From: Paenirhizobium selenitireducens ATCC BAA-1503
GTDB taxonomy: Bacteria > Pseudomonadota > Alphaproteobacteria > Rhizobiales > Rhizobiaceae
NCBI RefSeq assembly: GCF_000518785.1
Contig: NZ_JAEG01000001.1
Location: 372,001-436,000 of the forward strand
Direction of reading: 5' to 3'
Length of the DNA stretch: 64,000 nucleotides
Position 1 is the first letter of the stretch. Each line of letters opens with the position of its first letter. Shown here piece after piece: positions 1 to 64,000 of this stretch. The position numbers were made by a program, and so were the translations under genes. The notes beneath the pieces were generated by a model. The model made no database searches and was not told the origin of the DNA. It saw only the letters and a list, made by a program, of their open reading frames with translations.

Positions 1-1381
<1,381 letters not shown>

Positions 1382-1389
1382 TCAGGCGA

Positions 1390-1785
1390 TCAGTTGCCGG
1401 TGGGTACGGCGTTCGGATCGGCCTTGGGGGCGGCCGGTGCGGCTGCACCATTCGTAGCAGGTGCCGGCGTGGTCGCCGGAGCGGCACCCGGAAGCTGGTC
1501 GAGCACGTTGCCGCCCGGAACCGCCGTTCCGGCCGGGATGCGGTCGAGAATGTCGGTCGGCTTCGCTTCGTATCGGGCAAGAAGGCCCAGACCCAGCGAC
1601 GTGATGAAGAACAGCGTCGCGAGGATCGCCGTGGTGCGGGTCAGCGCATTGGCCGTGCCGCGCGCCGACATGAAGCCGGAGCCGCCGCCGACGCCCAAGC
1701 CGCCGCCTTCGGAACGCTGGATCAGAACGACGCCGACAAGCGCCAGCACGATCATGAGATGAATGACAATCAATACGGTCTGCAT
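1390..1785 (-). CDS. secG: Preprotein translocase subunit SecG
   Basis: SecG is the small inner-membrane partner of SecYE that helps SecA-driven protein export. The 131-residue protein starts MQTVLIVIHLMIVLALVGVVLIQ (first membrane segment), followed by the family's RSEGGGLG.GGGSGFMSARG loop and a second hydrophobic segment at about residues 50-68. The C-terminal third is an Ala/Pro-rich tail, common in alphaproteobacterial SecG. An AGGTGG ribosome site precedes the ATG. It lies 103 bp downstream of tpiA on the same strand, the usual rhizobial tpiA-secG order. Confidence 0.93.
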   Translation of the reverse strand: MQTVLIVIHLMIVLALVGVVLIQRSEGGGLGVGGGSGFMSARGTANALTRTTAILATLFFITSLGLGLLARYEAKPTDILDRIPAGTAVPGGNVLDQLPGAAPATTPAPATNGAAAPAAPKADPNAVPTGN

Positions 1786-1888
1786 GAATTTTCCACCTGC
1801 CCGAAAGGGGCATAATCAATCGGTTGGCCGCTCTTTACATGAGAGGCCACGGCAAAGGAAGCCCTGAACGGCAGCACCCACCGCCTTT

Positions 1889-2662
1889 TCAGGCGGTAAG
1901 TTCCTCATAGACGCGGTATATGGCGAGGAAATCGGAGGCTTTCAAGCTGGCCCCGCCGATCAGCGCGCCGTCGACATTGGCGACGCCCATCAGTTCCTTC
2001 GCGTTGGAAGGTTTGACCGAACCGCCATAGAGGATGCGCATCTTCTGACCTTCCGCCCCGAAGCGCTTGACGAGTTCGGCGCGCATGAAGGCATGGGCCT
2101 CCTCGACGTCGGTTACGGTCGGGGTAAGCCCCGTGCCGATCGCCCAGACCGGCTCGTAGGCGATCACGGTGTTTTCGGCGGTGGCCGTGTCCGGCAGGGA
2201 GCCGGAGAGCTGGCGCTTGAGAATGTCCAGCGTCTGGCTGGCCTTGCGCTCGTCGGCCGTCTCGCCGATGCAGACGATCGCGGTCAGTTCGCTGGCATAG
2301 GCGGCCTCGGCCTTCGCCCGCACCAGATGGTCGGTCTCGGCATGGTCGGTGCGGCGCTCGGAATGGCCGACGATCACATAGGTGCCGAAGCAGTCGGCGA
2401 TCATTTCCGCCGAGATGTCGCCGGTATGGGCGCCCGAGGCGTTCTGGTGGCAGTCCTGGGCGCCGATGGCGAGCGGGCTGTCGTCGCAGAGCGCGGTCGC
2501 CACATAGAGCAGCGTCGCCGGCGGGCAGATCAGCGTCTCGACCTTTTCCGACAGCGGGCCTTTCACGCCCTCGGCCATCGCCTTGATCTGGTCAAGCGAG
2601 GCACGCGTGCCGTTCATCTTCCAGTTTCCCGCGACAAGCGGACGGACATTCGGTGTCGTCAT
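1889..2662 (-). CDS. tpiA: Triosephosphate isomerase
   Basis: Interconverts dihydroxyacetone phosphate and glyceraldehyde 3-phosphate in glycolysis and gluconeogenesis. The 257-residue TIM barrel shows all active-site signatures: NWKMNG with the substrate-binding lysine near residue 14, IVGHSERR with the electrophilic histidine, [11 protein letters not shown] with the catalytic glutamate, and YGGSV plus GGASL phosphate-binding loops. I chose the ATG at 2662 (MTTPNVRP); an in-frame TTG two codons upstream is possible. A small inverted repeat (1880-1885 with 1892-1897) spans the stop codon but lacks a U-tract. The gene precedes secG on the same strand. Confidence 0.95.
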
Positions 2663-2821
2663 GGTCAAAACCCACCCCAGCTACGTTAGCCCGGACCTAG
2701 CAAATCAAGGGGGCGATGAAAAGCGCGGTGGCCGCGATTCGCCTGCAAATCGGGCGATATGGTGAAAATCCGACGCGGTTTTGCGGCATAAATTAGCAAA
2801 GCCTGCGTGCAGCCCGCCACT

Positions 2822-3709
2822 TCACCGCGCCGTCAGCAGCCAGTTGAGGATCGAGCGCCAGTCGCTCATGCGCACCGGCGTACCGTGCGAGCCGGTCTCG
2901 AACAGGGTGAAGCGGGTCGGATAGCCGGCCTTGTGCAGCCGGTCGTAGAGGTCGATCTGGTCGGCCGGCGCATAGACGCTGTCGCGGCTGCCATGGGTGA
3001 AGAAGACCGGCAGCTTTGCCTTGTGCGCGGCGCTGCCGATGAAGGACGGGTCGGTCGCCCCGCCGAGAATGGCAAGGCCGGCGAGATGGGAAACGGTGGC
3101 CGTGTCGCGGGCGGCACCCCAGCAGATGAAGCTGCCCATGGAGGCGCAGGCGAGCACCACCGGCCGGCCCGGAGAGCGGGCGGCGGCATGGGCGATCAGG
3201 GCGGAAATCGCCGTGACGCCGGCGGCGTCGAAGGAGGTGACGGACGGGGCATAGTAGACGCCGCCGTTTTCGACCGCGAGGTTCTTCAGCCGGTTGAAAT
3301 TGCCACCGAAGGAGAAGTCGTTGATGCCGAGCCGCCGGTCGCCGCCACGGCCGTGGATGAAGATCACGGTGAAGGCGGCGGCGTCCGCCGGGCCGACGCG
3401 GGCGACCTCCAGATTGCCGGAGGGCAGTTGCAGGGTTTCGTTGACCTGCTGGCGCTTGACGCCGAGGTCGACATATTTCGATTTCACCCGCCGCTCGGGG
3501 ATCTGGTCGCGGCCGTTGATGTCGCGCAGTTCCTGGTAGTCGACCACCTCGAAATCGCCGCCATCGCGGCTTTCCAGCACGATCGGCTGGGAAAACAACG
3601 CATCCTTGAACGGCTGCAAAGCCTCGGCTCCGGCGGGGCCGGCGGCAAGCGCGCCGAGAAGCCCGCACAAAACGGCGGCCTTGCGGAAATGAGCTGTGGA
3701 CATCTGCAT
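2822..3709 (-). CDS. Exported alpha/beta hydrolase
   Basis: A 295-residue protein with a Sec signal peptide (about residues 1-27, cleavage after AGA) and an alpha/beta-hydrolase fold. Visible: an HGRGGDRR oxyanion-type turn, a nucleophile elbow CASMGS with serine in the G/A-x-S-x-G position, an acidic residue in HGSRDSVY, and a terminal histidine in TGSHGTP. It should act in the periplasm; the substrate is unknown. The start at 3709 is set by an AAGGAGA site 11 nt upstream; the frame stays open far upstream but that stretch runs antisense to parE. Monocistronic, divergent from parE. Confidence 0.75.
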   Translation of the reverse strand: MQMSTAHFRKAAVLCGLLGALAAGPAGAEALQPFKDALFSQPIVLESRDGGDFEVVDYQELRDINGRDQIPERRVKSKYVDLGVKRQQVNETLQLPSGNLEVARVGPADAAAFTVIFIHGRGGDRRLGINDFSFGGNFNRLKNLAVENGGVYYAPSVTSFDAAGVTAISALIAHAAARSPGRPVVLACASMGSFICWGAARDTATVSHLAGLAILGGATDPSFIGSAAHKAKLPVFFTHGSRDSVYAPADQIDLYDRLHKAGYPTRFTLFETGSHGTPVRMSDWRSILNWLLTAR

Positions 3710-3947
3710 CGAAGCGGGGTCTCCTTGCGGGATCAGGCCTTGCCTTCGCCCATGTCGGCACGCAAAGCTCGACCGACACGCAAGGTTTGAACGAATTCCT
3801 CGCGGCAGCCAGTCGGCACCGTCGCGCCTGCCCCGCCTTTCTGGCATGATCCCGCTGATTCGCAAGAGCGATCGGGGCGTGAGGCAGCTTGCGACCCCCG
3901 GCCCTGCCGATTGAGCCGACGCAACGGACAGATTATTGAACGACGCC

Positions 3948-6011
3948 ATGGACGACAACGATCTTTTCGCCGCCCTGCCGCTTGTGACGAAGCCGGTGGA
4001 CGCCTCTTCGCCTGCGGCCGCGCCGAAGGCCGAGGCACCGCGCCCGGCGACCGCCGCGCCCAAGGCCAATGCCACATCGAGCGAGAGCGAATACGGCGCC
4101 TCGTCGATCCGCGTGCTCGAGGGGCTGGAGCCGGTGCGCATGCGTCCCGGCATGTATATCGGCGGCACGGACGAGAAGGCGCTGCATCACCTGTTTGCCG
4201 AAGTCATCGACAACTCGATGGACGAGGCGGTGGCCGGCCATGCCGATTTCATCGACGTGCATCTCGATGCCGAAGGCTTCCTCACCGTCACCGACAACGG
4301 CCGCGGTATTCCGGTCGAGCTGCATCCGCAGGTGCCGGGCAAGTCGACGCTCGAAGTCATCATGACCAAGCTGCATGCCGGTGGCAAGTTCGACGGCAAG
4401 GCCTATGAGACCTCGGGCGGCCTGCACGGCGTCGGCGTCTCGGTGGTCAATGCGCTGTCCGACCTTCTCGAAGTGGAAGTGGCCCGCAATCGCAAGCTCT
4501 ACCGCCAGCGCTTCTCGCGCGGCGTGCCGCTCGGCGGGCTGGAAGAGCTGGGCGACGTGCACAACCGGCGCGGCACGCGCGTGCGCTTCCATCCCGATCC
4601 GCAGATCTTCGGCGACCATGCGAAGTTCGATCCGGGCCGGATCTTCCGCATGGCCCGCTCCAAGGCCTACCTGTTCGGCGGCGTCGAGATCCGCTGGTCG
4701 TGCGATCCGGGCATGGTGGCGGAAGGCGGCGACATTCCGGAAAAGGCAGTCTTCCATTTCCCCGGCGGCCTGAAGGACTATCTGGCCGCCACGCTCGGCA
4801 AGGACTTCACCGTCACCCGCGAGATTTTTGCCGGCAAGACGGAAAAGACCGGCGGCCACGGCGCGATGGAATGGGCCATCACCTGGTATGGCGGCGACCC
4901 GCTGGTGCATTCCTACTGCAACACCATCCCGACCGCCGAAGGCGGCACGCACGAGGCCGGGCTGCGCATTGCGCTGACCAAGGGCCTGAAGAACTATGCG
5001 GAACTGACGCAGAACAAGCGCGCCAAGGAAATCACCACCGACGACGTGATGATCTCGGCCGTCGGCATGCTGTCGGTCTTCATCCGCGAGCCGGAATTCG
5101 TCGGCCAGACCAAGGACAAGCTGGCGACCGTCGAGGCCCAGCGGCTCGTCGAAAACGCCCTGCGCGACCCGTTCGACCACTATCTCGCCGACAATCCCAA
5201 CGAGGCGGCCAAGCTGCTCGACTGGGTGATCGAGCGCGCCGAGGAACGGCTTCGCCGACGCAAGGAAAAGGAAGTCAACCGCAAGACGGCGGTGCGCAAG
5301 CTGCGCCTGCCCGGCAAGCTGGCCGACTGCTCGCAGAACACCGCCGAGGGCGCCGAACTGTTCATCGTCGAAGGCGATTCGGCCGGCGGCTCGGCCAAGC
5401 AGGCGCGCAATCGCGCCAACCAGGCGATCCTGCCGCTGCGCGGCAAGATCCTCAACGTCGCCAGCGCCGGTCGTGACAAGATGACCGCCAGCCAGCAGAT
5501 CGCCGATCTGATCCAGGCGCTCGGCTGCGGCACGCGGACGAAATACCGCGAGGAAGACCTGCGCTACGAGCGCATCATCGTCATGACCGATGCCGACGTC
5601 GACGGCGCGCACATCGCCTCGCTGCTGATCACCTTCTTCTACCAGGAAATGCCGGAACTGATCCGCGGCAGCCACCTCTATCTCGCCGTGCCGCCGCTCT
5701 ATGTCATCCGCCAGGGCGCCAAGAGCGTCTACGCCCGCGACGACGCGCACCGCGCCGAGCTGATGGAGACGGTTTTCAAGGGCAAGAAGGTCGAAGTCGG
5801 GCGGTTCAAAGGCCTCGGCGAGATGATGCCGGCGCAGCTCAAGGAAACCACCATGGATCCGGCCAAGCGCACGCTGCTCAGGGTCGATATCGACGATGTC
5901 GACTTCGAGGGCACGCGCGATGCGGTGGATGCGCTGATGGGCACCAGGCCGGAAGCGCGCTTCCGCTTCATCCAGGAGCGAGCGGCCTTCGCGGATAATC
6001 TCGACATCTAA
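3948..6011 (+). CDS. parE: DNA topoisomerase IV subunit B
   Basis: ATPase subunit of topoisomerase IV, which decatenates daughter chromosomes. The 687-residue protein shows the GHKL ATPase motifs EVIDNSMDEA (about residue 85), DNGRGIPV and TSGGLHGVGVSVVNAL, the transducer domain, then the TOPRIM motifs EGDSAGGSAKQ (about 474) and DADVDGAHI (about 547). Length and the Ala/Pro-rich N-terminal extension fit rhizobial ParE rather than GyrB, which is longer. The start is taken at ATG 3948; a TTG at 3936 is in frame. No partner parC in the window. The long minus-strand open frame across it is a shadow. Confidence 0.93.
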   Translation: MDDNDLFAALPLVTKPVDASSPAAAPKAEAPRPATAAPKANATSSESEYGASSIRVLEGLEPVRMRPGMYIGGTDEKALHHLFAEVIDNSMDEAVAGHADFIDVHLDAEGFLTVTDNGRGIPVELHPQVPGKSTLEVIMTKLHAGGKFDGKAYETSGGLHGVGVSVVNALSDLLEVEVARNRKLYRQRFSRGVPLGGLEELGDVHNRRGTRVRFHPDPQIFGDHAKFDPGRIFRMARSKAYLFGGVEIRWSCDPGMVAEGGDIPEKAVFHFPGGLKDYLAATLGKDFTVTREIFAGKTEKTGGHGAMEWAITWYGGDPLVHSYCNTIPTAEGGTHEAGLRIALTKGLKNYAELTQNKRAKEITTDDVMISAVGMLSVFIREPEFVGQTKDKLATVEAQRLVENALRDPFDHYLADNPNEAAKLLDWVIERAEERLRRRKEKEVNRKTAVRKLRLPGKLADCSQNTAEGAELFIVEGDSAGGSAKQARNRANQAILPLRGKILNVASAGRDKMTASQQIADLIQALGCGTRTKYREEDLRYERIIVMTDADVDGAHIASLLITFFYQEMPELIRGSHLYLAVPPLYVIRQGAKSVYARDDAHRAELMETVFKGKKVEVGRFKGLGEMMPAQLKETTMDPAKRTLLRVDIDDVDFEGTRDAVDALMGTRPEARFRFIQERAAFADNLDI

Positions 6012-6250
6012 CAACCTTCGCCCGGTTAGCCTCACTCGCTCCACCGACTGCCGAGGCTGGCCGCCGCCTGGGGCGCCGAGCATTGCCTCCCCCTGACCTT
6101 CTGCGACAGAAGTCAACGGTGTTCTCTACGTGCCCCTTAGCTATCGAAGTGTGCGGCATGCAAAGAGCCCACATTTGGCCTCTAGGATTTCCTTTCGACC
6201 CAGTATTGGGCGATCAGAATTACCCCACCTCACGCTAGACGTCGTTCGGA

Positions 6251-9200
6251 ATGACGCGCCACCGCTGGTCTGATCAGCGGCCCATGCCCCTGCGAGCAAA
6301 ACTAGCTATGCCATTGATGAGATTTAACCGAATTCAAAAAATCGCGGCTTGTGCGATGCTCGCGCTTTGGACAATCGCCTGCGTTTCATCCTCACCTGCC
6401 GCGGCGGCAGATCTCTACTACACCATCTACTATGGCGACACCGTCAGGATCCCCGTCAACAGTTACGGTCAAAATGCTGTCGGATATGATCATACCAGCA
6501 CTGTCGGTCTGATCGAACCGGTATACGATCTGTCTTTCGACGTGACGTACACGGCTCGAAACGGCTTTGTCGGAACGGACGTCTTCACCTACACGGCCTA
6601 TAACGACGCGAACGTGGCCGTCGGCACGGATACGCTCCATATCACCGTGAAGCCAAAGATAACGTTCTCTTCATCAACCTTGCCAAACGCGAAGCAGGGA
6701 GAGGCTTACAGCCAGTCGGTGACGGCGTCTTTCAATGCTGGATCGCAGAGTGTCACATATTGGGTCAGCGCCGGCACTCTGCCGGCAGGCCTCAGCTTAG
6801 ACACTCAAAGTGGGACAATCTCCGGGATACCATCGGCAAGCGGAACCTCATACTTTCAGTTCCACGCAGCGAACGGAGATGGCTACAGCGCGCTGCAATC
6901 CATGAAGATCGCTGTCGGCCCGCACATCGACGACGTAACGGCAACGGTCGCCGCCAACAGCAGCAGCAACGCAATCAGCGTCACTGTGTCCAGCGGTGAA
7001 TCGGTGACCGCGGTCTCGACGCCAAGCCATGGCTCGGCCAGCATCAGCGGTTCGACGCTGCTCTATACGCCGGCCGCCGGCTATTCCGGCCTCGACGGCT
7101 TCACCTATACGGTGACCGACAGCGTCTCCGGCCTTTCAGACAGCGCCACCGTTTCCATCTCGGTTTCGGCGCCGGTGGTGACGATCAGCCCCTCTGCTCT
7201 GTCCAGTGGAACCGCGGGCGTCGCCTATAGCCAGACGCTGACGGGCGGCAACGGCACGGCGCCCTATGTCTTCTCGCTGAACAGCGGCGCCCTGCCGCCC
7301 GGTCTGGCGCTGTCTTCGTCGGGTATTCTGTCAGGCACGCCGACAACCGAGGGTTCGTACTCCTTCGTCGTGAGCGTGATCGACCAGTATGGCGCCTGGG
7401 GCGCACCGGCCTACACCCTCAACATCGCCATCGCCGCTCCCGTCGCCGGTGATGTCAGCGCAACCGTTGCGGCCAACAGCAGCAATACCCCGATCACGCT
7501 CGGCTTGTCCGGCGGCGCGGCCAGCAGCGTCGCCGTCGTCTCGGCGCCGGCGCACGGCACGGCGACTGCAAGCGGCACCTCGATCAGCTACACGCCGACC
7601 GCGGGTTATTCCGGCACCGACAGCTTCACCTATACCGCAACCAACGAAACGGGCACCTCGGCGACCGCGACCGTGTCGGTGGCCGTGACTGCGCCCGTGG
7701 TGACGATTAGCCCCTCTGCTCTGTCAGGCGGAACCGTGGGCGTTGCCTATAGCCAGACGCTGACGGGCAGCAACGGAACGGCGCCCTATTCCTTCTCGCT
7801 GTACAGCGGCAGCCTGCCTCCCGGCATGACCCTGTCTTCGGCCGGCGTCCTGTCGGGCACACCGACAACGCCGGGAAGCTATTCCTTCGTCGTGAGCGTG
7901 ATCGACCAGTATGGTGCCTGGGGCGCACCGGCCTACACCCTCAACATCGCCATCGCCGCCCCGGTCGCCAGCGATGTCAGCGCGACCGTTGCCGCCAACA
8001 GCAGCGGCAACCCGATCACGCTGAGCCTGTCCGGTGGAACCGCCAGCACCGTCACCGTCGCCTCGCCGCCGGCGCACGGCACGGCGGCGGCAAGCGGCAC
8101 CGCGATCAGCTACACGCCGACCGCCGGCTATTCCGGCACCGACAGCTTCACCTATACCGCAACGAACGAAACGGGCACCTCGGCGACCGCGACCGTATCG
8201 GTCACCGTGACGGCACCGGTGGTGTCCGTGAGCCCTACCACGCTCTCCGACGGAACGGCTGGCGTCGTATACAGCCAGACGCTGACGGCCGGCAACGGCA
8301 CCGCGCCCTATGTCTTCTCGCTGAACAGCGGTGCCCTGCCGCCCGGTCTGGCGCTGTCTTCGTCGGGTATTCTGTCAGGCACGCCGACCACCGAGGGCAG
8401 CTACTCCTTCGTCCTCGGCGTCACGGATCAATATGGCGCCTGGGGTGCGCCCGGATACACGGTCAACATCGCCATCGCCGCTCCGATCGCCAGCGATGTG
8501 AGCGCGACTGTCGCGGCCAACAGCAGCGGCAACGCGATCACGCTCAGCCTGTCCGGAGGAACGCCCAGCAGCGTCACCGTTGCCTCGGCACCGGCCCACG
8601 GCACGGCGACCGCGAGCGGCACGTCGATCAGCTATACGCCGACCGCCGGCTATTCCGGCACCGACAGCTTCACCTATACCGCGACCAATGCCAGCGGCAC
8701 CTCGACGGCGGCGACCGTGACGCTCACGGTCTCACCGGCGACGCTGGCGCTCTCGCCCTCGACCCTGCCCGGCGGCACGGCGGCCGTCGGCTACAGCCAA
8801 TCCCTGTCCGCGGTCAACGGCACGGCACCCTACAGTTACGCGGTCACCTCCGGCTCCCTGCCCGCGGGTCTCGCCCTCGCCTCAACCGGCACACTCTCCG
8901 GCACGCCGACGACCGAGGAGAGCCAGTCCTTCACCGTGACAGCGACGGACGCCTATGGCGCGACCGGCAGCCAGACCTATACGCTTGCCATTGCCATCGC
9001 CGCGCCGATTGCCGGCGATGTCGGCGCGACCGTTGCAGCCAACAGCCGTGACAATCCGATCGCGCTCGCTCTCTCCGGCGGAACGGCCGCCAGCGTTTCC
9101 ATCGGTACCTCGCCCGCCCATGGCACGGCGACCGTCACCGGCACGGCGATCACCTACACGCCGACCGCCGGCTATTCGGGCACCGACGCCTTCACCTACA

Positions 9201-10906
9201 GCGCCACCAATGCGACCGGCACCTCCGCCACCGCCACAGTATCGATCACGGTCAGCCGGCCGAGCATCAGCCTCACCCCGACCGGAACGCTGACGCTCCG
9301 ACAGGGCGAGGCGTTCAGCCAGGTCTTCGCAGCCGCGGGCGGTACCGCCCCCTATCACCACGCAATCGCCGGACGTTTGCCGGAGGGCGTGACCTTCGAC
9401 GCTGCGACCGCGACCCTCTCCGGAACGCCGACCGAAAGCGGCGGTTTCTCCGTCACGCTGACCGTCACCGACGCCTATGGCGCCGTCGCTACGGCCGGCC
9501 TGACGTTGCAGGTGGAAGATGCCTTGCCGGTCGCCCCCTCCGTCTCGGCGCCAATCACCCAGGGCCTGACGACTACGGTCGACCTGACCGACGGCGCAAC
9601 CGGCGGTCCTTTCACCGGCGCCGACCTGATCTCGCTGTCCCCGCCTTCGGCCGGCACCGCCGTCATCGTGCTCGGCGACACCGCGGACGCCAGCGGATCG
9701 GCGGCTTTCGCCACAGCCTATGCCGCGGGCCGCTACACGCTGCGTTTCACCGCCAGTCCCGACTTCACGGGTACCGCCGTGGCGACCTATACGCTGACCA
9801 GTGCCAGTGGCACCTCGGCACCAGCCGCCATCCAGTTCCAGGTCTCGGCCCGCCCGGTCCTCTCGGCCGATGCCGATCTGGTCGGCCTCGTCGAAGCCCA
9901 GGCCGCAGCGGCAAAGCGCCTGGCGGAAGCCCAGACCGACACCGTCACGGACCACCTGAAGAGCCTGCGCCGCAAAGCCTGCCTGGAGAACAGTGTCTCG
10001 GTTTCGCTGACCGACAGCGCCGACGGCCAGGCGCCGGTTGGCGCCAATGCCGGCTGCTCGCCGATCGCCGGCGGCGACCTCGCCTTCTGGAGCGCCGGAT
10101 CGGTCAGCCTTGGCGACGGCGACAGCCGAAACGGAGAGAGCGCCTTCGACTATGCGACGGTCTCGCTCACCGCCGGCCTCGACTACCGTCTCACCGACAC
10201 ACTGATCGGCGGTCTTGCCGTCGGCTACAGCCGTGACCGGAGCGACATCGGCGACGTCGGCACCACCAGCCTGAACGAGGCCATGAGCGCGACGCTTTAT
10301 GGCCTTTACCAGCCGGGCAACGGCTTCTTCGTCGACGGACTGGTCGGTGTCGGCCTGCTCGATTTCTCCTCGCTGCGCATCACGTCATCGACGGGCGCCG
10401 AGGCAGAGGCCGACCGCAGCGGCCGGCAGGTCTTTGCCGCCGTCACCGGTGGCTACGACAGCCGCTACGGCGACCTGTCGCTCTCCACCTACGGCCGCCT
10501 CGCCGCATCGCGCTCGGTCCTCGACAGCGTTGCCGAGAGCGGCGCCGACTGGGAAAACGCCCTGCTCGGTCGCCAACAGGTCGACAGTCTGACCGCGACG
10601 CTTGGCCTGTCCCTTGGCTATGACATCGACCTCGACGATCTGGTCCTCACCCCGGAGCTCACGCTCGACTTTTCCCACGACATGCTCGACACGTCGGAGA
10701 CGGTGGTGACCTATGCGGAAGACGGCTGGCCGATCGACTACGTGATACCCGGCTCCACGACCAATCGAGATCGCCTCACCGTCGGGTTCGGCATGACGCT
10801 TGCCTCCGGTCGGGCCGGAACCCTGACCGGTCGTTACGCCGCGACCATCGACCGCGACGGCATGGCCAGCCAGAGGTTCAACGTCAATCTGTCGAAAGCC
10901 TTCTAG
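6251..10906 (+). CDS. Autotransporter with tandem Ig-like passenger repeats
   Basis: A predicted surface or secreted type V protein of up to 1551 residues. Order: an extended N-terminus and signal peptide (hydrophobic IAACAMLALWTIACV, cleavage after AAAA near residue 53); alternating units of a cadherin/Big_9-like domain (AHGT...YTPTAGYSGTDSFTYTA) and a putative-Ig (He_PIG-like) domain (LPPGL.LSS.G.LSGTPT) up to about residue 1085; one further domain; then an autotransporter beta-barrel over about the last 290 residues ending in phenylalanine. Starts at 6284, 6308 or 6317 are also possible; none has a good ribosome site. The first 600 bp are less GC-rich than the repeats. Likely adhesin; target unknown. 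Monocistronic. Confidence 0.85.
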   Translation: MTRHRWSDQRPMPLRAKLAMPLMRFNRIQKIAACAMLALWTIACVSSSPAAAADLYYTIYYGDTVRIPVNSYGQNAVGYDHTSTVGLIEPVYDLSFDVTYTARNGFVGTDVFTYTAYNDANVAVGTDTLHITVKPKITFSSSTLPNAKQGEAYSQSVTASFNAGSQSVTYWVSAGTLPAGLSLDTQSGTISGIPSASGTSYFQFHAANGDGYSALQSMKIAVGPHIDDVTATVAANSSSNAISVTVSSGESVTAVSTPSHGSASISGSTLLYTPAAGYSGLDGFTYTVTDSVSGLSDSATVSISVSAPVVTISPSALSSGTAGVAYSQTLTGGNGTAPYVFSLNSGALPPGLALSSSGILSGTPTTEGSYSFVVSVIDQYGAWGAPAYTLNIAIAAPVAGDVSATVAANSSNTPITLGLSGGAASSVAVVSAPAHGTATASGTSISYTPTAGYSGTDSFTYTATNETGTSATATVSVAVTAPVVTISPSALSGGTVGVAYSQTLTGSNGTAPYSFSLYSGSLPPGMTLSSAGVLSGTPTTPGSYSFVVSVIDQYGAWGAPAYTLNIAIAAPVASDVSATVAANSSGNPITLSLSGGTASTVTVASPPAHGTAAASGTAISYTPTAGYSGTDSFTYTATNETGTSATATVSVTVTAPVVSVSPTTLSDGTAGVVYSQTLTAGNGTAPYVFSLNSGALPPGLALSSSGILSGTPTTEGSYSFVLGVTDQYGAWGAPGYTVNIAIAAPIASDVSATVAANSSGNAITLSLSGGTPSSVTVASAPAHGTATASGTSISYTPTAGYSGTDSFTYTATNASGTSTAATVTLTVSPATLALSPSTLPGGTAAVGYSQSLSAVNGTAPYSYAVTSGSLPAGLALASTGTLSGTPTTEESQSFTVTATDAYGATGSQTYTLAIAIAAPIAGDVGATVAANSRDNPIALALSGGTAASVSIGTSPAHGTATVTGTAITYTPTAGYSGTDAFTYSATNATGTSATATVSITVSRPSISLTPTGTLTLRQGEAFSQVFAAAGGTAPYHHAIAGRLPEGVTFDAATATLSGTPTESGGFSVTLTVTDAYGAVATAGLTLQVEDALPVAPSVSAPITQGLTTTVDLTDGATGGPFTGADLISLSPPSAGTAVIVLGDTADASGSAAFATAYAAGRYTLRFTASPDFTGTAVATYTLTSASGTSAPAAIQFQVSARPVLSADADLVGLVEAQAAAAKRLAEAQTDTVTDHLKSLRRKACLENSVSVSLTDSADGQAPVGANAGCSPIAGGDLAFWSAGSVSLGDGDSRNGESAFDYATVSLTAGLDYRLTDTLIGGLAVGYSRDRSDIGDVGTTSLNEAMSATLYGLYQPGNGFFVDGLVGVGLLDFSSLRITSSTGAEAEADRSGRQVFAAVTGGYDSRYGDLSLSTYGRLAASRSVLDSVAESGADWENALLGRQQVDSLTATLGLSLGYDIDLDDLVLTPELTLDFSHDMLDTSETVVTYAEDGWPIDYVIPGSTTNRDRLTVGFGMTLASGRAGTLTGRYAATIDRDGMASQRFNVNLSKAF
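6884..9478. repeat. 522-bp in-frame tandem repeat array
   Basis: Equivalent codons (tyrosine of the QYGA/AYGA motif) occur at 7388, 7910, 8432, 8954 and 9476, exactly 522 bp (174 codons) apart each time; a more diverged preceding unit has its counterpart at 6884, 504 bp upstream. The units at 7390-8480 are nearly identical over long runs, the outer ones diverged. Each unit encodes one cadherin-like plus one putative-Ig domain. Confidence 0.9.
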
Positions 10907-11287
10907 GCAGGGGTGGTCCAGCGTGACTGCCGCCATACTCCCAGCGCCGCGCCGGGGGCGGGCGTCGCCGGGGTTGGACGTCCATGCGCCTTCCCTGCTT
11001 CAGACCGCGTCTTCGCCCTGCCGGCGAGCACCGCATTTGAGGCCGTCGATCAGCAGGGCGACCATGCGCCGCGTATGGCCGGCCGGGTCGATGCCGGTGC
11101 CGACGGCGAGGTTGCCGATGGCGCGCACCGCCGTTCCGCAAGGGGCGATCGAGACCAAGTAGACCAGTGCCGGCATTGGCCAGGCCCCCGCCATGCTGCG
11201 GAACCCATCTTGCTTTGGCTGCAATCCTCTGTTTGAACTCGCATCGGCGCCCAGGAGCGCCGGCCCAGAAGATATCGGACAAGCCCC
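10907..11287. other. Intergenic stretch with one doubtful small gene
   Basis: 381 bp between the autotransporter and the next plus-strand gene. It holds one possible minus-strand small gene (11000-11194). I see no terminator with a U-tract after the autotransporter and no convincing promoter. Confidence 0.5.
11000..11194 (-). CDS. Possible small hypothetical protein
   Basis: A 64-codon minus-strand frame beginning MAGAWPMPALVYLVSIAP, hydrophobic at the start, ending in a charged tail (RRQGEDAV). It fills otherwise empty sequence, and its codons end in G or C in the manner of neighbouring real genes (many GCC, GGC, ATC, CTC). A second start at 11176 gives 58 residues. Neither start has a good ribosome site, and I do not recognise the family. 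It may be a short membrane-anchored or exported peptide, or chance. Confidence 0.4.
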   Translation of the reverse strand: MAGAWPMPALVYLVSIAPCGTAVRAIGNLAVGTGIDPAGHTRRMVALLIDGLKCGARRQGEDAV

Positions 11288-11728
11288 ATGCAGACCGCCA
11301 TTATTGTCATGACCATTCTCGGCTGCGACGACAACGTCACTCAATGCCACTATGTCGCGACCGCGCAGGAGCACTTCGTATCGGTCGCGCTGTGCGACGC
11401 GGCTTCGGAGAAGATCCTGGCGGGGTTCTCGGGCGTGAACTACCCCATGCTGGTCGCGGTGTGCCAGCCGCCGGAAAGCCAGACGGCGGAGATCCCGTCA
11501 CCGCCCGCCGACGCCAACCAGCCGGCCGAGGCCGCGACCGAGATCGCGCCGCTGCCCGGACCGGCGGCAACCCTGCCGGAGGAAGAACGCCAATCGCTCG
11601 CCGCCCGCGCCGTCGGCAAGATCCGCAAGGTTCTGCCCGACACGGCCGACATCCGCATGGTGTTCGAGACACCGCTGCACGTCGTCGCCGACAGCTATTC
11701 CTGGGTCGCCAAGAAGATTTCGCGCTAA
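11288..11728 (+). CDS. Conserved hypothetical protein, rhizobial type
   Basis: A 146-residue protein starting MQTAIIVMTILGCDDNVTQC. The N-terminal half carries five cysteines (CDD, CHY, CDA, VCQ and one more near the start) and is followed by a Pro/Ala/Glu-rich linker (about residues 63-98) and a basic helical C-terminus. It has no clear signal peptide, since the hydrophobic start is short and unflanked by basic residues. I recognise no catalytic motif. The GC-rich codon usage supports a real gene. It is convergent with the DUF2336 gene, 22 bp apart. Confidence 0.7.
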   Translation: MQTAIIVMTILGCDDNVTQCHYVATAQEHFVSVALCDAASEKILAGFSGVNYPMLVAVCQPPESQTAEIPSPPADANQPAEAATEIAPLPGPAATLPEEERQSLAARAVGKIRKVLPDTADIRMVFETPLHVVADSYSWVAKKISR

Positions 11729-11750
11729 GGGCCGATCACCGGCCGCTCCC

Positions 11751-12884
11751 TCAGGCGGCCAGGACGAGCCCGGTCGCATAGTCTCGCGCGCGACGCCGTT
11801 CCTCGGCCATCGCCAGTTTCGCCACCATGTCCATCAGTTCGCCGGCCGCCGCTGAGAGCGCGCCGAGGCTGTGCTGGCGCGCGATCAGAAGCGGCGCGAT
11901 ATTGTCCATGTCGGCGCTCGCCGACTGCACGGCATTGCGCCACAGCAGAATGGCTTCGACGAAGACCGAACTGATGTCGCGCGACAGGCCGACCGATTCG
12001 AGCAATGCGCGCACCGCATGATAGCGCGCCGTGGCGAGGATCGAGCGGACACGACGTTCTTCGAGGCTCGACAGCGTCGTCAGGGCTGAGGCGAAGAAAT
12101 CGGTGCGCCCGACACAAAGCGCATGCATCAAAAAGGCGGGCGTGAGGCGCCCTTCGGCGCGCAGGTGCTCGACCAGCACCGGAAGCTCGTCGGCCGTGAC
12201 CGAGCCGAGGATGGCGATGGTCGCCGCCCTGCCCGCCTCGCGGGTGATGCGTTCGATCCGTCGCGCGCCGATCGCCGCACGCACGAAGGCCGAGCCCGAC
12301 AGGGCGTCGGCGACGAACTGGACCAGCAGTTGGCGGACCGCCGCCGGCAGGTCGGGGCGATCGAGCAGCAGCGAGCGCACGCCGTCATGGCCGCCATGGC
12401 GTTCGGCGATGCGCTTCAATGTGAGCCGCGCAATGCTCGCGCTCTGATTCTCAAGGAGGACAACGACCTCTTCGGCATCGCCGATTTCAGCCAGCGCACC
12501 GGCGACGCCGCGCGAAAGGCCAGGCCGGGCGGCGATCAGCGCCCGGGTGACGCCGTTGCCACGGCCGGCCAGATCCACCAGATCCGAATCGGACAATACG
12601 GGCGAACGTAGGATCGGCAGCGAGGCGATTTCCGGCTGGTCCTCGGACAGCGACACCATCAGGGCGCGCGGCGCATCGGACGAATCGGCCAGCGCCTCGG
12701 CCAGCGCCAGACGCACACGCGGCGACGGATCATCGAGCAGATAGGTCATCGCCACATGGGCGGCATTGCGCTCCGGCGGCGCCATGGCGGAGCGAAGATA
12801 GGCCCTTGCCAGCGCATTGGCCGCGCGCGCCCTGTCTCCTGCCTTTGCCGTTTCCACCCACCGAAGAAAAGCCGCAACGATCAC
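11751..12884 (-). CDS. DUF2336 family protein
   Basis: A 377-residue all-helical, HEAT-like protein (repeated L.EAL..., LLDDPSPRVRLALAEALAD near the start). The pattern and length match the DUF2336 family of alphaproteobacteria, whose biochemical function is unknown. The start is uncertain: GTG at 12884 gives MIVAAFLRWVETAKAG, which reads like the usual N-terminus; a TTG at 12896 adds four residues. No neighbour on the same strand suggests an operon; it diverges from the CitE-like gene. Confidence 0.75.
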   Translation of the reverse strand: MIVAAFLRWVETAKAGDRARAANALARAYLRSAMAPPERNAAHVAMTYLLDDPSPRVRLALAEALADSSDAPRALMVSLSEDQPEIASLPILRSPVLSDSDLVDLAGRGNGVTRALIAARPGLSRGVAGALAEIGDAEEVVVLLENQSASIARLTLKRIAERHGGHDGVRSLLLDRPDLPAAVRQLLVQFVADALSGSAFVRAAIGARRIERITREAGRAATIAILGSVTADELPVLVEHLRAEGRLTPAFLMHALCVGRTDFFASALTTLSSLEERRVRSILATARYHAVRALLESVGLSRDISSVFVEAILLWRNAVQSASADMDNIAPLLIARQHSLGALSAAAGELMDMVAKLAMAEERRRARDYATGLVLAA

Positions 12885-12970
12885 TGAACAACCCAATCCG
12901 CGAAGAGAACACGCATGGCCGAGCGGCCACGGTTTGAAGCTAGCGGCAAAACGTTTAGATTTGGTTCACC

Positions 12971-13726
12971 ATGTTCATTAACCCCGAGGTCGACTTGCCC
13001 ATTCCCCCTGGTTTCAGCCTTGCCGGCCGCCTCCTGCGCGCGATCCTCGTCATGCCCGTCAGTACGAACGATGTCGCCTGCCCGCCGAAAGCCGATGCGC
13101 TGGCGATCCTGCCCGGCAATGCCGTGGCCGACTGGCCGTTGGCCGCAGAGATGATTCTCCGCCATCGGCAGGCCCATCCCGAGATTCCGATACTGATTGC
13201 TGTCGATTCGGGACTTGATGCCGATCGGCTGGACGAGCGCCTTGCGATCGTCATCCCCGCGCGCCCTGACGGCCTGATCGTCACCGGCGTCAGGAATGGT
13301 GCCGACCTGCAAAGGATGGATGTGATGCTCTCGGTGGCGGAAGCCGTCGCCGGGCAAGATCCCGGCGGAACCGTCATTCTCGCCATCGTCGGCGACAATC
13401 CGGCTGGCCTGCTCGATGCCGGCAGCCTAGCCGGCAGGACGCCGCGCCTGATGGCCATTGGCCGCAATGCAGCGGTTCTTGCGGCCACTTTCGGAATCGA
13501 GCGGCACTCGCCGGCTCCAGGCGCCTCCAGCGCGGTCTCGCTCAGCGGGGGGCTGACGGTCCTGGCCGCGGCAAAGGCGGGCGTGGCCGCGCTGGACTGG
13601 CTCGACCCGGCTCTTGAAGGTGAGGCGCTGGGCGAGGCCTGTGCCCGCGCGCGTGCCGATGGCTTCGGTATCCTGGCCACGGAAAACCCGGAGCAATTGG
13701 CGGCGATCGACGCCGCCTACCGCTGA
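12971..13726 (+). CDS. Degenerate HpcH/HpaI-CitE-like barrel protein
   Basis: A 251-residue protein with the layout of CitE/HpcH-HpaI aldolases: the N-terminal strand, PDGLIVTGVRNGADLQRMD in place of the PDGI..PKV.S..DL strand, and a C-terminal part (ALDWLDPAL.GEALGEACARARADGFGILATENPEQLAAIDAAY) that follows the family's last strands. The family's acidic metal-binding LED motif is absent and the HPxQ near the C-terminus reads ENPEQ, so lyase activity is doubtful. It may be a non-catalytic relative. Its last 10 bp overlap the convergent flavin reductase gene. Confidence 0.55.
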   Translation: MFINPEVDLPIPPGFSLAGRLLRAILVMPVSTNDVACPPKADALAILPGNAVADWPLAAEMILRHRQAHPEIPILIAVDSGLDADRLDERLAIVIPARPDGLIVTGVRNGADLQRMDVMLSVAEAVAGQDPGGTVILAIVGDNPAGLLDAGSLAGRTPRLMAIGRNAAVLAATFGIERHSPAPGASSAVSLSGGLTVLAAAKAGVAALDWLDPALEGEALGEACARARADGFGILATENPEQLAAIDAAYR

Positions 13727-14340
13727 TCCGGCTTGGCCGGCGCCTGCGGCCGGAACAGCTCGAAGACCGGCTGTATCTCGGCATAATCCATGTAGCCCAG
13801 CCGCGTCACCGGGCGGGCGAGACCCACGTCGAACCGGCCGTCCCGGATCACGCGCTCGTCGATATGGATGCCGACCACCTGGCCGAAGACCGCGTGACTG
13901 TCGCTGTCTTCGCCCTCGATGGTCTTCAGAGTATGGATCTCCGTCACCCGGCATTCGAGCACGGCATGCGCCTCACCGACATAGGGCGCATCGACCAGTT
14001 GCCCCATGACCGGGGTGAGGCCCGCGATGGAAAACTCGTCCGTGCCATAGGGAACCGCGACGGAGGACGCGTTCATCGGATGAAGAAGATCGGCGCTGAC
14101 GAAGTTCGCCGTGAACACGCCGGTCTCTTGCGCATTGCGCAGCGAATCCTTGCGGCCGCTCGACGAGAACATGACGATCTTCGGCCGGTCGCTGACCGCG
14201 TTGAAGAAGGAATAGGGCGAGAGGTTGTAACTCCCGTCCCGCCCCTTGGTGCCGATCCAGCCGATCGGCCGCGGCGCGACGATCGCCTTGAAGGGATCAT
14301 GCGCCAGACCGTGCCGGTTGCTTTCCGTATCATAGAACAT
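13717..14340 (-). CDS. Flavin reductase-like (FMN-binding) protein
   Basis: A 207-residue member of the flavin reductase-like, FMN-binding split-barrel family: APRPIGWIGTKGRDGSYNLSPYSFFN near residues 22-47 is the standard FMN-contacting segment, followed by a DSLRNAQETG.FTANFVS stretch. Such proteins reduce free flavin with NAD(P)H or act as the reductase of a two-component oxygenase; the partner is not evident. Its ATG overlaps the nitroreductase stop codon by one base (TGATG), so the two are translationally coupled. Confidence 0.85.
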   Translation of the reverse strand: MFYDTESNRHGLAHDPFKAIVAPRPIGWIGTKGRDGSYNLSPYSFFNAVSDRPKIVMFSSSGRKDSLRNAQETGVFTANFVSADLLHPMNASSVAVPYGTDEFSIAGLTPVMGQLVDAPYVGEAHAVLECRVTEIHTLKTIEGEDSDSHAVFGQVVGIHIDERVIRDGRFDVGLARPVTRLGYMDYAEIQPVFELFRPQAPAKPDQR

Positions 14341-14924
14341 CAGCCTTCGTTGCCCACCCAGGTGACGATGTCGGACAGTGCCGGGCGCGGCCGCTCGGTG
14401 ACCGGGAACGTCGTCGAGCCGATGTGGATGAAGCCGGCGACCTTCTCGCCCGGCCGGATGCCGAGCAGCGGATGGGCCTTCTGGTCATAGGCGAACCATT
14501 CGGTCAGCCAGTTCGACACATAGCCATGGGCATTGGCCGCCATCAGAAGGTTGAGGCAGACCGCGCCGGCCGACATCAGCTGTTCCCATTCGGGGATCTT
14601 CATATGCGGACCGGCGGTGCTGATCACGCCGATCACCACCGGCGCCCGGGTGAAGCGCGCGCGCTCCACGGCGATCATCTCCTCGGACAGTTCGGGATTC
14701 TTCTCGAGCGCCATGGCCAGAAGCGCCTCGCCGATACGGGCGCGCTCGGCGCCGCGATAGACGACGAATCGCCAGGGCGCGATTTTTCCGTGGTCGGGAA
14801 CGCGCACGGCGAGCGTCAGGATCTGCTCGATCTCGGCGGTCGACGGACCCGGTTCGCACATCTGGAAGGCGGGCACCGAGCGGCGCACGGCAAGATAATC
14901 GATCAGCTTGATATCATTTTTCAT
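14340..14924 (-). CDS. Nitroreductase family protein
   Basis: A 194-residue FMN-dependent nitroreductase-fold protein. The N-terminal RRSVPAF supplies the usual R-R-S flavin-phosphate contact, [15 protein letters not shown] is the conserved PS..N.QPW region in variant form, and [15 protein letters not shown] is the C-terminal family motif. It is expected to be a dimeric NAD(P)H oxidoreductase; the substrate cannot be inferred. First gene of a two-gene unit with the flavin reductase-like protein. It is divergent from the exported protein at 15025. Confidence 0.85.
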
Positions 14925-15024
14925 ATTCGGACACTTTCACGGCTCTTCTGGCGGCTGCGACGTCTTGAAATTGCCACCGCATTGGGATTGAACTTGCTGC
15001 CATTGGAGAGGAAGTCAACCAGTT

Positions 15025-15981
15025 GTGTCATCCATGAACGGCCATTCCCTTGCAGCCCGCTTCGTTCTCGTCGTGGCGACCCTGCTCCTCGTCCTGAGCC
15101 CGGCGCGCGGCGAAGACGCATTCAAGGCATTCAAGCAGCTCGACGGCTCGGTCAAGATGCCGAAGCTCAATGCCTTCTCACCCAATATGGGCACCGCGAT
15201 CCAGCCGAGCTCGGCGCGCAATGTCAGCCTCGAGGCACGCTTGACGGGCGACGGCGAGGCGATGCAGCAGGGTCTTTCCTGGCGGGTGTTCAGCCCCATT
15301 CCCGGCGCCGACGGCAAGCTGCCGCTGCTGGCCAGCGCCGAGGGCGGCTCCGCCGACTTCCAGCTTTCCCCCGGCGACTACTTCGTCAACGTCTCCTTCG
15401 GCCGCGCCGGGGCGACCAAGAAGCTCACCATCCCGACCGCGGGCGACGTCGAGAAGCAGGTGCTCGTACTCGACGCCGGCGGCATCCTGCTCAACGCCGT
15501 GTCAGGCCCCGACACCCGAATCCCGGCCAAGGACCTCAAGTTCGACGTCTATTCGTCCGAGGCGCAGGCCGACGGCGAGCGTGGCCTGGTGCTGGCCGAC
15601 GTGCCAGCCGACACCATCGTCCGGCTCAATGCCGGCACCTATCACATCGTCTCCGAATATGGCGCGGTCAACGCCGTGGTGCGCGCCGACATCAAGGTCG
15701 AGGCGGGCAAGCTGACCGAAGCGATGATCCAGCACCGCGCCTCGCAGATCAATCTCAAGCTGGTCTCCGAGGCTGGCGGCGAGGCGATCGCCGACACCGC
15801 CTGGTCGGTGCTGACCGGTTCGGGCGATATCGTCGCCGAAAGCGTCAGCGCCTTCCCGGTCATGGTGCTCGCCGAAGGCACCTACACGGCCGTCGCCCGC
15901 AACAAGGAAAAGATCTACCAGAAGGATTTCACCGTGGACGCCGGGCGCAACGAAGACGTGGAGATCCTGCTGACGCAGTGA
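15025..15981 (+). CDS. Exported protein of unknown function
   Basis: A 318-residue protein with a clear Sec signal peptide (hydrophobic FVLVVATLLLVLSP, cleavage at ARG/ED near residue 30). The rest is rich in beta-strand, with repeated modules of the kind seen in carboxypeptidase-regulatory or Ig-like folds (LSPGDYFVNVSFG, LNAGTYHIVSEYG, LAEGTYTAVARN, about 90 residues apart). Function unknown; periplasmic location expected. The GTG at 15025 is chosen because a GGAGAGGAAG site sits 10 nt upstream; the ATG at 15034 would be too far from it. Confidence 0.75.
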   Translation: MSSMNGHSLAARFVLVVATLLLVLSPARGEDAFKAFKQLDGSVKMPKLNAFSPNMGTAIQPSSARNVSLEARLTGDGEAMQQGLSWRVFSPIPGADGKLPLLASAEGGSADFQLSPGDYFVNVSFGRAGATKKLTIPTAGDVEKQVLVLDAGGILLNAVSGPDTRIPAKDLKFDVYSSEAQADGERGLVLADVPADTIVRLNAGTYHIVSEYGAVNAVVRADIKVEAGKLTEAMIQHRASQINLKLVSEAGGEAIADTAWSVLTGSGDIVAESVSAFPVMVLAEGTYTAVARNKEKIYQKDFTVDAGRNEDVEILLTQ

Positions 15982-16335
15982 GGCGCGACAGGGTTCGTGA
16001 CCGAGACAGATCCGGGCAAGACCTTGCATACGAAAGGGCCGCAGCGATATCCACTCGTCTTCTCCCCAGCGGGGAGAAGGTGGCGCGCAGCGCCGGATGA
16101 GGGGGCCCTTGGCGCTAAGCAAAATGGCTTCCGCCCCCCTCATCGCCTCGCATCCGCTCGGCACTTCTCCCCGCTGGGGAGAAGAGGGAATCCAGCAACA
16201 GGCGCCGCACGCTCCGGCAATGGCACAACCAAGGAAAAGCTGGCAGGGGGGCAGTCAGTAGCCTAAGGGCCGCCCGGGAAATAGGCGACCCTTTCCATTT
16301 CAGGCGCCGGCCTGAGGCCGGCACCATGGCTAAGA
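15982..16335. other. Intergenic region with palindromic element
   Basis: 354 bp between two convergent genes. It contains the RIME-like palindrome (16058-16186), an imperfect hairpin at 16265-16293, and a 7-bp hairpin next to the thrS stop codon (GCCGGCC-TGA-GGCCGGC, 16306-16322) with no U-tract. No coding sequence is credible. Confidence 0.6.
16058..16186. repeat. RIME-like palindromic intergenic repeat
   Basis: Two copies of CTTCTCCCC-(AGC or GCT)-GGGGAGAAG, each itself palindromic, flank the element at 16059-16079 and 16164-16184 in inverted orientation. Inside them, GATGAGGGG (16096-16104) pairs with CCCCTCATC (16136-16144). The whole can fold into a long hairpin. The sequence matches the familiar class of rhizobial intergenic mosaic elements (RIME) in pattern; assignment to a named subtype is by memory. 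Confidence 0.7.
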
Positions 16336-18342
16336 TCAGGCCCTGGCAGCCTTGGCCGCCAGCTTGCGCTTCAGGTCAGGCGCGGTTGCCTCGAGGCTGA
16401 GCGATGCGATCGCCTCGTCCAGCGTCATCGACACCTGGTCTTGCGATCCGAGGCGGCGGATGTTGACGGTGCGCTCTTCGGCCTCGCGCTTGCCGCAGAC
16501 GATGATCACCGGAACCTTGGTTACCGAATGCTCGCGGACCTTGTAGTTGATCTTCTCGTTGCGGAAGTCAGTCTCGACGGCAAGCCCCGCTTCGCGCAGC
16601 ACCTCGGCGACCTCGCGGCCGTAGTCGTCCGCATCCGAGGTGATCGTCGCGACGACCGCCTGGACCGGTGCGAGCCACAGCGGCATGTGACCGGCGAAGT
16701 TCTCGATCAGGATGCCGAGGAACCGTTCCATCGAGCCGCAGATGGCGCGGTGGATCATCACCGGCTGGGTCTTTTCCGAGTTCTGGTCGATGTAGAAGGC
16801 GCCGAAGCGTTCCGGCAGGTTGAAGTCGACCTGCGTCGTGCCGCACTGCCATTCGCGGCCGATGGCGTCCTTCAGCGTGTATTCGAACTTCGGACCGTAG
16901 AAGGCGCCCTCGCCCGGCAGGATGCCGGTCTTGATGCGGCCGCCGGACTGCGCCTCGATCTGCTGCAACACCTCCGTCATCACCGATTCGGCGCGGTCCC
17001 ACAGGTCGTCCGAGCCGACGCGCTTGTCGGGACGGGTCGACAGCTTGACGACGATCTCGCTGAAGCCGAAGTCCTCGTAGACCGAGAGAATGAGGTCGTT
17101 GATGCGCAGGCACTCGGCCGCCAACTGCTCGTCGGTGCAGAAGACATGCGCGTCGTCCTGGGTGAAGCCGCGCACGCGCATCAGCCCGTGCAGCGCGCCC
17201 GACGGCTCGTAGCGGTGCACATTGCCGAACTCGGCGAGGCGGACCGGCAGTTCGCGGTAGGACTTCAGGCCGTGCTTGAAGATCTGGATATGGCCCGGGC
17301 AGTTCATCGGTTTCAGCGCGAAGACGCGTTCGTCCTCGTGCTCCTCACCGGCGACGGTGACCTTGAACATGTTGTCACGGTACCAGCCCCAGTGACCCGA
17401 GGTTTCCCACAGCGACTTGTCGAGCACCTGCGGCGCGTTGACTTCCTGGTAGGTGCCGGCCAGACGGCGGCGCATATAGGCCACCAGCGTCTGGAAGATG
17501 CGCCAGCCCTTGCCGTGCCAGAAGACGACGCCCGGGCCCTCTTCCTGGAAATGGAACAGGTCCATTTCGCGGCCGAGCTTGCGGTGGTCGCGCTTCTCCG
17601 CTTCCGCGAGGATATGCAGGTAGTTGTCGAGCTGTTCCTGCTCGGCCCAGGCCGTGCCGTAGATGCGGGTCAGCATCGGCTTGGTGGAATCGCCGCGCCA
17701 GTAGGCGCCGGCCACCTTCATCAGCTTGAAGGCCGTGCCGATCTGGCCGGTAGACGCCATGTGCGGGCCGCGGCACAGGTCGAACCAGTCGCCCTGGAAA
17801 TAGATCTTCAGGTCCTGGTCGGCCGGGATCGCATCGACGAGCTCGACCTTGTAGGCCTCGCCCTTGTCGGCAAAGACGTCACGGGCCTTGTCGCGCGACC
17901 AGATTTCCTTGGTGAACGGCTTGTTGCGCTGGATGATCTCCTTCATCCGCTTCTCGATCTTCGGCAGATCTTCGGGCGTGAAGGGCCAGTCCTCGCGCGT
18001 GTCGGGATGGACACGCTTGAAGTCGTAGTAGAAGCCGTTTTCGATCACCGGACCGATGGTCACCTGGGTACCGGGCCACAATTCCTGAACCGCCTCGGCC
18101 ATCACATGGGCCGTGTCGTGGCGGATGAGTTCGAGGGCGCGCGGATCCTGTCGGGTGACGATCTCGATGGCGCCGGTTTCGACCGGGTCGGACAGGTCGC
18201 GCAGCGTGCCGTCGAGCGTGATGGCGAGCGCCTTCTTGGCCAGCGACTTGGAGATCGCTTCGGCAACCTCGCGGCCGGTCGTGCCGGCGGCGTAAGCGCG
18301 GACGGAACCGTCGGGGAATGTGAGGGAAACGGATTCTGACAT
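16336..18342 (-). CDS. thrS: Threonyl-tRNA synthetase
   Basis: Charges tRNA-Thr and hydrolyses mischarged Ser-tRNA. The 668-residue protein has the TGS domain (residues 1-65), the editing domain with HDTAH and the CRGPH motif, and the class II core with the zinc-site region [26 protein letters not shown] (motif 2) and [11 protein letters not shown] (motif 3), then the anticodon-binding domain. The start at 18342 ([13 protein letters not shown]) has AAGGAG at the right distance. No T-box is expected in this group and none is seen. The plus-strand open frame across the gene is a shadow. Confidence 0.96.
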
Positions 18343-18383
18343 GGTTTGCTCCTTATCCAGTCCCGCCAACCAATGCGGGTGGT

Positions 18384-18407
18384 AAAAAAAGACCGGCTCG
18401 GCCGGCT
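18384..18407 (-). terminator. Terminator of the IscU-YidD-DUF2267 operon
   Basis: On the minus strand a 6-bp stem GCCGGC/GCCGGT with a CGA loop (18392-18406) is followed by seven T residues (18390-18384). It lies between the DUF2267 gene and thrS. Confidence 0.7.
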
Positions 18408-18464
18408 ATCAACGCGCCGGGTGATAATGCCAAAACGGCCGTGAGTAAAGATTATGTTGGACGA

Positions 18465-18884
18465 TCACGGCGTCCAGAAAGCCCGCGCCGCGGGCGGCAG
18501 GCTCGCCAGGACGCGCTCGAACGCCGCGGGATCGACATGGCGGCGAAGGGCGGATGCCACATCGGCTATGGCGGTTTCGGTGGAGAAATTGTGGTCCGGG
18601 CGCAGCTCCCTTGCCTCGCGGCTCATCGCCTGGCGCGACGCAAAGGCCCTGATCGGCTCCTCCACGTTCCAGTCGCTGACGAAGATCGCCCGCAGCACGG
18701 GCGGCAGGACATCGGCGAAGCAAAGCGCCTGCTGCACCGTCAGACGTCTGCGGAAGACCTGCAGCACGCCCTGCAGCATCGTATAGGCCTGGTGCGTGGT
18801 CGTCAGCATCGAGGTGTCGCGCAGGTCCTCCATGAAGCTGTCGAAATCCCGCGACGCCTGTCGGTATTCCATCGGCATGGGCAT
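18465..18884 (-). CDS. DUF2267 domain protein
   Basis: A 139-residue protein consisting almost entirely of a DUF2267 domain: AYTMLQGVLQVFRRRLTVQQALCFADVLPPVLRAIFVSDW (about residues 29-68) is the family core. Function unknown. The ATG at 18884 has AAGGAG 11 nt upstream, and that site lies inside the last codons of yidD, 5 bp away, so the genes are probably coupled. Third and last gene of an operon with an IscU-like scaffold and yidD. Confidence 0.8.
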   Translation of the reverse strand: MPMPMEYRQASRDFDSFMEDLRDTSMLTTTHQAYTMLQGVLQVFRRRLTVQQALCFADVLPPVLRAIFVSDWNVEEPIRAFASRQAMSREARELRPDHNFSTETAIADVASALRRHVDPAAFERVLASLPPAARAFWTP

Positions 18885-18889
18885 GAGGA

Positions 18890-19273
18890 TCAGTGCTCCT
18901 TCTCGCCCGTCTTCCGCCCCGCCCGCCAGTAGGACCACGGCGCCCACCAGCGCACGTCGCGGGGCAGCTGTTCCGGCACCGGATCGACACCCCAGGTGCC
19001 GCCCGGACCGCAACGGCCAACCCGAAACAGCGTCAGCCACCCGCCCGACCACAAGCCGTGGCGGGCGATCGCCTCATAGCCATATTCGGAACAGGTCGGC
19101 ATGTGACGGCAGGAATTGCCGATCAGGCTCGACAGCGTCAGCTGGTAGAGGCGGATGAGGCCCATGCCGAGCAGCCGGTCGGGGGTCTTGGCGAACGGTC
19201 CGGACCAGTTGCGCGAGCGGCTTTGACCGCCGGGCTCCTTGCCGGAATGCCCGCATCCCGGGGCGTTGCACAT
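18890..19273 (-). CDS. yidD: Membrane protein insertion efficiency factor YidD
   Basis: YidD is a small membrane-associated protein that assists YidC-dependent insertion. The 127-residue protein carries the complete signature: GLIRLYQLTLSSLIG (amphipathic helix), CRHMPTCSEYGYEAIARHG, then LFRVGRCGPGGTWGVDPVP. A 35-residue basic extension precedes the usual N-terminus, so a start closer to MGLIRLYQ (about residue 37) is possible. The chosen ATG lies one base after the stop of the IscU-like gene. It is not next to rnpA, yidC or rpmH here, but beside an Fe-S scaffold. Confidence 0.9.
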   Translation of the reverse strand: MCNAPGCGHSGKEPGGQSRSRNWSGPFAKTPDRLLGMGLIRLYQLTLSSLIGNSCRHMPTCSEYGYEAIARHGLWSGGWLTLFRVGRCGPGGTWGVDPVPEQLPRDVRWWAPWSYWRAGRKTGEKEH

Positions 19274-19274
19274 C

Positions 19275-19724
19275 TCAGCCGGCCACGGCGACGGCCGCGC
19301 CCTTCGGCTCGATCTGGTCGAGGCAGTCGACCACCGCCTCGAAGGTCAGCATGGTGGAGGCGTGGCGGGCCTTGTAGTCCTTGACCGGCTTCAGGAAGCG
19401 CATGTCCTCGAACCGGCCGGAAGGCCCCTCGCCGCCGTCCTTCAGCATGGCGAGCATGTCGATGCGCGCCTGGCGGATTTCCGCCGGCGTCGCGCCGATC
19501 ACATGGCGCGCCATGATCGACGACGAAGCCTGTCCGAGCGCGCAGGCCTTCACCTCGTGGGAAAAATCGCTGACCAGGCCATCAGCCATCTTCACATAGA
19601 CCTTGACCCGCGAACCGCACAGCTTCGAGTGCTTCTCGGCGCTGGCATCGGCATCGGCGAGCTTTCCCGTCCGCTCGATATTGCCGGCGAATTCGAGAAT
19701 CCTGGAATTGTAAATGTCGTCCAT
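19275..19724 (-). CDS. IscU/NifU-like Fe-S cluster scaffold protein
   Basis: A 149-residue NifU-N/IscU-fold protein that should hold nascent Fe-S clusters. It has MDDIYN at the start, as in SufU/IscU proteins (position of YN..I.), and three candidate ligand cysteines: KLCGS (about 35), KACALGQASSSIMA (about 61) and DCLDQ (about 133). The arrangement is closer to stand-alone alphaproteobacterial iron-sulfur assembly scaffold proteins than to classical IscU. First gene of an operon with yidD and DUF2267; divergent from folE. Confidence 0.85.
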   Translation of the reverse strand: MDDIYNSRILEFAGNIERTGKLADADASAEKHSKLCGSRVKVYVKMADGLVSDFSHEVKACALGQASSSIMARHVIGATPAEIRQARIDMLAMLKDGGEGPSGRFEDMRFLKPVKDYKARHASTMLTFEAVVDCLDQIEPKGAAVAVAG

Positions 19725-19996
19725 GATCGGCCTGGAGCTTTCCTGAAACGGCTATACGTCATTGGGTGCGAAGCGGATTGTCGCCACCTGCGCGACACTG
19801 TGTTGCGCCCGTGTTCCTTCACACTTCCCAAGTCGCTATTATATGTAAGGTCAGAACTCGGTCCAAACAAATCACGCGCAAATGCCTGCGCCGGAGCGAA
19901 AATCGGAAGAACGGACTTGCCAAGATGAACCGAGTTACGCATTTACAGGCGGAAAAGTCGAAACAGGCGGTCCGGAACCTCAAGGACCGGGAGACC

Positions 19997-20608
19997 ATGG
20001 GCATGGATGCCAGCGTCAACAAAATCGTCCCCGTGGACCAGCGGCCGAGCCGCGAAGAGGCGGAAAACGCCGTGCGGGTGCTGCTGCGCTGGGCCGGCGA
20101 CGATCCGGCGCGCGAGGGCCTGCTCGACACACCAAAGCGCGTCGTCAACGCCTATCGCGAACTCTTCGCCGGATACGATGCCGACATCGAGGACGTGCTC
20201 GGCACGACCTTCGGTGAAGTTGCCGGCTATGACGACATCGTGCTGGTGCGCGACATCCCGTTCTTTTCGCACTGCGAGCACCACATGCTGCCGGTGATCG
20301 GCAAGGCGCATGTCGCCTACCTGCCCGACGGCCGCGTGCTCGGCCTGTCGAAGATCGCCCGCGTCGTCGACGTGTTCGGCCGCCGCCTGCAGACGCAGGA
20401 AGCCATGACCGCCCAGATCGCCGCGGCGATCGACGAGACCCTGGCACCCAAGGGCGTCGCCGTGTTCATCGAGGCCGAGCATATGTGCATGGCCATGCGG
20501 GGCGTGCAGAAATCGGGCTCGACGACGCTCACCACCACCTTCACCGGCCGCTTCAAGGACAATGCCGCAGAACAGGCGCGGTTCATGTCGATGGTGCGCG
20601 GCCGCTGA
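19997..20608 (+). CDS. folE: GTP cyclohydrolase I
   Basis: Makes 7,8-dihydroneopterin triphosphate from GTP, the first step of folate and pterin (and queuosine) synthesis. The 203-residue protein has [30 protein letters not shown], the zinc-site motif [10 protein letters not shown] with Cys and His ligands, GLSKIARVV, and [12 protein letters not shown] with the second zinc cysteine. The start is uncertain: ATG 19997 or 20003 (with AAGGA and GGGAG upstream) give the usual N-terminus; ATG 19925 would add 24 residues. Followed 26 bp later by hisI. Confidence 0.92.
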
Positions 20609-20634
20609 CCGCTTTTTCTTTGAGGACCTGACCG

Positions 20635-21096
20635 ATGGCCATGACCTTCGATCCGCCACCTGCCGACAAGCACGCGCTTGAGGAAGATGGCCGCTTCACG
20701 CCGAAGTTCGACGCCAACGGCCTCGTGACTGCCGTCGTAACGGATGCGCGGGACGGCGAACTGCTGATGGTCGCCCACATGAACGATCAGGCGCTGGCCC
20801 TGACGCTCGAAACCGGCATCGCCCACTACTACAGCCGCTCGCGCGGCAAGATCTGGAAGAAGGGCGAAAGCTCCGGCAACCTGCAGACGGTCCGGGAGAT
20901 CCGCACGGATTGCGACCAGGATGCCGTATGGCTGAAGGTCGAGGTCGCCGGCCACGACGCGACCTGCCACACCGGGCGCCGCTCGTGCTTCTATCGCAGC
21001 GTCGGCCTCGTCGAGGGCGAGGCGCGGCTGGAGATCACTGACGATCACCGGCATTTTGATCCCACTGACGTCTATGGCCGGCCGGACAAGGCCTGA
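20635..21096 (+). CDS. hisI: Phosphoribosyl-AMP cyclohydrolase
   Basis: Third step of histidine synthesis: opens the purine ring of phosphoribosyl-AMP. The 153-residue monofunctional enzyme shows [33 protein letters not shown], the metal-site [11 protein letters not shown] and the zinc-ligand region [11 protein letters not shown]. HisE is not fused, as usual in alphaproteobacteria. A GAGG site precedes the ATG; a second ATG two codons on is possible. Separated from the other his genes and probably co-transcribed with folE, 26 bp upstream. Confidence 0.93.
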
Positions 21097-21199
21097 CGTT
21101 CCGGATTCGAACGACTCTGGCCGACCGCTAAACGAATTGGTAAACATCCAGTGCGCTAATGATGCACTGGGAGTTGTTCAGCCATAAGGGTGTGCGGAT

Positions 21200-22159
21200 A
21201 TGCTGAACTGGAGTATGAGGAACGGCACGGCATCGCGTTCGGTGCAGCCGGCTGGCGATGGGCCGACGATCGGCATTCCATCGGTGAAAGAACCCGAAAA
21301 GCCGAAGAAGACGAAGATCGCGCTGGCACTTGGCGGAGGGGCTGCGCGCGGATGGGCCCATATCGGGGTCTTGCGTGCGCTGGACGAGGCCGAGATCGAA
21401 GTCGGCATGATCGCCGGAACTTCGATCGGCGCTCTGGTCGGCGGCTGCTACCTGGCCGGAAAGCTCGACGAACTCGAAACCTTCGCCCGCTCGCTCACCA
21501 TGCGGCGGATCGCATCGCTGCTCGACCTGACGATCGGCGGCGCCGGCCTTCTGGGCGGCATGCGGCTGACCAAGCGCATGCAGGAGCATCTGGAAGGGCT
21601 GATGGTCGAGGACCTGCCAAAACCCTTCGTCGCCGTGGCCTCCGAACTCAACAGCGGCCATGAAGTGTGGATCGACGGCGGCAACCTGATCACCGCGCTC
21701 CGCGCTTCTTACGCGCTTCCCGGCATTTTTGAACCGGTGAAATGCAACAATCGCACGCTGATCGACGGCGCGCTCGTCAACCCGGTCCCGGTCTCGGTGT
21801 GCCGCGCCTACGAGCAGCCGCTCGTCATGGCGGTCAACCTGCAATACGACGTGTTCGGCCGCTCCGCGGTCGTCAAGCATCGCGCCAGCGAACTGCCCGA
21901 CAGCCTGAACGACGCGCCCAAGGACCACCATAAGGTCGGCCTGACCGGCGTCATGGTACAGGCCTTCAACATCATCCAGGATCGCATTTCGCGCGCCCGC
22001 CTCGCCGGCGACCCGCCGGACCTGGCGCTTCATCCGCGCGTCAACGAGATCGGCCTGTCCGAGTTCCACAAGGCCGGTGAAGCGATCGATCGCGGTTACG
22101 AGGAAGCGCAGGCCCGCATCGGCGAACTGAAACGCATGCAGGAAGCCTTCGCCCGCTGA
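21200..22159 (+). CDS. Patatin-like phospholipase family protein
   Basis: A 319-residue protein of the RssA/NTE-like patatin family. After a 35-residue polar leader it has ALGGGAARGWAHIGVL (oxyanion loop, about residues 43-58), the nucleophile elbow GTSIGA (about 73), and DGALVNPVPV carrying the dyad aspartate (about 191). A serine-aspartate lipid acyl hydrolase, likely acting on phospholipids at the inner face of the membrane; substrate unknown. Monocistronic; convergent with the CBS-domain gene. Confidence 0.88.
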   Translation: MLNWSMRNGTASRSVQPAGDGPTIGIPSVKEPEKPKKTKIALALGGGAARGWAHIGVLRALDEAEIEVGMIAGTSIGALVGGCYLAGKLDELETFARSLTMRRIASLLDLTIGGAGLLGGMRLTKRMQEHLEGLMVEDLPKPFVAVASELNSGHEVWIDGGNLITALRASYALPGIFEPVKCNNRTLIDGALVNPVPVSVCRAYEQPLVMAVNLQYDVFGRSAVVKHRASELPDSLNDAPKDHHKVGLTGVMVQAFNIIQDRISRARLAGDPPDLALHPRVNEIGLSEFHKAGEAIDRGYEEAQARIGELKRMQEAFAR

Positions 22160-22220
22160 CGCTCCCGCAAAGGCTCCGCCTGCGGACGAGAAACCGATGG
22201 CCGGGGCGTGAGCCCCGCCG

Positions 22221-22655
22221 TCAGCCGGCGATATAGGCCTTGATCTGCTCGGCCTCGGTTTCGACCTCGCGGATGCGCGACTTCACCACGTCGCCGATCG
22301 AGATGATTCCGCAGAGCTTGCCGCTTTCCTCGACCGGAACGTGGCGGAAACGCCGGCTGGACATCACTTCCATCAGTTCGTTGACCGTCGTGCTCTCGCT
22401 GCAACGATAGACATTGGCGGTCATCATCGCCGATACCGGTTGCTCCAGCGCACCCGCACCCGACCGCCCGATCGATCGAACCAGATCTCGTTCTGTGAAG
22501 ATGCCGACGATGCGGTTCTCCATCCCCACGACCACCACCGCGCCGATCTTGTGTTCGTCGAGTGTCCGGGCAGCTTCGGCCATCGTGACGTTCGGACCGA
22601 TGGTCACGACATCACGGCCTTTGACTTCGAGTATGCTCCTGACTGACGCTGACAT
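22221..22655 (-). CDS. CBS-pair domain protein
   Basis: A 144-residue protein that is just a pair of CBS domains: TIGPNVTMAEAARTLDEHKIGAVVVV..NRIVGIFTERDLVR (first) and CSESTTVNELMEVMSSRRFRHVPV...KLCGIISIGDVVKSRI (second), ending in an acidic helix. Such free-standing pairs bind adenine nucleotides or NADH and act as energy sensors; the partner is unknown. The start at 22655 has a strong AAGGAGGAACG site. Downstream of the rhomboid gene, 115 bp apart, so not obviously one operon. Confidence 0.88.
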   Translation of the reverse strand: MSASVRSILEVKGRDVVTIGPNVTMAEAARTLDEHKIGAVVVVGMENRIVGIFTERDLVRSIGRSGAGALEQPVSAMMTANVYRCSESTTVNELMEVMSSRRFRHVPVEESGKLCGIISIGDVVKSRIREVETEAEQIKAYIAG

Positions 22656-22770
22656 TCGTTCCTCCTTCGCATTCAACCCGTTCGGGCCCGCCTCCGCATT
22701 CCTCCATGCGTCCGCGACAGGCGAAATGGTGCCCGTTATCTCAGTGGAATGCAATATACTCGCAACGCAG

Positions 22771-23535
22771 CTAAAAGGATCGGTTGCCCGCAGGCACCGG
22801 ATCGAAGAGACCGAACAGCAGAAAGCCGAACAGGAAGCCGCCGATGTGGGCGTCCCAGGCGATCGTGCCGGCGAGGTCGCCGAACAGCGGCAGGCCAAGG
22901 GCAATGGCGATATTGCCGAGAAACCAGACGATGATGAAGACGCGGACCGTGCGCAAGGACAGCGCCTCGCCGATCGACAGCCGGGCCGGCTGGGACCCCG
23001 TGTAATGCGCAATGGAGCGCCCCGAACTGCCGAAGGCGAAGCGGCAGGCCGATCCCATCAAGGCCGACACCACGCCGGAAGCACCGATCAGGATCGTCGG
23101 CTGGCCCCAGTTGACGCCGGCATGAACGGCGGCACCGGCCGCCGCCGAGGTGATCCAGAAAATGACGAATCGCAGATTGCCGATACGCCGGACGACGGGC
23201 GTGCCGAAGGCGGCGAGCCACAAGCCGTTGAAGGCGAGGTGTTCCAGGCTGCCATGCAGCAGCGAATAGGTCACCGGCGTCCACAGCCACTCAAGGCCCT
23301 GCTCCGCCAGCGGGTAGACGTAGCGCAGCGGCAGGAAGCCGAAGGTGACGGCCAGCCATTCGGCGGCCGCAGCAGAGAGAATCAGCGACTGAGCCGCATA
23401 GATGACGCCGAGCAGCGCGAGGGCCGCCAGGATGCCGGCCGGCAGATTGAACACCGGCACGCGCGGTGGCGGAGCATTGTCTCCCCCTTCGGGAGAAGAA
23501 TCGCCAATCGGCGATCTCGGGGGCAACTCATCCAT
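22771..23535 (-). CDS. Rhomboid family intramembrane serine protease
   Basis: A 254-residue membrane protein with about six to seven hydrophobic segments. Rhomboid hallmarks: HGSLEHLAFNGLWL (the H...N motif in TM2), GASGVVSALMG (catalytic serine in GxSG, about residue 153) and DAHIGGFLFG (catalytic histidine, about 230). An N-terminal 30 residues is Pro-rich and cytosolic. Substrates unknown. The ribosome site GAAGG upstream of the ATG lies in a small hairpin (23547-23565), and an intrinsic terminator sits 53 bp before the start codon, which hints at control by a leader RNA. Confidence 0.9.
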   Translation of the reverse strand: MDELPPRSPIGDSSPEGGDNAPPPRVPVFNLPAGILAALALLGVIYAAQSLILSAAAAEWLAVTFGFLPLRYVYPLAEQGLEWLWTPVTYSLLHGSLEHLAFNGLWLAAFGTPVVRRIGNLRFVIFWITSAAAGAAVHAGVNWGQPTILIGASGVVSALMGSACRFAFGSSGRSIAHYTGSQPARLSIGEALSLRTVRVFIIVWFLGNIAIALGLPLFGDLAGTIAWDAHIGGFLFGFLLFGLFDPVPAGNRSF

Positions 23536-23760
23536 GCGGCACCAACCTTCGTGACATCAACGAAGCTGCATAGCCGACCGAAGGGATAAAAAAAAGCCGC
23601 CCTTAAGTGCCGGGCGGCTTGTCGGGTCCCCCGGGAGCCTGGCCCCCACCCGAAATTGGTGCCGAAGGATGACCTTCGTGACGTGATGATCGTCATTTGC
23701 CACAACCGGCCAAGGGCCGCAACGATCAGAAAGAATTAACCTTAATCCCACAGTATGGCC
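23536..23760 (-). ncRNA. Candidate structured leader or small RNA upstream of rhomboid gene
   Basis: On the minus strand, from about 23760 down to the rhomboid start, the sequence contains several stable hairpins (CGAAGG-ATGA-CCTTCG at 23663-23678 on the plus strand numbering; a GC hairpin around 23625-23645), an intrinsic terminator at 23588-23618, and then a hairpin covering the rhomboid ribosome site. No coding gene ends at this terminator. The 11-mer ACCTTCGTGAC occurs twice (23545-23555 and 23672-23682). Either a transcription-attenuating leader or an independent sRNA. The 5' end is unknown. Confidence 0.45.
23588..23618 (-). terminator. Intrinsic terminator without an obvious upstream gene
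   Basis: Minus strand: perfect 7-bp stem GCCGCCC/GGGCGGC (23612-23618 with 23596-23602), 9-nt loop, then eight T residues. It reads only leftward, towards the rhomboid gene. Confidence 0.8.
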
Positions 23761-23855
23761 TTGCGAATAGGACAGATCCGGGCGCCGGGCAAAACGTTAT
23801 GTTAACGGCTTGCCGGTAATTGTTTAACGATAGAGAAATATTTCAGAACAGAACC

Positions 23856-24467
23856 ATGTATTCCTCTCCCGCAGCGCAGAACGGTGGTCTTGTCTCTCCT
23901 GCTCAACGGCGGGCGTTCCAACGTGTCGCCGTGAACCTGCAAGGCCGGCTGATGCTCGCCAACTATGAGGAATATGTCTGCAAGGTGGTCGACATGTCGC
24001 CGGGCGACGTGCGGTTCGCCTGCGCCGGCTGCCCTGTCCCCAACGAGCGGGTGATCGCCTATATCGACCATCTCGGACGCCTCGAGGGCAACGTGATCAA
24101 GCTGGTCGAAGGCGGCTTCGTCATGTCGATCAACGCGACGGGCCGCAAGCGCGAAAAGCTCGCAGCCCAGTTGACCTGGATCGCCAACAAGCACGAACTC
24201 GGCCTGCCCGAAGACCGCCGCCACGACCGCCTGACACCGCGGGTGACGCGCACCGAGCTGAAGCTCGAGGATGGACGCCGCTATCCCTGCCGCCTGATGG
24301 ACCTTTCGCTCTCGGGTGCGGCGGTCGATATCGACATCCGCCCGCCGATCGGCATGGCGGTCCAGCTCGGCAACATGCGTGGGCGCGTGGTGCGCCACTT
24401 CCTCGAAGGCGTGGCGATCGAGTTCCTCACGCTGCAGTCGCGCGAAGCGCTCACCGAATTCCTCTAA
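23856..24467 (+). CDS. Tandem PilZ-domain protein
   Basis: A 203-residue cytosolic protein with two PilZ-like halves. The C-terminal half has the c-di-GMP-binding RxxxR region (RRHDRLTPR, about residue 116) and DLSLSGAAVDI, followed by the typical V.G..R.V.H...GVAIEF strands. The N-terminal half keeps RRAFQRVAV but its D-x-S-x-x-G reads DMSPGDV, so it may not bind ligand. Likely a c-di-GMP effector. ATG 23856 is preferred; a TTG at 23820 is in frame. Divergent from the putative leader RNA upstream. Confidence 0.8.
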   Translation: MYSSPAAQNGGLVSPAQRRAFQRVAVNLQGRLMLANYEEYVCKVVDMSPGDVRFACAGCPVPNERVIAYIDHLGRLEGNVIKLVEGGFVMSINATGRKREKLAAQLTWIANKHELGLPEDRRHDRLTPRVTRTELKLEDGRRYPCRLMDLSLSGAAVDIDIRPPIGMAVQLGNMRGRVVRHFLEGVAIEFLTLQSREALTEFL

Positions 24468-24488
24468 GAACGGCGCCTCGCCGGCACC

Positions 24489-27400
24489 TCAGCGAAACTC
24501 GAAGATCTGGCGAAACACGCCGGGCGCGATGATCGACAGCGGATTGACGACCAGCTTCGGCTGTTCGGTGGCACCCGTCAGTTTGAAGGTGATGCCGAGC
24601 AGGCCGCGATCACGGCCATTGCCGAGCAGGATGCCGATCACCGGAAGTTCGCCGAACAGGCGGTTGAGACCGTAGGCGGGCATGAACGTGCCGGTCAGGT
24701 CGATCTGGCCCTTGACGTCACGCACCATCCCCTGGAACGTCGCGCCGACCTGCTCGCCCCGCACCACGCCATTCTCGACGCGCAGCCCGCCATCTGCATA
24801 GACGAGGCGGGCGAAGGCGCGCTGGAAGCGGGCGGAGCTGACATCGATGTCCTTCTTGACGGCCGTGTTGAGGCTCCTGCCATCGGCGCCCGTCGGCGTG
24901 GTGACGATCGACTGCAGCCGCTGCTCGTTCTCGACGCGGAAGTCGCGCACATCGAGCGAGCCGCTCCAGGTGCCGTTGGCATACTGGGAGAGCTTCAGAT
25001 TCATCAACCCACCGATCATGCGGTTGTAGAGATTGATGAACCGCGCCACGGCACCCGCATCGCTGCTGGTCACCGAAACTTCGCTGAGTTCCGACGGACG
25101 GCGCAGCTTGGCAACGACCGCCTGGCCGCTATCGGTGACGCCGGACACATCGAGCGCCGTAGTCTTGCCGTCACGCGCGCCGTAGAGGATCGACACGCCG
25201 GCGAGCACTTCGTCGCCGAAGCCGACAACGCGGTCGATCTGTCCCTTGACCTTGAGGTCGGTCTTCTTCTCGCCCGCGTCGCCCTGGCCTCGGCCGGGCG
25301 ACTTGAGCTCGGTGATCAACGAACGCACATCGGCTGACTTCCCGGACACCGAGACGTCATAACCGCCCTTGTTCTGTCGAACGGTAAGCGAATAGTCGTC
25401 TGCGGGTGCAAGACGCATGCGGCTGAAGTCGGCCGAGATAAGGCCCTGCTTGCCAACGACGAGCGAGCCTGCCGCACCGAAACCCTGACCGTCGAGGACG
25501 AATTTTTCGATTGCCGTCTGGCCCTCGCTTTCGATCGCCTCGAAGGTCGCCTTGGCGGCGATCCCCTGCCCCTTTGCCCATCCGATCCAGGGCACGGTCA
25601 ATGTCGCCGACGACAGGTCGATGACTGCCGCCTGGCGCTGATCGTCGACGCGCGACACCTCGACCGTGATCGGGCCGTCGACCAGATCTTCGAGGCCGGG
25701 CACGAAGCGCCGGCGTTCCTCGTTGTTGAGCTTCAGCTTGACGACGCGCTCGCGCGCCACCGGCTTGTCCTTGTCGACCGGCTCGGTCACCTGCAGTTCC
25801 ATCGGCACGCCGTCGATCTTGGCCTTGCCCTCCAGCCGGGCCGCCCTGGGATCGACGTCGAGCTTGCCGGTGAGTTCGGTGATCTTGCGGCCCGAATACG
25901 GCTTTGCGACATCGACGCCAGTCAGGTCGAGATTCGCCTTCCAGTCGGGATCCGGCGGATGCTGGTCGGAGATCAGGCCGAGCCGGACACGGGCCTCGCC
26001 GCGCACCGCGCCGGTGAAGTCCTCGACGGCAAAGCCGACGCGCTCCAGGGCTCGGATCGGCTTGAAGGAGACGAGTTCGGCGACCGCGTCGGCGGCGCCC
26101 GAAACGGCGATGTTGATGTCGGCCATCAGCGGCTTGCGATAGATGTCCTCGAGCTTCAGCTCGCCGCGTTCGACCTTCACGATTCGGCCCGACGGGAAGT
26201 AGGACGCCGCCGAATGGATCGTGGTGACGACCTGCCGGCCGGAAAGGTCGAAATGCGCGGAGGTATCGCGCAAGGGCGGGATTTCGCCGGTGACGTTCAT
26301 GCGCGCGTCGACGATATCGAAGCTGACGCGCAACTCGTTCTCGTCGAGATGCAGCGGCTTCGGCTCGACGGTCAGACGGTCCTGCGGAATGAACACCGAA
26401 ATCTGCCCGTTGGTGATGGTGCCGCCGAAGATGTTGGCGAGCACCCAGCGGCGCGGCTTCTCGGCGATCCAGTAGGGCCAGAGCTGCTTGACGACCGACG
26501 TCTTCATGTCTCGGATCAGCGCGTCGAAACGTATTTCCGGCCCGGTCCCGACGAAACGGATGCCGAGCGAGGCGTCCATCGTGCCGTTTGGCGTGGAAAC
26601 CGTAAAGGTGTCGAGCTTCAGCTCTTTCTTTTCATTAAGATAACGCCCGAAAGCTTTGAGCGAAAAAGGAAAAGGTGATTCTCCGGCGGACGGAACATCG
26701 GCCCGTCCTTCGCTCACCAGAAGATCGATGCCGAAGCCCGGACCGGATTCGGCATTGCCGGGCAAGCGGTCGAGGTCGATCAGGCCGCCCGACAGTGGCA
26801 GGATCATCCGGCCGAATTCGGCCCGCGACGATGACAGCTCCAGCGTATCCTTGGCAAAGTCGTAGCCGAAATTGAGACGCGCACGCGTCAGCTCCTGCCC
26901 TATGCCGTCGGAGTAGACCATGCCGCCGGCAGTCTCGACGACCATGTTCATCGCGGGCTTCTGCCCTTCGCCGGCCCGCTTCGCCGAAATGGTCACCTCG
27001 GCCGATCCGTCCAGGCCCTGGCGCGGATTGCCCGCCGCGCCGCGCCGCAACAGAAAAGGCGTGAGACGCACATCCGCCAGACGAAGGGTCAGGGACTGTG
27101 CCTTGCCGCCGGTATTGACGGTAAGGGCCGAAATCTCCGTCTGCTGGCCATTGACCGAGACCGCCCCGAAGAATGACAGCGAATCGTCGGCGCCGCGCTC
27201 CATGGCGAGATCATCGACGGAAATCAGCAGGGGGCGTCCGTTGGTGCCGGTGGTGGAGACTTCGAGCCCGCCGATCCGCATGCGATCGAGCCCGCCCTTG
27301 GCGATGAAGGACTGGATCTGATCGAGTTCCAGGAAGGCCCGGTCGAGAACGGCGGGAATGCTGTCGACGCGAAGGTTGGCAAAGTCGATCGGCGGACCGG

Positions 27401-27896
27401 CCGGCAGAAGCCGCGCATCGAGCGCCACCCCATGGGTCACGATCTCCTTGACCTTGAAATTGCCGCCGAGCAGCGCGATCGGGTCGAGCACCATGGCGAC
27501 AGACTGGGTGAGCGCCAGCGGGCTCTTGCCGCCCTCGGGCACGATCGCGACATTGCGCGCTTCGACCGCCAGCTGGAAATTGTCGGAAAAGCGGATCGCG
27601 GTCTCGCCGATTTCAGCCCGGAACGCAGGCCCGACGGCGGAATTGAGCACGGCACGTGCACCGTTCGACAGTGCCGCGTCGAGCGCACCGCTTTCGATGA
27701 CGGCAAAGACTCCGCCGACGACAACGAGAAAGAGACCGGCAATGCCGATGAAATAGCGCAGGATTCGCCGCGCGAAGGTGGCCCGCGGCGGGCAATGGAC
27801 GATCAACGGATCATCGACGAGCGCCGACGGAAGCTCGTGCAAGGCCACGAAGTCCTGTCTGCGAAACCGTACCTTTTCGCCCCGGATTTCTCCCAT
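24489..27896 (-). CDS. AsmA/YhdP-like DUF3971 protein
   Basis: A 1135-residue protein anchored by one N-terminal membrane segment (ILRYFIGIAGLFLVVVGGVFAVI, about residues 40-62) followed by a very long beta-rich periplasmic part with the DUF3971 region (SGGLIDLDRLPG onward) and an AsmA-like C-terminus ending MPAYGLNRLFGELPVIG..LG.GRDRGLLGITFKLTG. Family members are proposed bridges for phospholipid transport between the membranes. Start at 27896 (MGEIRGEKVRF) follows a GGAGA motif; the frame remains open 30 codons further. Divergent from bcp. Confidence 0.85.
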   Translation of the reverse strand: MGEIRGEKVRFRRQDFVALHELPSALVDDPLIVHCPPRATFARRILRYFIGIAGLFLVVVGGVFAVIESGALDAALSNGARAVLNSAVGPAFRAEIGETAIRFSDNFQLAVEARNVAIVPEGGKSPLALTQSVAMVLDPIALLGGNFKVKEIVTHGVALDARLLPAGPPIDFANLRVDSIPAVLDRAFLELDQIQSFIAKGGLDRMRIGGLEVSTTGTNGRPLLISVDDLAMERGADDSLSFFGAVSVNGQQTEISALTVNTGGKAQSLTLRLADVRLTPFLLRRGAAGNPRQGLDGSAEVTISAKRAGEGQKPAMNMVVETAGGMVYSDGIGQELTRARLNFGYDFAKDTLELSSSRAEFGRMILPLSGGLIDLDRLPGNAESGPGFGIDLLVSEGRADVPSAGESPFPFSLKAFGRYLNEKKELKLDTFTVSTPNGTMDASLGIRFVGTGPEIRFDALIRDMKTSVVKQLWPYWIAEKPRRWVLANIFGGTITNGQISVFIPQDRLTVEPKPLHLDENELRVSFDIVDARMNVTGEIPPLRDTSAHFDLSGRQVVTTIHSAASYFPSGRIVKVERGELKLEDIYRKPLMADINIAVSGAADAVAELVSFKPIRALERVGFAVEDFTGAVRGEARVRLGLISDQHPPDPDWKANLDLTGVDVAKPYSGRKITELTGKLDVDPRAARLEGKAKIDGVPMELQVTEPVDKDKPVARERVVKLKLNNEERRRFVPGLEDLVDGPITVEVSRVDDQRQAAVIDLSSATLTVPWIGWAKGQGIAAKATFEAIESEGQTAIEKFVLDGQGFGAAGSLVVGKQGLISADFSRMRLAPADDYSLTVRQNKGGYDVSVSGKSADVRSLITELKSPGRGQGDAGEKKTDLKVKGQIDRVVGFGDEVLAGVSILYGARDGKTTALDVSGVTDSGQAVVAKLRRPSELSEVSVTSSDAGAVARFINLYNRMIGGLMNLKLSQYANGTWSGSLDVRDFRVENEQRLQSIVTTPTGADGRSLNTAVKKDIDVSSARFQRAFARLVYADGGLRVENGVVRGEQVGATFQGMVRDVKGQIDLTGTFMPAYGLNRLFGELPVIGILLGNGRDRGLLGITFKLTGATEQPKLVVNPLSIIAPGVFRQIFEFR

Positions 27897-28020
27897 GTGC
27901 CGGCGATTGTCTCCGTCGATCGATGTCGTTATCACAGTCGCGCGTGGACGACTGCGTCGCGGACTATATATCGAGTGTGCCGACAATCATCCATAATGCG
28001 GGCAAAAGAAAGGTTTTCCC

Positions 28021-28488
28021 ATGGCAGATTTGACCGCAGGCGACTTGGCTCCGGATTTCACCCTGCCCCGGGACGGCGGCGGCACGGTATCACTGGGCGA
28101 AATGCGTGGGTCTCCTGTCGTCCTGTACTTCTACCCGAAGGACGATACCAGCGGCTGCACGACCGAGGCGCTGGCCTTCACTGCGCTCGCCGACGAATTC
28201 TCCAAGGCCGGCGCCAAGGTGATCGGCCTGTCGCCGGATGCGGTCAAGAGCCATGACAAGTTCGTCGCCAAGCACGGCCTCTCGGTCATTCTTGCGTCGG
28301 ATGAAGAGAAATCGGTCCTTTCAGCCTATGGCGTGTGGAAGGAAAAGAGCATGTATGGCCGCACCTACATGGGCGTCGAGCGCTCCACCTTCCTGGTCGA
28401 CCGTGACGGCCGCGTGGCCGCCGTATGGCGCAAGGTCAAGGTCGCCGGCCATGCCGAGGCGGTGCTGAAATCGGTTCAAGGGCTCTGA
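28021..28488 (+). CDS. bcp: Thioredoxin-dependent peroxiredoxin, Bcp/PrxQ type
   Basis: Reduces hydrogen and organic peroxides in the cytosol. The 155-residue protein has APDFTLP, YFYPKDDTSGCTTEA with the peroxidatic cysteine (about residue 47) and GVERSTFLVD.DG. The resolving cysteine that many Bcp proteins carry five residues later is absent (SGCTTEALAF), so this is a one-Cys member that needs an external reductant. Its TGA overlaps the next ATG by one base. Confidence 0.9.
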   Translation: MADLTAGDLAPDFTLPRDGGGTVSLGEMRGSPVVLYFYPKDDTSGCTTEALAFTALADEFSKAGAKVIGLSPDAVKSHDKFVAKHGLSVILASDEEKSVLSAYGVWKEKSMYGRTYMGVERSTFLVDRDGRVAAVWRKVKVAGHAEAVLKSVQGL

Positions 28489-29318
28489 TGACAGGTTCCG
28501 ACCGGGTCCGGATCACCTCGCTGCGCGGCGGCGCGACCCTGGCGATCCTCAGCGCAGACCTCGACGAGAAGACCGAACTGGCGCAGGAGACTGCGCGGCG
28601 CTGGCACGCGCGCCGCCTGTCGCTGCGCTCGCCGCTCGATCCCGAACTTCCCGAGCGGCCCGGCCGGCCGGAAAAGCCGTTGCTGGTTCCGCCGAAGGCG
28701 ACGGAGAAGCGCTCGCTGCACACGCTTCCCGGCCGCATCGCCATGCTGCATGCGCTCGCCCATATCGAGCTCAATGCGGTGGACCTGGCGCTCGACATCG
28801 TCGCGCGATTCGCTTCCGAACCGGTGCCCCATTCCTTCTTCGACGGCTGGATGCGGGTCGCCTTCGAAGAAGCCAAGCACTTCCGCATGGTGCGCGAGCG
28901 GATGCAGGCGCTGGGCGCCGACTACGGCGACATGCCCGCCCATGACGGCCTTTGGCAGGCCGCCCATTCGACCCGCAACGACCTGACCGCGCGTCTGGCC
29001 GTGGTGCCGCTGATTCTCGAGGCGCGCGGCCTCGACGTCACCCCGTCGCTGCAGGAAAAGATGCGCGAAACCGGCGATATCGACAGCGCCGACGTGCTGA
29101 AGGTCATCTATGAGGACGAAAAAGGCCATGTCGCGGTCGGCGCCAAGTGGTTCCGCTTTCTCTGCGCCCGCGAGAGGAAGGATCCCGCAGCGACCTTCAA
29201 GCAGCTCGTGCGGGCCAATTTCCGCGGCGCGCTCAAGGCACCGTTCAACGATGTGGCGCGCGCCGAGGCCGGCCTGACGCCGTCCTTCTACCGCTCGCTG
29301 ACCTCCACCAGCAGCTAG
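28488..29318 (+). CDS. DUF455 ferritin-like protein
   Basis: A 276-residue protein of the DUF455 ferritin-like family: HALAHIELNAVDLALD (about residues 87-102), FFDGWMRVAFEEAKHF, RLAVVPLILEARGLDVTP and VIYEDEKGHVAVG supply the E...E.xH pattern of a di-iron four-helix bundle. The chemistry is unknown. It overlaps bcp by one base (TGATG), so the pair is coupled; a link to peroxide or iron handling is an inference from this context only. Confidence 0.85.
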   Translation: MTGSDRVRITSLRGGATLAILSADLDEKTELAQETARRWHARRLSLRSPLDPELPERPGRPEKPLLVPPKATEKRSLHTLPGRIAMLHALAHIELNAVDLALDIVARFASEPVPHSFFDGWMRVAFEEAKHFRMVRERMQALGADYGDMPAHDGLWQAAHSTRNDLTARLAVVPLILEARGLDVTPSLQEKMRETGDIDSADVLKVIYEDEKGHVAVGAKWFRFLCARERKDPAATFKQLVRANFRGALKAPFNDVARAEAGLTPSFYRSLTSTSS

Positions 29319-29424
29319 GGCCAAGGCCCTCAACGCTTGTTAATTTAGGCATTATTAACCTTAACGGTGTGTAATCCCCGTCAAGCTCGAACCGGATGCG
29401 GCAAGAGCATGAAGGGAGACACCC

Positions 29425-30714
29425 GTGGCGGGAAAGACATCCAATCAGGTCTTTGGCAAGCGACGGCAGGAGCATGTCGTGATCCTCGCCAGCGGCGACA
29501 GGATTCGCCACATGACCGTGCGCCCCTGGATGGCGGCAATCGCCTTCTGCTTCGTCGGCGTCATGGCGATCGGCTATCTCGGCGCCACGACCTATCTCGT
29601 CTTCCGCGACAACCTGATCGGCGCCTCGATGGCGCGCCAGGCCCGCATGCAACACGAATATGAAGACCGAATCGCAGCACTCCGCGCCCAGGTCGACCGC
29701 GTCACCTCCCGCCAGTTGCTCGATCAGCAGGTGGTCGAGGACAAGGTCGAAAAGCTGCTGGAACAGCAAGTGGCGCTGGCCTCCCGGCATGGACGCCTGG
29801 ACGCCCTGCTCGACCGCGCCCAGGCCGTCGGCGAACTGCCCGAATCAGGGCCGGTGCCGACCATCAAGCCCGGCGAACCGAACAAGCAGGCCAGCCTTTC
29901 GGGCGGTGCCGCCGCGATCGAAAACCTGCTCGGCGGCGGCAAGGCCGAACCGGCGCAGAAGACGTCGGCCCTCGGCTACGTGCCACTCACCGACACCGTG
30001 GCCGATCGCGCCGACCGGCTGTTCTCGCACATGACGCTGTCGCTGAAGGACATCGAACAGGACCAGATCGACCGGATCCAGCAGCTCACGAGCGGCGCGA
30101 CCGAGACCGCCGAGGAAATCTCCGGCATCCTGCTGCGCAACGGCATTCCGCTCGACGAGGCGGCGAACGCCGATGCAGCCGAGGGGATCGGCGGCCCCTA
30201 TGTCGCGCCGCAGTCCTCCACGCCGTTCAACGCCTCGCTGAACGAGCTCGATGCGGCGCTCACCCGTCTTGAGACCATGCGCGGCACGGCAAAGCGCATG
30301 CCCTTTGCCAATCCCGCCCCCGGCAAGGACATCACCAGCCGCTTCGGCAACCGCCCCGACCCTTTCCTCGGCGGCCTTGCCATGCATGCCGGGATCGATT
30401 TCCGCTCGCCGGTCGGCGGCGAAATCAGGAGCACCGGCGCCGGCAAGATCATCGCCGCCGGTCCGGCCGGCGGCTACGGCAACATGGTCGAGATCGACCA
30501 CGGCCTCGGCCTGACGACGCGCTTCGGCCACATGTCGCGCGTGCTGGTCAAGGTCGGCGACGAGGTGGCGAGCGGCGACGTGATCGGTCTGTCGGGCAGT
30601 ACCGGCCGCTCCACCGGCCCGCACCTGCACTACGAGGTCCGCCGCAACGGCGAGGCGCTCGACCCGATGCGCTTCCTCAATGCCGGCATGAAACTGACAA
30701 CGTTGATCGATTGA
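29425..30714 (+). CDS. M23 (LytM) family metallopeptidase, membrane-anchored
   Basis: A 429-residue periplasmic peptidoglycan endopeptidase or activator. One N-terminal membrane segment (about residues 36-60), a coiled-coil region with many Q, E and L (about 75-130), then a C-terminal M23 domain with intact zinc ligands: HAGIDF (about 321) and HLHYEV (about 400). Starts with GTG behind an AAGGGAG site. It resembles rhizobial polar-growth M23 proteins of the RgsM type, but I cannot confirm orthology. TTAA-rich sequence (29340-29365) lies upstream. Confidence 0.88.
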   Translation: MAGKTSNQVFGKRRQEHVVILASGDRIRHMTVRPWMAAIAFCFVGVMAIGYLGATTYLVFRDNLIGASMARQARMQHEYEDRIAALRAQVDRVTSRQLLDQQVVEDKVEKLLEQQVALASRHGRLDALLDRAQAVGELPESGPVPTIKPGEPNKQASLSGGAAAIENLLGGGKAEPAQKTSALGYVPLTDTVADRADRLFSHMTLSLKDIEQDQIDRIQQLTSGATETAEEISGILLRNGIPLDEAANADAAEGIGGPYVAPQSSTPFNASLNELDAALTRLETMRGTAKRMPFANPAPGKDITSRFGNRPDPFLGGLAMHAGIDFRSPVGGEIRSTGAGKIIAAGPAGGYGNMVEIDHGLGLTTRFGHMSRVLVKVGDEVASGDVIGLSGSTGRSTGPHLHYEVRRNGEALDPMRFLNAGMKLTTLID

Positions 30715-30766
30715 CCGGCCGGCGCCGGGCTGTAAAGTGGACCATGCCCGCAACGCCGGATCAGCC

Positions 30767-31390
30767 ATGGAACCGCAAGCCCTTCTCGCTTTCGCCCTCG
30801 CCTTCTTCGTCTTTGCCGCGAGCCCCGGCCCCGACAACATGACGATCATGGCGCGCACGGTGTCGCACGGCGCCTCGTCGGGTATCGCCTACGGGATCGG
30901 AACCGTGATCGGCATCCTCATCTATCTGGCGCTCGCCGCCTTCGGCCTGTCGCTCATCGCCAGCGAAATGGGCCTCGTCATGACCGTGCTGCGCTATGGC
31001 GGCGCGGCCTGGCTCATCTACATGGGTATCCGGCTATGGACAGCGAAGCCGGTCATCGCCGAGCTTGCCGAACCGGAGCGCGGCCGCGACCTCGTGACGG
31101 TCTGCTTCACCGCGATTGCGCTCAACCTCGGCAACCCGAAAATGCCGCTCTTCTACCTCGCCCTTCTGCCGAACTTCGTCGGTGCGGACTTCTCCGCCGG
31201 CGGCTATATGTCGCTTGCCGCAGTCATCCTCGCCGTCGAGATGGTGGTGGTCGGAGGCCATGTCTGGATCGCCGGGCGCGCGCGGCGCCTGCTCAGCACC
31301 CCGCGCATCGTCAGGGCCGTCAATCGCGGAGCGGGTACGGTGCTCGCCTGCGCCGGGATCGCGGTAATTGCCACGCATCGCGGCAGTTGA
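30767..31390 (+). CDS. LysE/RhtB family amino-acid exporter
   Basis: A 207-residue inner-membrane protein with about six hydrophobic segments. It starts MEPQALLAFALAFFVFAASPGPDNM, the family signature in which the PGPD/N motif ends the first helix, and has NLGNPKMPLFYLALLPNFV near the middle, matching the conserved N.GNPK..LF motif. Expected to export amino acids or their derivatives; substrate unknown. ATG 30767 gives the standard N-terminus; a GTG at 30737 is in frame. It follows the M23 gene by 52 bp. Confidence 0.88.
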   Translation: MEPQALLAFALAFFVFAASPGPDNMTIMARTVSHGASSGIAYGIGTVIGILIYLALAAFGLSLIASEMGLVMTVLRYGGAAWLIYMGIRLWTAKPVIAELAEPERGRDLVTVCFTAIALNLGNPKMPLFYLALLPNFVGADFSAGGYMSLAAVILAVEMVVVGGHVWIAGRARRLLSTPRIVRAVNRGAGTVLACAGIAVIATHRGS

Positions 31391-31432
31391 TCCGACTATT
31401 CATCCTTTGTTACTGCAAATCCGGCAGTTTCC

Positions 31433-31461
31433 TTGACTTTCAAGCATTTTGGCACTATCCC
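31433..31461 (+). promoter_or_regulatory. Probable sigma-70 promoter of the DEAD-box gene
   Basis: CTTGACT with 17 nt to TATCCC matches the alphaproteobacterial housekeeping pattern (CTTGAC-N17-CTATAT). It lies about 75 bp upstream of the TTG start, in an otherwise empty region that is less GC-rich than its surroundings. Confidence 0.6.
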
Positions 31462-31534
31462 GCGCTGACGTTAACGCCCACGTCCAGGGCGGCACAATAG
31501 CGTTCGCAAGAACCGGAACGGAACAGATTCCCCT

Positions 31535-33061
31535 TTGACCACATTTTCTGACCTTGGCCTGAGCCAAAAAGTACTTTCTGCCGTCACCGACGCCGGCTAC
31601 ACCGTGCCGACGCCGATTCAGGCTGGCGCCATCCCGTTTGCCCTGCAGCGCCGCGACATTTGCGGCATCGCGCAGACCGGCACGGGCAAGACCGCTTCCT
31701 TCGTACTGCCCATGCTGACACTGCTCGAAAACGGCCGGGCCCGCGCCCGGATGCCGCGCACGCTGATCCTCGAGCCGACCCGCGAACTGGCCGCCCAGGT
31801 CGCCGAAAACTTCGAGAAATACGGCAAGAACCACAAGCTGAACGTTGCGCTGCTGATCGGTGGTGTGTCCTTCGAAGAGCAGAACCGCAAGCTCGAACGT
31901 GGCGCCGACGTGCTGATCTGCACGCCTGGCCGCCTACTCGACCATTGCGAACGCGGCAAGCTGCTGATGACCGGTGTCGAGATCCTCGTCATCGACGAAG
32001 CCGACCGCATGCTCGACATGGGCTTCATCCCGGACATCGAGCGAATCGCCAAGATGATCCCGTTCACCCGCCAGACGCTGTTCTTCTCGGCCACCATGCC
32101 GCCGGAGATCCAGAAGCTCGCGGACCGCTTCCTGCAGAACCCGGAACGCGTCGAAGTCTCGTTGCCGTCCTCGACGGCCACTACCGTGACGCAGCGCCTC
32201 GTCGCCGCCCACAACAAGGACTACGAAAAGCGTTCGACGCTGCGCGACCTGATCCGTTCGCAGCAGGACCTGAAGAACGCCATCATCTTCTGCAACCGCA
32301 AGAAGGATGTCGCCGACCTGTTCCGCTCGCTCGAGCGCCACGGCTTCTCGGTCGGCGCCCTGCACGGCGACATGGACCAGCGCTCGCGCACGGCCATGCT
32401 GGCGGGCTTCAAGGACAACCAGATCACCCTGCTCGTCGCCTCCGACGTCGCGGCCCGCGGCCTCGACATTCCGGACGTCAGCCACGTCTTCAATTTCGAC
32501 GTTCCGATCCATGCCGAGGACTATGTCCACCGCATCGGCCGTACCGGTCGTGCCGGCCGCTCCGGCGCTGCCTTCACGCTGGTGACCCGCAGCGACACCA
32601 AGTATCTCGACGCGATCGAAAAGCTGATCGGCAACAAGATCGAATGGCTCGACGGCGACGTCTCGTCGCTGCCGCCGATGGCCGAAAGCCATGATGAGGG
32701 CCGTGGCAAGCGTGGCTCGCGCGACAAGGACAAGGATAAGGACCGGGGACGTGAGCGCCGCAGCGGTCCCAAGACCGAGACAAGGGCCGAGCCCGTCAAG
32801 GCACGCGAGGCAGAACCCGCAAAGGCCCGCGAAGCAGAAGAAGTCATCGAACCGGTAAGGACCGAACCATTGAGCACCGAGCGCAAGGCAGACAGGCGAC
32901 CCACTCAAGGTAACCGCAGCGCGCGGCCGAACCCGGCCAATGACGATCAGCGCGAGCGCCGCCGCAGCCACTATCGCGATCATGACGACGGCCCGACCCC
33001 GGTCGGTTTCGGCGACGAAATCCCCGCCTTCATGCTGATCGTCGCTGCCGCGAAGTCCTAA
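31535..33061 (+). CDS. DEAD-box ATP-dependent RNA helicase, RhlE type
   Basis: A 508-residue RNA helicase with all motifs: Q-motif (PTPIQAGAIP), AQTGTGKT (about 45), PTRELAAQV, VIDEADRML (DEAD), FSATMP, DVAARGLDI and HRIGRTGRAG. The last 130 residues are a highly charged Arg/Lys/Glu tail with KAREAEPAKAREAEE repeats, likely RNA-binding and disordered. The likely roles are ribosome assembly, RNA turnover or cold response. The start codon is TTG (31535), which gives the normal N-terminus MTTFSDLGLS. The stop is followed at once by the NUDIX start. Confidence 0.92.
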   Translation: MTTFSDLGLSQKVLSAVTDAGYTVPTPIQAGAIPFALQRRDICGIAQTGTGKTASFVLPMLTLLENGRARARMPRTLILEPTRELAAQVAENFEKYGKNHKLNVALLIGGVSFEEQNRKLERGADVLICTPGRLLDHCERGKLLMTGVEILVIDEADRMLDMGFIPDIERIAKMIPFTRQTLFFSATMPPEIQKLADRFLQNPERVEVSLPSSTATTVTQRLVAAHNKDYEKRSTLRDLIRSQQDLKNAIIFCNRKKDVADLFRSLERHGFSVGALHGDMDQRSRTAMLAGFKDNQITLLVASDVAARGLDIPDVSHVFNFDVPIHAEDYVHRIGRTGRAGRSGAAFTLVTRSDTKYLDAIEKLIGNKIEWLDGDVSSLPPMAESHDEGRGKRGSRDKDKDKDRGRERRSGPKTETRAEPVKAREAEPAKAREAEEVIEPVRTEPLSTERKADRRPTQGNRSARPNPANDDQRERRRSHYRDHDDGPTPVGFGDEIPAFMLIVAAAKS

Positions 33062-33469
33062 GTGTCCAAGCCCGGCATCGATTTCCCCGGTGTCGGCGTC
33101 GGGTTGGCGATCCTGCGCGACGGCAAGCTATTGCTCTGCCGTCGTCTGAAGGCACCCGAAGCCGGATTCTGGAACATCGTCGGCGGCAAGGTGGATCACC
33201 TGGAGCCGGCGGCAGTCGCGGCTCGCCGCGAGGCCGAGGAAGAAACGGGCCTGGCGATCGGCGCGATCGAATTCGTCACCACGACGGAACAGATCATCGA
33301 AGCCGACGGCCAGCACTGGATCTCGCTGCTCTACAAGACCACCGACATTCAGGGCGAACCGCAACTGACCGAGCCGGACAAGCTGTCGGCCATCGGCTGG
33401 TTCGATCTCGACACGCTGCCCGAACCGCTGTCAGCCTTCACGCGCGCGCTTTTGCCTCATCTGCGCTGA
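33062..33469 (+). CDS. NUDIX hydrolase
   Basis: A 135-residue NUDIX pyrophosphohydrolase with a complete NUDIX box (GGKVDHLEP...REAEEETGL, about residues 40-62) and G.G..I..DGKLLL at the start. The fold and the W.IVGGKV context resemble dihydroneopterin-triphosphate or nucleotide-cleaning members, but substrate is unknown. It begins with GTG directly after the helicase TAA, so it is co-translated with that gene. Its last 39 bp overlap the convergent TfoX gene. Confidence 0.88.
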   Translation: MSKPGIDFPGVGVGLAILRDGKLLLCRRLKAPEAGFWNIVGGKVDHLEPAAVAARREAEEETGLAIGAIEFVTTTEQIIEADGQHWISLLYKTTDIQGEPQLTEPDKLSAIGWFDLDTLPEPLSAFTRALLPHLR

Positions 33470-33817
33470 GCCGCGCGGCCGTGCCGGCTTGACCTTGGCC
33501 GCCTCGGCCCTCAATCCCGCCTCGAAGGCCAGCCGCACCCATTTCGCCATCTCGTCCGGATCGTCATAGGCGTCCTCCGGCACCGACCAGTAGGGCATGG
33601 CGACGGGGTTCTTGCCCTCGCGCTGATAGACCCACTGGCGCGCGCCGGCGGTCGAGAACGCCGGTGCCGTCTGCGCATCGGCCTTCAGCATCAGCTCGTC
33701 GAACAGGTAGAGGGCGATGATCACGCCCTGGTGGTAGATGCCCTTGCCGCTGAACATGCGCTTGATGCCAACCGGCCCGAGCGACGAGAAGACTTCCTCG
33801 ATCTCGACATTGTCCAT
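33431..33817 (-). CDS. TfoX/Sxy N-terminal domain protein
   Basis: A 128-residue protein with a TfoX-N domain: MDNVEIEEVFSSLGPVGIKRMFSGKGIY at the start and MPYWSVPEDAYDDPDEMAKWV later follow the family pattern; the tail is basic. The C-terminal TfoX domain of the gammaproteobacterial competence regulator is absent, as in most alphaproteobacterial members, whose role is unknown. It lies 4 bp after the molybdopterin fusion gene and is therefore the probable last gene of the Mo-hydroxylase maturation operon. Confidence 0.82.
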   Translation of the reverse strand: MDNVEIEEVFSSLGPVGIKRMFSGKGIYHQGVIIALYLFDELMLKADAQTAPAFSTAGARQWVYQREGKNPVAMPYWSVPEDAYDDPDEMAKWVRLAFEAGLRAEAAKVKPARPRGSAQMRQKRAREG

Positions 33818-33821
33818 GCGC

Positions 33822-35459
33822 CTACCCCTTCAGGATTCCGCCGGCCGCGATCACGGCCTCGGGCGTATCGACGTCCAGCCGGGCGGCGACGCCGATCTCG
33901 ACGTCGACGATCGGCAGGCCGGCAGTCTCGATGATCGGCCGGGCGCCGATGTCGCCTTCGAGCGACTTGATCGCCTCGAAGGTCGAGCGCGGCAGGATGA
34001 CCGGATTGCCGCGCTTGCCGCAGGCGACGGCGCGCACGATCGAGCGGCCTGCCGATGCGCGAAAGGCCGAGACCAGCGCGTGTAGATCGCTGACCGAGAC
34101 GCCCGGCATGTCGGCGAGCATGACCAGCACGCCGTCGGCGCCGCCCGCATTGGCCGCGGCAAAGCCGGCTTTCAGCGAACTCGCCATGCCGCTCGCATAG
34201 TCGGGATTGTCGACGCAGGCGACGGCGAGGCCCGTCAGGCTGTCGGCGATCTCCAAGGCGCGATGGCCGGTGACGACGATGACCTCGCCCGCTCCCGCCA
34301 CGAGCGCGTTCCGCGCCGAGCGGCGCACGAGCGGCTCGCCTTCGAATTCGGCCAGCAGCTTGTGCCGCCCGCTCTCGCCCATGCGGCTTGCCTTGCCGGC
34401 GGCGAGAAGCACGATCGCCACCTTGAGCGGCTGGAGTTCGACATCGGTCGCCAGTTCGCGCGGCAGGGGCCGGCTTGGAATTTCCATCAGCAGTCCTCCG
34501 ACGCCCAGCCCCGTCAGTTCGTGGGCCGTCGGCGTCTCGCCGGCCAGGAGCCGGTTCAGCACCCAGTCGAAGCCGTTTTCCTTGGGCGAGCGGGCGCAGC
34601 CGGGCGCACCGATCACCGGGACACCCTCGACATGGCCGAGCACCAGCAGATTGCCGGGATCGACGGGAAGCCCCACCTGATCGACCACACCGCCGGCCAT
34701 GCGGATCGATTCGGGGATGACGTCGACGGCATCGCACATGGCCGAGGCGCCGAAGACGACGATCATCGGCGGCCGGGTGTCGGTCCGCCGCAAGGCATTC
34801 TCGATCGCCGCGGCAACCGCTTCGGCCCGATGCGCGACCCGCTGTTCGGCCACCAGTTCGCTCGACGAGGGGGCCAGGCGCTGCTCCAGCACCCGCGCGG
34901 TCTTGTCCATCACCGAGGGTTTCAGCGACGGCAGTTCGGTGGCGATCAGCTGGACGGCGTGCGGCCGGTAGGGTTTGAGCCGGAAGGCGGCACCTTCGGT
35001 GAGGATGGCCCGCGCCTGCTCGACGCTGTCCCCGGGCACCGCGAGCGGGATGATCTTGACGGTCGCCACCAGATCGCCGCTGCGCACGTCGCTATGATCG
35101 GCGAGACAGGCGAGCGTGATCGCCGGATCGACACGGTTGAAGCGGTCGACCAGCGCCTTGTCGGCGACGAACAGGCCATTGCAGGTGGCGTGGAAATTGA
35201 CGCGGCCGGTGGAGGCCGGGGTAAGCCGCAGATTGGCCGGATCGATCACCGAGGCGCAGTGCTCCGCCGCCACGTCCTCGCCGAGGTCGCCCGCCTCCAT
35301 GCGACAGGCAATCACGCTGGCAATGCCCGCCTCGCCCAGTGCCGCAACGTCTACCGCCCCGAGTACATGCCCCTTCGGCAAGCGCCCGGCGAACAGCTTC
35401 ACCGCATGGGCGAGGATCAGGCCCTCGGCGTCGCTCGTGGCGAACTCCCCGAAGATCAT
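33822..35459 (-). CDS. Molybdopterin-binding / MocA-like nucleotidyltransferase fusion
   Basis: A 545-residue two-domain protein. Residues 1 to about 330 are MoeA/MoaB-like (FATSDAEGLILAHAV start; MIVVFGASAMCDAVDVIPESI and LVLGHVEGVPVIGAPGCARSP as the molybdopterin-binding part). Residues about 345-545 are a MobA/MocA nucleotidyltransferase (VLLAAGKASRMG, KLLAEFEGEPLV, VMLADMP, GKRGNPVILP). Members act in finishing the molybdenum cofactor, typically the cytosine dinucleotide form used by xanthine-oxidase-family enzymes. Start codon overlaps the XdhC stop by 4 bp (ATGA). Confidence 0.85.
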   Translation of the reverse strand: MIFGEFATSDAEGLILAHAVKLFAGRLPKGHVLGAVDVAALGEAGIASVIACRMEAGDLGEDVAAEHCASVIDPANLRLTPASTGRVNFHATCNGLFVADKALVDRFNRVDPAITLACLADHSDVRSGDLVATVKIIPLAVPGDSVEQARAILTEGAAFRLKPYRPHAVQLIATELPSLKPSVMDKTARVLEQRLAPSSSELVAEQRVAHRAEAVAAAIENALRRTDTRPPMIVVFGASAMCDAVDVIPESIRMAGGVVDQVGLPVDPGNLLVLGHVEGVPVIGAPGCARSPKENGFDWVLNRLLAGETPTAHELTGLGVGGLLMEIPSRPLPRELATDVELQPLKVAIVLLAAGKASRMGESGRHKLLAEFEGEPLVRRSARNALVAGAGEVIVVTGHRALEIADSLTGLAVACVDNPDYASGMASSLKAGFAAANAGGADGVLVMLADMPGVSVSDLHALVSAFRASAGRSIVRAVACGKRGNPVILPRSTFEAIKSLEGDIGARPIIETAGLPIVDVEIGVAARLDVDTPEAVIAAGGILKG

Positions 35460-36163
35460 GTGGGCTCGCCTCCGGCAGCGGTCAGCGAGCGCCGGCGGAA
35501 GGCCTGGATGACGTCCGCCAGGGTGGCGACCGCGATCTCGGCCGGGGTCGCGGCGCCGATGTCAATGCCGACCGGCGCCGAGATGCGGGCGATCTCCGCG
35601 TCGGAAAAGCCCTGCGCCATCAGCCGCTCGACTCGCTTCGCATGGGTCTTTCGGCTGCCGAGCGCGCCGACATAGAAACAGCCGGCCTTCAGCGCCGCGG
35701 CGATCGCAAAGTCGTCGATCTTCGGATCATGGGTGACGGCGACCAGGGCGCTGTAGCGATCGAGCGGGCGGGTGGAGAGCACATCCTCCGGCCAGTCGGC
35801 GACCAGATCGACACCGGAAAAGCGTTCCGGCGTGGCAAAGGCGGTGCGCGGATCGATGATGCTCATGTCATAGCCGGCGATCGCCGCCATGGGATAGAGC
35901 GCCTGGCTGATATGCACCGCGCCGATCACCACGATGCGCGGCGGCGGCAGGTGGGCATTGAGGAAGAGCGGGCGCCCGTCGATCTCGACGGCACCGGACT
36001 TGCCGGAGCGGAAGCGCTGAGCGATCTCCGCGCCGAGCGCGCCTTCGACGGCAACGCCTTCGACCACCACCCGGTCGTGAGCGTCGGCCAGATCGGTGAT
36101 CAGGATCGCCGCCTGCCGTGCTGCCCGCGCCGCGTTGAGCGCCTTGAGACTGGAGAGCTGCAT
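35456..36163 (-). CDS. XdhC-family protein, Rossmann half
   Basis: A 235-residue protein equal to the C-terminal (XdhC Rossmann) portion of XdhC/CoxF: PRIVVIGAVHISQALYPMA (nucleotide-binding turn in place of the usual GAGHV), a VAVTHDPKIDDFAI segment and YVGALGSRKTHAKRVERL. XdhC proteins bind Mo cofactor and add the sulfido ligand before insertion. The N-terminal half is encoded by the separate gene just upstream, which overlaps by one base (TGATG). Confidence 0.87.
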   Translation of the reverse strand: MQLSSLKALNAARAARQAAILITDLADAHDRVVVEGVAVEGALGAEIAQRFRSGKSGAVEIDGRPLFLNAHLPPPRIVVIGAVHISQALYPMAAIAGYDMSIIDPRTAFATPERFSGVDLVADWPEDVLSTRPLDRYSALVAVTHDPKIDDFAIAAALKAGCFYVGALGSRKTHAKRVERLMAQGFSDAEIARISAPVGIDIGAATPAEIAVATLADVIQAFRRRSLTAAGGEPT

Positions 36164-36492
36164 CAGGAAAGCCTCTCGACGAAGACGCGGATCTTGCCGC
36201 CGCAGGAGAGCCCGACCCGCCAGGCGGTTTCGTCGGCCACGCCGAATTCAAGCATCTTCGCCCGGCCCGACTGCAGCACGTCGAGCGCCTCGGTGATCAC
36301 AGCGCCCTCGACGCAGCCGCCCGAGACAGACCCTTCGAAATTGCCGTCCGCATCGATCACCAGATGGCTTCCGACCGGACGCGGCGCCGAGCCCCAGGTC
36401 TCGACGACGGTGGCGACCGCCACCTGACGCCCCTGGCCGATCCAGTCCTCGGCGATGAAAAGCGGATCCCTTGTCTGCATGTCGGTGGTCAT
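36163..36492 (-). CDS. XdhC/CoxI-family protein, N-terminal half
   Basis: A 109-residue protein that matches the XdhC_CoxI N-terminal domain: VATVVETWGSAPRPVGSHLVI, then GSVSGGCVEGAV and GLSCGGKIRVFVE, with both conserved cysteines. With the next gene it makes up a complete XdhC, encoded in two cistrons. Start ATG at 36492 overlaps the VWA gene's TGA by 4 bp (ATGA). The frame stays open further upstream, but that stretch belongs to the VWA gene in another frame. Confidence 0.85.
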   Translation of the reverse strand: MTTDMQTRDPLFIAEDWIGQGRQVAVATVVETWGSAPRPVGSHLVIDADGNFEGSVSGGCVEGAVITEALDVLQSGRAKMLEFGVADETAWRVGLSCGGKIRVFVERLS

Positions 36493-37751
36493 TGGAGCCC
36501 CCTCAAGGTGCGCAGAAGCCGGTGCGGATCGCCCTTGTCCGTGGACGTTACCGAAAGCGCACCGACCAGATCGGACAGCGAATTGAGATTGTGGACCGGC
36601 CGCAATTCGTCGACATGCGGCAGCATGGCGCGCACGCCCCGCGCCCGCGCCTCGAAGCCTTCGAAGCGCAGCAGCGGATTGAGCCAGATCAGCCGCCGAC
36701 AGGAGCGGTGCAGGCGATCGGTCTCGGTGGCCAGCAGTTCCGCCCCCTCGCGTTCCAGCCCGTCGGTGATCAAGAGCACGATGGCGCCCTGGCCCAGCAC
36801 GCGGCGCGCCCATTGGTGGTTGAACTCCTTCAGCGTCTCGCCGATCCGCGTGCCGCCCGACCAGTCGCGCACCGCATCCGTGCATTGGTCGATCGCCTCG
36901 TCGGGATCGCGATTGCGCATCTGCCGCGTGACATTGGTCAGCCGCGTGCCGAAGACGAAGGTGTGCACGCGCCGGCGCCGCTCGGTCAACACATGGAGGA
37001 AATGCAGGAAGATGCGGGTGTACTGGCTCATCGAGCCGGAAATGTCGGCGAGGATGACGAGCGGCGGCGGCTGTCGGCGGCGCTCGCGATATTTCGGCAG
37101 GATCAGATCGCCGCCGGTGCGCATCGCCGCCCGCATCATCGCCCGCGGATCGACATGGCGCGACCGCGAGGTCGGCTGGTAGCGCCGCATCGGCACCTGA
37201 TCGAAGGGCATGGTCATGCGCTCGATTTCGCGCCTCGCCTGCGACAGCTCCTCGGCCGACATCTGGGCAAAGTCCGTGCGACGCAGCACCTCGCTACCCG
37301 AGACGGTGAAGCGGGCGTCGATCTCGATGTCCGGCTCGTCGCGCTCGCGGCTCTGGCGCTCGCGCTCGGCAAACAGCGCGTCGCTCACCCGCGACGATCC
37401 GGCCTTGGCCTTCTCGCGCTCGCTGCTGTCCAGCGCCACCGGCGACATCATGGCGATCATCTTGTTGATCAGGTCACGCGAGCGCCAGAACAGGCGAAAC
37501 GCTTCGTCGAACACCGGCTGGTCCTCGTGCCGCTTGACGAGTACGGCCGAGAGCGCCGCATGGAATTCCTCGCGCGAACCGATGCCGATCGCATCGATGG
37601 CAGCGATCGCATCGGCAACGGCTCCGGGACCGGGCTTGAGCCCGGCGCGGCGCAGGACGCGGGCGAAATAGACGATGTTGTCGGCGAGCCGCCCGTCGCC
37701 GATCGGCGGCGTCACGACGACAATGCCCTCCCCGGTTCCCGGCGTCTGCAT
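36489..37751 (-). CDS. CoxE-like VWA-domain protein
   Basis: A 420-residue protein with an alpha-helical N-terminal half and a C-terminal von Willebrand A domain containing an intact MIDAS motif (ILADISGSMS, about residue 232) plus TRIGETL and LLITDGLER. It is the CoxE type that pairs with a MoxR/CoxD ATPase; in CO-dehydrogenase systems this pair matures the [CuSMoO2] site or helps assemble the enzyme. Three bp after the ATPase gene; strong coupling. No cox structural gene in the window. Confidence 0.87.
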   Translation of the reverse strand: MQTPGTGEGIVVVTPPIGDGRLADNIVYFARVLRRAGLKPGPGAVADAIAAIDAIGIGSREEFHAALSAVLVKRHEDQPVFDEAFRLFWRSRDLINKMIAMMSPVALDSSEREKAKAGSSRVSDALFAERERQSRERDEPDIEIDARFTVSGSEVLRRTDFAQMSAEELSQARREIERMTMPFDQVPMRRYQPTSRSRHVDPRAMMRAAMRTGGDLILPKYRERRRQPPPLVILADISGSMSQYTRIFLHFLHVLTERRRRVHTFVFGTRLTNVTRQMRNRDPDEAIDQCTDAVRDWSGGTRIGETLKEFNHQWARRVLGQGAIVLLITDGLEREGAELLATETDRLHRSCRRLIWLNPLLRFEGFEARARGVRAMLPHVDELRPVHNLNSLSDLVGALSVTSTDKGDPHRLLRTLRGLQ

Positions 37752-37754
37752 GGC

Positions 37755-38684
37755 CTAGCCCGCCGCCAGCAGTTCGGCCTTGACCTCCGAGAGCACCTTG
37801 TGGCCCTCGCCGCCCTGGATCCGGGCAATGTCCTCCTGGTATTTCAGCAGCGTGCCGAGCGTGTCGGCAATGGTTTCCGGATCGAGCGCCAGCCGGTCGA
37901 GCTCGGTCAGCGCCGTCGCCCAGTCGATGGTCTCGGCAATGCCCGGGTTCTTGAACAGGTCGATGGTGCGGATCTTCTGCACATAGGCGACGATCTGGCG
38001 CGACAGCTGCTCGTTGCAGCCCGGCACCTTGCGCCGGATGATCGCCAGTTCCTCGGCGGCCTTCGGATAGTCGACCCAGTGGTAGAGACAGCGCCGTTTC
38101 AGCGCGTCATGCACCTCGCGGGTACGGTTGCTGGTGACGATGACGATCGGCGGCTCGGCCGCCTTGACCGTGCCGAACTCGGGAATGCTCACCTGGAAGT
38201 CGGACAGCACTTCCAAGAGGAAGGCCTCGAAGGCCTCGTCGGTGCGGTCGAGTTCGTCGATGAGGAAGACCGGCGCGCGGCCCGGCTCGCATTGCAGGGC
38301 CTGCAGCACCGGACGGCGGATCAGGTGGCGCTCGGAGAAGAGATCGTGCTCCAGCCGGTCGCGATCGGTAATGCCGGTCGCCTCGGCGAGGCGGATCTCC
38401 AGCATCTGCGCCGGATAGTTCCACTCGTAGACGGCGGATGCGACGTCGAGGCCTTCATAACATTGCAGGCGGATCAGCGGGCGGTCGAGCGCCTTGGCCA
38501 GCACCTTGGCGACCTCGGTCTTGCCGACGCCCGCTTCTCCTTCGAGAAAGAGCGGCCGCTGCATGCGAAGTGCCAGGAACAGCACGGTCGCCAGCGGTCG
38601 CCCCGCCAGGTAATCGTGCGCAGACAGGAGTTCGATGACGGCATCGATCGATGCCGGCAGGCCAGTTCTTGACGTCTCCGCCAT
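37755..38684 (-). CDS. MoxR/CoxD-family AAA+ ATPase
   Basis: A 309-residue AAA+ ATPase of the MoxR group: Walker A GEAGVGKTE (about residues 48-56), Walker B VFLIDELDR, sensor-1 VIVTSNRTRE and the C-terminal lid. Acts as a chaperone with the adjacent VWA protein. The ribosome site GGGGAGG is embedded in a 6-bp hairpin (38691-38708) that lies between the preceding stop codon and this start, so its translation may depend on the upstream gene being read. Confidence 0.9.
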   Translation of the reverse strand: MAETSRTGLPASIDAVIELLSAHDYLAGRPLATVLFLALRMQRPLFLEGEAGVGKTEVAKVLAKALDRPLIRLQCYEGLDVASAVYEWNYPAQMLEIRLAEATGITDRDRLEHDLFSERHLIRRPVLQALQCEPGRAPVFLIDELDRTDEAFEAFLLEVLSDFQVSIPEFGTVKAAEPPIVIVTSNRTREVHDALKRRCLYHWVDYPKAAEELAIIRRKVPGCNEQLSRQIVAYVQKIRTIDLFKNPGIAETIDWATALTELDRLALDPETIADTLGTLLKYQEDIARIQGGEGHKVLSEVKAELLAAG

Positions 38685-38711
38685 GGTTCCTCCCCTTGAT
38701 TGAGGGGAAGC

Positions 38712-39206
38712 TTACAGGCTGCGATAGCCGCGGTCCAGATAGATGAGCGAGGCCTCGGGCGGGCCGAAATGCACGGCCTTGACCTCGCCGAACAGCACGG
38801 TATGGGTCGCCGTCACCTTGCTGTCGGTGACGCGGCAGTCGAAGGAGACAATCGCATCGGCAAGCACGGGTGCGCCGGTCACCAGCGCCTGCCATTCGGC
38901 CAGCGCGAACCGGTCGTCGGGCGCCAGTCCACCGAAGCCGGCAAAGGCATTGGCGAGCGCCTGATGATGCGCGCCAAGCGTATTCAGCGCGAAATAGCCG
39001 CTTTCAAAGAAGACCGCATTGTTCGCATTGCCGTTGTTGAGGCAGACGAGCAGGCTCGGCGGACGGTCGGACACCGAGCAGGCCGCCGTGATGGTGACGC
39101 CGCGTCTGACGCCCTCGTACTCGGTCGTGACGATCTGCACATGGCCGGCATAGCGGCTCATCGCTTCCCGGTAGACGACGGGGTCCATCTGCTGCGAGTT
39201 CAACAA
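38712..39206 (-). CDS. Flavin reductase family protein
   Basis: A 164-residue FMN-binding split-barrel protein like RutF/HpaC: YREAMSRYAGHVQIVTTEYEGVRRGVTITAACSVSDRPPSLLVCLN is the standard flavin site, with FALNTLGAHHQALANAFAG next and a C-terminal IYLDRGYRSL close to the RutF end. The TTG at 39206 has GGAGAAG six bases upstream and is preferred; ATG at 39188 lacks a site at the right distance. First gene of the Mo-maturation operon, 27 bp before the MoxR gene. Its link to that operon is inferred from position. Confidence 0.82.
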   Translation of the reverse strand: MLNSQQMDPVVYREAMSRYAGHVQIVTTEYEGVRRGVTITAACSVSDRPPSLLVCLNNGNANNAVFFESGYFALNTLGAHHQALANAFAGFGGLAPDDRFALAEWQALVTGAPVLADAIVSFDCRVTDSKVTATHTVLFGEVKAVHFGPPEASLIYLDRGYRSL

Positions 39207-39237
39207 TCTCTTCTCCGGGGTGCTTTCGCCCTTTTGG

Positions 39238-39256
39238 CATATTGACCGTCAATATG
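39238..39256. promoter_or_regulatory. Perfect palindrome, probable operator
   Basis: CATATTGACCGTCAATATG is a perfect 9+1+9 inverted repeat located between the divergent flavin reductase/Mo-maturation operon (left) and the binding-protein gene (right). Both halves contain TTGAC in outward orientation. It is 31 bp upstream of the flavin reductase TTG. Confidence 0.65.
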
Positions 39257-39392
39257 GCCTCCAAGGTTTACGTTTTCCACAACGCATCGGATTTTTCGCG
39301 CTTCCCAGCGACCGCGTTTGACGTTGCCGACCCCCGTCGCCTGCAGATAGGATGGCGCCGACCGTTCCGACGAACAGGAAGACAAGTCCGCC

Positions 39393-40472
39393 ATGCCCCG
39401 CCGAATGCTGCTGCCCGTCCTGTTCCTGCTGACCGCCGCCGCCCCGGCGCTGGCCGAGGGGCCGAAGATCGCGTTGGTCGCGCCCCAGACCGGCCCCTTC
39501 GCCATGCTCGGCAACCAGATGCGCGACGGCGCAAGCCTTGCGGCCAAAAAGCTCGGGCTGGAACTCGCTCTGATCGAGGAAAGCTGCGAGCCCGACAGCG
39601 GACCGGCCATTGCCCGGCAGGTGCAGGAATCGGGGTCGAAGGCGGCCATCGGCTTTCTCTGCTCGGAATCGCTCGACGGCGCCCTTGAGCCCCTGAAAGA
39701 CGCCGGCATTCCGGCCGTGACGCTCTCGGTGCGCTGGAAGGGCGTGATGGAAGACGCGCTGAAGAACGGCTGGCCGCTCTACCGCATGGCTCCGACGACC
39801 GACGACGAGGCCGAACGGCTGAGCGAAGTGATCCTGCGCGACTGGTCGGGTGCCGCCTTCGCCCTGATCGAGGACGGCACCATCCATGGCCGGGAGCTGA
39901 CCGAGACGATCCGCAACGCGCTGGAGGAGCGCGGCTTGAAGCCCGTCTTCACCGACACCTTCCGCCCCGGCCAGGAACAGCAGGTGGCGCTGGTGCGCCG
40001 GTTGAAGAAGGCCGGCGCGACGCATGTCTTCATCGGCGGCGACCGCACCGACGTCGCCATCATCGCCCGGGACGCAGCTGCCGAAAGTGCTGCCCTCACC
40101 CTGATGGGCGGGGAAGCGATGAATGCGGCGGACACGCCGGTCCCGCTGGCCGATGGCGTGCTGGCCGTGACCCTGCCCGACTATGCCGCCCTGCCGACCG
40201 CCGAGGGGGTCGTCGCAGAACTCAAGGCGGGGGGCACCGAACCGGAAGGCTACGTGCTGCCCGGCCATGCTGCGGTGACGGCCGTTGCCGAAGCAGCGGG
40301 TGCCGCCGGCGCGCTGTCCCTGCCCCTGGCGCAGGCGCTGGGCGAGGCGCATTTCGACACCGTCATCGGGCCGATCGCCTTCGATGAGCAACACGAACTG
40401 ACCGACAATCCCTATCGCCTGCTGGAATGGCGACAGGGCGCCTTCGTCGCCCCGCCGGCACCGGGCCAATAG
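39393..40472 (+). CDS. Periplasmic branched-chain amino-acid-type binding protein
   Basis: A 359-residue exported type-I periplasmic binding protein of the LivJ/Peripla_BP_6 family: signal peptide [21 protein letters not shown], then [29 protein letters not shown], the usual family start, and two cysteines (EESCEP, GFLCSE). No ABC permease or ATPase gene accompanies it, so it is an orphan: a receptor for a remote transporter or a sensor. Divergent from the Mo-maturation operon across the palindrome. Confidence 0.85.
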
Positions 40473-40488
40473 GACGGATCGGCAGACC

Positions 40489-41253
40489 TCAGGACGAATA
40501 GGGCCAGAAGGCCTGGGTGAAGACCCCACCATCAACCCAGAGCGTCTGCCCGGTGACGTAAGCCGCCTGCGGGCCGGCGAGGAAGAGCACGGGGCCGGCG
40601 ATATCGGCCGGCGTTCCGACCCGGCGAAGCGGCGTGACGCGGCCCCAGGTCTCGGCATAGTCGGGCGCTTCGGCCCGCGTCCGTTCGGTTTCGATGGCGC
40701 CGGGTGCGACGCAGTTGACGCGGATGCCATGCGGTCCGAGTTCCACGGCCGACACCTTGGTGAACTGCTCGATGCCGCCCTTCGAGGCGGTGTAGTCGAC
40801 GAGGCCTGGGAAGGCGAGCTTGTTGCAGCCCGAACCGATATTGATGATCGCCCCGCCCTTGCCCGCCGCCACCATGCGCCGGCCCGCCTCGCGCGTATTG
40901 AGAAAGCAGCCCTTGAGATTGGTGCGGATGACCGCGTCCCAGCTTTCCTCGGACAGGTCGAGCAGCGGCGACCAGGTCTGAATGCCGGCATTGTTGACCA
41001 GCACGTCGGGGGCGTCGCCGAACCAGGCCGAGGCCTCGTCCATCAGTTGGGAAACCGACGCGGCATCGCCGACATCGGACTCGAAAGCCCGCGCCTGGCC
41101 GCCATTGGCCATAGCCTCGACCGCCACGGCTTCCGCAGCGTCCGGCGTATCCCGATGGGTAAACGCGACCTGATAGCCGGCCTCGACGAAGGCCGAAACC
41201 AGATGCCGCCCGATGCCGCTGCTGCCTCCGGTGATGATCGCATACCGTCCCAT
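40489..41253 (-). CDS. Short-chain dehydrogenase/reductase
   Basis: A 254-residue classical [11 protein letters not shown] cofactor loop (residues 8-15), NNAG, catalytic Ser in NIGSGCN and YTASK with the Tyr/Lys pair, then PGAIET. The third residue of the dinucleotide loop region (TH RDT) suggests NADP preference, an inference. Substrate unknown. The start at 41253 has a GAGGAG site; an ATG 5 codons upstream is less likely. Monocistronic, convergent with the binding-protein gene (16 bp apart). Confidence 0.88.
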
Positions 41254-41424
41254 TGCGCGTCTCCTCACTGCGTTTGCTGTGGCCCAGAAGTGAACAAGCC
41301 TCGATCCGGGGTCAAGGGGCGAGTGCTTCGGGGCAGACCTTCGCAGTGTTGCCGGGGGTGCGAGGCGGTGCTATGGGCTGGCCGAAACGCGCCCCGAACC
41401 GCTGGACATCCCGGAGTTTTGCCC

Positions 41425-42102
41425 ATGACCCGCCCCCTGCTGATCGCCCCTTCGATCCTTGCCGCCAATTTCGCCAAGCTCGGCCAGGAAGTGGCCGACG
41501 TCGTCGAAGCCGGCGCCGACTGGATCCATCTCGACGTCATGGATGGCCATTTCGTGCCGAACATCTCCTACGGTCCGGCCGTCATCAAGGCGCTGCGCCC
41601 CTACACCAAGGCGGTGTTCGACTGCCACCTGATGATCTCGCCGGCCGATCCCTTCCTCGAAGCCTTCGCCGATGCCGGCTGCGACGTGATCACCGTGCAT
41701 GCGGAAGCCGGTCCCCACCTGCACCGCTCGCTGCAGAAGATCCGCTCGCTCGGCAAGAAGGCCGGTGTCTCGCTCAATCCGGCGACCCCCGTCTCGGTCC
41801 TGGAAAACGTCCTCGATGATCTCGACCTGATCCTCATCATGAGCGTCAACCCCGGCTTCGGCGGCCAGAAGTTCATCCCCCAGGCGACCGCCAAGCTCGC
41901 CCAGGCCAACATGCTGATCGGCAACCGCCCGATCGACCTGGAGGTCGACGGCGGCGTCACGGCCGAGACGGCTCCGCTCGTCACCGCCGCCGGCGCCAAT
42001 GTCCTGGTCGCCGGATCGGCCGTCTACAAGGGCGAAGGCGTTGACGACTACCGCAAAACGGTCGACACTTTGAAAAAAGCTGCACTGGAGGGGCGTCGTT
42101 GA
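41425..42102 (+). CDS. rpe: Ribulose-phosphate 3-epimerase
   Basis: Interconverts ribulose 5-phosphate and xylulose 5-phosphate in the pentose-phosphate pathway. The 225-residue TIM barrel has [26 protein letters not shown] with metal ligands, [18 protein letters not shown] and EVDGGV. Stop codon overlaps the TTG start of the next gene (TTGA), giving a coupled rpe-DUF2259-membrane protein unit that runs into purB 60 bp later. Confidence 0.95.
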
Positions 42103-42830
42103 CAAAATTGCGGACATGGCTCGGGGCGGCCACGGCGATGATCTTCGCCGCCGCACCGGCCGTGGCCGGCGATATCGCGGCGGTTCAGTCGATCGGCTTT
42201 TCCGATGACGGCAGCGTCTACGCCTTCGAGGAATACGGAATCCAGGACGGTTCCGGCTTTCCCTATTCCAACATCTATGTGATCGACACGGTCAAGGACG
42301 CCTATTTGCCGGGCACGCCGATCCGCATCCGTCTCGACGACGAGAACGCCGGCCTGTCCGATGCGCGCCGGGCGGCGATGGACAAGGCACAGCCGCTCAT
42401 CGGAAAATACGAACTCGGCGACAATCCCGGCAGTCTGGTCGCCTTCAATCCGGTGAGCGAGGTGGGCGTGGAGAAACACGAACTGCGCTATGTGGAATAT
42501 CCGGCCGACCCGGCCTTCGGACAGGCCTATACGCTGAAGATCGAGGAATTCTCCGTCGCGCCGGCCGGCTTCTGCGTCGGCCAGGTCGATGCGCTGGCCG
42601 CCTTCCGCCTGAAGATGACGGAAAAGGACGGGAGCCCGGCTGACGAACTGGTCTACGAGGACAAGAGCGTGCCGGCCAGTCGCGGCTGCACTGTCGGCTA
42701 TCGCCTCGGCGGCGCGGTCACCTATTCGCCGCTCGGCGGAGCGGCCCTGCACATGGCGCTGGTCAACGTGCTCAGCCGCGGCTTCGAAGGCAATGACGGC
42801 CGCTGGATCGCCGTCCCGGTCCGCCCGTGA
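42099..42830 (+). CDS. DUF2259 secreted protein
   Basis: A 243-residue exported protein: signal peptide [24 protein letters not shown], then [41 protein letters not shown], the family signature of DUF2259 (predicted secreted proteins). Two cysteines (GFCVG, RGCTV) may form a disulfide. Function unknown. It starts at a TTG that overlaps the rpe stop by four bases and is preceded by GGAGGGG, so it is translated by coupling. It overlaps the next gene by 4 bp. Confidence 0.82.
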
Positions 42831-43354
42831 CGCTGCATTCGCCCGATCCCCGACCCACCTTCGGATTTCGCGCACGCCTCGCCGCAAGCCGGCCGCCGAT
42901 CGCCGAATGGCTGTTCGGCGCGCTGCTCTGGGGCTTGCTCATCGCCCTGTCGGTCACTTTCTCCGCCTATGGCCTGCACCGCCTGCCGGGGAGCCACAGG
43001 GCGATCGTCCTCGGCCTGTATTTCACCGGTGCTGCCCTCGGCTGGATCGCCGCCCTGCCGCTCGTGCGCTTTGCCAGCCTCGCCCGGCCGCCCGAGACGC
43101 GCTTTGCCGCGGCCTTCCTGTTCCTCGGTGCCGGCACCGCGGCCTTGACCGCGCTGCTCTTTGCCCTGCACTACCGGCAATTCTATGCGCAGTGGCACCA
43201 GCCGTTCGGCACGGTGATCTGGTTCTTCCAGTTCGCCTTTACCTCCGCCTCCGCCGTCTATCAGTTCGCCGTGCTCGGCATCCGCCACTATCTGCCCTTT
43301 GGCCTGATCCTGCTGATCGGCGCCAGCATCCTTCATGCGCGCCGCAGCCGTTGA
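42827..43354 (+). CDS. Hypothetical four-helix membrane protein
   Basis: A 175-residue protein with four hydrophobic segments at about residues 27-50, 60-80, 93-112 and 128-170, and a short basic C-terminus. No family motif recognised. It begins with GTG within the previous gene's stop (GTGA overlap), which sets the start. Its context is the rpe-DUF2259 unit upstream of purB; the function cannot be inferred. Confidence 0.7.
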   Translation: MTLHSPDPRPTFGFRARLAASRPPIAEWLFGALLWGLLIALSVTFSAYGLHRLPGSHRAIVLGLYFTGAALGWIAALPLVRFASLARPPETRFAAAFLFLGAGTAALTALLFALHYRQFYAQWHQPFGTVIWFFQFAFTSASAVYQFAVLGIRHYLPFGLILLIGASILHARRSR

Positions 43355-43413
43355 GATTGCCGCCCGTCTTTGCTAAAGCGACGCCAACTCCAGCCGTAAA
43401 GTGAGAACGTCCG

Positions 43414-44715
<1,302 letters not shown>

Positions 44716-44729
44716 TCCTTTCGAACTGC

Positions 44730-44765
44730 GACCGGCGTGCAGATGCATGCCGGTCGGCTTCTCTT
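44730..44765 (+). terminator. Probable purB terminator
   Basis: GACCGGC (44730-44736) pairs with GCCGGTC (44749-44755); the loop can extend the stem (TGCA/TGCA). The tail is only moderately T-rich (GGCTTCTCTT). It lies between convergent genes and could serve purB. Confidence 0.55.
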
Positions 44766-44795
44766 GATACGCGTCCGGAACGAAGCTTCCTAGGC

Positions 44796-45266
44796 TTAGG
44801 AGGACCCGGCGGCCTTTGCCCTCTTCTCCTCGCCGCCGTCCTGCTCCATCGCCTCCTCGACATGGCGCTCGACCTCCTCGAGCCGCTCGCCGCGCGCGGC
44901 GCCGTCCGCCACGGCCGCCTTCGCCAACAGCCGGTTGAGCTTCTTCAACTCGTTTTCATCGAGGCTTTCGATGCCGATGAAATGGTTCTGGGCGCCCTGG
45001 CTGGTGAGGATCAGTTCGTCGAGCTTGGTCTGGATGGCGCGGGTATCGCGCATCTGCGCGTTCTGCAGGATGAACACCATCAGGAAGGTGATGAGCGTCG
45101 CGCCGGTGCTGGCGAGCGCCTGCCATGTGCTGGAATAGCCGAAATAGGGTCCCGTCAGCGCCCAGAGACAGAGCAAGCCGAGCGCGGCGAAGAAGATCGT
45201 CGGGCGACCGGACCATTCGGACACCGCCGAAGCAAAACGGGCAAAGACATTCACGCGGTCGGCCAT
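44796..45266 (-). CDS. Low-affinity iron permease family protein
   Basis: A 156-residue membrane protein with the low-affinity iron permease domain: FARFASAVSEWSGRPTIFFAALGLLCLWALTGPYFGYSSTWQ, then TLITFLMVFILQNAQMRDTRAIQTKLDELI, two hydrophobic segments around residues 23-42 and 55-70, followed by a soluble acidic coiled-coil tail. Bacterial members lack a demonstrated iron transport role. Divergent from a ferric-reductase-like gene, so an iron link is attractive but unproven. Confidence 0.85.
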   Translation of the reverse strand: MADRVNVFARFASAVSEWSGRPTIFFAALGLLCLWALTGPYFGYSSTWQALASTGATLITFLMVFILQNAQMRDTRAIQTKLDELILTSQGAQNHFIGIESLDENELKKLNRLLAKAAVADGAARGERLEEVERHVEEAMEQDGGEEKRAKAAGSS

Positions 45267-45332
45267 CGCTCACTCCCTGCGAAAGGTGCAGAGTAACGCG
45301 CGCATCTTGCGATGGTTCCCGGCGGCCGGCAT

Positions 45333-45380
45333 CACGTGTCACGTGTCACGTTGACTTGGCGCTGCTTCGCCGGCAACTAT
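45333..45380 (+). promoter_or_regulatory. Putative promoter with three heptamer repeats
   Basis: Three consecutive heptamers CACGTGT, CACGTGT, CACGTTG (45333-45353) run into TTGACT (45351-45356), followed after 18 nt by AACTAT (45375-45380). This fits a sigma-70 promoter for the plus-strand gene at 45447, with a repeated site touching the -35 element. Confidence 0.45.
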
Positions 45381-45446
45381 CCTTCTACACATAGACGATC
45401 CTATATGCATGACCGTTGCGCGGCACCGGATGGAACAGGGGAAAGC

Positions 45447-46901
45447 ATGGCACGATCCGCACAGCCGCAACCCTGGGCCTTTTCCGGCCGATCGCTCGCC
45501 GCTCTTTATCTGATCCTGACGGCCGGCCCCGTCCTCCTCGCGTCGTTCAGCGGCGGCCTCAACTCGCCGACCGTCTACCCCGTTCTGGCCCGCGCCACCG
45601 GTGTCGCGGCGCTGGCGATGTTCATGATGCAGTTCGCCACCTCCGGTCGCTTCGAGGTGATTTCGGGCCGGATCGGCCTCGACCGCACCATGGGTTTTCA
45701 CCGCCTCGCGGCGGTGGGCGCTCTGTGGATGATCCTGCTGCACGTGGCCTTCTTCTTGTTCAGAGGAAGGGACGGCAGCCTCGACGTGCTCTGGCAGCGC
45801 CTGGTGCTGTACATGACCACGCCCGACCTCGCATCCGGCATCGTGGCGGCAGGGCTGGCCGTGATCCTCGTCCTCACCGGCAAGCATCTGCGCGGACGGA
45901 TCATTCCCTACCAGGCCTGGCGGATCGGTCATGGGCTACTAGCCGTGGCTCTCGTCGCGCTGTCATTGCAGCACGCCTTCACCCATGCGCGCTTCATGGC
46001 CGATCCCTTCGGCGCCACCGCCATCCTCGCGGTCGCGCTGCTCGCGCTGTCATCGCTTCTCGTGGTCTATGTCCTGCGGCCGCTCCAGGCTTTCCGCCCC
46101 GGCTTCAAGGTCGAATCCGCCCGCTTGCTCAGCCCGACCGTGGCCGAACTGGTGCTGACGACGGACCGGCCGGATCGTTTCTCCTTCGCGGCCGGCCAGT
46201 TCGGCTGGCTGACCATCGGCCGGCGCCATACGGTCACCGACAATCCCTTTTCCATCGCCTCGGCCCCGTCCGATCTGCCGCGCCTGCGCTTCCTCATCCG
46301 CAATGCCGGCGACATGACGGCTGCCGTGCCTCACTTGGCTCCGGGAATGCCGGTCGGCGTCGACGGGCCGCATGGCAGCTTCACGCTCCACGAGGCCGGC
46401 TCCGGGCCTCTGCTGCTGCTGGCCGGCGGCATCGGCATCGCGCCGGTGATGAGCCTCCTGGGCGAACTCGCCGCCGCGCGCGACATTAGACCGATCCGCC
46501 TGATCGCCGGCGCGCGCACTCCACGGGATCATGTCGCTCGCGAGGAAATCCCGGCGTTGATGGCCGGGCTGGATTTTCAGGCCATCTTCCTCGCGGATCG
46601 TGGCGGCGACGGCGAAAGCTGCGAAATCGGTGCCTGCAGCCCCGATCACATCAGACGGGTGCTCCAGGGGCTGGACCCCGGGGAAACGACAGCCTTTGTC
46701 TGCGGTCCGCCGCCGATGATGGAAAGCGCCGTGGCGATCCTGCTCGAAGCCGGTCTGCCGCTCGACGGCATCGTCATGGAACGCTTCGACTTCGACGCCG
46801 GCAATGACGCGGTCTGCCATGCGGTCCGTCGGCGCTTCCTCGCCCTCATGGCCACGGTCTTTGCCAGCGTGCTGTCCGTGGCCCTCATCGCCGCCGCCTA
46901 G
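45447..46901 (+). CDS. Ferric-reductase/NOX-like membrane flavoprotein
   Basis: A 484-residue protein with a membrane half (five to six hydrophobic segments, residues about 15-225, with paired histidines in MGFHRLAAVGALWMILLHVAF and IGHGLLAVALVALSLQHAF typical of haem ligation) and a reductase half: NPFSIASAP (FAD), LLLAGGIGIAPVMSLL (NAD(P)) and VCGPPPMM. An extra hydrophobic segment ends the protein (FLALMATVFASVLSVALIA). It should move electrons from NAD(P)H across the membrane; acceptor unknown. A GGGGAAAG site precedes ATG 45447. Confidence 0.8.
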   Translation: MARSAQPQPWAFSGRSLAALYLILTAGPVLLASFSGGLNSPTVYPVLARATGVAALAMFMMQFATSGRFEVISGRIGLDRTMGFHRLAAVGALWMILLHVAFFLFRGRDGSLDVLWQRLVLYMTTPDLASGIVAAGLAVILVLTGKHLRGRIIPYQAWRIGHGLLAVALVALSLQHAFTHARFMADPFGATAILAVALLALSSLLVVYVLRPLQAFRPGFKVESARLLSPTVAELVLTTDRPDRFSFAAGQFGWLTIGRRHTVTDNPFSIASAPSDLPRLRFLIRNAGDMTAAVPHLAPGMPVGVDGPHGSFTLHEAGSGPLLLLAGGIGIAPVMSLLGELAAARDIRPIRLIAGARTPRDHVAREEIPALMAGLDFQAIFLADRGGDGESCEIGACSPDHIRRVLQGLDPGETTAFVCGPPPMMESAVAILLEAGLPLDGIVMERFDFDAGNDAVCHAVRRRFLALMATVFASVLSVALIAAA

Positions 46902-46987
46902 CAGGATCCCGCGCAGCAGGATTTTTGCCGGGCCGGACAAGGCGCAACCCCTTGACGTGCGGGCGCTTCGACAGCAGATAAGGCGAC

Positions 46988-47536
46988 ATGAAAGCATCCG
47001 ACGCCGACATCCTCATGATTCCGGGTTACACCAATTCCGGACCCGATCACTGGCAAACGCGCTGGCAGTCGCGGCTGTCGACCGCGCGCCGCGTCGAACA
47101 GGCGGAATGGTCGAAGCCGGTGCGCGAGGACTGGGTTGCCCGCCTGATCGAAGAGGTCAATGCCTCGACCAGGCCGGTGGTGCTGGTCGCCCATTCGCTC
47201 GGTGTGCCGACGCTGATCCATGCGGTGCCGCACATCGCCGACAAGGTTGCCGGCGCTTTCCTGGTCGCTCCGCCGGATGTCGCCAATCCGGCGATCCGTC
47301 CCAAGCACCTGATGACCTTCGGCCCCTACCCGCGCGAACCGCTGCCCTTTCCGTCGATCACCGTCGCCAGCCGCAATGACCCCTTCGGCACCTACGAGCA
47401 CGCGGACGACATCGCCAATGCCTGGGGTTCGCTGCTGGTCGATGCGGGCGAGTCGGGCCACATCAACGCGGACTCCGGCCACGGCCCCTGGCCGGAAGGC
47501 ACCATGGTCTTCGCCCAGTTCCTGAGCCGGCTATAG
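46988..47536 (+). CDS. RBBP9/YdeN-type alpha/beta hydrolase
   Basis: A 182-residue small serine hydrolase of the RBBP9/YdeN family: ILMIPGYTNSGPDHWQTRWQ at the N-terminus, nucleophile VAHSLG (about residue 69), SRNDPFG (acid, about 127) and ESGHINADSGHGPWPEG (His, about 155). The HINADSGHG.WPEG motif is diagnostic. Physiological substrate unknown. Monocistronic, 86 bp after the flavoprotein gene. Confidence 0.9.
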   Translation: MKASDADILMIPGYTNSGPDHWQTRWQSRLSTARRVEQAEWSKPVREDWVARLIEEVNASTRPVVLVAHSLGVPTLIHAVPHIADKVAGAFLVAPPDVANPAIRPKHLMTFGPYPREPLPFPSITVASRNDPFGTYEHADDIANAWGSLLVDAGESGHINADSGHGPWPEGTMVFAQFLSRL

Positions 47537-47583
47537 GGCCGCGGCGCTTTGTCCCACCATGAGACCTTGTCGCCGCCTCTCCA

Positions 47584-47598
47584 TTAAGCCGACCTTAA
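47584..47598. promoter_or_regulatory. CtrA-type binding site
   Basis: TTAAGCCGACCTTAA is an exact TTAA-N7-TTAA match to the alphaproteobacterial CtrA consensus, located 57 bp upstream of the GGDEF-EAL gene in sequence clearly less GC-rich than the surroundings. Confidence 0.55.
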
Positions 47599-47654
47599 TT
47601 CTCGATATCTACCATAGCGCGCAACTCGAAATTGATTTTTCGAAAGAGTAGCCG

Positions 47655-50207
47655 TTGCGCCAGAGTGTCCAAGCATCCGCATACCCCACAACGACGCGTG
47701 GCGACGGACCAGCCGCCTGGCTGGCCCATCTGCCCCTGGCGAGCGCCATGCTCGACGGCAAGGGACGCATCACCTCCGCCAACGCGCTCTTTTGTACGCT
47801 CTTTGCCCATGTCAGATCCCTGGAGGGCGCAGTTCTGTCGGCCCTGCTTGCGCCAGAAGACCGGGCCGCCTTTCAGGCCATGCTGGCCGCCGCGCTGGCG
47901 GCCACGGGGAGCCTACGCAAGGTGGAGTTCTCCGTGCTGCTGCCGGATGGAACGCGCCGGTGGCTCATTGCCAATGCGGCACCCGTTCCGATCCCCAACC
48001 ACGGTCCGGCGCTTCTCCTGCAGTTCACCGATGTGACCGCCCTCAAGGACAGCGAGGCGAATCTGGTCGAACGCGAGAGCCGTTGGAACAATGCGCTCGT
48101 CGGTTCCTCCTCGGGCGTATGGGACCTGCGCCTCGATACCGGTTCGATGTATTATTCCGACGTCTGGCGGTCGATCCGCGGCCTCGCGCCCGGCGAGCCG
48201 CCGCCGAATTCCGAGGAATGGCTTGAACTGCTGCACCCGGACGATCGCGAGCGGGTCCTGCACGCCATCGAGCGCCAGAACGCCGGTGACCCGGCCTATA
48301 TGACCTTCGACTATCGCGAGCGGCACAAGCTGGGACACTGGATGTGGATCGAATGCCGCGGCGCCTGCGTCGAGTGGAATGACGCCGGCCAGCCGGTGCG
48401 CATCATCGGCACCGATACCGACATCACCGGACGAAAGGCATCGGAAGAAGCGCTCAACCGCATGTCGCGCCGTCTCAAACTGGCGCTCGACGTCTCGCGC
48501 ATCGGCGTGTTCGAGGCCGATTTCACCACCGGCACCGCCGACTGGGACGCAGGCATGCGAACCATCTTCGGCCTCGACGGCGATTCGCATGTTCGCATCG
48601 GCGGCGAATGGGAGGAGATGCTTCATCCCGAAGACGCCGACCGCGTGATGAAGAAGGTCGAGCATCACGTCGAAAATCTGCTGCCCTTCTCCGACGAATA
48701 CAGGGTCGTGCTCGGAGACGGCTCCACCCGCTATATCCGCTCGCGCACCCTGCCCTTCATCGACAGCGACGGGCACCGCAAGATGATCGGCGCGAACTGG
48801 GACGTGACGGCCGACCTCGCCCTGCACAAGGAGCTGGAGCGCGCCAAGACACTGGCCGAGGCGCGCAATCGTGATCTGGAGAAAGCCAAGGAGCGGATCG
48901 AGCATATCGCGCTCCACGATCACCTGACCGACCTTCCCAACCGCCGCTATCTCGACGAGTTGCTGGAACAGCTTTCGCGAGACGACCGGCGGGGCGCCAA
49001 CGGCCTTGCGATTCTCCACATCGATCTCGACCGCTTCAAGCAGATCAACGACACGCTCGGCCACAGCGCGGGGGACGCCATGCTGCGTCATGCGGCCCGC
49101 ATCCTGCGCGAGAACGTCCGCGAAGGGGATTTCGTCGCCCGCATCGGCGGCGACGAGTTCGTCTTCGTGGCCCGCTTCGACGGAAAGCGGCACCGGCTAT
49201 CGGCGCTCGCCGACCGGCTGATCAACGAGCTGCGCAAACCGGTGACCTATGAGGGGCAGGACTGCCGCTTCGGTGCCAGCATCGGCATCGCCTGCGACGC
49301 CAAGGGGCGGACCGATCCGCGCCAGCTGCTGCTCAACGCCGACATCGCCCTCTACCACGCCAAGAACAGCGGCCGCGGCCGCTATGCCTATTTCTCGCTC
49401 GACCGCCATGACCGCATGAAGGACAGCCGGCGCCTTGGCGACGAGATCCTTCGCGGGCTCGAACGGGACGAATTCCTGCCCTATTACCAGTTCCAGTTCG
49501 ACGCCGACACCCTGGACGTCGTCGGCGCCGAAACCCTGGCACGCTGGCGACACCCCGAACGCGGCATCCTGACGCCGGAGACCTTTCTTGCCATAGCCGA
49601 GGAGATCGGCGCCGTCGCCGACATCGACGGCCTGATCCTCGAGAGGGCACTGGTCGACCTGAAGCGCTGGAATGAGCACGGCCTGGAGATCCCGAAGATC
49701 TCCGTCAACGTCTCCTCCCGCCGGCTGCATGACCCGGCGCTGAAGCACAAGCTCAACGCACTGTCGTTCAAGCCCGGAACCGTTTCCTTCGAGCTGCTGG
49801 AATCCATCTTCCTCGACGAGAACGACGAGCAGGCGATGGAAAACCTGCGACATCTGAGAAAGCTCGGGATCGAACTCGAGATCGACGACTTCGGCACCGG
49901 CCATGCGTCGATCGTCAGCCTGTTGCGGCTCAGCCCCAGGACGCTGAAGATCGACCGGGAACTGGTTCAGAAGGTGGCCGAATCGCGGGCGCGCCGCAAC
50001 CTCGTCGGCTCGATCATCGACATCGGCCGGTCGCTCGGCATCCGGGTGGTGGCGGAAGGGGTGGAGACGGCCGGCCATGTGCGCGTGTTGCGCTCGCTCG
50101 GCTGCGACGTCCTGCAGGGCTACGGCCTGGCGGTGCCCATGCCGTTCGAGGACACGATCGGCTTCATCAGCCGTCAGGACTGGCGCCGCACAGGCCCCGC
50201 ATCCTGA
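47655..50207 (+). CDS. PAS-PAS-PAS-GGDEF-EAL c-di-GMP protein
   Basis: An 850-residue cytosolic signalling protein: three PAS domains (about residues 25-130, 145-265, 275-395), a short coiled coil, GGDEF (about 420-575) and EAL (about 590-840). The cyclase site GGDEF (about 497) is intact with an RxxD inhibitory site five residues before it (REGD). The EAL domain keeps its catalytic set, with ETL in place of EAL, then N (SVNVSS), E (FELLES), DDFGTG, K (LKIDR), EGVET and QGYG. Bifunctional by sequence. Starts with TTG and has no membrane segment. A CtrA-type site lies upstream. Confidence 0.9.
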   Translation: MRQSVQASAYPTTTRGDGPAAWLAHLPLASAMLDGKGRITSANALFCTLFAHVRSLEGAVLSALLAPEDRAAFQAMLAAALAATGSLRKVEFSVLLPDGTRRWLIANAAPVPIPNHGPALLLQFTDVTALKDSEANLVERESRWNNALVGSSSGVWDLRLDTGSMYYSDVWRSIRGLAPGEPPPNSEEWLELLHPDDRERVLHAIERQNAGDPAYMTFDYRERHKLGHWMWIECRGACVEWNDAGQPVRIIGTDTDITGRKASEEALNRMSRRLKLALDVSRIGVFEADFTTGTADWDAGMRTIFGLDGDSHVRIGGEWEEMLHPEDADRVMKKVEHHVENLLPFSDEYRVVLGDGSTRYIRSRTLPFIDSDGHRKMIGANWDVTADLALHKELERAKTLAEARNRDLEKAKERIEHIALHDHLTDLPNRRYLDELLEQLSRDDRRGANGLAILHIDLDRFKQINDTLGHSAGDAMLRHAARILRENVREGDFVARIGGDEFVFVARFDGKRHRLSALADRLINELRKPVTYEGQDCRFGASIGIACDAKGRTDPRQLLLNADIALYHAKNSGRGRYAYFSLDRHDRMKDSRRLGDEILRGLERDEFLPYYQFQFDADTLDVVGAETLARWRHPERGILTPETFLAIAEEIGAVADIDGLILERALVDLKRWNEHGLEIPKISVNVSSRRLHDPALKHKLNALSFKPGTVSFELLESIFLDENDEQAMENLRHLRKLGIELEIDDFGTGHASIVSLLRLSPRTLKIDRELVQKVAESRARRNLVGSIIDIGRSLGIRVVAEGVETAGHVRVLRSLGCDVLQGYGLAVPMPFEDTIGFISRQDWRRTGPAS

Positions 50208-50252
50208 CCAGGCGCCATCCGGCGCCCGGCTTGTTCAGGCAATTCCCAGCGA

Positions 50253-50567
50253 TTACTCGCCCTGTATCTGGGCGACGGCAACGACCAGCAGTTCCTGCAT
50301 CTTGGCGCGGATTTCCTCGTCGGTGACGGAAACGCCGCCGGCCTTCAGGTCGCCGCCGACCTTGCGCAGAACGTCTTCGTCGCCGGCTTCGTTGAAGTCG
50401 GAGGCGACCACTTCCTTGGCATAGGCATCGATGTCGGCCTTGCCGAGCAGCCCGCCGGCCCACTGGCCGAGCAGCTTGTTGCGCCGTGCCTCGGCCTTGA
50501 AACGAAGTTCCTGGTCGTGCGCGAACTTGTTCTCGAATGCCTTTTCGCGATCACTCATGCCGCTCAT
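50253..50567 (-). CDS. DUF1476 protein, F1-ATPase zeta-type inhibitor
   Basis: A 104-residue, mostly helical protein: MSDREKAFENKFAHDQELRFKAEARRNKLLGQWAG is the family signature of DUF1476. In Paracoccus the member is the zeta subunit that inhibits ATP hydrolysis by F1; in other groups its strength varies. The start at 50567 has a GGGAG site; a second ATG three codons on is possible. Convergent with the GGDEF-EAL gene and divergent from purC, the common rhizobial position. Confidence 0.88.
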   Translation of the reverse strand: MSGMSDREKAFENKFAHDQELRFKAEARRNKLLGQWAGGLLGKADIDAYAKEVVASDFNEAGDEDVLRKVGGDLKAGGVSVTDEEIRAKMQELLVVAVAQIQGE

Positions 50568-50801
50568 CTGCGTCTCCCAAAATATGCCGCCACCATGCGG
50601 GTTTCGTTCCCCCATTAATCAAAAGGCGGTACAAAGTGCAATGCGAACTTAGTTGATTCCCCAAGCGCGCCTATGCTTTGGACGATTTCAATCGGGGCGA
50701 CAACTGTTGCATTGTGAAAACCCATCTTTTCCGCTAAGGGACCGCTTCGACAATCCACTTGCGTCCCCATGTGTGACGCCAACAACAGAGAAAAACCAGC
50801 C

Positions 50802-51566
50802 ATGAACCGTCGCCGCCGTGTTTACGAAGGCAAGGCCAAGATCCTGTACGAGGGTCCGGAGCCCGGCACGCTGATCCAGTTCTTCAAGGACGATGCAACC
50901 GCATTCAACAAGAAGAAGCACGAAGTCATCGACGGAAAGGGCGTTCTCAACAACCGCATTTCCGAATATCTCTTCACGCACCTCAACAAGATCGGCATCC
51001 CGACCCACTTCATCCGCCGCATGAACATGCGCGAGCAGTTGATCAAGGAAGTCGAGATGATCCCGCTTGAGATCGTCGTGCGCAACGTCGCCGCCGGCTC
51101 GCTCGCCAAGCGCCTGGGCATTGACGAAGGCATCGTCCTGCCGCGCTCGATCATCGAATTCTACTATAAGTCCGATGCGCTCGCCGACCCGATGGTCTCG
51201 GAAGAGCATATTACCGCCTTCGGCTGGGCCAATCCGGCCGAGCTCGACGACATCATGGCGCTTGCCATCCGCGTCAACGACTTCCTGTCGGGCCTCTTCC
51301 TCGGCATCGGCATCCAGCTCGTGGACTTCAAGATCGAATGCGGCCGCCTCTATGAAGGCGACATGATGCGGATCATCCTCGCCGACGAAATCTCGCCGGA
51401 CAGCTGCCGGCTGTGGGACGTCGAGACGCACGAAAAGCTCGACAAGGACCGCTTCCGCCAGGATCTCGGCGGCCTGCTCGAAGCCTATCAGGAAGTGGCC
51501 AAGCGCCTCGGCATCATCAACGAAAACGAGCCGCTGCGCGGCACCGGCCCGGTGCTGGTAAAGTAA
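50802..51566 (+). CDS. purC: SAICAR synthetase
   Basis: Joins CAIR and aspartate in purine synthesis. The 254-residue enzyme has [71 protein letters not shown] and [14 protein letters not shown], all family motifs. Start ATG 50802 gives the standard N-terminus; an upstream in-frame ATG (50769) adds only a polar leader. First gene of purC-purS-(small gene)-purQ. Confidence 0.95.
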
Positions 51567-51588
51567 CAAGCCCAGGGAGACTTTAAGA

Positions 51589-51831
51589 GTGATCAAGGCA
51601 CGCGTGACCGTAACCCTCAAGAACGGCGTTCTCGATCCCCAGGGCAAGGCGATCGAGGGCGCGCTCGGCGCACTCGGCTTCGAAGGCGTCGGCCATGTCC
51701 GCCAGGGCAAGGTCTTCGATCTCGAAGTCGAAGGCTCGGACAAGGCCAAGGCCGAAGCCGACCTGAAGGCCATGTGCGAAAAGCTCCTCGCCAACACCGT
51801 GATCGAGAACTATACTATCGCCATCGCCTGA
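51589..51831 (+). CDS. purS: FGAM synthase subunit PurS
   Basis: Small subunit of the PurSQL complex that converts FGAR to FGAM; it bridges PurQ and PurL. The 80-residue protein has the usual ARVTVTLKNGVLDPQGKAIEGALGALGFEGVGHVRQGKVFDLEVEG. It begins with GTG (51589) behind AGGGAG, 22 bp after purC. The downstream neighbour is a small coiled-coil gene, not purQ directly. Confidence 0.93.
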   Translation: MIKARVTVTLKNGVLDPQGKAIEGALGALGFEGVGHVRQGKVFDLEVEGSDKAKAEADLKAMCEKLLANTVIENYTIAIA

Positions 51832-51849
51832 AGGTAATGGAGCGGAGCG

Positions 51850-52107
51850 ATGGCCGACCAGACGCAGGAACTGATGTTCGAAATCTTGCGAAAACTGCAA
51901 GCTGATATCACGACGATCAAGGAAGGTCAGCGCGATACACGTCAGGACATTGCCTCGCTTCGTAACTACATGCATCTTCTACAAGGCGATTTCAACAATA
52001 TGCGCGGAACGATGACGCAGGTTCTCGACCGCCTCGATCGTATCGAAAATCGCCTGGAGCTGCGGGAGCTCCAGGAAGCACAAGCAAGGTTTGAGCCCCA
52101 CCCATGA
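51850..52107 (+). CDS. Small coiled-coil protein between purS and purQ
   Basis: An 85-residue protein, almost entirely helical with heptad-spaced hydrophobics ([54 protein letters not shown]), typical of a coiled coil; no cysteines and no membrane segment. A GGAGCG site precedes the ATG. It lies 18 bp after purS and its stop overlaps the purQ start by 4 bp (ATGA), so it is translationally coupled within the pur operon. No function known to me; a structural adapter is only a guess. Confidence 0.75.
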
Positions 52108-52775
52108 AATCCGCCGTTCTGCAACTTCCTGGCCTCAACCGCGACCGCGACATGATCGCCGCGCTGACCAAGATTTCGGGCCACGTACCGGTCACCATCT
52201 GGCAGACCGAGACGAGCCTTCCGGATGTCGACCTGATCGTCATTCCGGGCGGCTTCTCCTACGGCGACTATCTGCGTTGCGGCGCGATCGCCGCACGAAT
52301 GCCGGTCATGCAGGCAGTCAAGGCCGCTGCCGAGCGTGGCGTCAAGGTGCTCGGAGTGTGCAACGGCTTCCAGATTCTGCTTGAGGCGGGCCTTTTGCCC
52401 GGCGCCCTGATGCGCAACGCCTCGCTGAAGTTCGTGTGCAAGGAAATCAAGCTCGAGGTGGTCAACGCCGAGACCGACTTCACCCGCGCCTATGCCAAGG
52501 GCCAGATCATCCGCTGCCCGGTCGCCCATCACGACGGCAACTATTTCGCCGACGCCGAGACGCTGAGTGCGATCGAAGGCAATGGTCAGGTGGTCTTCCG
52601 CTATGCGGAGGGAACCAATCCGAACGGCTCGATCAACGACATCGCCGGCGTGATCAACGAGAAGGGCAACGTGCTCGGCATGATGCCCCATCCGGAAAAC
52701 CTGATCGAAGCGGCCCATGGCGGCAATGACGGGCGGGGCATCTTCGCCTCCGCTCTCGACGTAATCGCCGCTTAA
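52104..52775 (+). CDS. purQ: FGAM synthase glutaminase subunit PurQ
   Basis: Class I glutamine amidotransferase that supplies ammonia to PurL. The 223-residue protein has [19 protein letters not shown], the nucleophile GVCNGFQ (about residue 86), [10 protein letters not shown] and MPHPEN with the catalytic His/Glu. It starts inside the coiled-coil gene's stop codon. purL is not next; it lies 3.1 kb downstream behind four unrelated genes. Confidence 0.95.
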
Positions 52776-52822
52776 CCAGACAAGTGATAGAAGGCCGGGT
52801 TCTTAACCGGAAAGCACCCCGC

Positions 52823-53206
52823 ATGCGCCCTGCCCTGAGCCTTCTTCTCCTCTCCTTGCTGGCACTCGCTTCCTGTCAGGCCGAACCGAAGGCGCCGACG
52901 GCCCGCGGGCAGTCGGCGCTCGATGTCATGGAGCGCGTAGCCGTCGGAGCCAACAATTGCTGGATCAAGTCCGGCGATCCGGCCTTCAAGGCCTATGCCA
53001 TGGCGCCGGAACTCAACTCCTTCTCCGGCAAGCCGCGCATTCTCCTGGTGCGCAAGGGTTCGAGCGACATCCGCCCGCTGCTCGTCGTTCAGGCCGACGG
53101 CAAGCCCGCACGGCTGGACGCATTTGGCCCGATGATGAGCGAGCCTGTCGCCGGACGTATCGCTTCGGACGTCACGCGCTGGTCCAAGGGATCCAAGACC
53201 TGCTGA
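52823..53206 (+). CDS. Small lipoprotein of unknown function
   Basis: A 127-residue predicted lipoprotein: MRPALSLLLLSLLALASC with lipobox LASC (lipidated Cys18), then a soluble 109-residue domain with one further cysteine pair candidate (NNCWIK and the C-terminal KTC, which could form a disulfide). Family not recognised, though similar short lipoproteins are common in rhizobia. The ATG 52823 is chosen because it places the signal peptide correctly; an in-frame start 13 codons upstream (52784) is less likely. It follows purQ by 47 bp. Confidence 0.72.
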   Translation: MRPALSLLLLSLLALASCQAEPKAPTARGQSALDVMERVAVGANNCWIKSGDPAFKAYAMAPELNSFSGKPRILLVRKGSSDIRPLLVVQADGKPARLDAFGPMMSEPVAGRIASDVTRWSKGSKTC

Positions 53207-53320
53207 CAGTCCCGGTAATGGGCATGTTTCGCGGCGCATCCAACCAATAGCCCATCGCCATTCACAAATACGTGTGCTAGCGTCTGCCTCGAAATTGCCC
53301 GGATTCGAGCTGGATCGACC

Positions 53321-53887
53321 ATGACTTTCAACGACTCCATGCGCCTTGCCTTCGCTGTTACCGCCTTTGCGTTCAGCCCGCTTGTCGCGCGAGACGTCGT
53401 GGCGGCTGACTGGTCGATCAAGGAAGTCCGTGCCGGCGTTACCGGATCGATCCAGGCGCGCAGCACCTTCGAGCCGGGCTTCTTCCCCACCGTCGCGCTC
53501 TATTTCGACCCGCTCGACCGGGCCAATGCCGCCACCTGGCAGGACGTCATTCTGCGGCCGCGCGTCAACGTCGGCGCATCCGTCAGCAGTGCCGGCGAAG
53601 CCAGCCAGATCTTCGCCGGCCTCGCCTGGACCGTCGACATCACCGATCGCTTCTATGTGGAGCTCGGGTTCGGTGGTGCCGCGCACAACGGCGACAACAA
53701 GGACGACGGCACCAACGGCCCGAAGCTGGGTTGCACCCTGATGTTCCGCGAATCCGCCGCGGCCGGCTTTCGCCTGACCGACAAGCTCGACATCGTCGCC
53801 TCCATCGACCACTCGTCGAATGCCGACCTCTGCGACCCCAATGACGGCATCAGCCACGCCGGCCTTTCGCTCGCCTACAAGTTCTAG
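53321..53887 (+). CDS. PagL-like lipid A deacylase (acyloxyacyl hydrolase)
   Basis: A 188-residue outer-membrane beta-barrel protein: signal peptide to about residue 29 (VVA/AD), then alternating strands ending in tyrosine-lysine-phenylalanine. The C-terminal IDHSSNADLCDPNDGISHAGLSLAYKF carries the PagL family H-x-S motif (H164, S166) and NDGI. PagL removes the 3-O acyl chain from lipid A. The acidic third member of the triad is not obvious, so activity is likely but not certain. Monocistronic. Confidence 0.8.
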   Translation: MTFNDSMRLAFAVTAFAFSPLVARDVVAADWSIKEVRAGVTGSIQARSTFEPGFFPTVALYFDPLDRANAATWQDVILRPRVNVGASVSSAGEASQIFAGLAWTVDITDRFYVELGFGGAAHNGDNKDDGTNGPKLGCTLMFRESAAAGFRLTDKLDIVASIDHSSNADLCDPNDGISHAGLSLAYKF

Positions 53888-53975
53888 AAGTCAAAGGCCC
53901 ATCCAAGGCGGTGGCCGTTTCGGTCTTGGCACCCATGGCTTGGATCGCCGGCTGGGCTGCGGCCCCGCCGTCTGA

Positions 53976-54254
53976 TCAGAGCATAAGCAACCGCGACTTC
54001 TGAACCTCCCGCTCGGCATCGATCCGCGTCAGACCGATATCGCGCAGCTGATCGTCGGTAAGATCGTGCAATGCGAGGCGTCCGGCCCGCTTCATTTGCC
54101 AATGGGACAGCCCCCGCCACAGCCGCGCAAGAAACCGCTTCGGGCGCACCGACGGCGTCAGCATGTCGCCCGGAGAACGGAACAGCGTCTCACGGGCATA
54201 GCCATCCGGATATATTGTATCAATTGAACTCATATATCGTGCTGAATCAGTCAT
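53976..54254 (-). CDS. DUF1127 protein
   Basis: A 92-residue protein ending with the DUF1127 motif RLALHDLTDDQLRDIGLTRIDAEREVQKSRLL. Family members are small, Arg-rich, and regulated by stress or phosphate in alphaproteobacteria; some influence RNA metabolism. The ATG 54254 has an AGGTG ribosome site. It diverges from the MocR gene with only about 65 bp between them, so they share a regulatory region. Confidence 0.85.
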   Translation of the reverse strand: MTDSARYMSSIDTIYPDGYARETLFRSPGDMLTPSVRPKRFLARLWRGLSHWQMKRAGRLALHDLTDDQLRDIGLTRIDAEREVQKSRLLML

Positions 54255-54313
54255 ATTGCACCTGTGTCCGGGAAGATTTTCGATACAATCGCTCTATATT
54301 GACCGAATAGGCG

Positions 54314-54334
54314 TGACAATGTATTGGATTGTCA
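54314..54334. promoter_or_regulatory. Inverted repeat at the MocR start
   Basis: TGACAAT (54314-54320) is repeated inversely as ATTGTCA (54328-54334) with a 7-nt centre. It overlaps the first possible MocR start codons and lies in the short divergent region with the DUF1127 gene. Confidence 0.5.
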
Positions 54335-55755
54335 TGATGACAAATTGGCTCCCCGACCTTCAACAAGGCAATGGCCCGATCTATGTGCGCCTCGCCGACC
54401 AGATCGAGACGGCGATCACCGGCGGCACCCTGCCGGCAGGCGCGAAGCTGCCGCCGCAGCGCAATCTGGCCTATGACCTCGGCATCACCATCGGCACGGT
54501 GAGCCGCGCCTACGCGCTGGTCCACGAGCGGGGGCTGGTCAGCGGCGAAGTGGGGCGCGGCACCTTCGTGCGCGACACGCACGACGCGCCGCCGGAGGCC
54601 AATCTCGATCCGGTGACGGCATCCCTCGTCGGCACCCGGGCCATCACGCCGCCGCCGGGCAAGATCCGCTTCGACAGCACCGCGGCACCGGATGTCGGCC
54701 AGGGCAGTTATCTGCAGAGCCATATCGCAGCGATCCTCCGCGACCATCCGGCCGACATCGCCAGCTATACGCGCAGCTTCCCCGATCACTGGTTCGCGGC
54801 CGGCGCCAAATGGCTGAGCAAGGGAGACTGGGCTCCGGCCCCGCGCGACATCGTGCCGACGCTTGGCGCCCATGCCGGCATCATGGCGGTTATCACCGCC
54901 GTGACGTCACCGGGTGACAAGGTCGTGTTCGAGCACCTGACCTATTCGCAGGTGAGCCGCGCCGCGGGACTGGCCGGACGTCGCACCATCCTCGTCGAGA
55001 GCGATGCCGGGGGCGTGTTGCCGGAGGATTTCGAACGCGTCTGCGCCCAGCAGCATCCGAAGGTCGCCTTCCTCATGTCGTCGGCGCAGAACCCGACGCT
55101 GGCATCCATGTCGCTCGAGCGCCGCCAGGCGATCGTCGACGTGGCGCGGCGCCACAGCGTCTGGCTGATCGAGGACGATCTCTACGGCGCCATGTCGCCG
55201 GAGCCCCTTCCCCCGCTCGCCCAGCTCGGGCCCGAGCGCACCTTCATGGTCGGCGGCCTGTCCAAGTCGGTCGCCGCCGGCGTGCGTGGCGGATGGGTGG
55301 CCTGCCCGCCGCATTTTGCCCAGCGCGTGCGCATCGCCCACAAGATGATGACCGGCGGAATGCCCTTCCTGCTCGCCGAGCTCTGTGCGCGGCTGGTCCT
55401 GTCAGGCGATGCGGCCCGCATCCGGGCGGCCTGCGCCGAAGAGATCGCTGCGCGCGAGGCGCTGGCGCGGGACTATCTTTCAGGTTTCGACTTCGTGTCG
55501 AACTCCGCCGTTCCCTTCCTCTGGCTGGCATTGCCCGATCCGTGGCTGTCCGGCACCTTCAAGAACGCAGCCCTTACCGAGGGCGTGCTGATCGACGACG
55601 AGGACGAGTTCAAGGCCGGGCGCTCGGAAAAGGTGCTCCACCGGGTCCGTCTGAGTTTCTCGTCGCCGCAGCACCGTGACGAGGTACGCGCCGGTTTCGC
55701 CATCGTGCGACGCCTGCTGGAGAACGGCGGCGCCGGTTACGACAGCATCGCCTGA
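54319..55755 (+). CDS. MocR-family regulator (GntR HTH plus aminotransferase domain)
   Basis: A 478-residue transcription regulator: N-terminal winged helix ([64 protein letters not shown]) followed by a type I aminotransferase-like domain with IEDDLYGAM and the PLP lysine in [16 protein letters not shown]. MocR proteins sense PLP or an amino compound. The start is uncertain: 54319 has a weak AGG, while 54337 gives the more typical MTNWLPDLQ start. No metabolic neighbour indicates its ligand. Confidence 0.85.
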
Positions 55756-55901
55756 AGACCAGAGGGGCGCTGGCGGCCTGCCTTGCGACAAAGCTTTGGA
55801 CAGAGCCTGCCGTCAGCCGCATTTTCCTGTCGCACCATTGCCATTCATGCGCTAAAGAAGCGCCCAAACCCCGATTTCCGGCAGGCTATCCAGGACCAGC
55901 G

Positions 55902-58124
55902 ATGACGATCCCCAACACGATCCAGATCACCCCCGAACTCGTAGCCTCGCACGGGCTGAAGCCGGACGAATACGAACGGATCCTCGACCTGATCGGCCGC
56001 GAACCGACCTTCACCGAACTCGGCATTTTTTCGGCCATGTGGAACGAGCACTGCTCCTACAAGTCGTCGAAGAAATGGCTGAAGACCCTGCCGACCAAGG
56101 GACCGCGTGTCATCCAGGGCCCGGGCGAAAATGCCGGCGTCGTCGATATCGATGATGGTGACTGCGTGGTCTTCAAGATGGAAAGCCACAACCACCCGTC
56201 CTATATCGAACCCTACCAGGGCGCTGCGACCGGCGTCGGCGGCATCCTGCGCGACGTCTTCACCATGGGCGCCCGCCCGGTCGCCGCCATGAACGCCCTG
56301 CGCTTCGGATCGCCTGACCATCCGAAGACCCGCCATCTGGTTTCCGGCGTCGTTGCCGGCGTCGGCGGCTACGGCAATTCCTTCGGCGTGCCGACCGTCG
56401 GCGGCGAAGTCGAGTTCGACGCCCGCTACAACGGCAACATCCTCGTCAACGCCTTTGCCGCGGGTCTCGCCAAGTCCAACGCCATCTTCCTCTCGGAAGC
56501 CAAGGGCGTCGGCCTGCCGGTCGTCTATCTCGGCGCCAAGACCGGTCGCGACGGCGTCGGCGGCGCGACCATGGCATCGGCCGAATTCGACGAGCAGATC
56601 GAGGAAAAGCGTCCGACCGTGCAGGTCGGCGACCCCTTCACCGAAAAGTGCCTGTTGGAAGCCTGCCTCGAACTGATGCAGACCGGCGCCGTCATCGCCA
56701 TCCAGGACATGGGTGCCGCCGGCCTTACCTGCTCGGCCGTCGAAATGGGCGCCAAGGGCGACCTCGGCATCGAACTCGACCTCGACAAGGTACCGGTGCG
56801 CGAAGAGCGCATGACGGCCTATGAAATGATGCTGTCGGAAAGCCAGGAGCGCATGCTCATGGTGCTCGAGCCCTCCAAGGAAGAGGTCGCCAAGGCGATC
56901 TTCGTGAAGTGGGGCCTCGACTTCGCCATCGTCGGCCACACCACCGACGACCTGCGTTTCCGCATCATCCACCAGGGCGAGGAAGTCGCCAACCTGCCGA
57001 TCAAGGATCTCGGCGACCAGGCGCCGGAATACGACCGCCCCTGGGTCGAGCCGAAGACCCCGGCGCCGCTGGCCGAAAACGACGTGCCGCAGGCCGACGT
57101 GGCCGATGCGCTGGTCAAGCTGGTCGGCTCGCCGAACAATTCCTCGCGCCGCTGGGTCTATGAACAGTATGACACGCTGATCCAGGGCAATTCGCTGCAG
57201 CTGCCGGGCGGCGATGCCGGCGTGGTGCGCGTCGACACCCATCCGAAGAAGGCGCTGGCCTTCTCCTCCGACGTGACGCCGCGCTATGTCGAGGCCGATC
57301 CGTTCGAAGGCGGCAAGCAGGCGGTTGCCGAATGCTGGCGCAACATCACCGCGACCGGCGCCCTGCCGCTCGCGGCCACCGACAACCTCAATTTTGGCAA
57401 TCCGGAAAAGCCGGAAATCATGGGGCAGCTGGTCTTTGCCATCAAGGGCATCGGCGAGGCCTGCAAGGCGCTCGACTTCCCGATCGTCTCGGGCAATGTC
57501 TCGCTCTACAATGAAACCAACGGCCAAGCCATCCTGCCGACCCCGACCATTGCCGGCGTCGGGCTGTTGAAGGACTGGGCCAAGATGGCCCGCATCCGCT
57601 TTGCCGCCCAGGGAGAAGCCGTGCTTCTCGCCGGCGCGCCGTCGGGCTGGGGCAGCCATCTCGGCCAGTCGGTCTATCTGCGCGACATCCACGGCCGCAC
57701 CGATGGCCCGGCCCCGCATGTCGATCTCGCCCACGAAAAGAAGGTGGGCGACTTCGTCCGCGGCCTGATCGAGGACGGCCTGGCCACGGCAGTGCACGAC
57801 TGCTCGTCGGGCGGGCTGGCGCTGGCGGTTGCCGAAATGGCGATGGCCTCGGGCATCGGCGCCACCATCAACGCGCTCAACGACGCCGATCCGATCGCAG
57901 TCTTCTATGGTGAGGACCAGGGTCGTTACGTGCTGACCGTCACCCAGAACAATGTCGATGCGGTCCAGATGCGGGCCGAAGCCGCTGGCGTCTTCTGCCC
58001 GTGGATCGGCCGCACCGGCGGTAACAATGTCGTGCTGGGCGACTCCCGTCCCGTCGCAATTGAGGAATTGCGTTCGGCGCATGAATCGTGGTTCCCTCGC
58101 TACATGGACGGCAGCATCGCCTGA
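55902..58124 (+). CDS. purL: FGAM synthase catalytic subunit PurL
   Basis: ATP-dependent amidotransferase subunit of purine synthesis. The 740-residue short type (as in PurSQL systems) shows [64 protein letters not shown] and the second half's AVAECWRNI and [15 protein letters not shown]. Start ATG 55902 follows an AGGA. Separated from purQ by lipoprotein, PagL, DUF1127 and MocR genes; followed closely by bolA. The long minus-strand open frame is a shadow. Confidence 0.95.
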
Positions 58125-58156
58125 GGCGGTGCTTCGCATACGCAGGAGAAGCAGAC

Positions 58157-58390
58157 ATGGCTATGAAACCCGGTGACATCGAAGACCTGATCAAGGCCGG
58201 CATCCCCGGCGCGAAGGTGGTCATCCGCGACCTCGCCGGCGATGGCGATCATTATGCGGCCGAAGTCGTGGCCGAGGCGTTTCGCGGCAAGTCGCGTGTT
58301 CAGCAGCACCAGATGGTCTATGACGCCCTGAAGGGCAACATGGGCGGCGTGCTGCATGCGCTCGCCCTGCAAACCTCCATTCCGGACTGA
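58157..58390 (+). CDS. BolA family protein
   Basis: A 77-residue BolA-like protein: MKPGDIEDLIKAGIPGAKVVIRDLAGDGDHYAAEVVAEAFRGKSRVQQHQMVYDAL. It has the family RVQQHQMVY and the DHY region; BolA partners monothiol glutaredoxins in iron regulation and Fe-S handling. The ATG 58157 has AGGAG 8 bp upstream. It is 32 bp after purL and, with grxD after one small gene, forms the conserved rhizobial purL-bolA-grxD arrangement. Confidence 0.92.
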   Translation: MAMKPGDIEDLIKAGIPGAKVVIRDLAGDGDHYAAEVVAEAFRGKSRVQQHQMVYDALKGNMGGVLHALALQTSIPD

Positions 58391-58420
58391 AGCGCCAGGA
58401 AAACGACAAGGAAGCGTCAG

Positions 58421-58648
58421 ATGGCTGATCTCGTCAAGGAAGTGATCGAAAACGTCGTTCAGGGTGTGCTCAAGGAGATCCTGAAGAAGACCACCGGCCG
58501 CGGCACGACGCGTCGCCGCAAGCGGCAGACCCGCTCGGCCACCACCGGCCGTTTCGTCAGGAAGACCAGCCGCCCGCGCAAGCCGGCGAAGAAGCAGGTC
58601 AGTCGCCGGCGCACCGCCGCCAATCGCAGCCGTCAGCGGACCCGCTGA
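58421..58648 (+). CDS. Small basic protein between bolA and grxD
   Basis: A 75-residue protein: a 25-residue amphipathic helical N-terminus (MADLVKEVIENVVQGVLKEILKK) followed by a strongly basic tail with about 25 Arg/Lys residues, including RSATTGRFVRK, a motif resembling the TTGRFV element of several small rhizobial proteins. Predicted pI is extreme, so nucleic-acid or polyanion binding is possible. Lies 30 bp after bolA with no ribosome site of note. Function unknown. Confidence 0.7.
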   Translation: MADLVKEVIENVVQGVLKEILKKTTGRGTTRRRKRQTRSATTGRFVRKTSRPRKPAKKQVSRRRTAANRSRQRTR

Positions 58649-58761
58649 CCGACGCAGGCCAGTCATGCTTATTTGCGCTCTGGCAAAGACGGCGACTGCT
58701 TGCTATTTAGAATGCACAATCGAGACAGCGGCCCTTGAAACCGCATGTGAAAGGATATCCC

Positions 58762-59094
58762 ATGAGCGTCCAAGATTTCATCGCCAATGAAGTGAAGAGC
58801 AACGACGTGGTGCTGTTCATGAAGGGAACGCCGCAGTTCCCGCAGTGTGGTTTCTCCGGCCAGGTCGTCCAGATCCTCGACTACGTGGGCGTCGACTACA
58901 AGGGCATCAACGTGCTCGCCGACAACGAGATCCGCCAGGGCATCAAGGACTATTCCAACTGGCCGACCATTCCGCAGCTCTACGTCAAGGGCGAATTCGT
59001 CGGTGGCTGCGACATCATCCGCGAGATGTTCCAGGCGGGCGAGTTGCAGAAGCATTTCGAGGACCAGGGCGTCGCCGTTCGCGGCGCTGCCTGA
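58762..59094 (+). CDS. grxD: Monothiol glutaredoxin (Grx4/GrxD)
   Basis: A 110-residue CGFS-type glutaredoxin that carries a [2Fe-2S] cluster with BolA or another Grx[21 protein letters not shown], then [20 protein letters not shown] with the cis-Pro loop. ATG 58762 chosen for the standard N-terminus; upstream frame adds nine residues. Probably co-transcribed with purL-bolA, or from its own promoter in the 113-bp gap. A strong hairpin follows. Confidence 0.94.
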
Positions 59095-59145
59095 CCCGAT
59101 CCGTCATCCGCGTTTAGCGGATTTCGTCATTTACTCACCTTTTTC

Positions 59146-59183
59146 AAGGCGTTGCCCCAAGCAACGCCTTATCTCTGTTTTGG
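59146..59183 (+). terminator. Probable grxD terminator
   Basis: A perfect 10-bp inverted repeat AAGGCGTTGC/GCAACGCCTT (59146-59155 with 59161-59170), 5-nt loop CCCAA, followed by ATCTCTGTTTTG. The U-tract is interrupted. Confidence 0.6.
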
Positions 59184-59193
59184 ATATTGAGCC

Positions 59194-60441
59194 ATGTCTA
59201 CAACGTTACAGCCGGCGCCCGCCAATTTGCGGGGTATGGGCCGGGTCGAATTCATCGCCATGATGGCCTTCCTGATGTCGCTCAACGCGCTGGCCATCGA
59301 CATCATGCTGCCGGGCCTGCAGGAGATCGGCAAGGCGCTGAACGTGGTCAACGAGAACCACCGTCAGTATGTCGTCTCCGCCTATCTGATCGGCTTCGGC
59401 GTCGCCCAGTTGTTCTACGGCCCGATCGCTGACCGATTCGGCCGCCGCCGTCCGATGCTGTTCGGCCTCGGCATCTACATCCTGTCGTCGCTCGCCGTCG
59501 TGCTCGTCCCGTCCTTCGCCAGCCTGCTGGTGCTGCGCTTCGTCCAGGGCATCGGTTCGGCGGCGACCCGCGTCATCACCGTGTCGATCGTCCGCGACGT
59601 CTACGGCGGCCGGCAGATGGCGGAAGTCATGTCGCTGATCATGATGGTCTTCATGGTCATCCCGGTCATTGCGCCGGGAACCGGCCAGGTCATCATGTTC
59701 ATGGGCCACTGGCACTGGATCTTCGTCTTCATGGCGGTCTCGGCCATGGTGGTCGGCCTGTGGATGTTCATCCGCCTGCCCGAAACGCTGACGGCCAAGG
59801 ACGTCCGGCCGTTCACCGTCTCGTCGATCTACCAGGGTTTTCGCATCGTGCTCACCAACCGAATCGCGCTCTGCTACACGATCGCCAGCACCTTCATCTT
59901 CGGCGCCCTGTTCGGCTTCATCAATTCGGCCCAGCAGGTCTATGTCGGCATCTACGATCTCGGCGCCTGGTTTGCCGCAGCCTTTGCCGGCGTGGCGCTG
60001 TTCATGGCGCTGTCGTCCTTCGTCAACGCCAGGCTGGTCGGCCGGATCGGCATGCGGCGCCTGTCGCATGCCTCGCTTCTCGGCTTCATCGCCATCAACT
60101 TCGTCTGGCTGGTGGCGCAGGTGCTCGGGCCCCAGCCCATGCCCTTCCCGCTCTTCATGGTGTTCTTCTCGCTCGCCATGTTCCAGTTCGGCTGGATCGG
60201 TTCGAACTTCAACTCGCTCGCCATGGAGCCGCTCGGCCATGTGGCCGGAACGGCCTCGTCCGTGCTGGGCTTCATGGGCACGGTCGGCGGCTCGCTGATC
60301 GGCGCAGCAATCGGCCAGGCCTATGACGGCACGGCGCTGCCGATGGTCGCCGGCTATTTCACCGTCTCGGTGATCGGCCTCGTCTTCGTCCTGATCGGCG
60401 AGCGCGGCGTGCTGTTTCGCCAGCAGAACAAGCCGGCCTGA
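59194..60441 (+). CDS. Bcr/CflA-type MFS multidrug transporter
   Basis: A 415-residue MFS protein with about twelve membrane segments. DIMLPGLQEIGKALN, the loop GPIADRFGRRRPMLFGL (motif A) and VIAPGTGQVI-like motif C are of the Bcr/CflA drug:H+ antiporter branch. Expected to export drugs or a native metabolite such as a sulfonamide-like compound or bicyclomycin-type; true substrate unknown. ATG 59194 follows TTGAGCC with no clear ribosome site. Followed by a strong terminator. Confidence 0.88.
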   Translation: MSTTLQPAPANLRGMGRVEFIAMMAFLMSLNALAIDIMLPGLQEIGKALNVVNENHRQYVVSAYLIGFGVAQLFYGPIADRFGRRRPMLFGLGIYILSSLAVVLVPSFASLLVLRFVQGIGSAATRVITVSIVRDVYGGRQMAEVMSLIMMVFMVIPVIAPGTGQVIMFMGHWHWIFVFMAVSAMVVGLWMFIRLPETLTAKDVRPFTVSSIYQGFRIVLTNRIALCYTIASTFIFGALFGFINSAQQVYVGIYDLGAWFAAAFAGVALFMALSSFVNARLVGRIGMRRLSHASLLGFIAINFVWLVAQVLGPQPMPFPLFMVFFSLAMFQFGWIGSNFNSLAMEPLGHVAGTASSVLGFMGTVGGSLIGAAIGQAYDGTALPMVAGYFTVSVIGLVFVLIGERGVLFRQQNKPA

Positions 60442-60467
60442 CGACGGCGGCCAGGACATGAAAAAAC

Positions 60468-60503
60468 GCGCGGGGACCGCAAGTCCCCGCGCCTTTTCTT
60501 TTT
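60468..60503 (+). terminator. Strong intrinsic terminator after the MFS gene
   Basis: Perfect 10-bp stem GCGCGGGGAC/GTCCCCGCGC (60468-60477 with 60483-60492), 5-nt loop, then CTTTTCTTTTT. The left flank AAAAAA means it may also stop leftward transcription from the convergent gene. Confidence 0.9.
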
Positions 60504-60520
60504 GACCAAATCTCACGCTC

Positions 60521-61342
60521 TCAGAGCGTGAAGACCTTTTCACGCAGTTCCTGCCAGCTGTCGCGGTCCGGCGCGAGCAGAAGGCCGCCTTCGAAATTGT
60601 GCGGCAGGTAGGGCGAACCGTCGAGGCGGGCGACATGGGCGCCGGCTTCCTGCGAAATCAGCGTGCCGGCCAGGTGATCCCAGGGCATCAGCTTCTTGTA
60701 CATCAGAAAATGCAGGTGACCGGCGGCAAAGGTGCGGTATTCATGCGCCGAGCAGCGATAGCTGGTGAACAGCCGGACCTCGGCGAGATTGGCGAGGATC
60801 TGCCGCTTGGCCGCGGTCTCCATGTAGGTCAGCGCCGCGATGCCGACCATCTGGTCGAGCGGCACGGCGGGCGCGACCGCCACCTGCGCCTGCGACCCGT
60901 CCGGGCCGCACATCCACGCGCCGGAGCCCTTTTCGGCGATCAGCCAGTCATTGCCCATCGGATCGTAGATGATGCCGGCGACCGTCTCGCCCTTCGACAC
61001 CACGCTCAGCATCACGCCGAACAGCGGCAACCCGGCCGCATAGTTGAACGTGCCGTCGATCGGATCGACGATGACCGCGAGATCGGCGTCGGCGATCCTG
61101 TCGAGCAGTGCCGGGTCGGCGGCGACCGCCTCCTCGCCAATGAACACGGCGTCGGGCATGGCCTCGGCCACACGCTGGCGGATCAGCTCCTCGGCGGCTT
61201 CGTCGGCCTCGGTGACGAGGTCGATGGCCTCTGTCTTCATCCGGACGTCACCGTCGCCGAGCTTGCGGAAGCGCGGCAGGATTTCGATCGCCGCCGCTTC
61301 CTGGAGCGCGTTGGCGAGCGCCGCGATGTCGAGTTCGGCCAT
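60521..61342 (-). CDS. Inositol monophosphatase family protein
   Basis: A 273-residue Mg-dependent phosphatase of the IMPase/CysQ fold: DLVTEADEAAEELI (about residue 40), GEEA (metal-binding Glu, about 69), DPIDGTFNYAAGLPLFGV (about 90, metal-binding Asp) and PWDHLAGTLISQEAG (about 225). It could be inositol-1-phosphatase or 3'(2'),5'-bisphosphate nucleotidase; the sequence alone does not choose. It follows ttcA by only 2 bp and is probably its operon partner. Confidence 0.9.
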   Translation of the reverse strand: MAELDIAALANALQEAAAIEILPRFRKLGDGDVRMKTEAIDLVTEADEAAEELIRQRVAEAMPDAVFIGEEAVAADPALLDRIADADLAVIVDPIDGTFNYAAGLPLFGVMLSVVSKGETVAGIIYDPMGNDWLIAEKGSGAWMCGPDGSQAQVAVAPAVPLDQMVGIAALTYMETAAKRQILANLAEVRLFTSYRCSAHEYRTFAAGHLHFLMYKKLMPWDHLAGTLISQEAGAHVARLDGSPYLPHNFEGGLLLAPDRDSWQELREKVFTL

Positions 61343-61344
61343 GG

Positions 61345-62229
61345 TCAGACGTCCTTTGTCAGAAGAGAGGAAAAGTCGAAGAGCTTCGGATCGAGCAGGT
61401 GCGAGGCATCGACATGGCCGAGCGCGCGCAGCATGGCATCCTTGCGGCCCGGCATCTTCGCTTCGATGCCGGCCAGCATCTCCTTCATCGCATTGCGCTG
61501 CAGGCCGTCCTGCGAGCCGCACAGATCACAGGGGATGATCGGGAACTCCATGGCGACGGCGAAGCGCGCCAGATCGTCCTCGGCCGCATAGGCAAGGGGC
61601 CTGAGCAGCATCAGGTCGCCGTCGTCGTTCAAGAGCTTGGCCGGCATGGCCGAGAGCCGCCCGCCGTGGAAGAAGTTCATGAAGAAGGTCTCGAGAATGT
61701 CCTCTCGGTGGTGGCCGAGCACCAGGGCATCGCAGCCCTCCTCGCGCGCCACCCGGTAGAGATTGCCGCGGCGCAGGCGCGAGCAGAGTGAACAATAGGT
61801 AGCGCCGGTCGGCATCTTTTCCTTCACCACCGAATAGGTGTCGCGATACTCGATGCGGTGTTTCACCCCGATCGAGGCCAGATAGTCCGGCAGCACATGC
61901 TTGGGGAAATTCGGCTGGCCCTGGTCAAGATTGCAGGCGACGAGTTCCACCGGCAAAAGGCCGCGCCATTGCAGGTCGAGCAGTATGGCGAGCAGGCCAT
62001 AACTATCCTTGCCGCCCGAAAGGCCGACCAGCCAGCGCTTCTGGTCCTTCATCATGTCGAAATCGCTGATTGCCTGGCGCACCTGGCGGATCAGCCGCTT
62101 GCGCAGCTTGTTGAAGCCGACCGAGCGCGGCGCATGGGCGAAGACCGGATGCACGCCGGCAGCGTCCGCGGCGAATTCCTCGTCCTCGGCGGACGGGTCG
62201 ATGATCAGGTCGGCGGACAGGACGGTCAT
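61345..62229 (-). CDS. ttcA: tRNA 2-thiocytidine(32) biosynthesis protein TtcA
   Basis: Sulfurates C32 of tRNA using an [4Fe-4S] cluster. The 294-residue protein has the PP-loop [11 protein letters not shown] (about residue 70), [10 protein letters not shown] carrying the CxxC cluster ligands, [12 protein letters not shown] and the C-terminal CDLCGSQ. ATG 62229 (MTVLSADLI) is taken; the frame remains open 14 codons upstream. Operon partner: the phosphatase. Separated by 63 bp from glsA on the same strand. Confidence 0.92.
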
Positions 62230-62292
62230 GGCTTCAGGCTCCACGGGCGCAGCGGGCGCGCGCCCTGCCAATGCCCGGTTGACGCGGCAAGA

Positions 62293-63219
62293 TCAAGCCC
62301 CGAATACCGACCAGCCGGTGCGCGCCGCCAGCATTTCGAGCGCGACGGAGCCCAGCGCCGAATTGCCGACCTTGTTGAGGCCCGGCGACCAGACGGCGAT
62401 CGAAGCCTTGCCCGGCGCGATCGCCAGAATGCCGCCGCCGACGCCGCTCTTGCCCGGCAGGCCGACATGGAAGGCGAAATCGCCCGATCCGTCGTAGTGG
62501 CCGCAGGTCAGCATCAGCGCATTGATGCGCCGCGCCCGCTTCGGCGAGACGACAGAATAGCCGCTGATCGGGTCATGACCGTGGGCGGCGAGGAAGAGCC
62601 CGGCGCGCGACAGTTGCCGGCAGGTCATGGCGATGGCGCACTGGTGGAAATAGACGCCGAGCACATGGTCGACCTCGTGGTGCAGATTGCCGAAGGAGCG
62701 CATGAAATTGGCGAGCGCATGATTGCGGAAGCCTGTTTGCGTCTCGGACTTGGCAACCGCGCTGTCGATGCTGATCGTCTCGTCGTCGGCAAGGTAGCGC
62801 ACGAAGCGCAGCACCTCGCCGATCGCCTCCCTCGGCTTATGGCCGGCCAGCACCATGTCGCAGACGACGATCGCGCCGGCATTGATGAAGGGATTGCGGG
62901 GAATGCCGTGCTCCTGCTCGAGCTGCACGATGGAATTGAAGGCGGAACCGGAGGGCTCACGGCCGACGCGTTTCCAGATTGATTCGCCGGCCTTGCCGAG
63001 CGCCAGCGTCAGCATGAAGACTTTCGAAACGCTCTGGATGGAAAACGGCGTCGCCGCATCGCCGGCGGTGAAGATCTGGCCGTCGACCGTGGTCAGGGCG
63101 ATGCCGAACTGGTTGGGGTCGACCTTGGCAAGCTCGGGAATGTAATCGGCGACCTTGCCCTCGCCGCGTCGCTCGGCAAGCGACATTGCGATGTCGTCGA
63201 TGATCGCCTGAAGGTCCAT
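62293..63219 (-). CDS. glsA: Glutaminase (GlsA family)
   Basis: Hydrolyses glutamine to glutamate and ammonia. The 308-residue protein shows [17 protein letters not shown] with the S-x-x-K catalytic pair (about residue 62), [28 protein letters not shown] and [16 protein letters not shown], all signatures of the serine-dependent beta-lactamase-like glutaminases. Family length is about 305, so it is intact. It lies downstream of rpsD across a terminator. Confidence 0.94.
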
Positions 63220-63284
63220 CCGCTTCCTCTCACAGCCCAGCGCCGTTCGTGCATATTCGCCGCAAAATATTGCAGCGCAAATAG

Positions 63285-63310
63285 AAAAAGCCGCCCCGAA
63301 AGGCGGCTTT
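63285..63310 (-). terminator. Intrinsic terminator of rpsD
   Basis: Minus strand: 9-bp stem AAAGCCGCC/GGCGGCTTT (63302-63310 with 63287-63295), 6-nt loop, followed by TTC. It separates rpsD from glsA. Confidence 0.85.
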
Positions 63311-63332
63311 CAACAATCCGGTCGCGCAGCGA

Positions 63333-63950
63333 TCAGCGCGAGTAGAATTCGACGACCAGCTGCGGTTCCATGACGACAGCGTAGGGAACGTCGGACAGGC
63401 CCGGAACGCGAACGAAGGTGGCAACCATCTTGTTGTGGTCGACTTCGATGTAGTCCGGAACGTCACGCTCGGCGAGCTGGACCGATTCGAGAACGGTGAC
63501 CAGCTGCTTCGACTTCTGGCGAACTTCGATCACGTCGCCGGCCTTGCAGCGGTACGAGCCGATGTTGACCTTGACGCCGTTGACGGTGACGTGGCCGTGG
63601 TTGACGAACTGACGGGCAGCAAAGACCGTCGGGACGAACTTGGCGCGGTAGACGATCGCGTCGAGACGCGATTCGAGCAGACCGATCAGGTTCTCCGAGG
63701 TGTCACCCTTGCGGCGGTTGGCTTCGTCGTAGGTGGCGCGGAACTGCTTCTCGCGCAGGTCGCCGTAGTAGCCCTTCAGCTTCTGCTTGGCGCGCAGCTG
63801 CACGCCGAAGTCCGAAAGCTTGCCCTTGCGGCGCTGGCCGTGCTGGCCGGGGCCATATTCGCGACGGTTGACCGGGGACTTCGGACGACCCCAGATATTT
63901 TCGCCCATGCGGCGGTCGATTTTGTACTTGGATGAAGCGCGCTTGCTCAT
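63333..63950 (-). CDS. rpsD: 30S ribosomal protein S4
   Basis: Primary 16S-binding protein of the small subunit and usually an autoregulator. The 205-residue protein starts [49 protein letters not shown], then the S4 RNA-binding domain [38 protein letters not shown]. The ATG at 63950 follows AAAGGAAA. No Zn-cysteines in the N-terminus (C-minus type). Stand-alone, outside the alpha operon, as in other rhizobia. Confidence 0.97.
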
Positions 63951-63975
63951 CGTATTTCCTTTACAACAGGTTACA

Positions 63976-63995
63976 CCAGTCTGTTGCCAGACTGG
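63976..63995 (-). other. Hairpin upstream of rpsD
   Basis: Perfect 7-bp inverted repeat CCAGTCT/AGACTGG with a 6-nt loop, 25 bp before the rpsD start codon on the minus strand. It might be a terminator of an upstream gene (no U-tract) or part of an S4-binding leader; it sits at the window edge. Confidence 0.45.
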
Positions 63996-64000
63996 ATCAA

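Follow-up and report, generated by a model that had tools for sequence, protein, structure and literature searches.

A predicted small-RNA gene with its own promoter upstream of a rhomboid protease gene in Rhizobiaceae, and its likely counterpart in Brucella

The small RNA BSR0739 of Brucella melitensis lies in the gap between BMEI0738 and BMEI0739, the three genes being oriented left, right and right (PMC4365724). The available text of that study describes it as confirmed by Northern blot, abundant in exponential phase and affected in its level in an hfq mutant, and reports that RT-PCR gave no product joining the RNA to either neighbour. BMEI0738 and, in Sinorhizobium meliloti, SMc01000 have been named as MopJ orthologues (PMC4432633); SMc01001 is listed as an S54 peptidase, that is, a member of the rhomboid class (PMC8175422), and SMc00999 as a PilZ-like gene with a CtrA site upstream (PMC4414408). 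The last source also describes EcpR1 (SmelC291), a broadly conserved, cell-cycle-linked rhizobial small RNA beside the divK-pleD operon. In the portions of the BSR0739 literature that were accessible, a review among them, we met no link to rhizobia.

The element described here lies on the minus strand of the window, by which we mean the whole 64-kb stretch of Paenirhizobium selenitireducens ATCC BAA-1503 that was analysed, between a rhomboid protease gene and a divergent PilZ-domain gene:

23736..23745, minus strand: TTAAGGTTAA box, likely an activator site and putatively CtrA-like; exact in 72 of 87 loci
23717..23722, minus strand: -35 element TTGCGG; in 83 of 87 loci the spacing between box and TTG is constant
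23694..23702, minus strand: extended -10 region TGGCAAATG, with the hexamer CAAATG at 23694-23699, 17 bases after the -35 element
23588..23687, minus strand: predicted small RNA of about 100 nt, its start placed from the promoter layout 6 bases after the -10; covariance-model match at 23588-23685
23663..23678, minus strand: stem-loop 1 (CGAAGG...CCTTCG), which folds; two-sided changes in 3 of the 5 pairs modelled (80 distinct rows)
23654..23662, minus strand: open linker GCACCAATT, which belongs to the motif proposed as pairing seed; [AG]GCAC in 71 of 83 loci, TC[AG]GCAC in 64 of 83
23622..23653, minus strand: stem-loop 2, which has a G-rich bulge on one side; two-sided changes in all 8 modelled pairs, 89.0% of cells paired in the outer part and 71.2% in the inner part
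23588..23620, minus strand: stem-loop 3 and U-tract, forming an intrinsic terminator; two-sided changes in 7 of its 10 pairs, with 94.8% of cells paired
23569..23574, minus strand: -10-like hexamer GCTATG, putatively of a separate rhomboid promoter; 70 of 87 loci have such a motif past the T-run
22771..23535, minus strand: rhomboid protease gene, 254 aa (Pfam PF01694, E 1.8e-18)
23856..24467, plus strand: divergent PilZ-domain gene, 203 aa (Pfam PF07238, E 3.1e-14)

The initial annotation had placed an intrinsic terminator and two upstream hairpins on this strand, and all three are present: the hairpins correspond to stem-loops 1 and 2, and the terminator is a AAGCCGCCC/GGGCGGCTT stem with a 9-base loop, followed by eight U's at 23588-23595. 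It is the best-conserved helix of the RNA, and its U-tract lies 52 bases from the rhomboid start codon. Our consensus terminator scanner did not list it because its loop limit is 3-8 bases. The fold energy of the 98-nt core is -45.3 kcal/mol (z = -3.15, a level that none of 200 shuffles reaches); for the full 225-nt stretch z is -1.84, and 9 of 200 shuffles do as well, which locates the fold signal in the core. When the transcripts predicted for the 83 loci with the box were folded singly, the mean z was -3.6, with 78 of the 83 below -2; their median length is 103 nt (86-123).

Matches to the RNA were returned by blastn from 15 of 60 genomes of the genus, and of the 45 without one, G007 also has no match at E <= 1e-3 to R1, a covariance model that we built for the RNA. 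In the window's own genome R1 scores 87.6 bits at 23588-23685, and the next best match reaches 24.2 bits. Over 151 genomes of the family, with stricter filters, R1 found a match at E <= 1e-3 in 70 and none in 81. Twenty of the 30 loci returned by this family search (our own included) lie beside a rhomboid gene and 10 do not; all 11 matches of at least 40 bits other than our own adjoin one. A scan of rhomboid orthologues, taken over the best 80 titled loci of a longer list, showed 67 of these loci to have an R1 match (E <= 2.4e-6) immediately before the rhomboid gene, among them those of Rhizobium johnstonii 3841, R. leguminosarum, R. phaseoli, R. tropici, R. rhizogenes NBRC 13257 and Ciceribacter lividus. 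In S. meliloti Ak57 the top R1 match of a 3.7 Mb record (60.9 bits) lies between a PAS-domain (MopJ-like) gene and the rhomboid gene. With a second model, R2, 18 of 199 genomes of the order gave matches at E <= 1e-4; of the 18 new loci from this search (L180-L197), a rhomboid gene adjoins four (L180, L181, L183 and L188) and not the other 14. L188 (1501-1588), whose genome belongs to a different family of the order (f43), has a PilZ, MopJ-like and rhomboid neighbourhood, scores 33.8 bits with R2 and has no exact box; given this locus, the RNA may be older than the family.

By tblastn, 71 of the best 80 titled loci have a MopJ-like gene as their divergent neighbour; the PAS_5 domain (Pfam) was tested on one of these genes. 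In the other nine (L130, L132, L139, L144, L146, L149, L155, L159 and L163) tblastn found no MopJ-like gene between the PilZ and rhomboid genes, and these include the window's genus and Ciceribacter. In the window itself the MopJ-like gene is missing and the PilZ gene is the neighbour, the gap of 23536-23855 being too small to hold the former. Within this gap the best blastn match in four distant genus members (93-97% identity) is a 29-base block at 23792-23820 upstream of the PilZ gene (minus strand ATTACCGGCAAGCCGTTAACATAACGTTT), which is probably the PilZ promoter.

A covariance check across orthologous loci, as suggested in the initial annotation, bears out the stems in rows fitted to the model but not, by two-sided changes, in unfitted rows. 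The RNAalifold consensus of 15 aligned genus loci holds stem 1 and the terminator, with 12 pairs of which 3 have two-sided changes; stem-loop 2 was not recovered in this consensus of a sequence-only alignment, whose rows are shifted there, and is visible in most of ten members folded singly. In the unfitted 15-row alignment, 85.0% of cells are paired against 80.0% in shuffles and the covariation score is 0.214 against 0.128 (0 of 500 shuffles reach either value), and neither the pairs with two-sided changes (5 vs 4.5; 260 of 500) nor the further pair types (13 vs 13.9; 443 of 500) are above shuffles. A3 is an alignment of 82 rows that was fitted to the model. Of its cells 90.6% are paired (79.5% in shuffles), two-sided changes occur at 18 of the 23 pairs, and none of 500 shuffles reaches any of five measures. 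Related rows can beat shuffles without structure, and therefore the slid controls, at most 51.1% paired, and the single folds matter here. The A3 loci were picked by hand with no rule: 49 of the 67 titled matches were used, and of the 18 left out L149, L159 and L163 are present under another id, while the rest are similar to others and several are lower-scoring. L073, a family match beside a rhomboid gene, was also left out, and a few of the 82 rows seem to be the same genome in two collections (e.g. L054 and L086).

The promoter layout is nearly constant. We compared 87 loci, namely the 82 of A3 together with L173, L174, L175, L178 and L179 (S. meliloti, Sinorhizobium sp. K101, Shinella and two Brucella-genus genomes), and in 83 of them the TTAAGGTTAA box, with at most one mismatch, stands exactly 13 bases ahead of the TTG of the -35 element. 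Among these 83, TGN precedes the -10 hexamer in 78 and an A occupies hexamer position 2 in 80. The window's own hexamer, CAAATG, is a poor match to the consensus, and the promoter scanner listed no sigma-70 site for the RNA promoter. The complement of the box, TTAACCTT, is one base off TTAACCAT, one of the CtrA motifs listed in PMC11527210; it is from this near-match that we infer possible CtrA control of the RNA, CtrA being our best guess for the regulator that would act at the box. The main text of PMC4433202, as far as it was available, does not name SMc01000 or SMc01001.

The rhomboid gene appears to have a promoter element of its own. Thirteen of the 80 titled loci have no confident RNA match. 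Eleven of these have neither RNA nor box, including those of Agrobacterium larrymoorei, A. rosae, Neorhizobium, Xaviernesmea and Pseudorhizobium; the other two are L138, whose RNA has an internal deletion, and L165, a diverged RNA of 20.5 bits. With patterns that were in both counts written after the sequences had been read, a -10-like hexamer stands a median of 11 bases past the terminator T-run in 70 of the 87 loci, against 10.7% of shuffled stretches, and 8 of the 11 RNA-less loci retain CTATAT, CTGTAA or CTATAA within 130 bases before the rhomboid gene, against 8.9% in shuffles. The 17 loci without the motif after the terminator include those of S. meliloti and the Brucella genus. Box and RNA have thus been lost together, and the rhomboid -10 usually stays. 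The fixed box-TTG promoter and the hexamer after the terminator, retained in most RNA-less loci, point to an independent small-RNA gene and not to an attenuator or riboswitch. Judged from sequence, the element is very probably such a gene, with its own sigma-70-type promoter and a three-stem RNA of about 100 nt that ends in the intrinsic terminator. In L138 (2870-2941; Rhizobium rhizogenes OV677), box, -35 element and terminator are kept and stem-loops 1 and 2 are absent, a natural internal deletion.

The initial annotation had named an attenuator, a riboswitch-like leader and a small RNA with read-through as options; the last stood as far as the small RNA itself is concerned, with its own promoter, three covarying stems, a terminator and a Brucella counterpart. 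A cis-acting leader of the rhomboid gene, whose terminator and ribosome-site hairpins exchange partners, would fit the constant position of the RNA just upstream of that gene, and in the window GGCACCAA can indeed pair with UUGGUGCC at the rhomboid ribosome site. This 8-base complement, however, is found in 2 of 15 genus loci. The ribosome-site hairpin (CTTCGT/ACGAAG) and the repeated 11-mer are likewise real in the window, where GTCACGAAGGT occurs twice, but each recurs exactly in only 2 of the 15 (the window's locus and L003, with a one-base variant of the 11-mer in L002), so that the alternative pairing envisaged between the repeat segments lacks conserved partners. Conserved, mutually exclusive terminator and anti-terminator stems were not seen among the 15 loci for the pairing noted in the window. 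Pairing of the RNA with the rhomboid gene is also no stronger for cognate than for non-cognate partners, either for the whole RNA against the 5' region (mean -37.0 vs -38.7; 50 loci) or for the seed (-10.4 vs -10.7; 71 loci, with the window's own rhomboid start set to an upstream ATG and other rows possibly affected in the same way), and 194 of 500 shuffles equal the window's own pairing. We reject the attenuator and the riboswitch-like leader as very unlikely, on account of the poor conservation of the alternative pairing and the separate -10-like hexamer of the rhomboid gene; that no co-transcription was found in Brucella (PMC4365724) also speaks against them.

A mixed role, in which the element acts chiefly as a small RNA and transcription also continues into the rhomboid gene under regulation, would draw on the shared strand, the 52-base spacing in the window and the conserved position. 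It is very unlikely, given that the rhomboid hexamer usually outlives loss of the RNA and that the Brucella RT-PCR yielded no joint product (PMC4365724); the read-through proposed in the initial annotation accordingly finds no support. That the region is merely an insulating terminator or a promoter region, with no RNA function, might be argued from the terminator being the best-conserved helix, and is scarcely credible when stems 1 and 2 covary as well, 71 of 83 loci preserve [AG]GCAC and the promoter elements stand at a fixed spacing.

The independent small-RNA gene most resembles BSR0739, which sits in the same kind of gap, with a MopJ orthologue pointing left on one side and a gene pointing right on the other, and is itself read rightward (PMC4365724). 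The order is PAS-domain (MopJ-like) gene, RNA and rhomboid gene in S. meliloti, and MopJ-like and rhomboid genes in the two Brucella-genus loci (L178 and L179), which share the TTAAGGTTAA-13-TTG layout and a terminator-like end with the RNA family; we infer that BMEI0739 is the rhomboid gene. We take the genus of these two genomes to be Brucella from 96% identity to a Brucella lumazine synthase chain, every other genome among the 129 of 151 listed in that search having at most 89%. Neither genome was found in the R1 family search, and their loci are weak matches (R1 20.9 and 22.3 bits with filters off; R2 20.2-23.0 bits). Given the shared gene order and box-13-TTG layout despite these 20-23 bits, BSR0739 is probably an orthologue by position and promoter, and on these two grounds the window's RNA is most likely its rhizobial counterpart, strongly drifted in sequence. 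The two differ in length (160 nt predicted for BSR0739, about 100 here), and the available text of PMC4365724 reports similarity to related alpha-proteobacteria for three other RNAs and not for BSR0739. The relationship would give an orphan RNA of Brucella a place in a family that spans plant symbionts.

Other described RNAs fit less well. Rfam gave no match at gathering score over the 64-kb window, riboswitches and leaders included. In a permissive Rfam search STnc250 (RF01409; 24.5 bits, E 0.012) stayed below its gathering score of 42 and was rejected. RcsR1/rnTrpL (RF02552; 14.4 bits, E 2.9, gathering score 60) is likewise a rhizobial RNA of about 100 nt; we rejected it because the true RcsR1 lies elsewhere, on another contig of the window's genome (G000:C4, 85.1 bits) and, in S. 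meliloti Ak57, about 1 Mb from the member of the family described here. EcpR1 is set apart by its locus (divK-pleD/rpmG) alone, and Sm30/SmelC337 of S. meliloti, considered for its position, adjoins SMc01257 and sda and was rejected. Small-RNA coordinates on Rm1021 are given in Table 1 of PMC7143759, and the AbcR pair is on the other strand in Ak57 relative to that map; a possible inversion leaves our RNA unplaced on it, and it may be listed there. It may also figure among the 1,125 candidates of PMC2873474. The parts of the literature that we could search contained no description of it in rhizobia, and it may stand as a candidate in supplementary tables of surveys. We regard it as a new, widespread RNA family of a known kind, with no Rfam family at cut-off; SMc00999 (PilZ), SMc01000 (MopJ orthologue) and SMc01001 (S54 peptidase) mark its place in S. 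meliloti, and R1 and R2 are means to find further members.

Intrinsic terminators with long U-tails are common Hfq-binding ends. In the mechanism that we propose, a regulator, CtrA as our best guess, would act at the TTAAGGTTAA box, and the sigma-70-type promoter (TTGCGG, 17 bases, extended -10) with its fixed box would drive an RNA of about 100 nt whose U-tail would bind Hfq. The open, conserved UUC(A/G)GCAC after stem 1 would pair in trans with mRNAs and repress them, probably at ribosome sites, which we propose because the motif adjoins the CCUUC arm. The rhomboid gene would be served by its own -10-like element downstream of the terminator. Neighbouring genes are poor candidates as targets: for PilZ the cognate pairing is weaker than the non-cognate (p 0.001 in the seed test), and targeting of the PilZ and rhomboid genes was not supported, since neither pairs better than non-cognate genes do. 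MopJ gives a marginal result against shuffles (p 0.04) and no signal against non-cognate genes (p 0.18).

It is a tentative suggestion, possible rather than probable, that the RNA is a core riboregulator of the broad Rhizobiaceae, ancestral to Rhizobium, Sinorhizobium and Brucella, that it is switched through the TTAAGGTTAA box by CtrA or some other regulator of the cell cycle, and that it forms one circuit with MopJ and PilZ. If this were true, a trans-acting RNA, c-di-GMP and CtrA would be coupled at one short locus. With a promoter box that hardly varies next to MopJ and PilZ, the cell-cycle link is directly testable.

Two minor observations remain. The S. meliloti record that holds L173 (CP090106.1) is labelled plasmid pSymB, but its length is 3.7 Mb and it contains folE as well as the RNAs RcsR1 and AbcR, which are chromosomal in Rm1021; the record looks like the chromosome. 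In the window, a second TTAACCTTAA box at 29355-29364 (plus strand) stands 60 bases ahead of the GTG start (29425) of a 429-aa protein, which may belong to the same regulon as the RNA and whose end resembles an M23 peptidase by eye.
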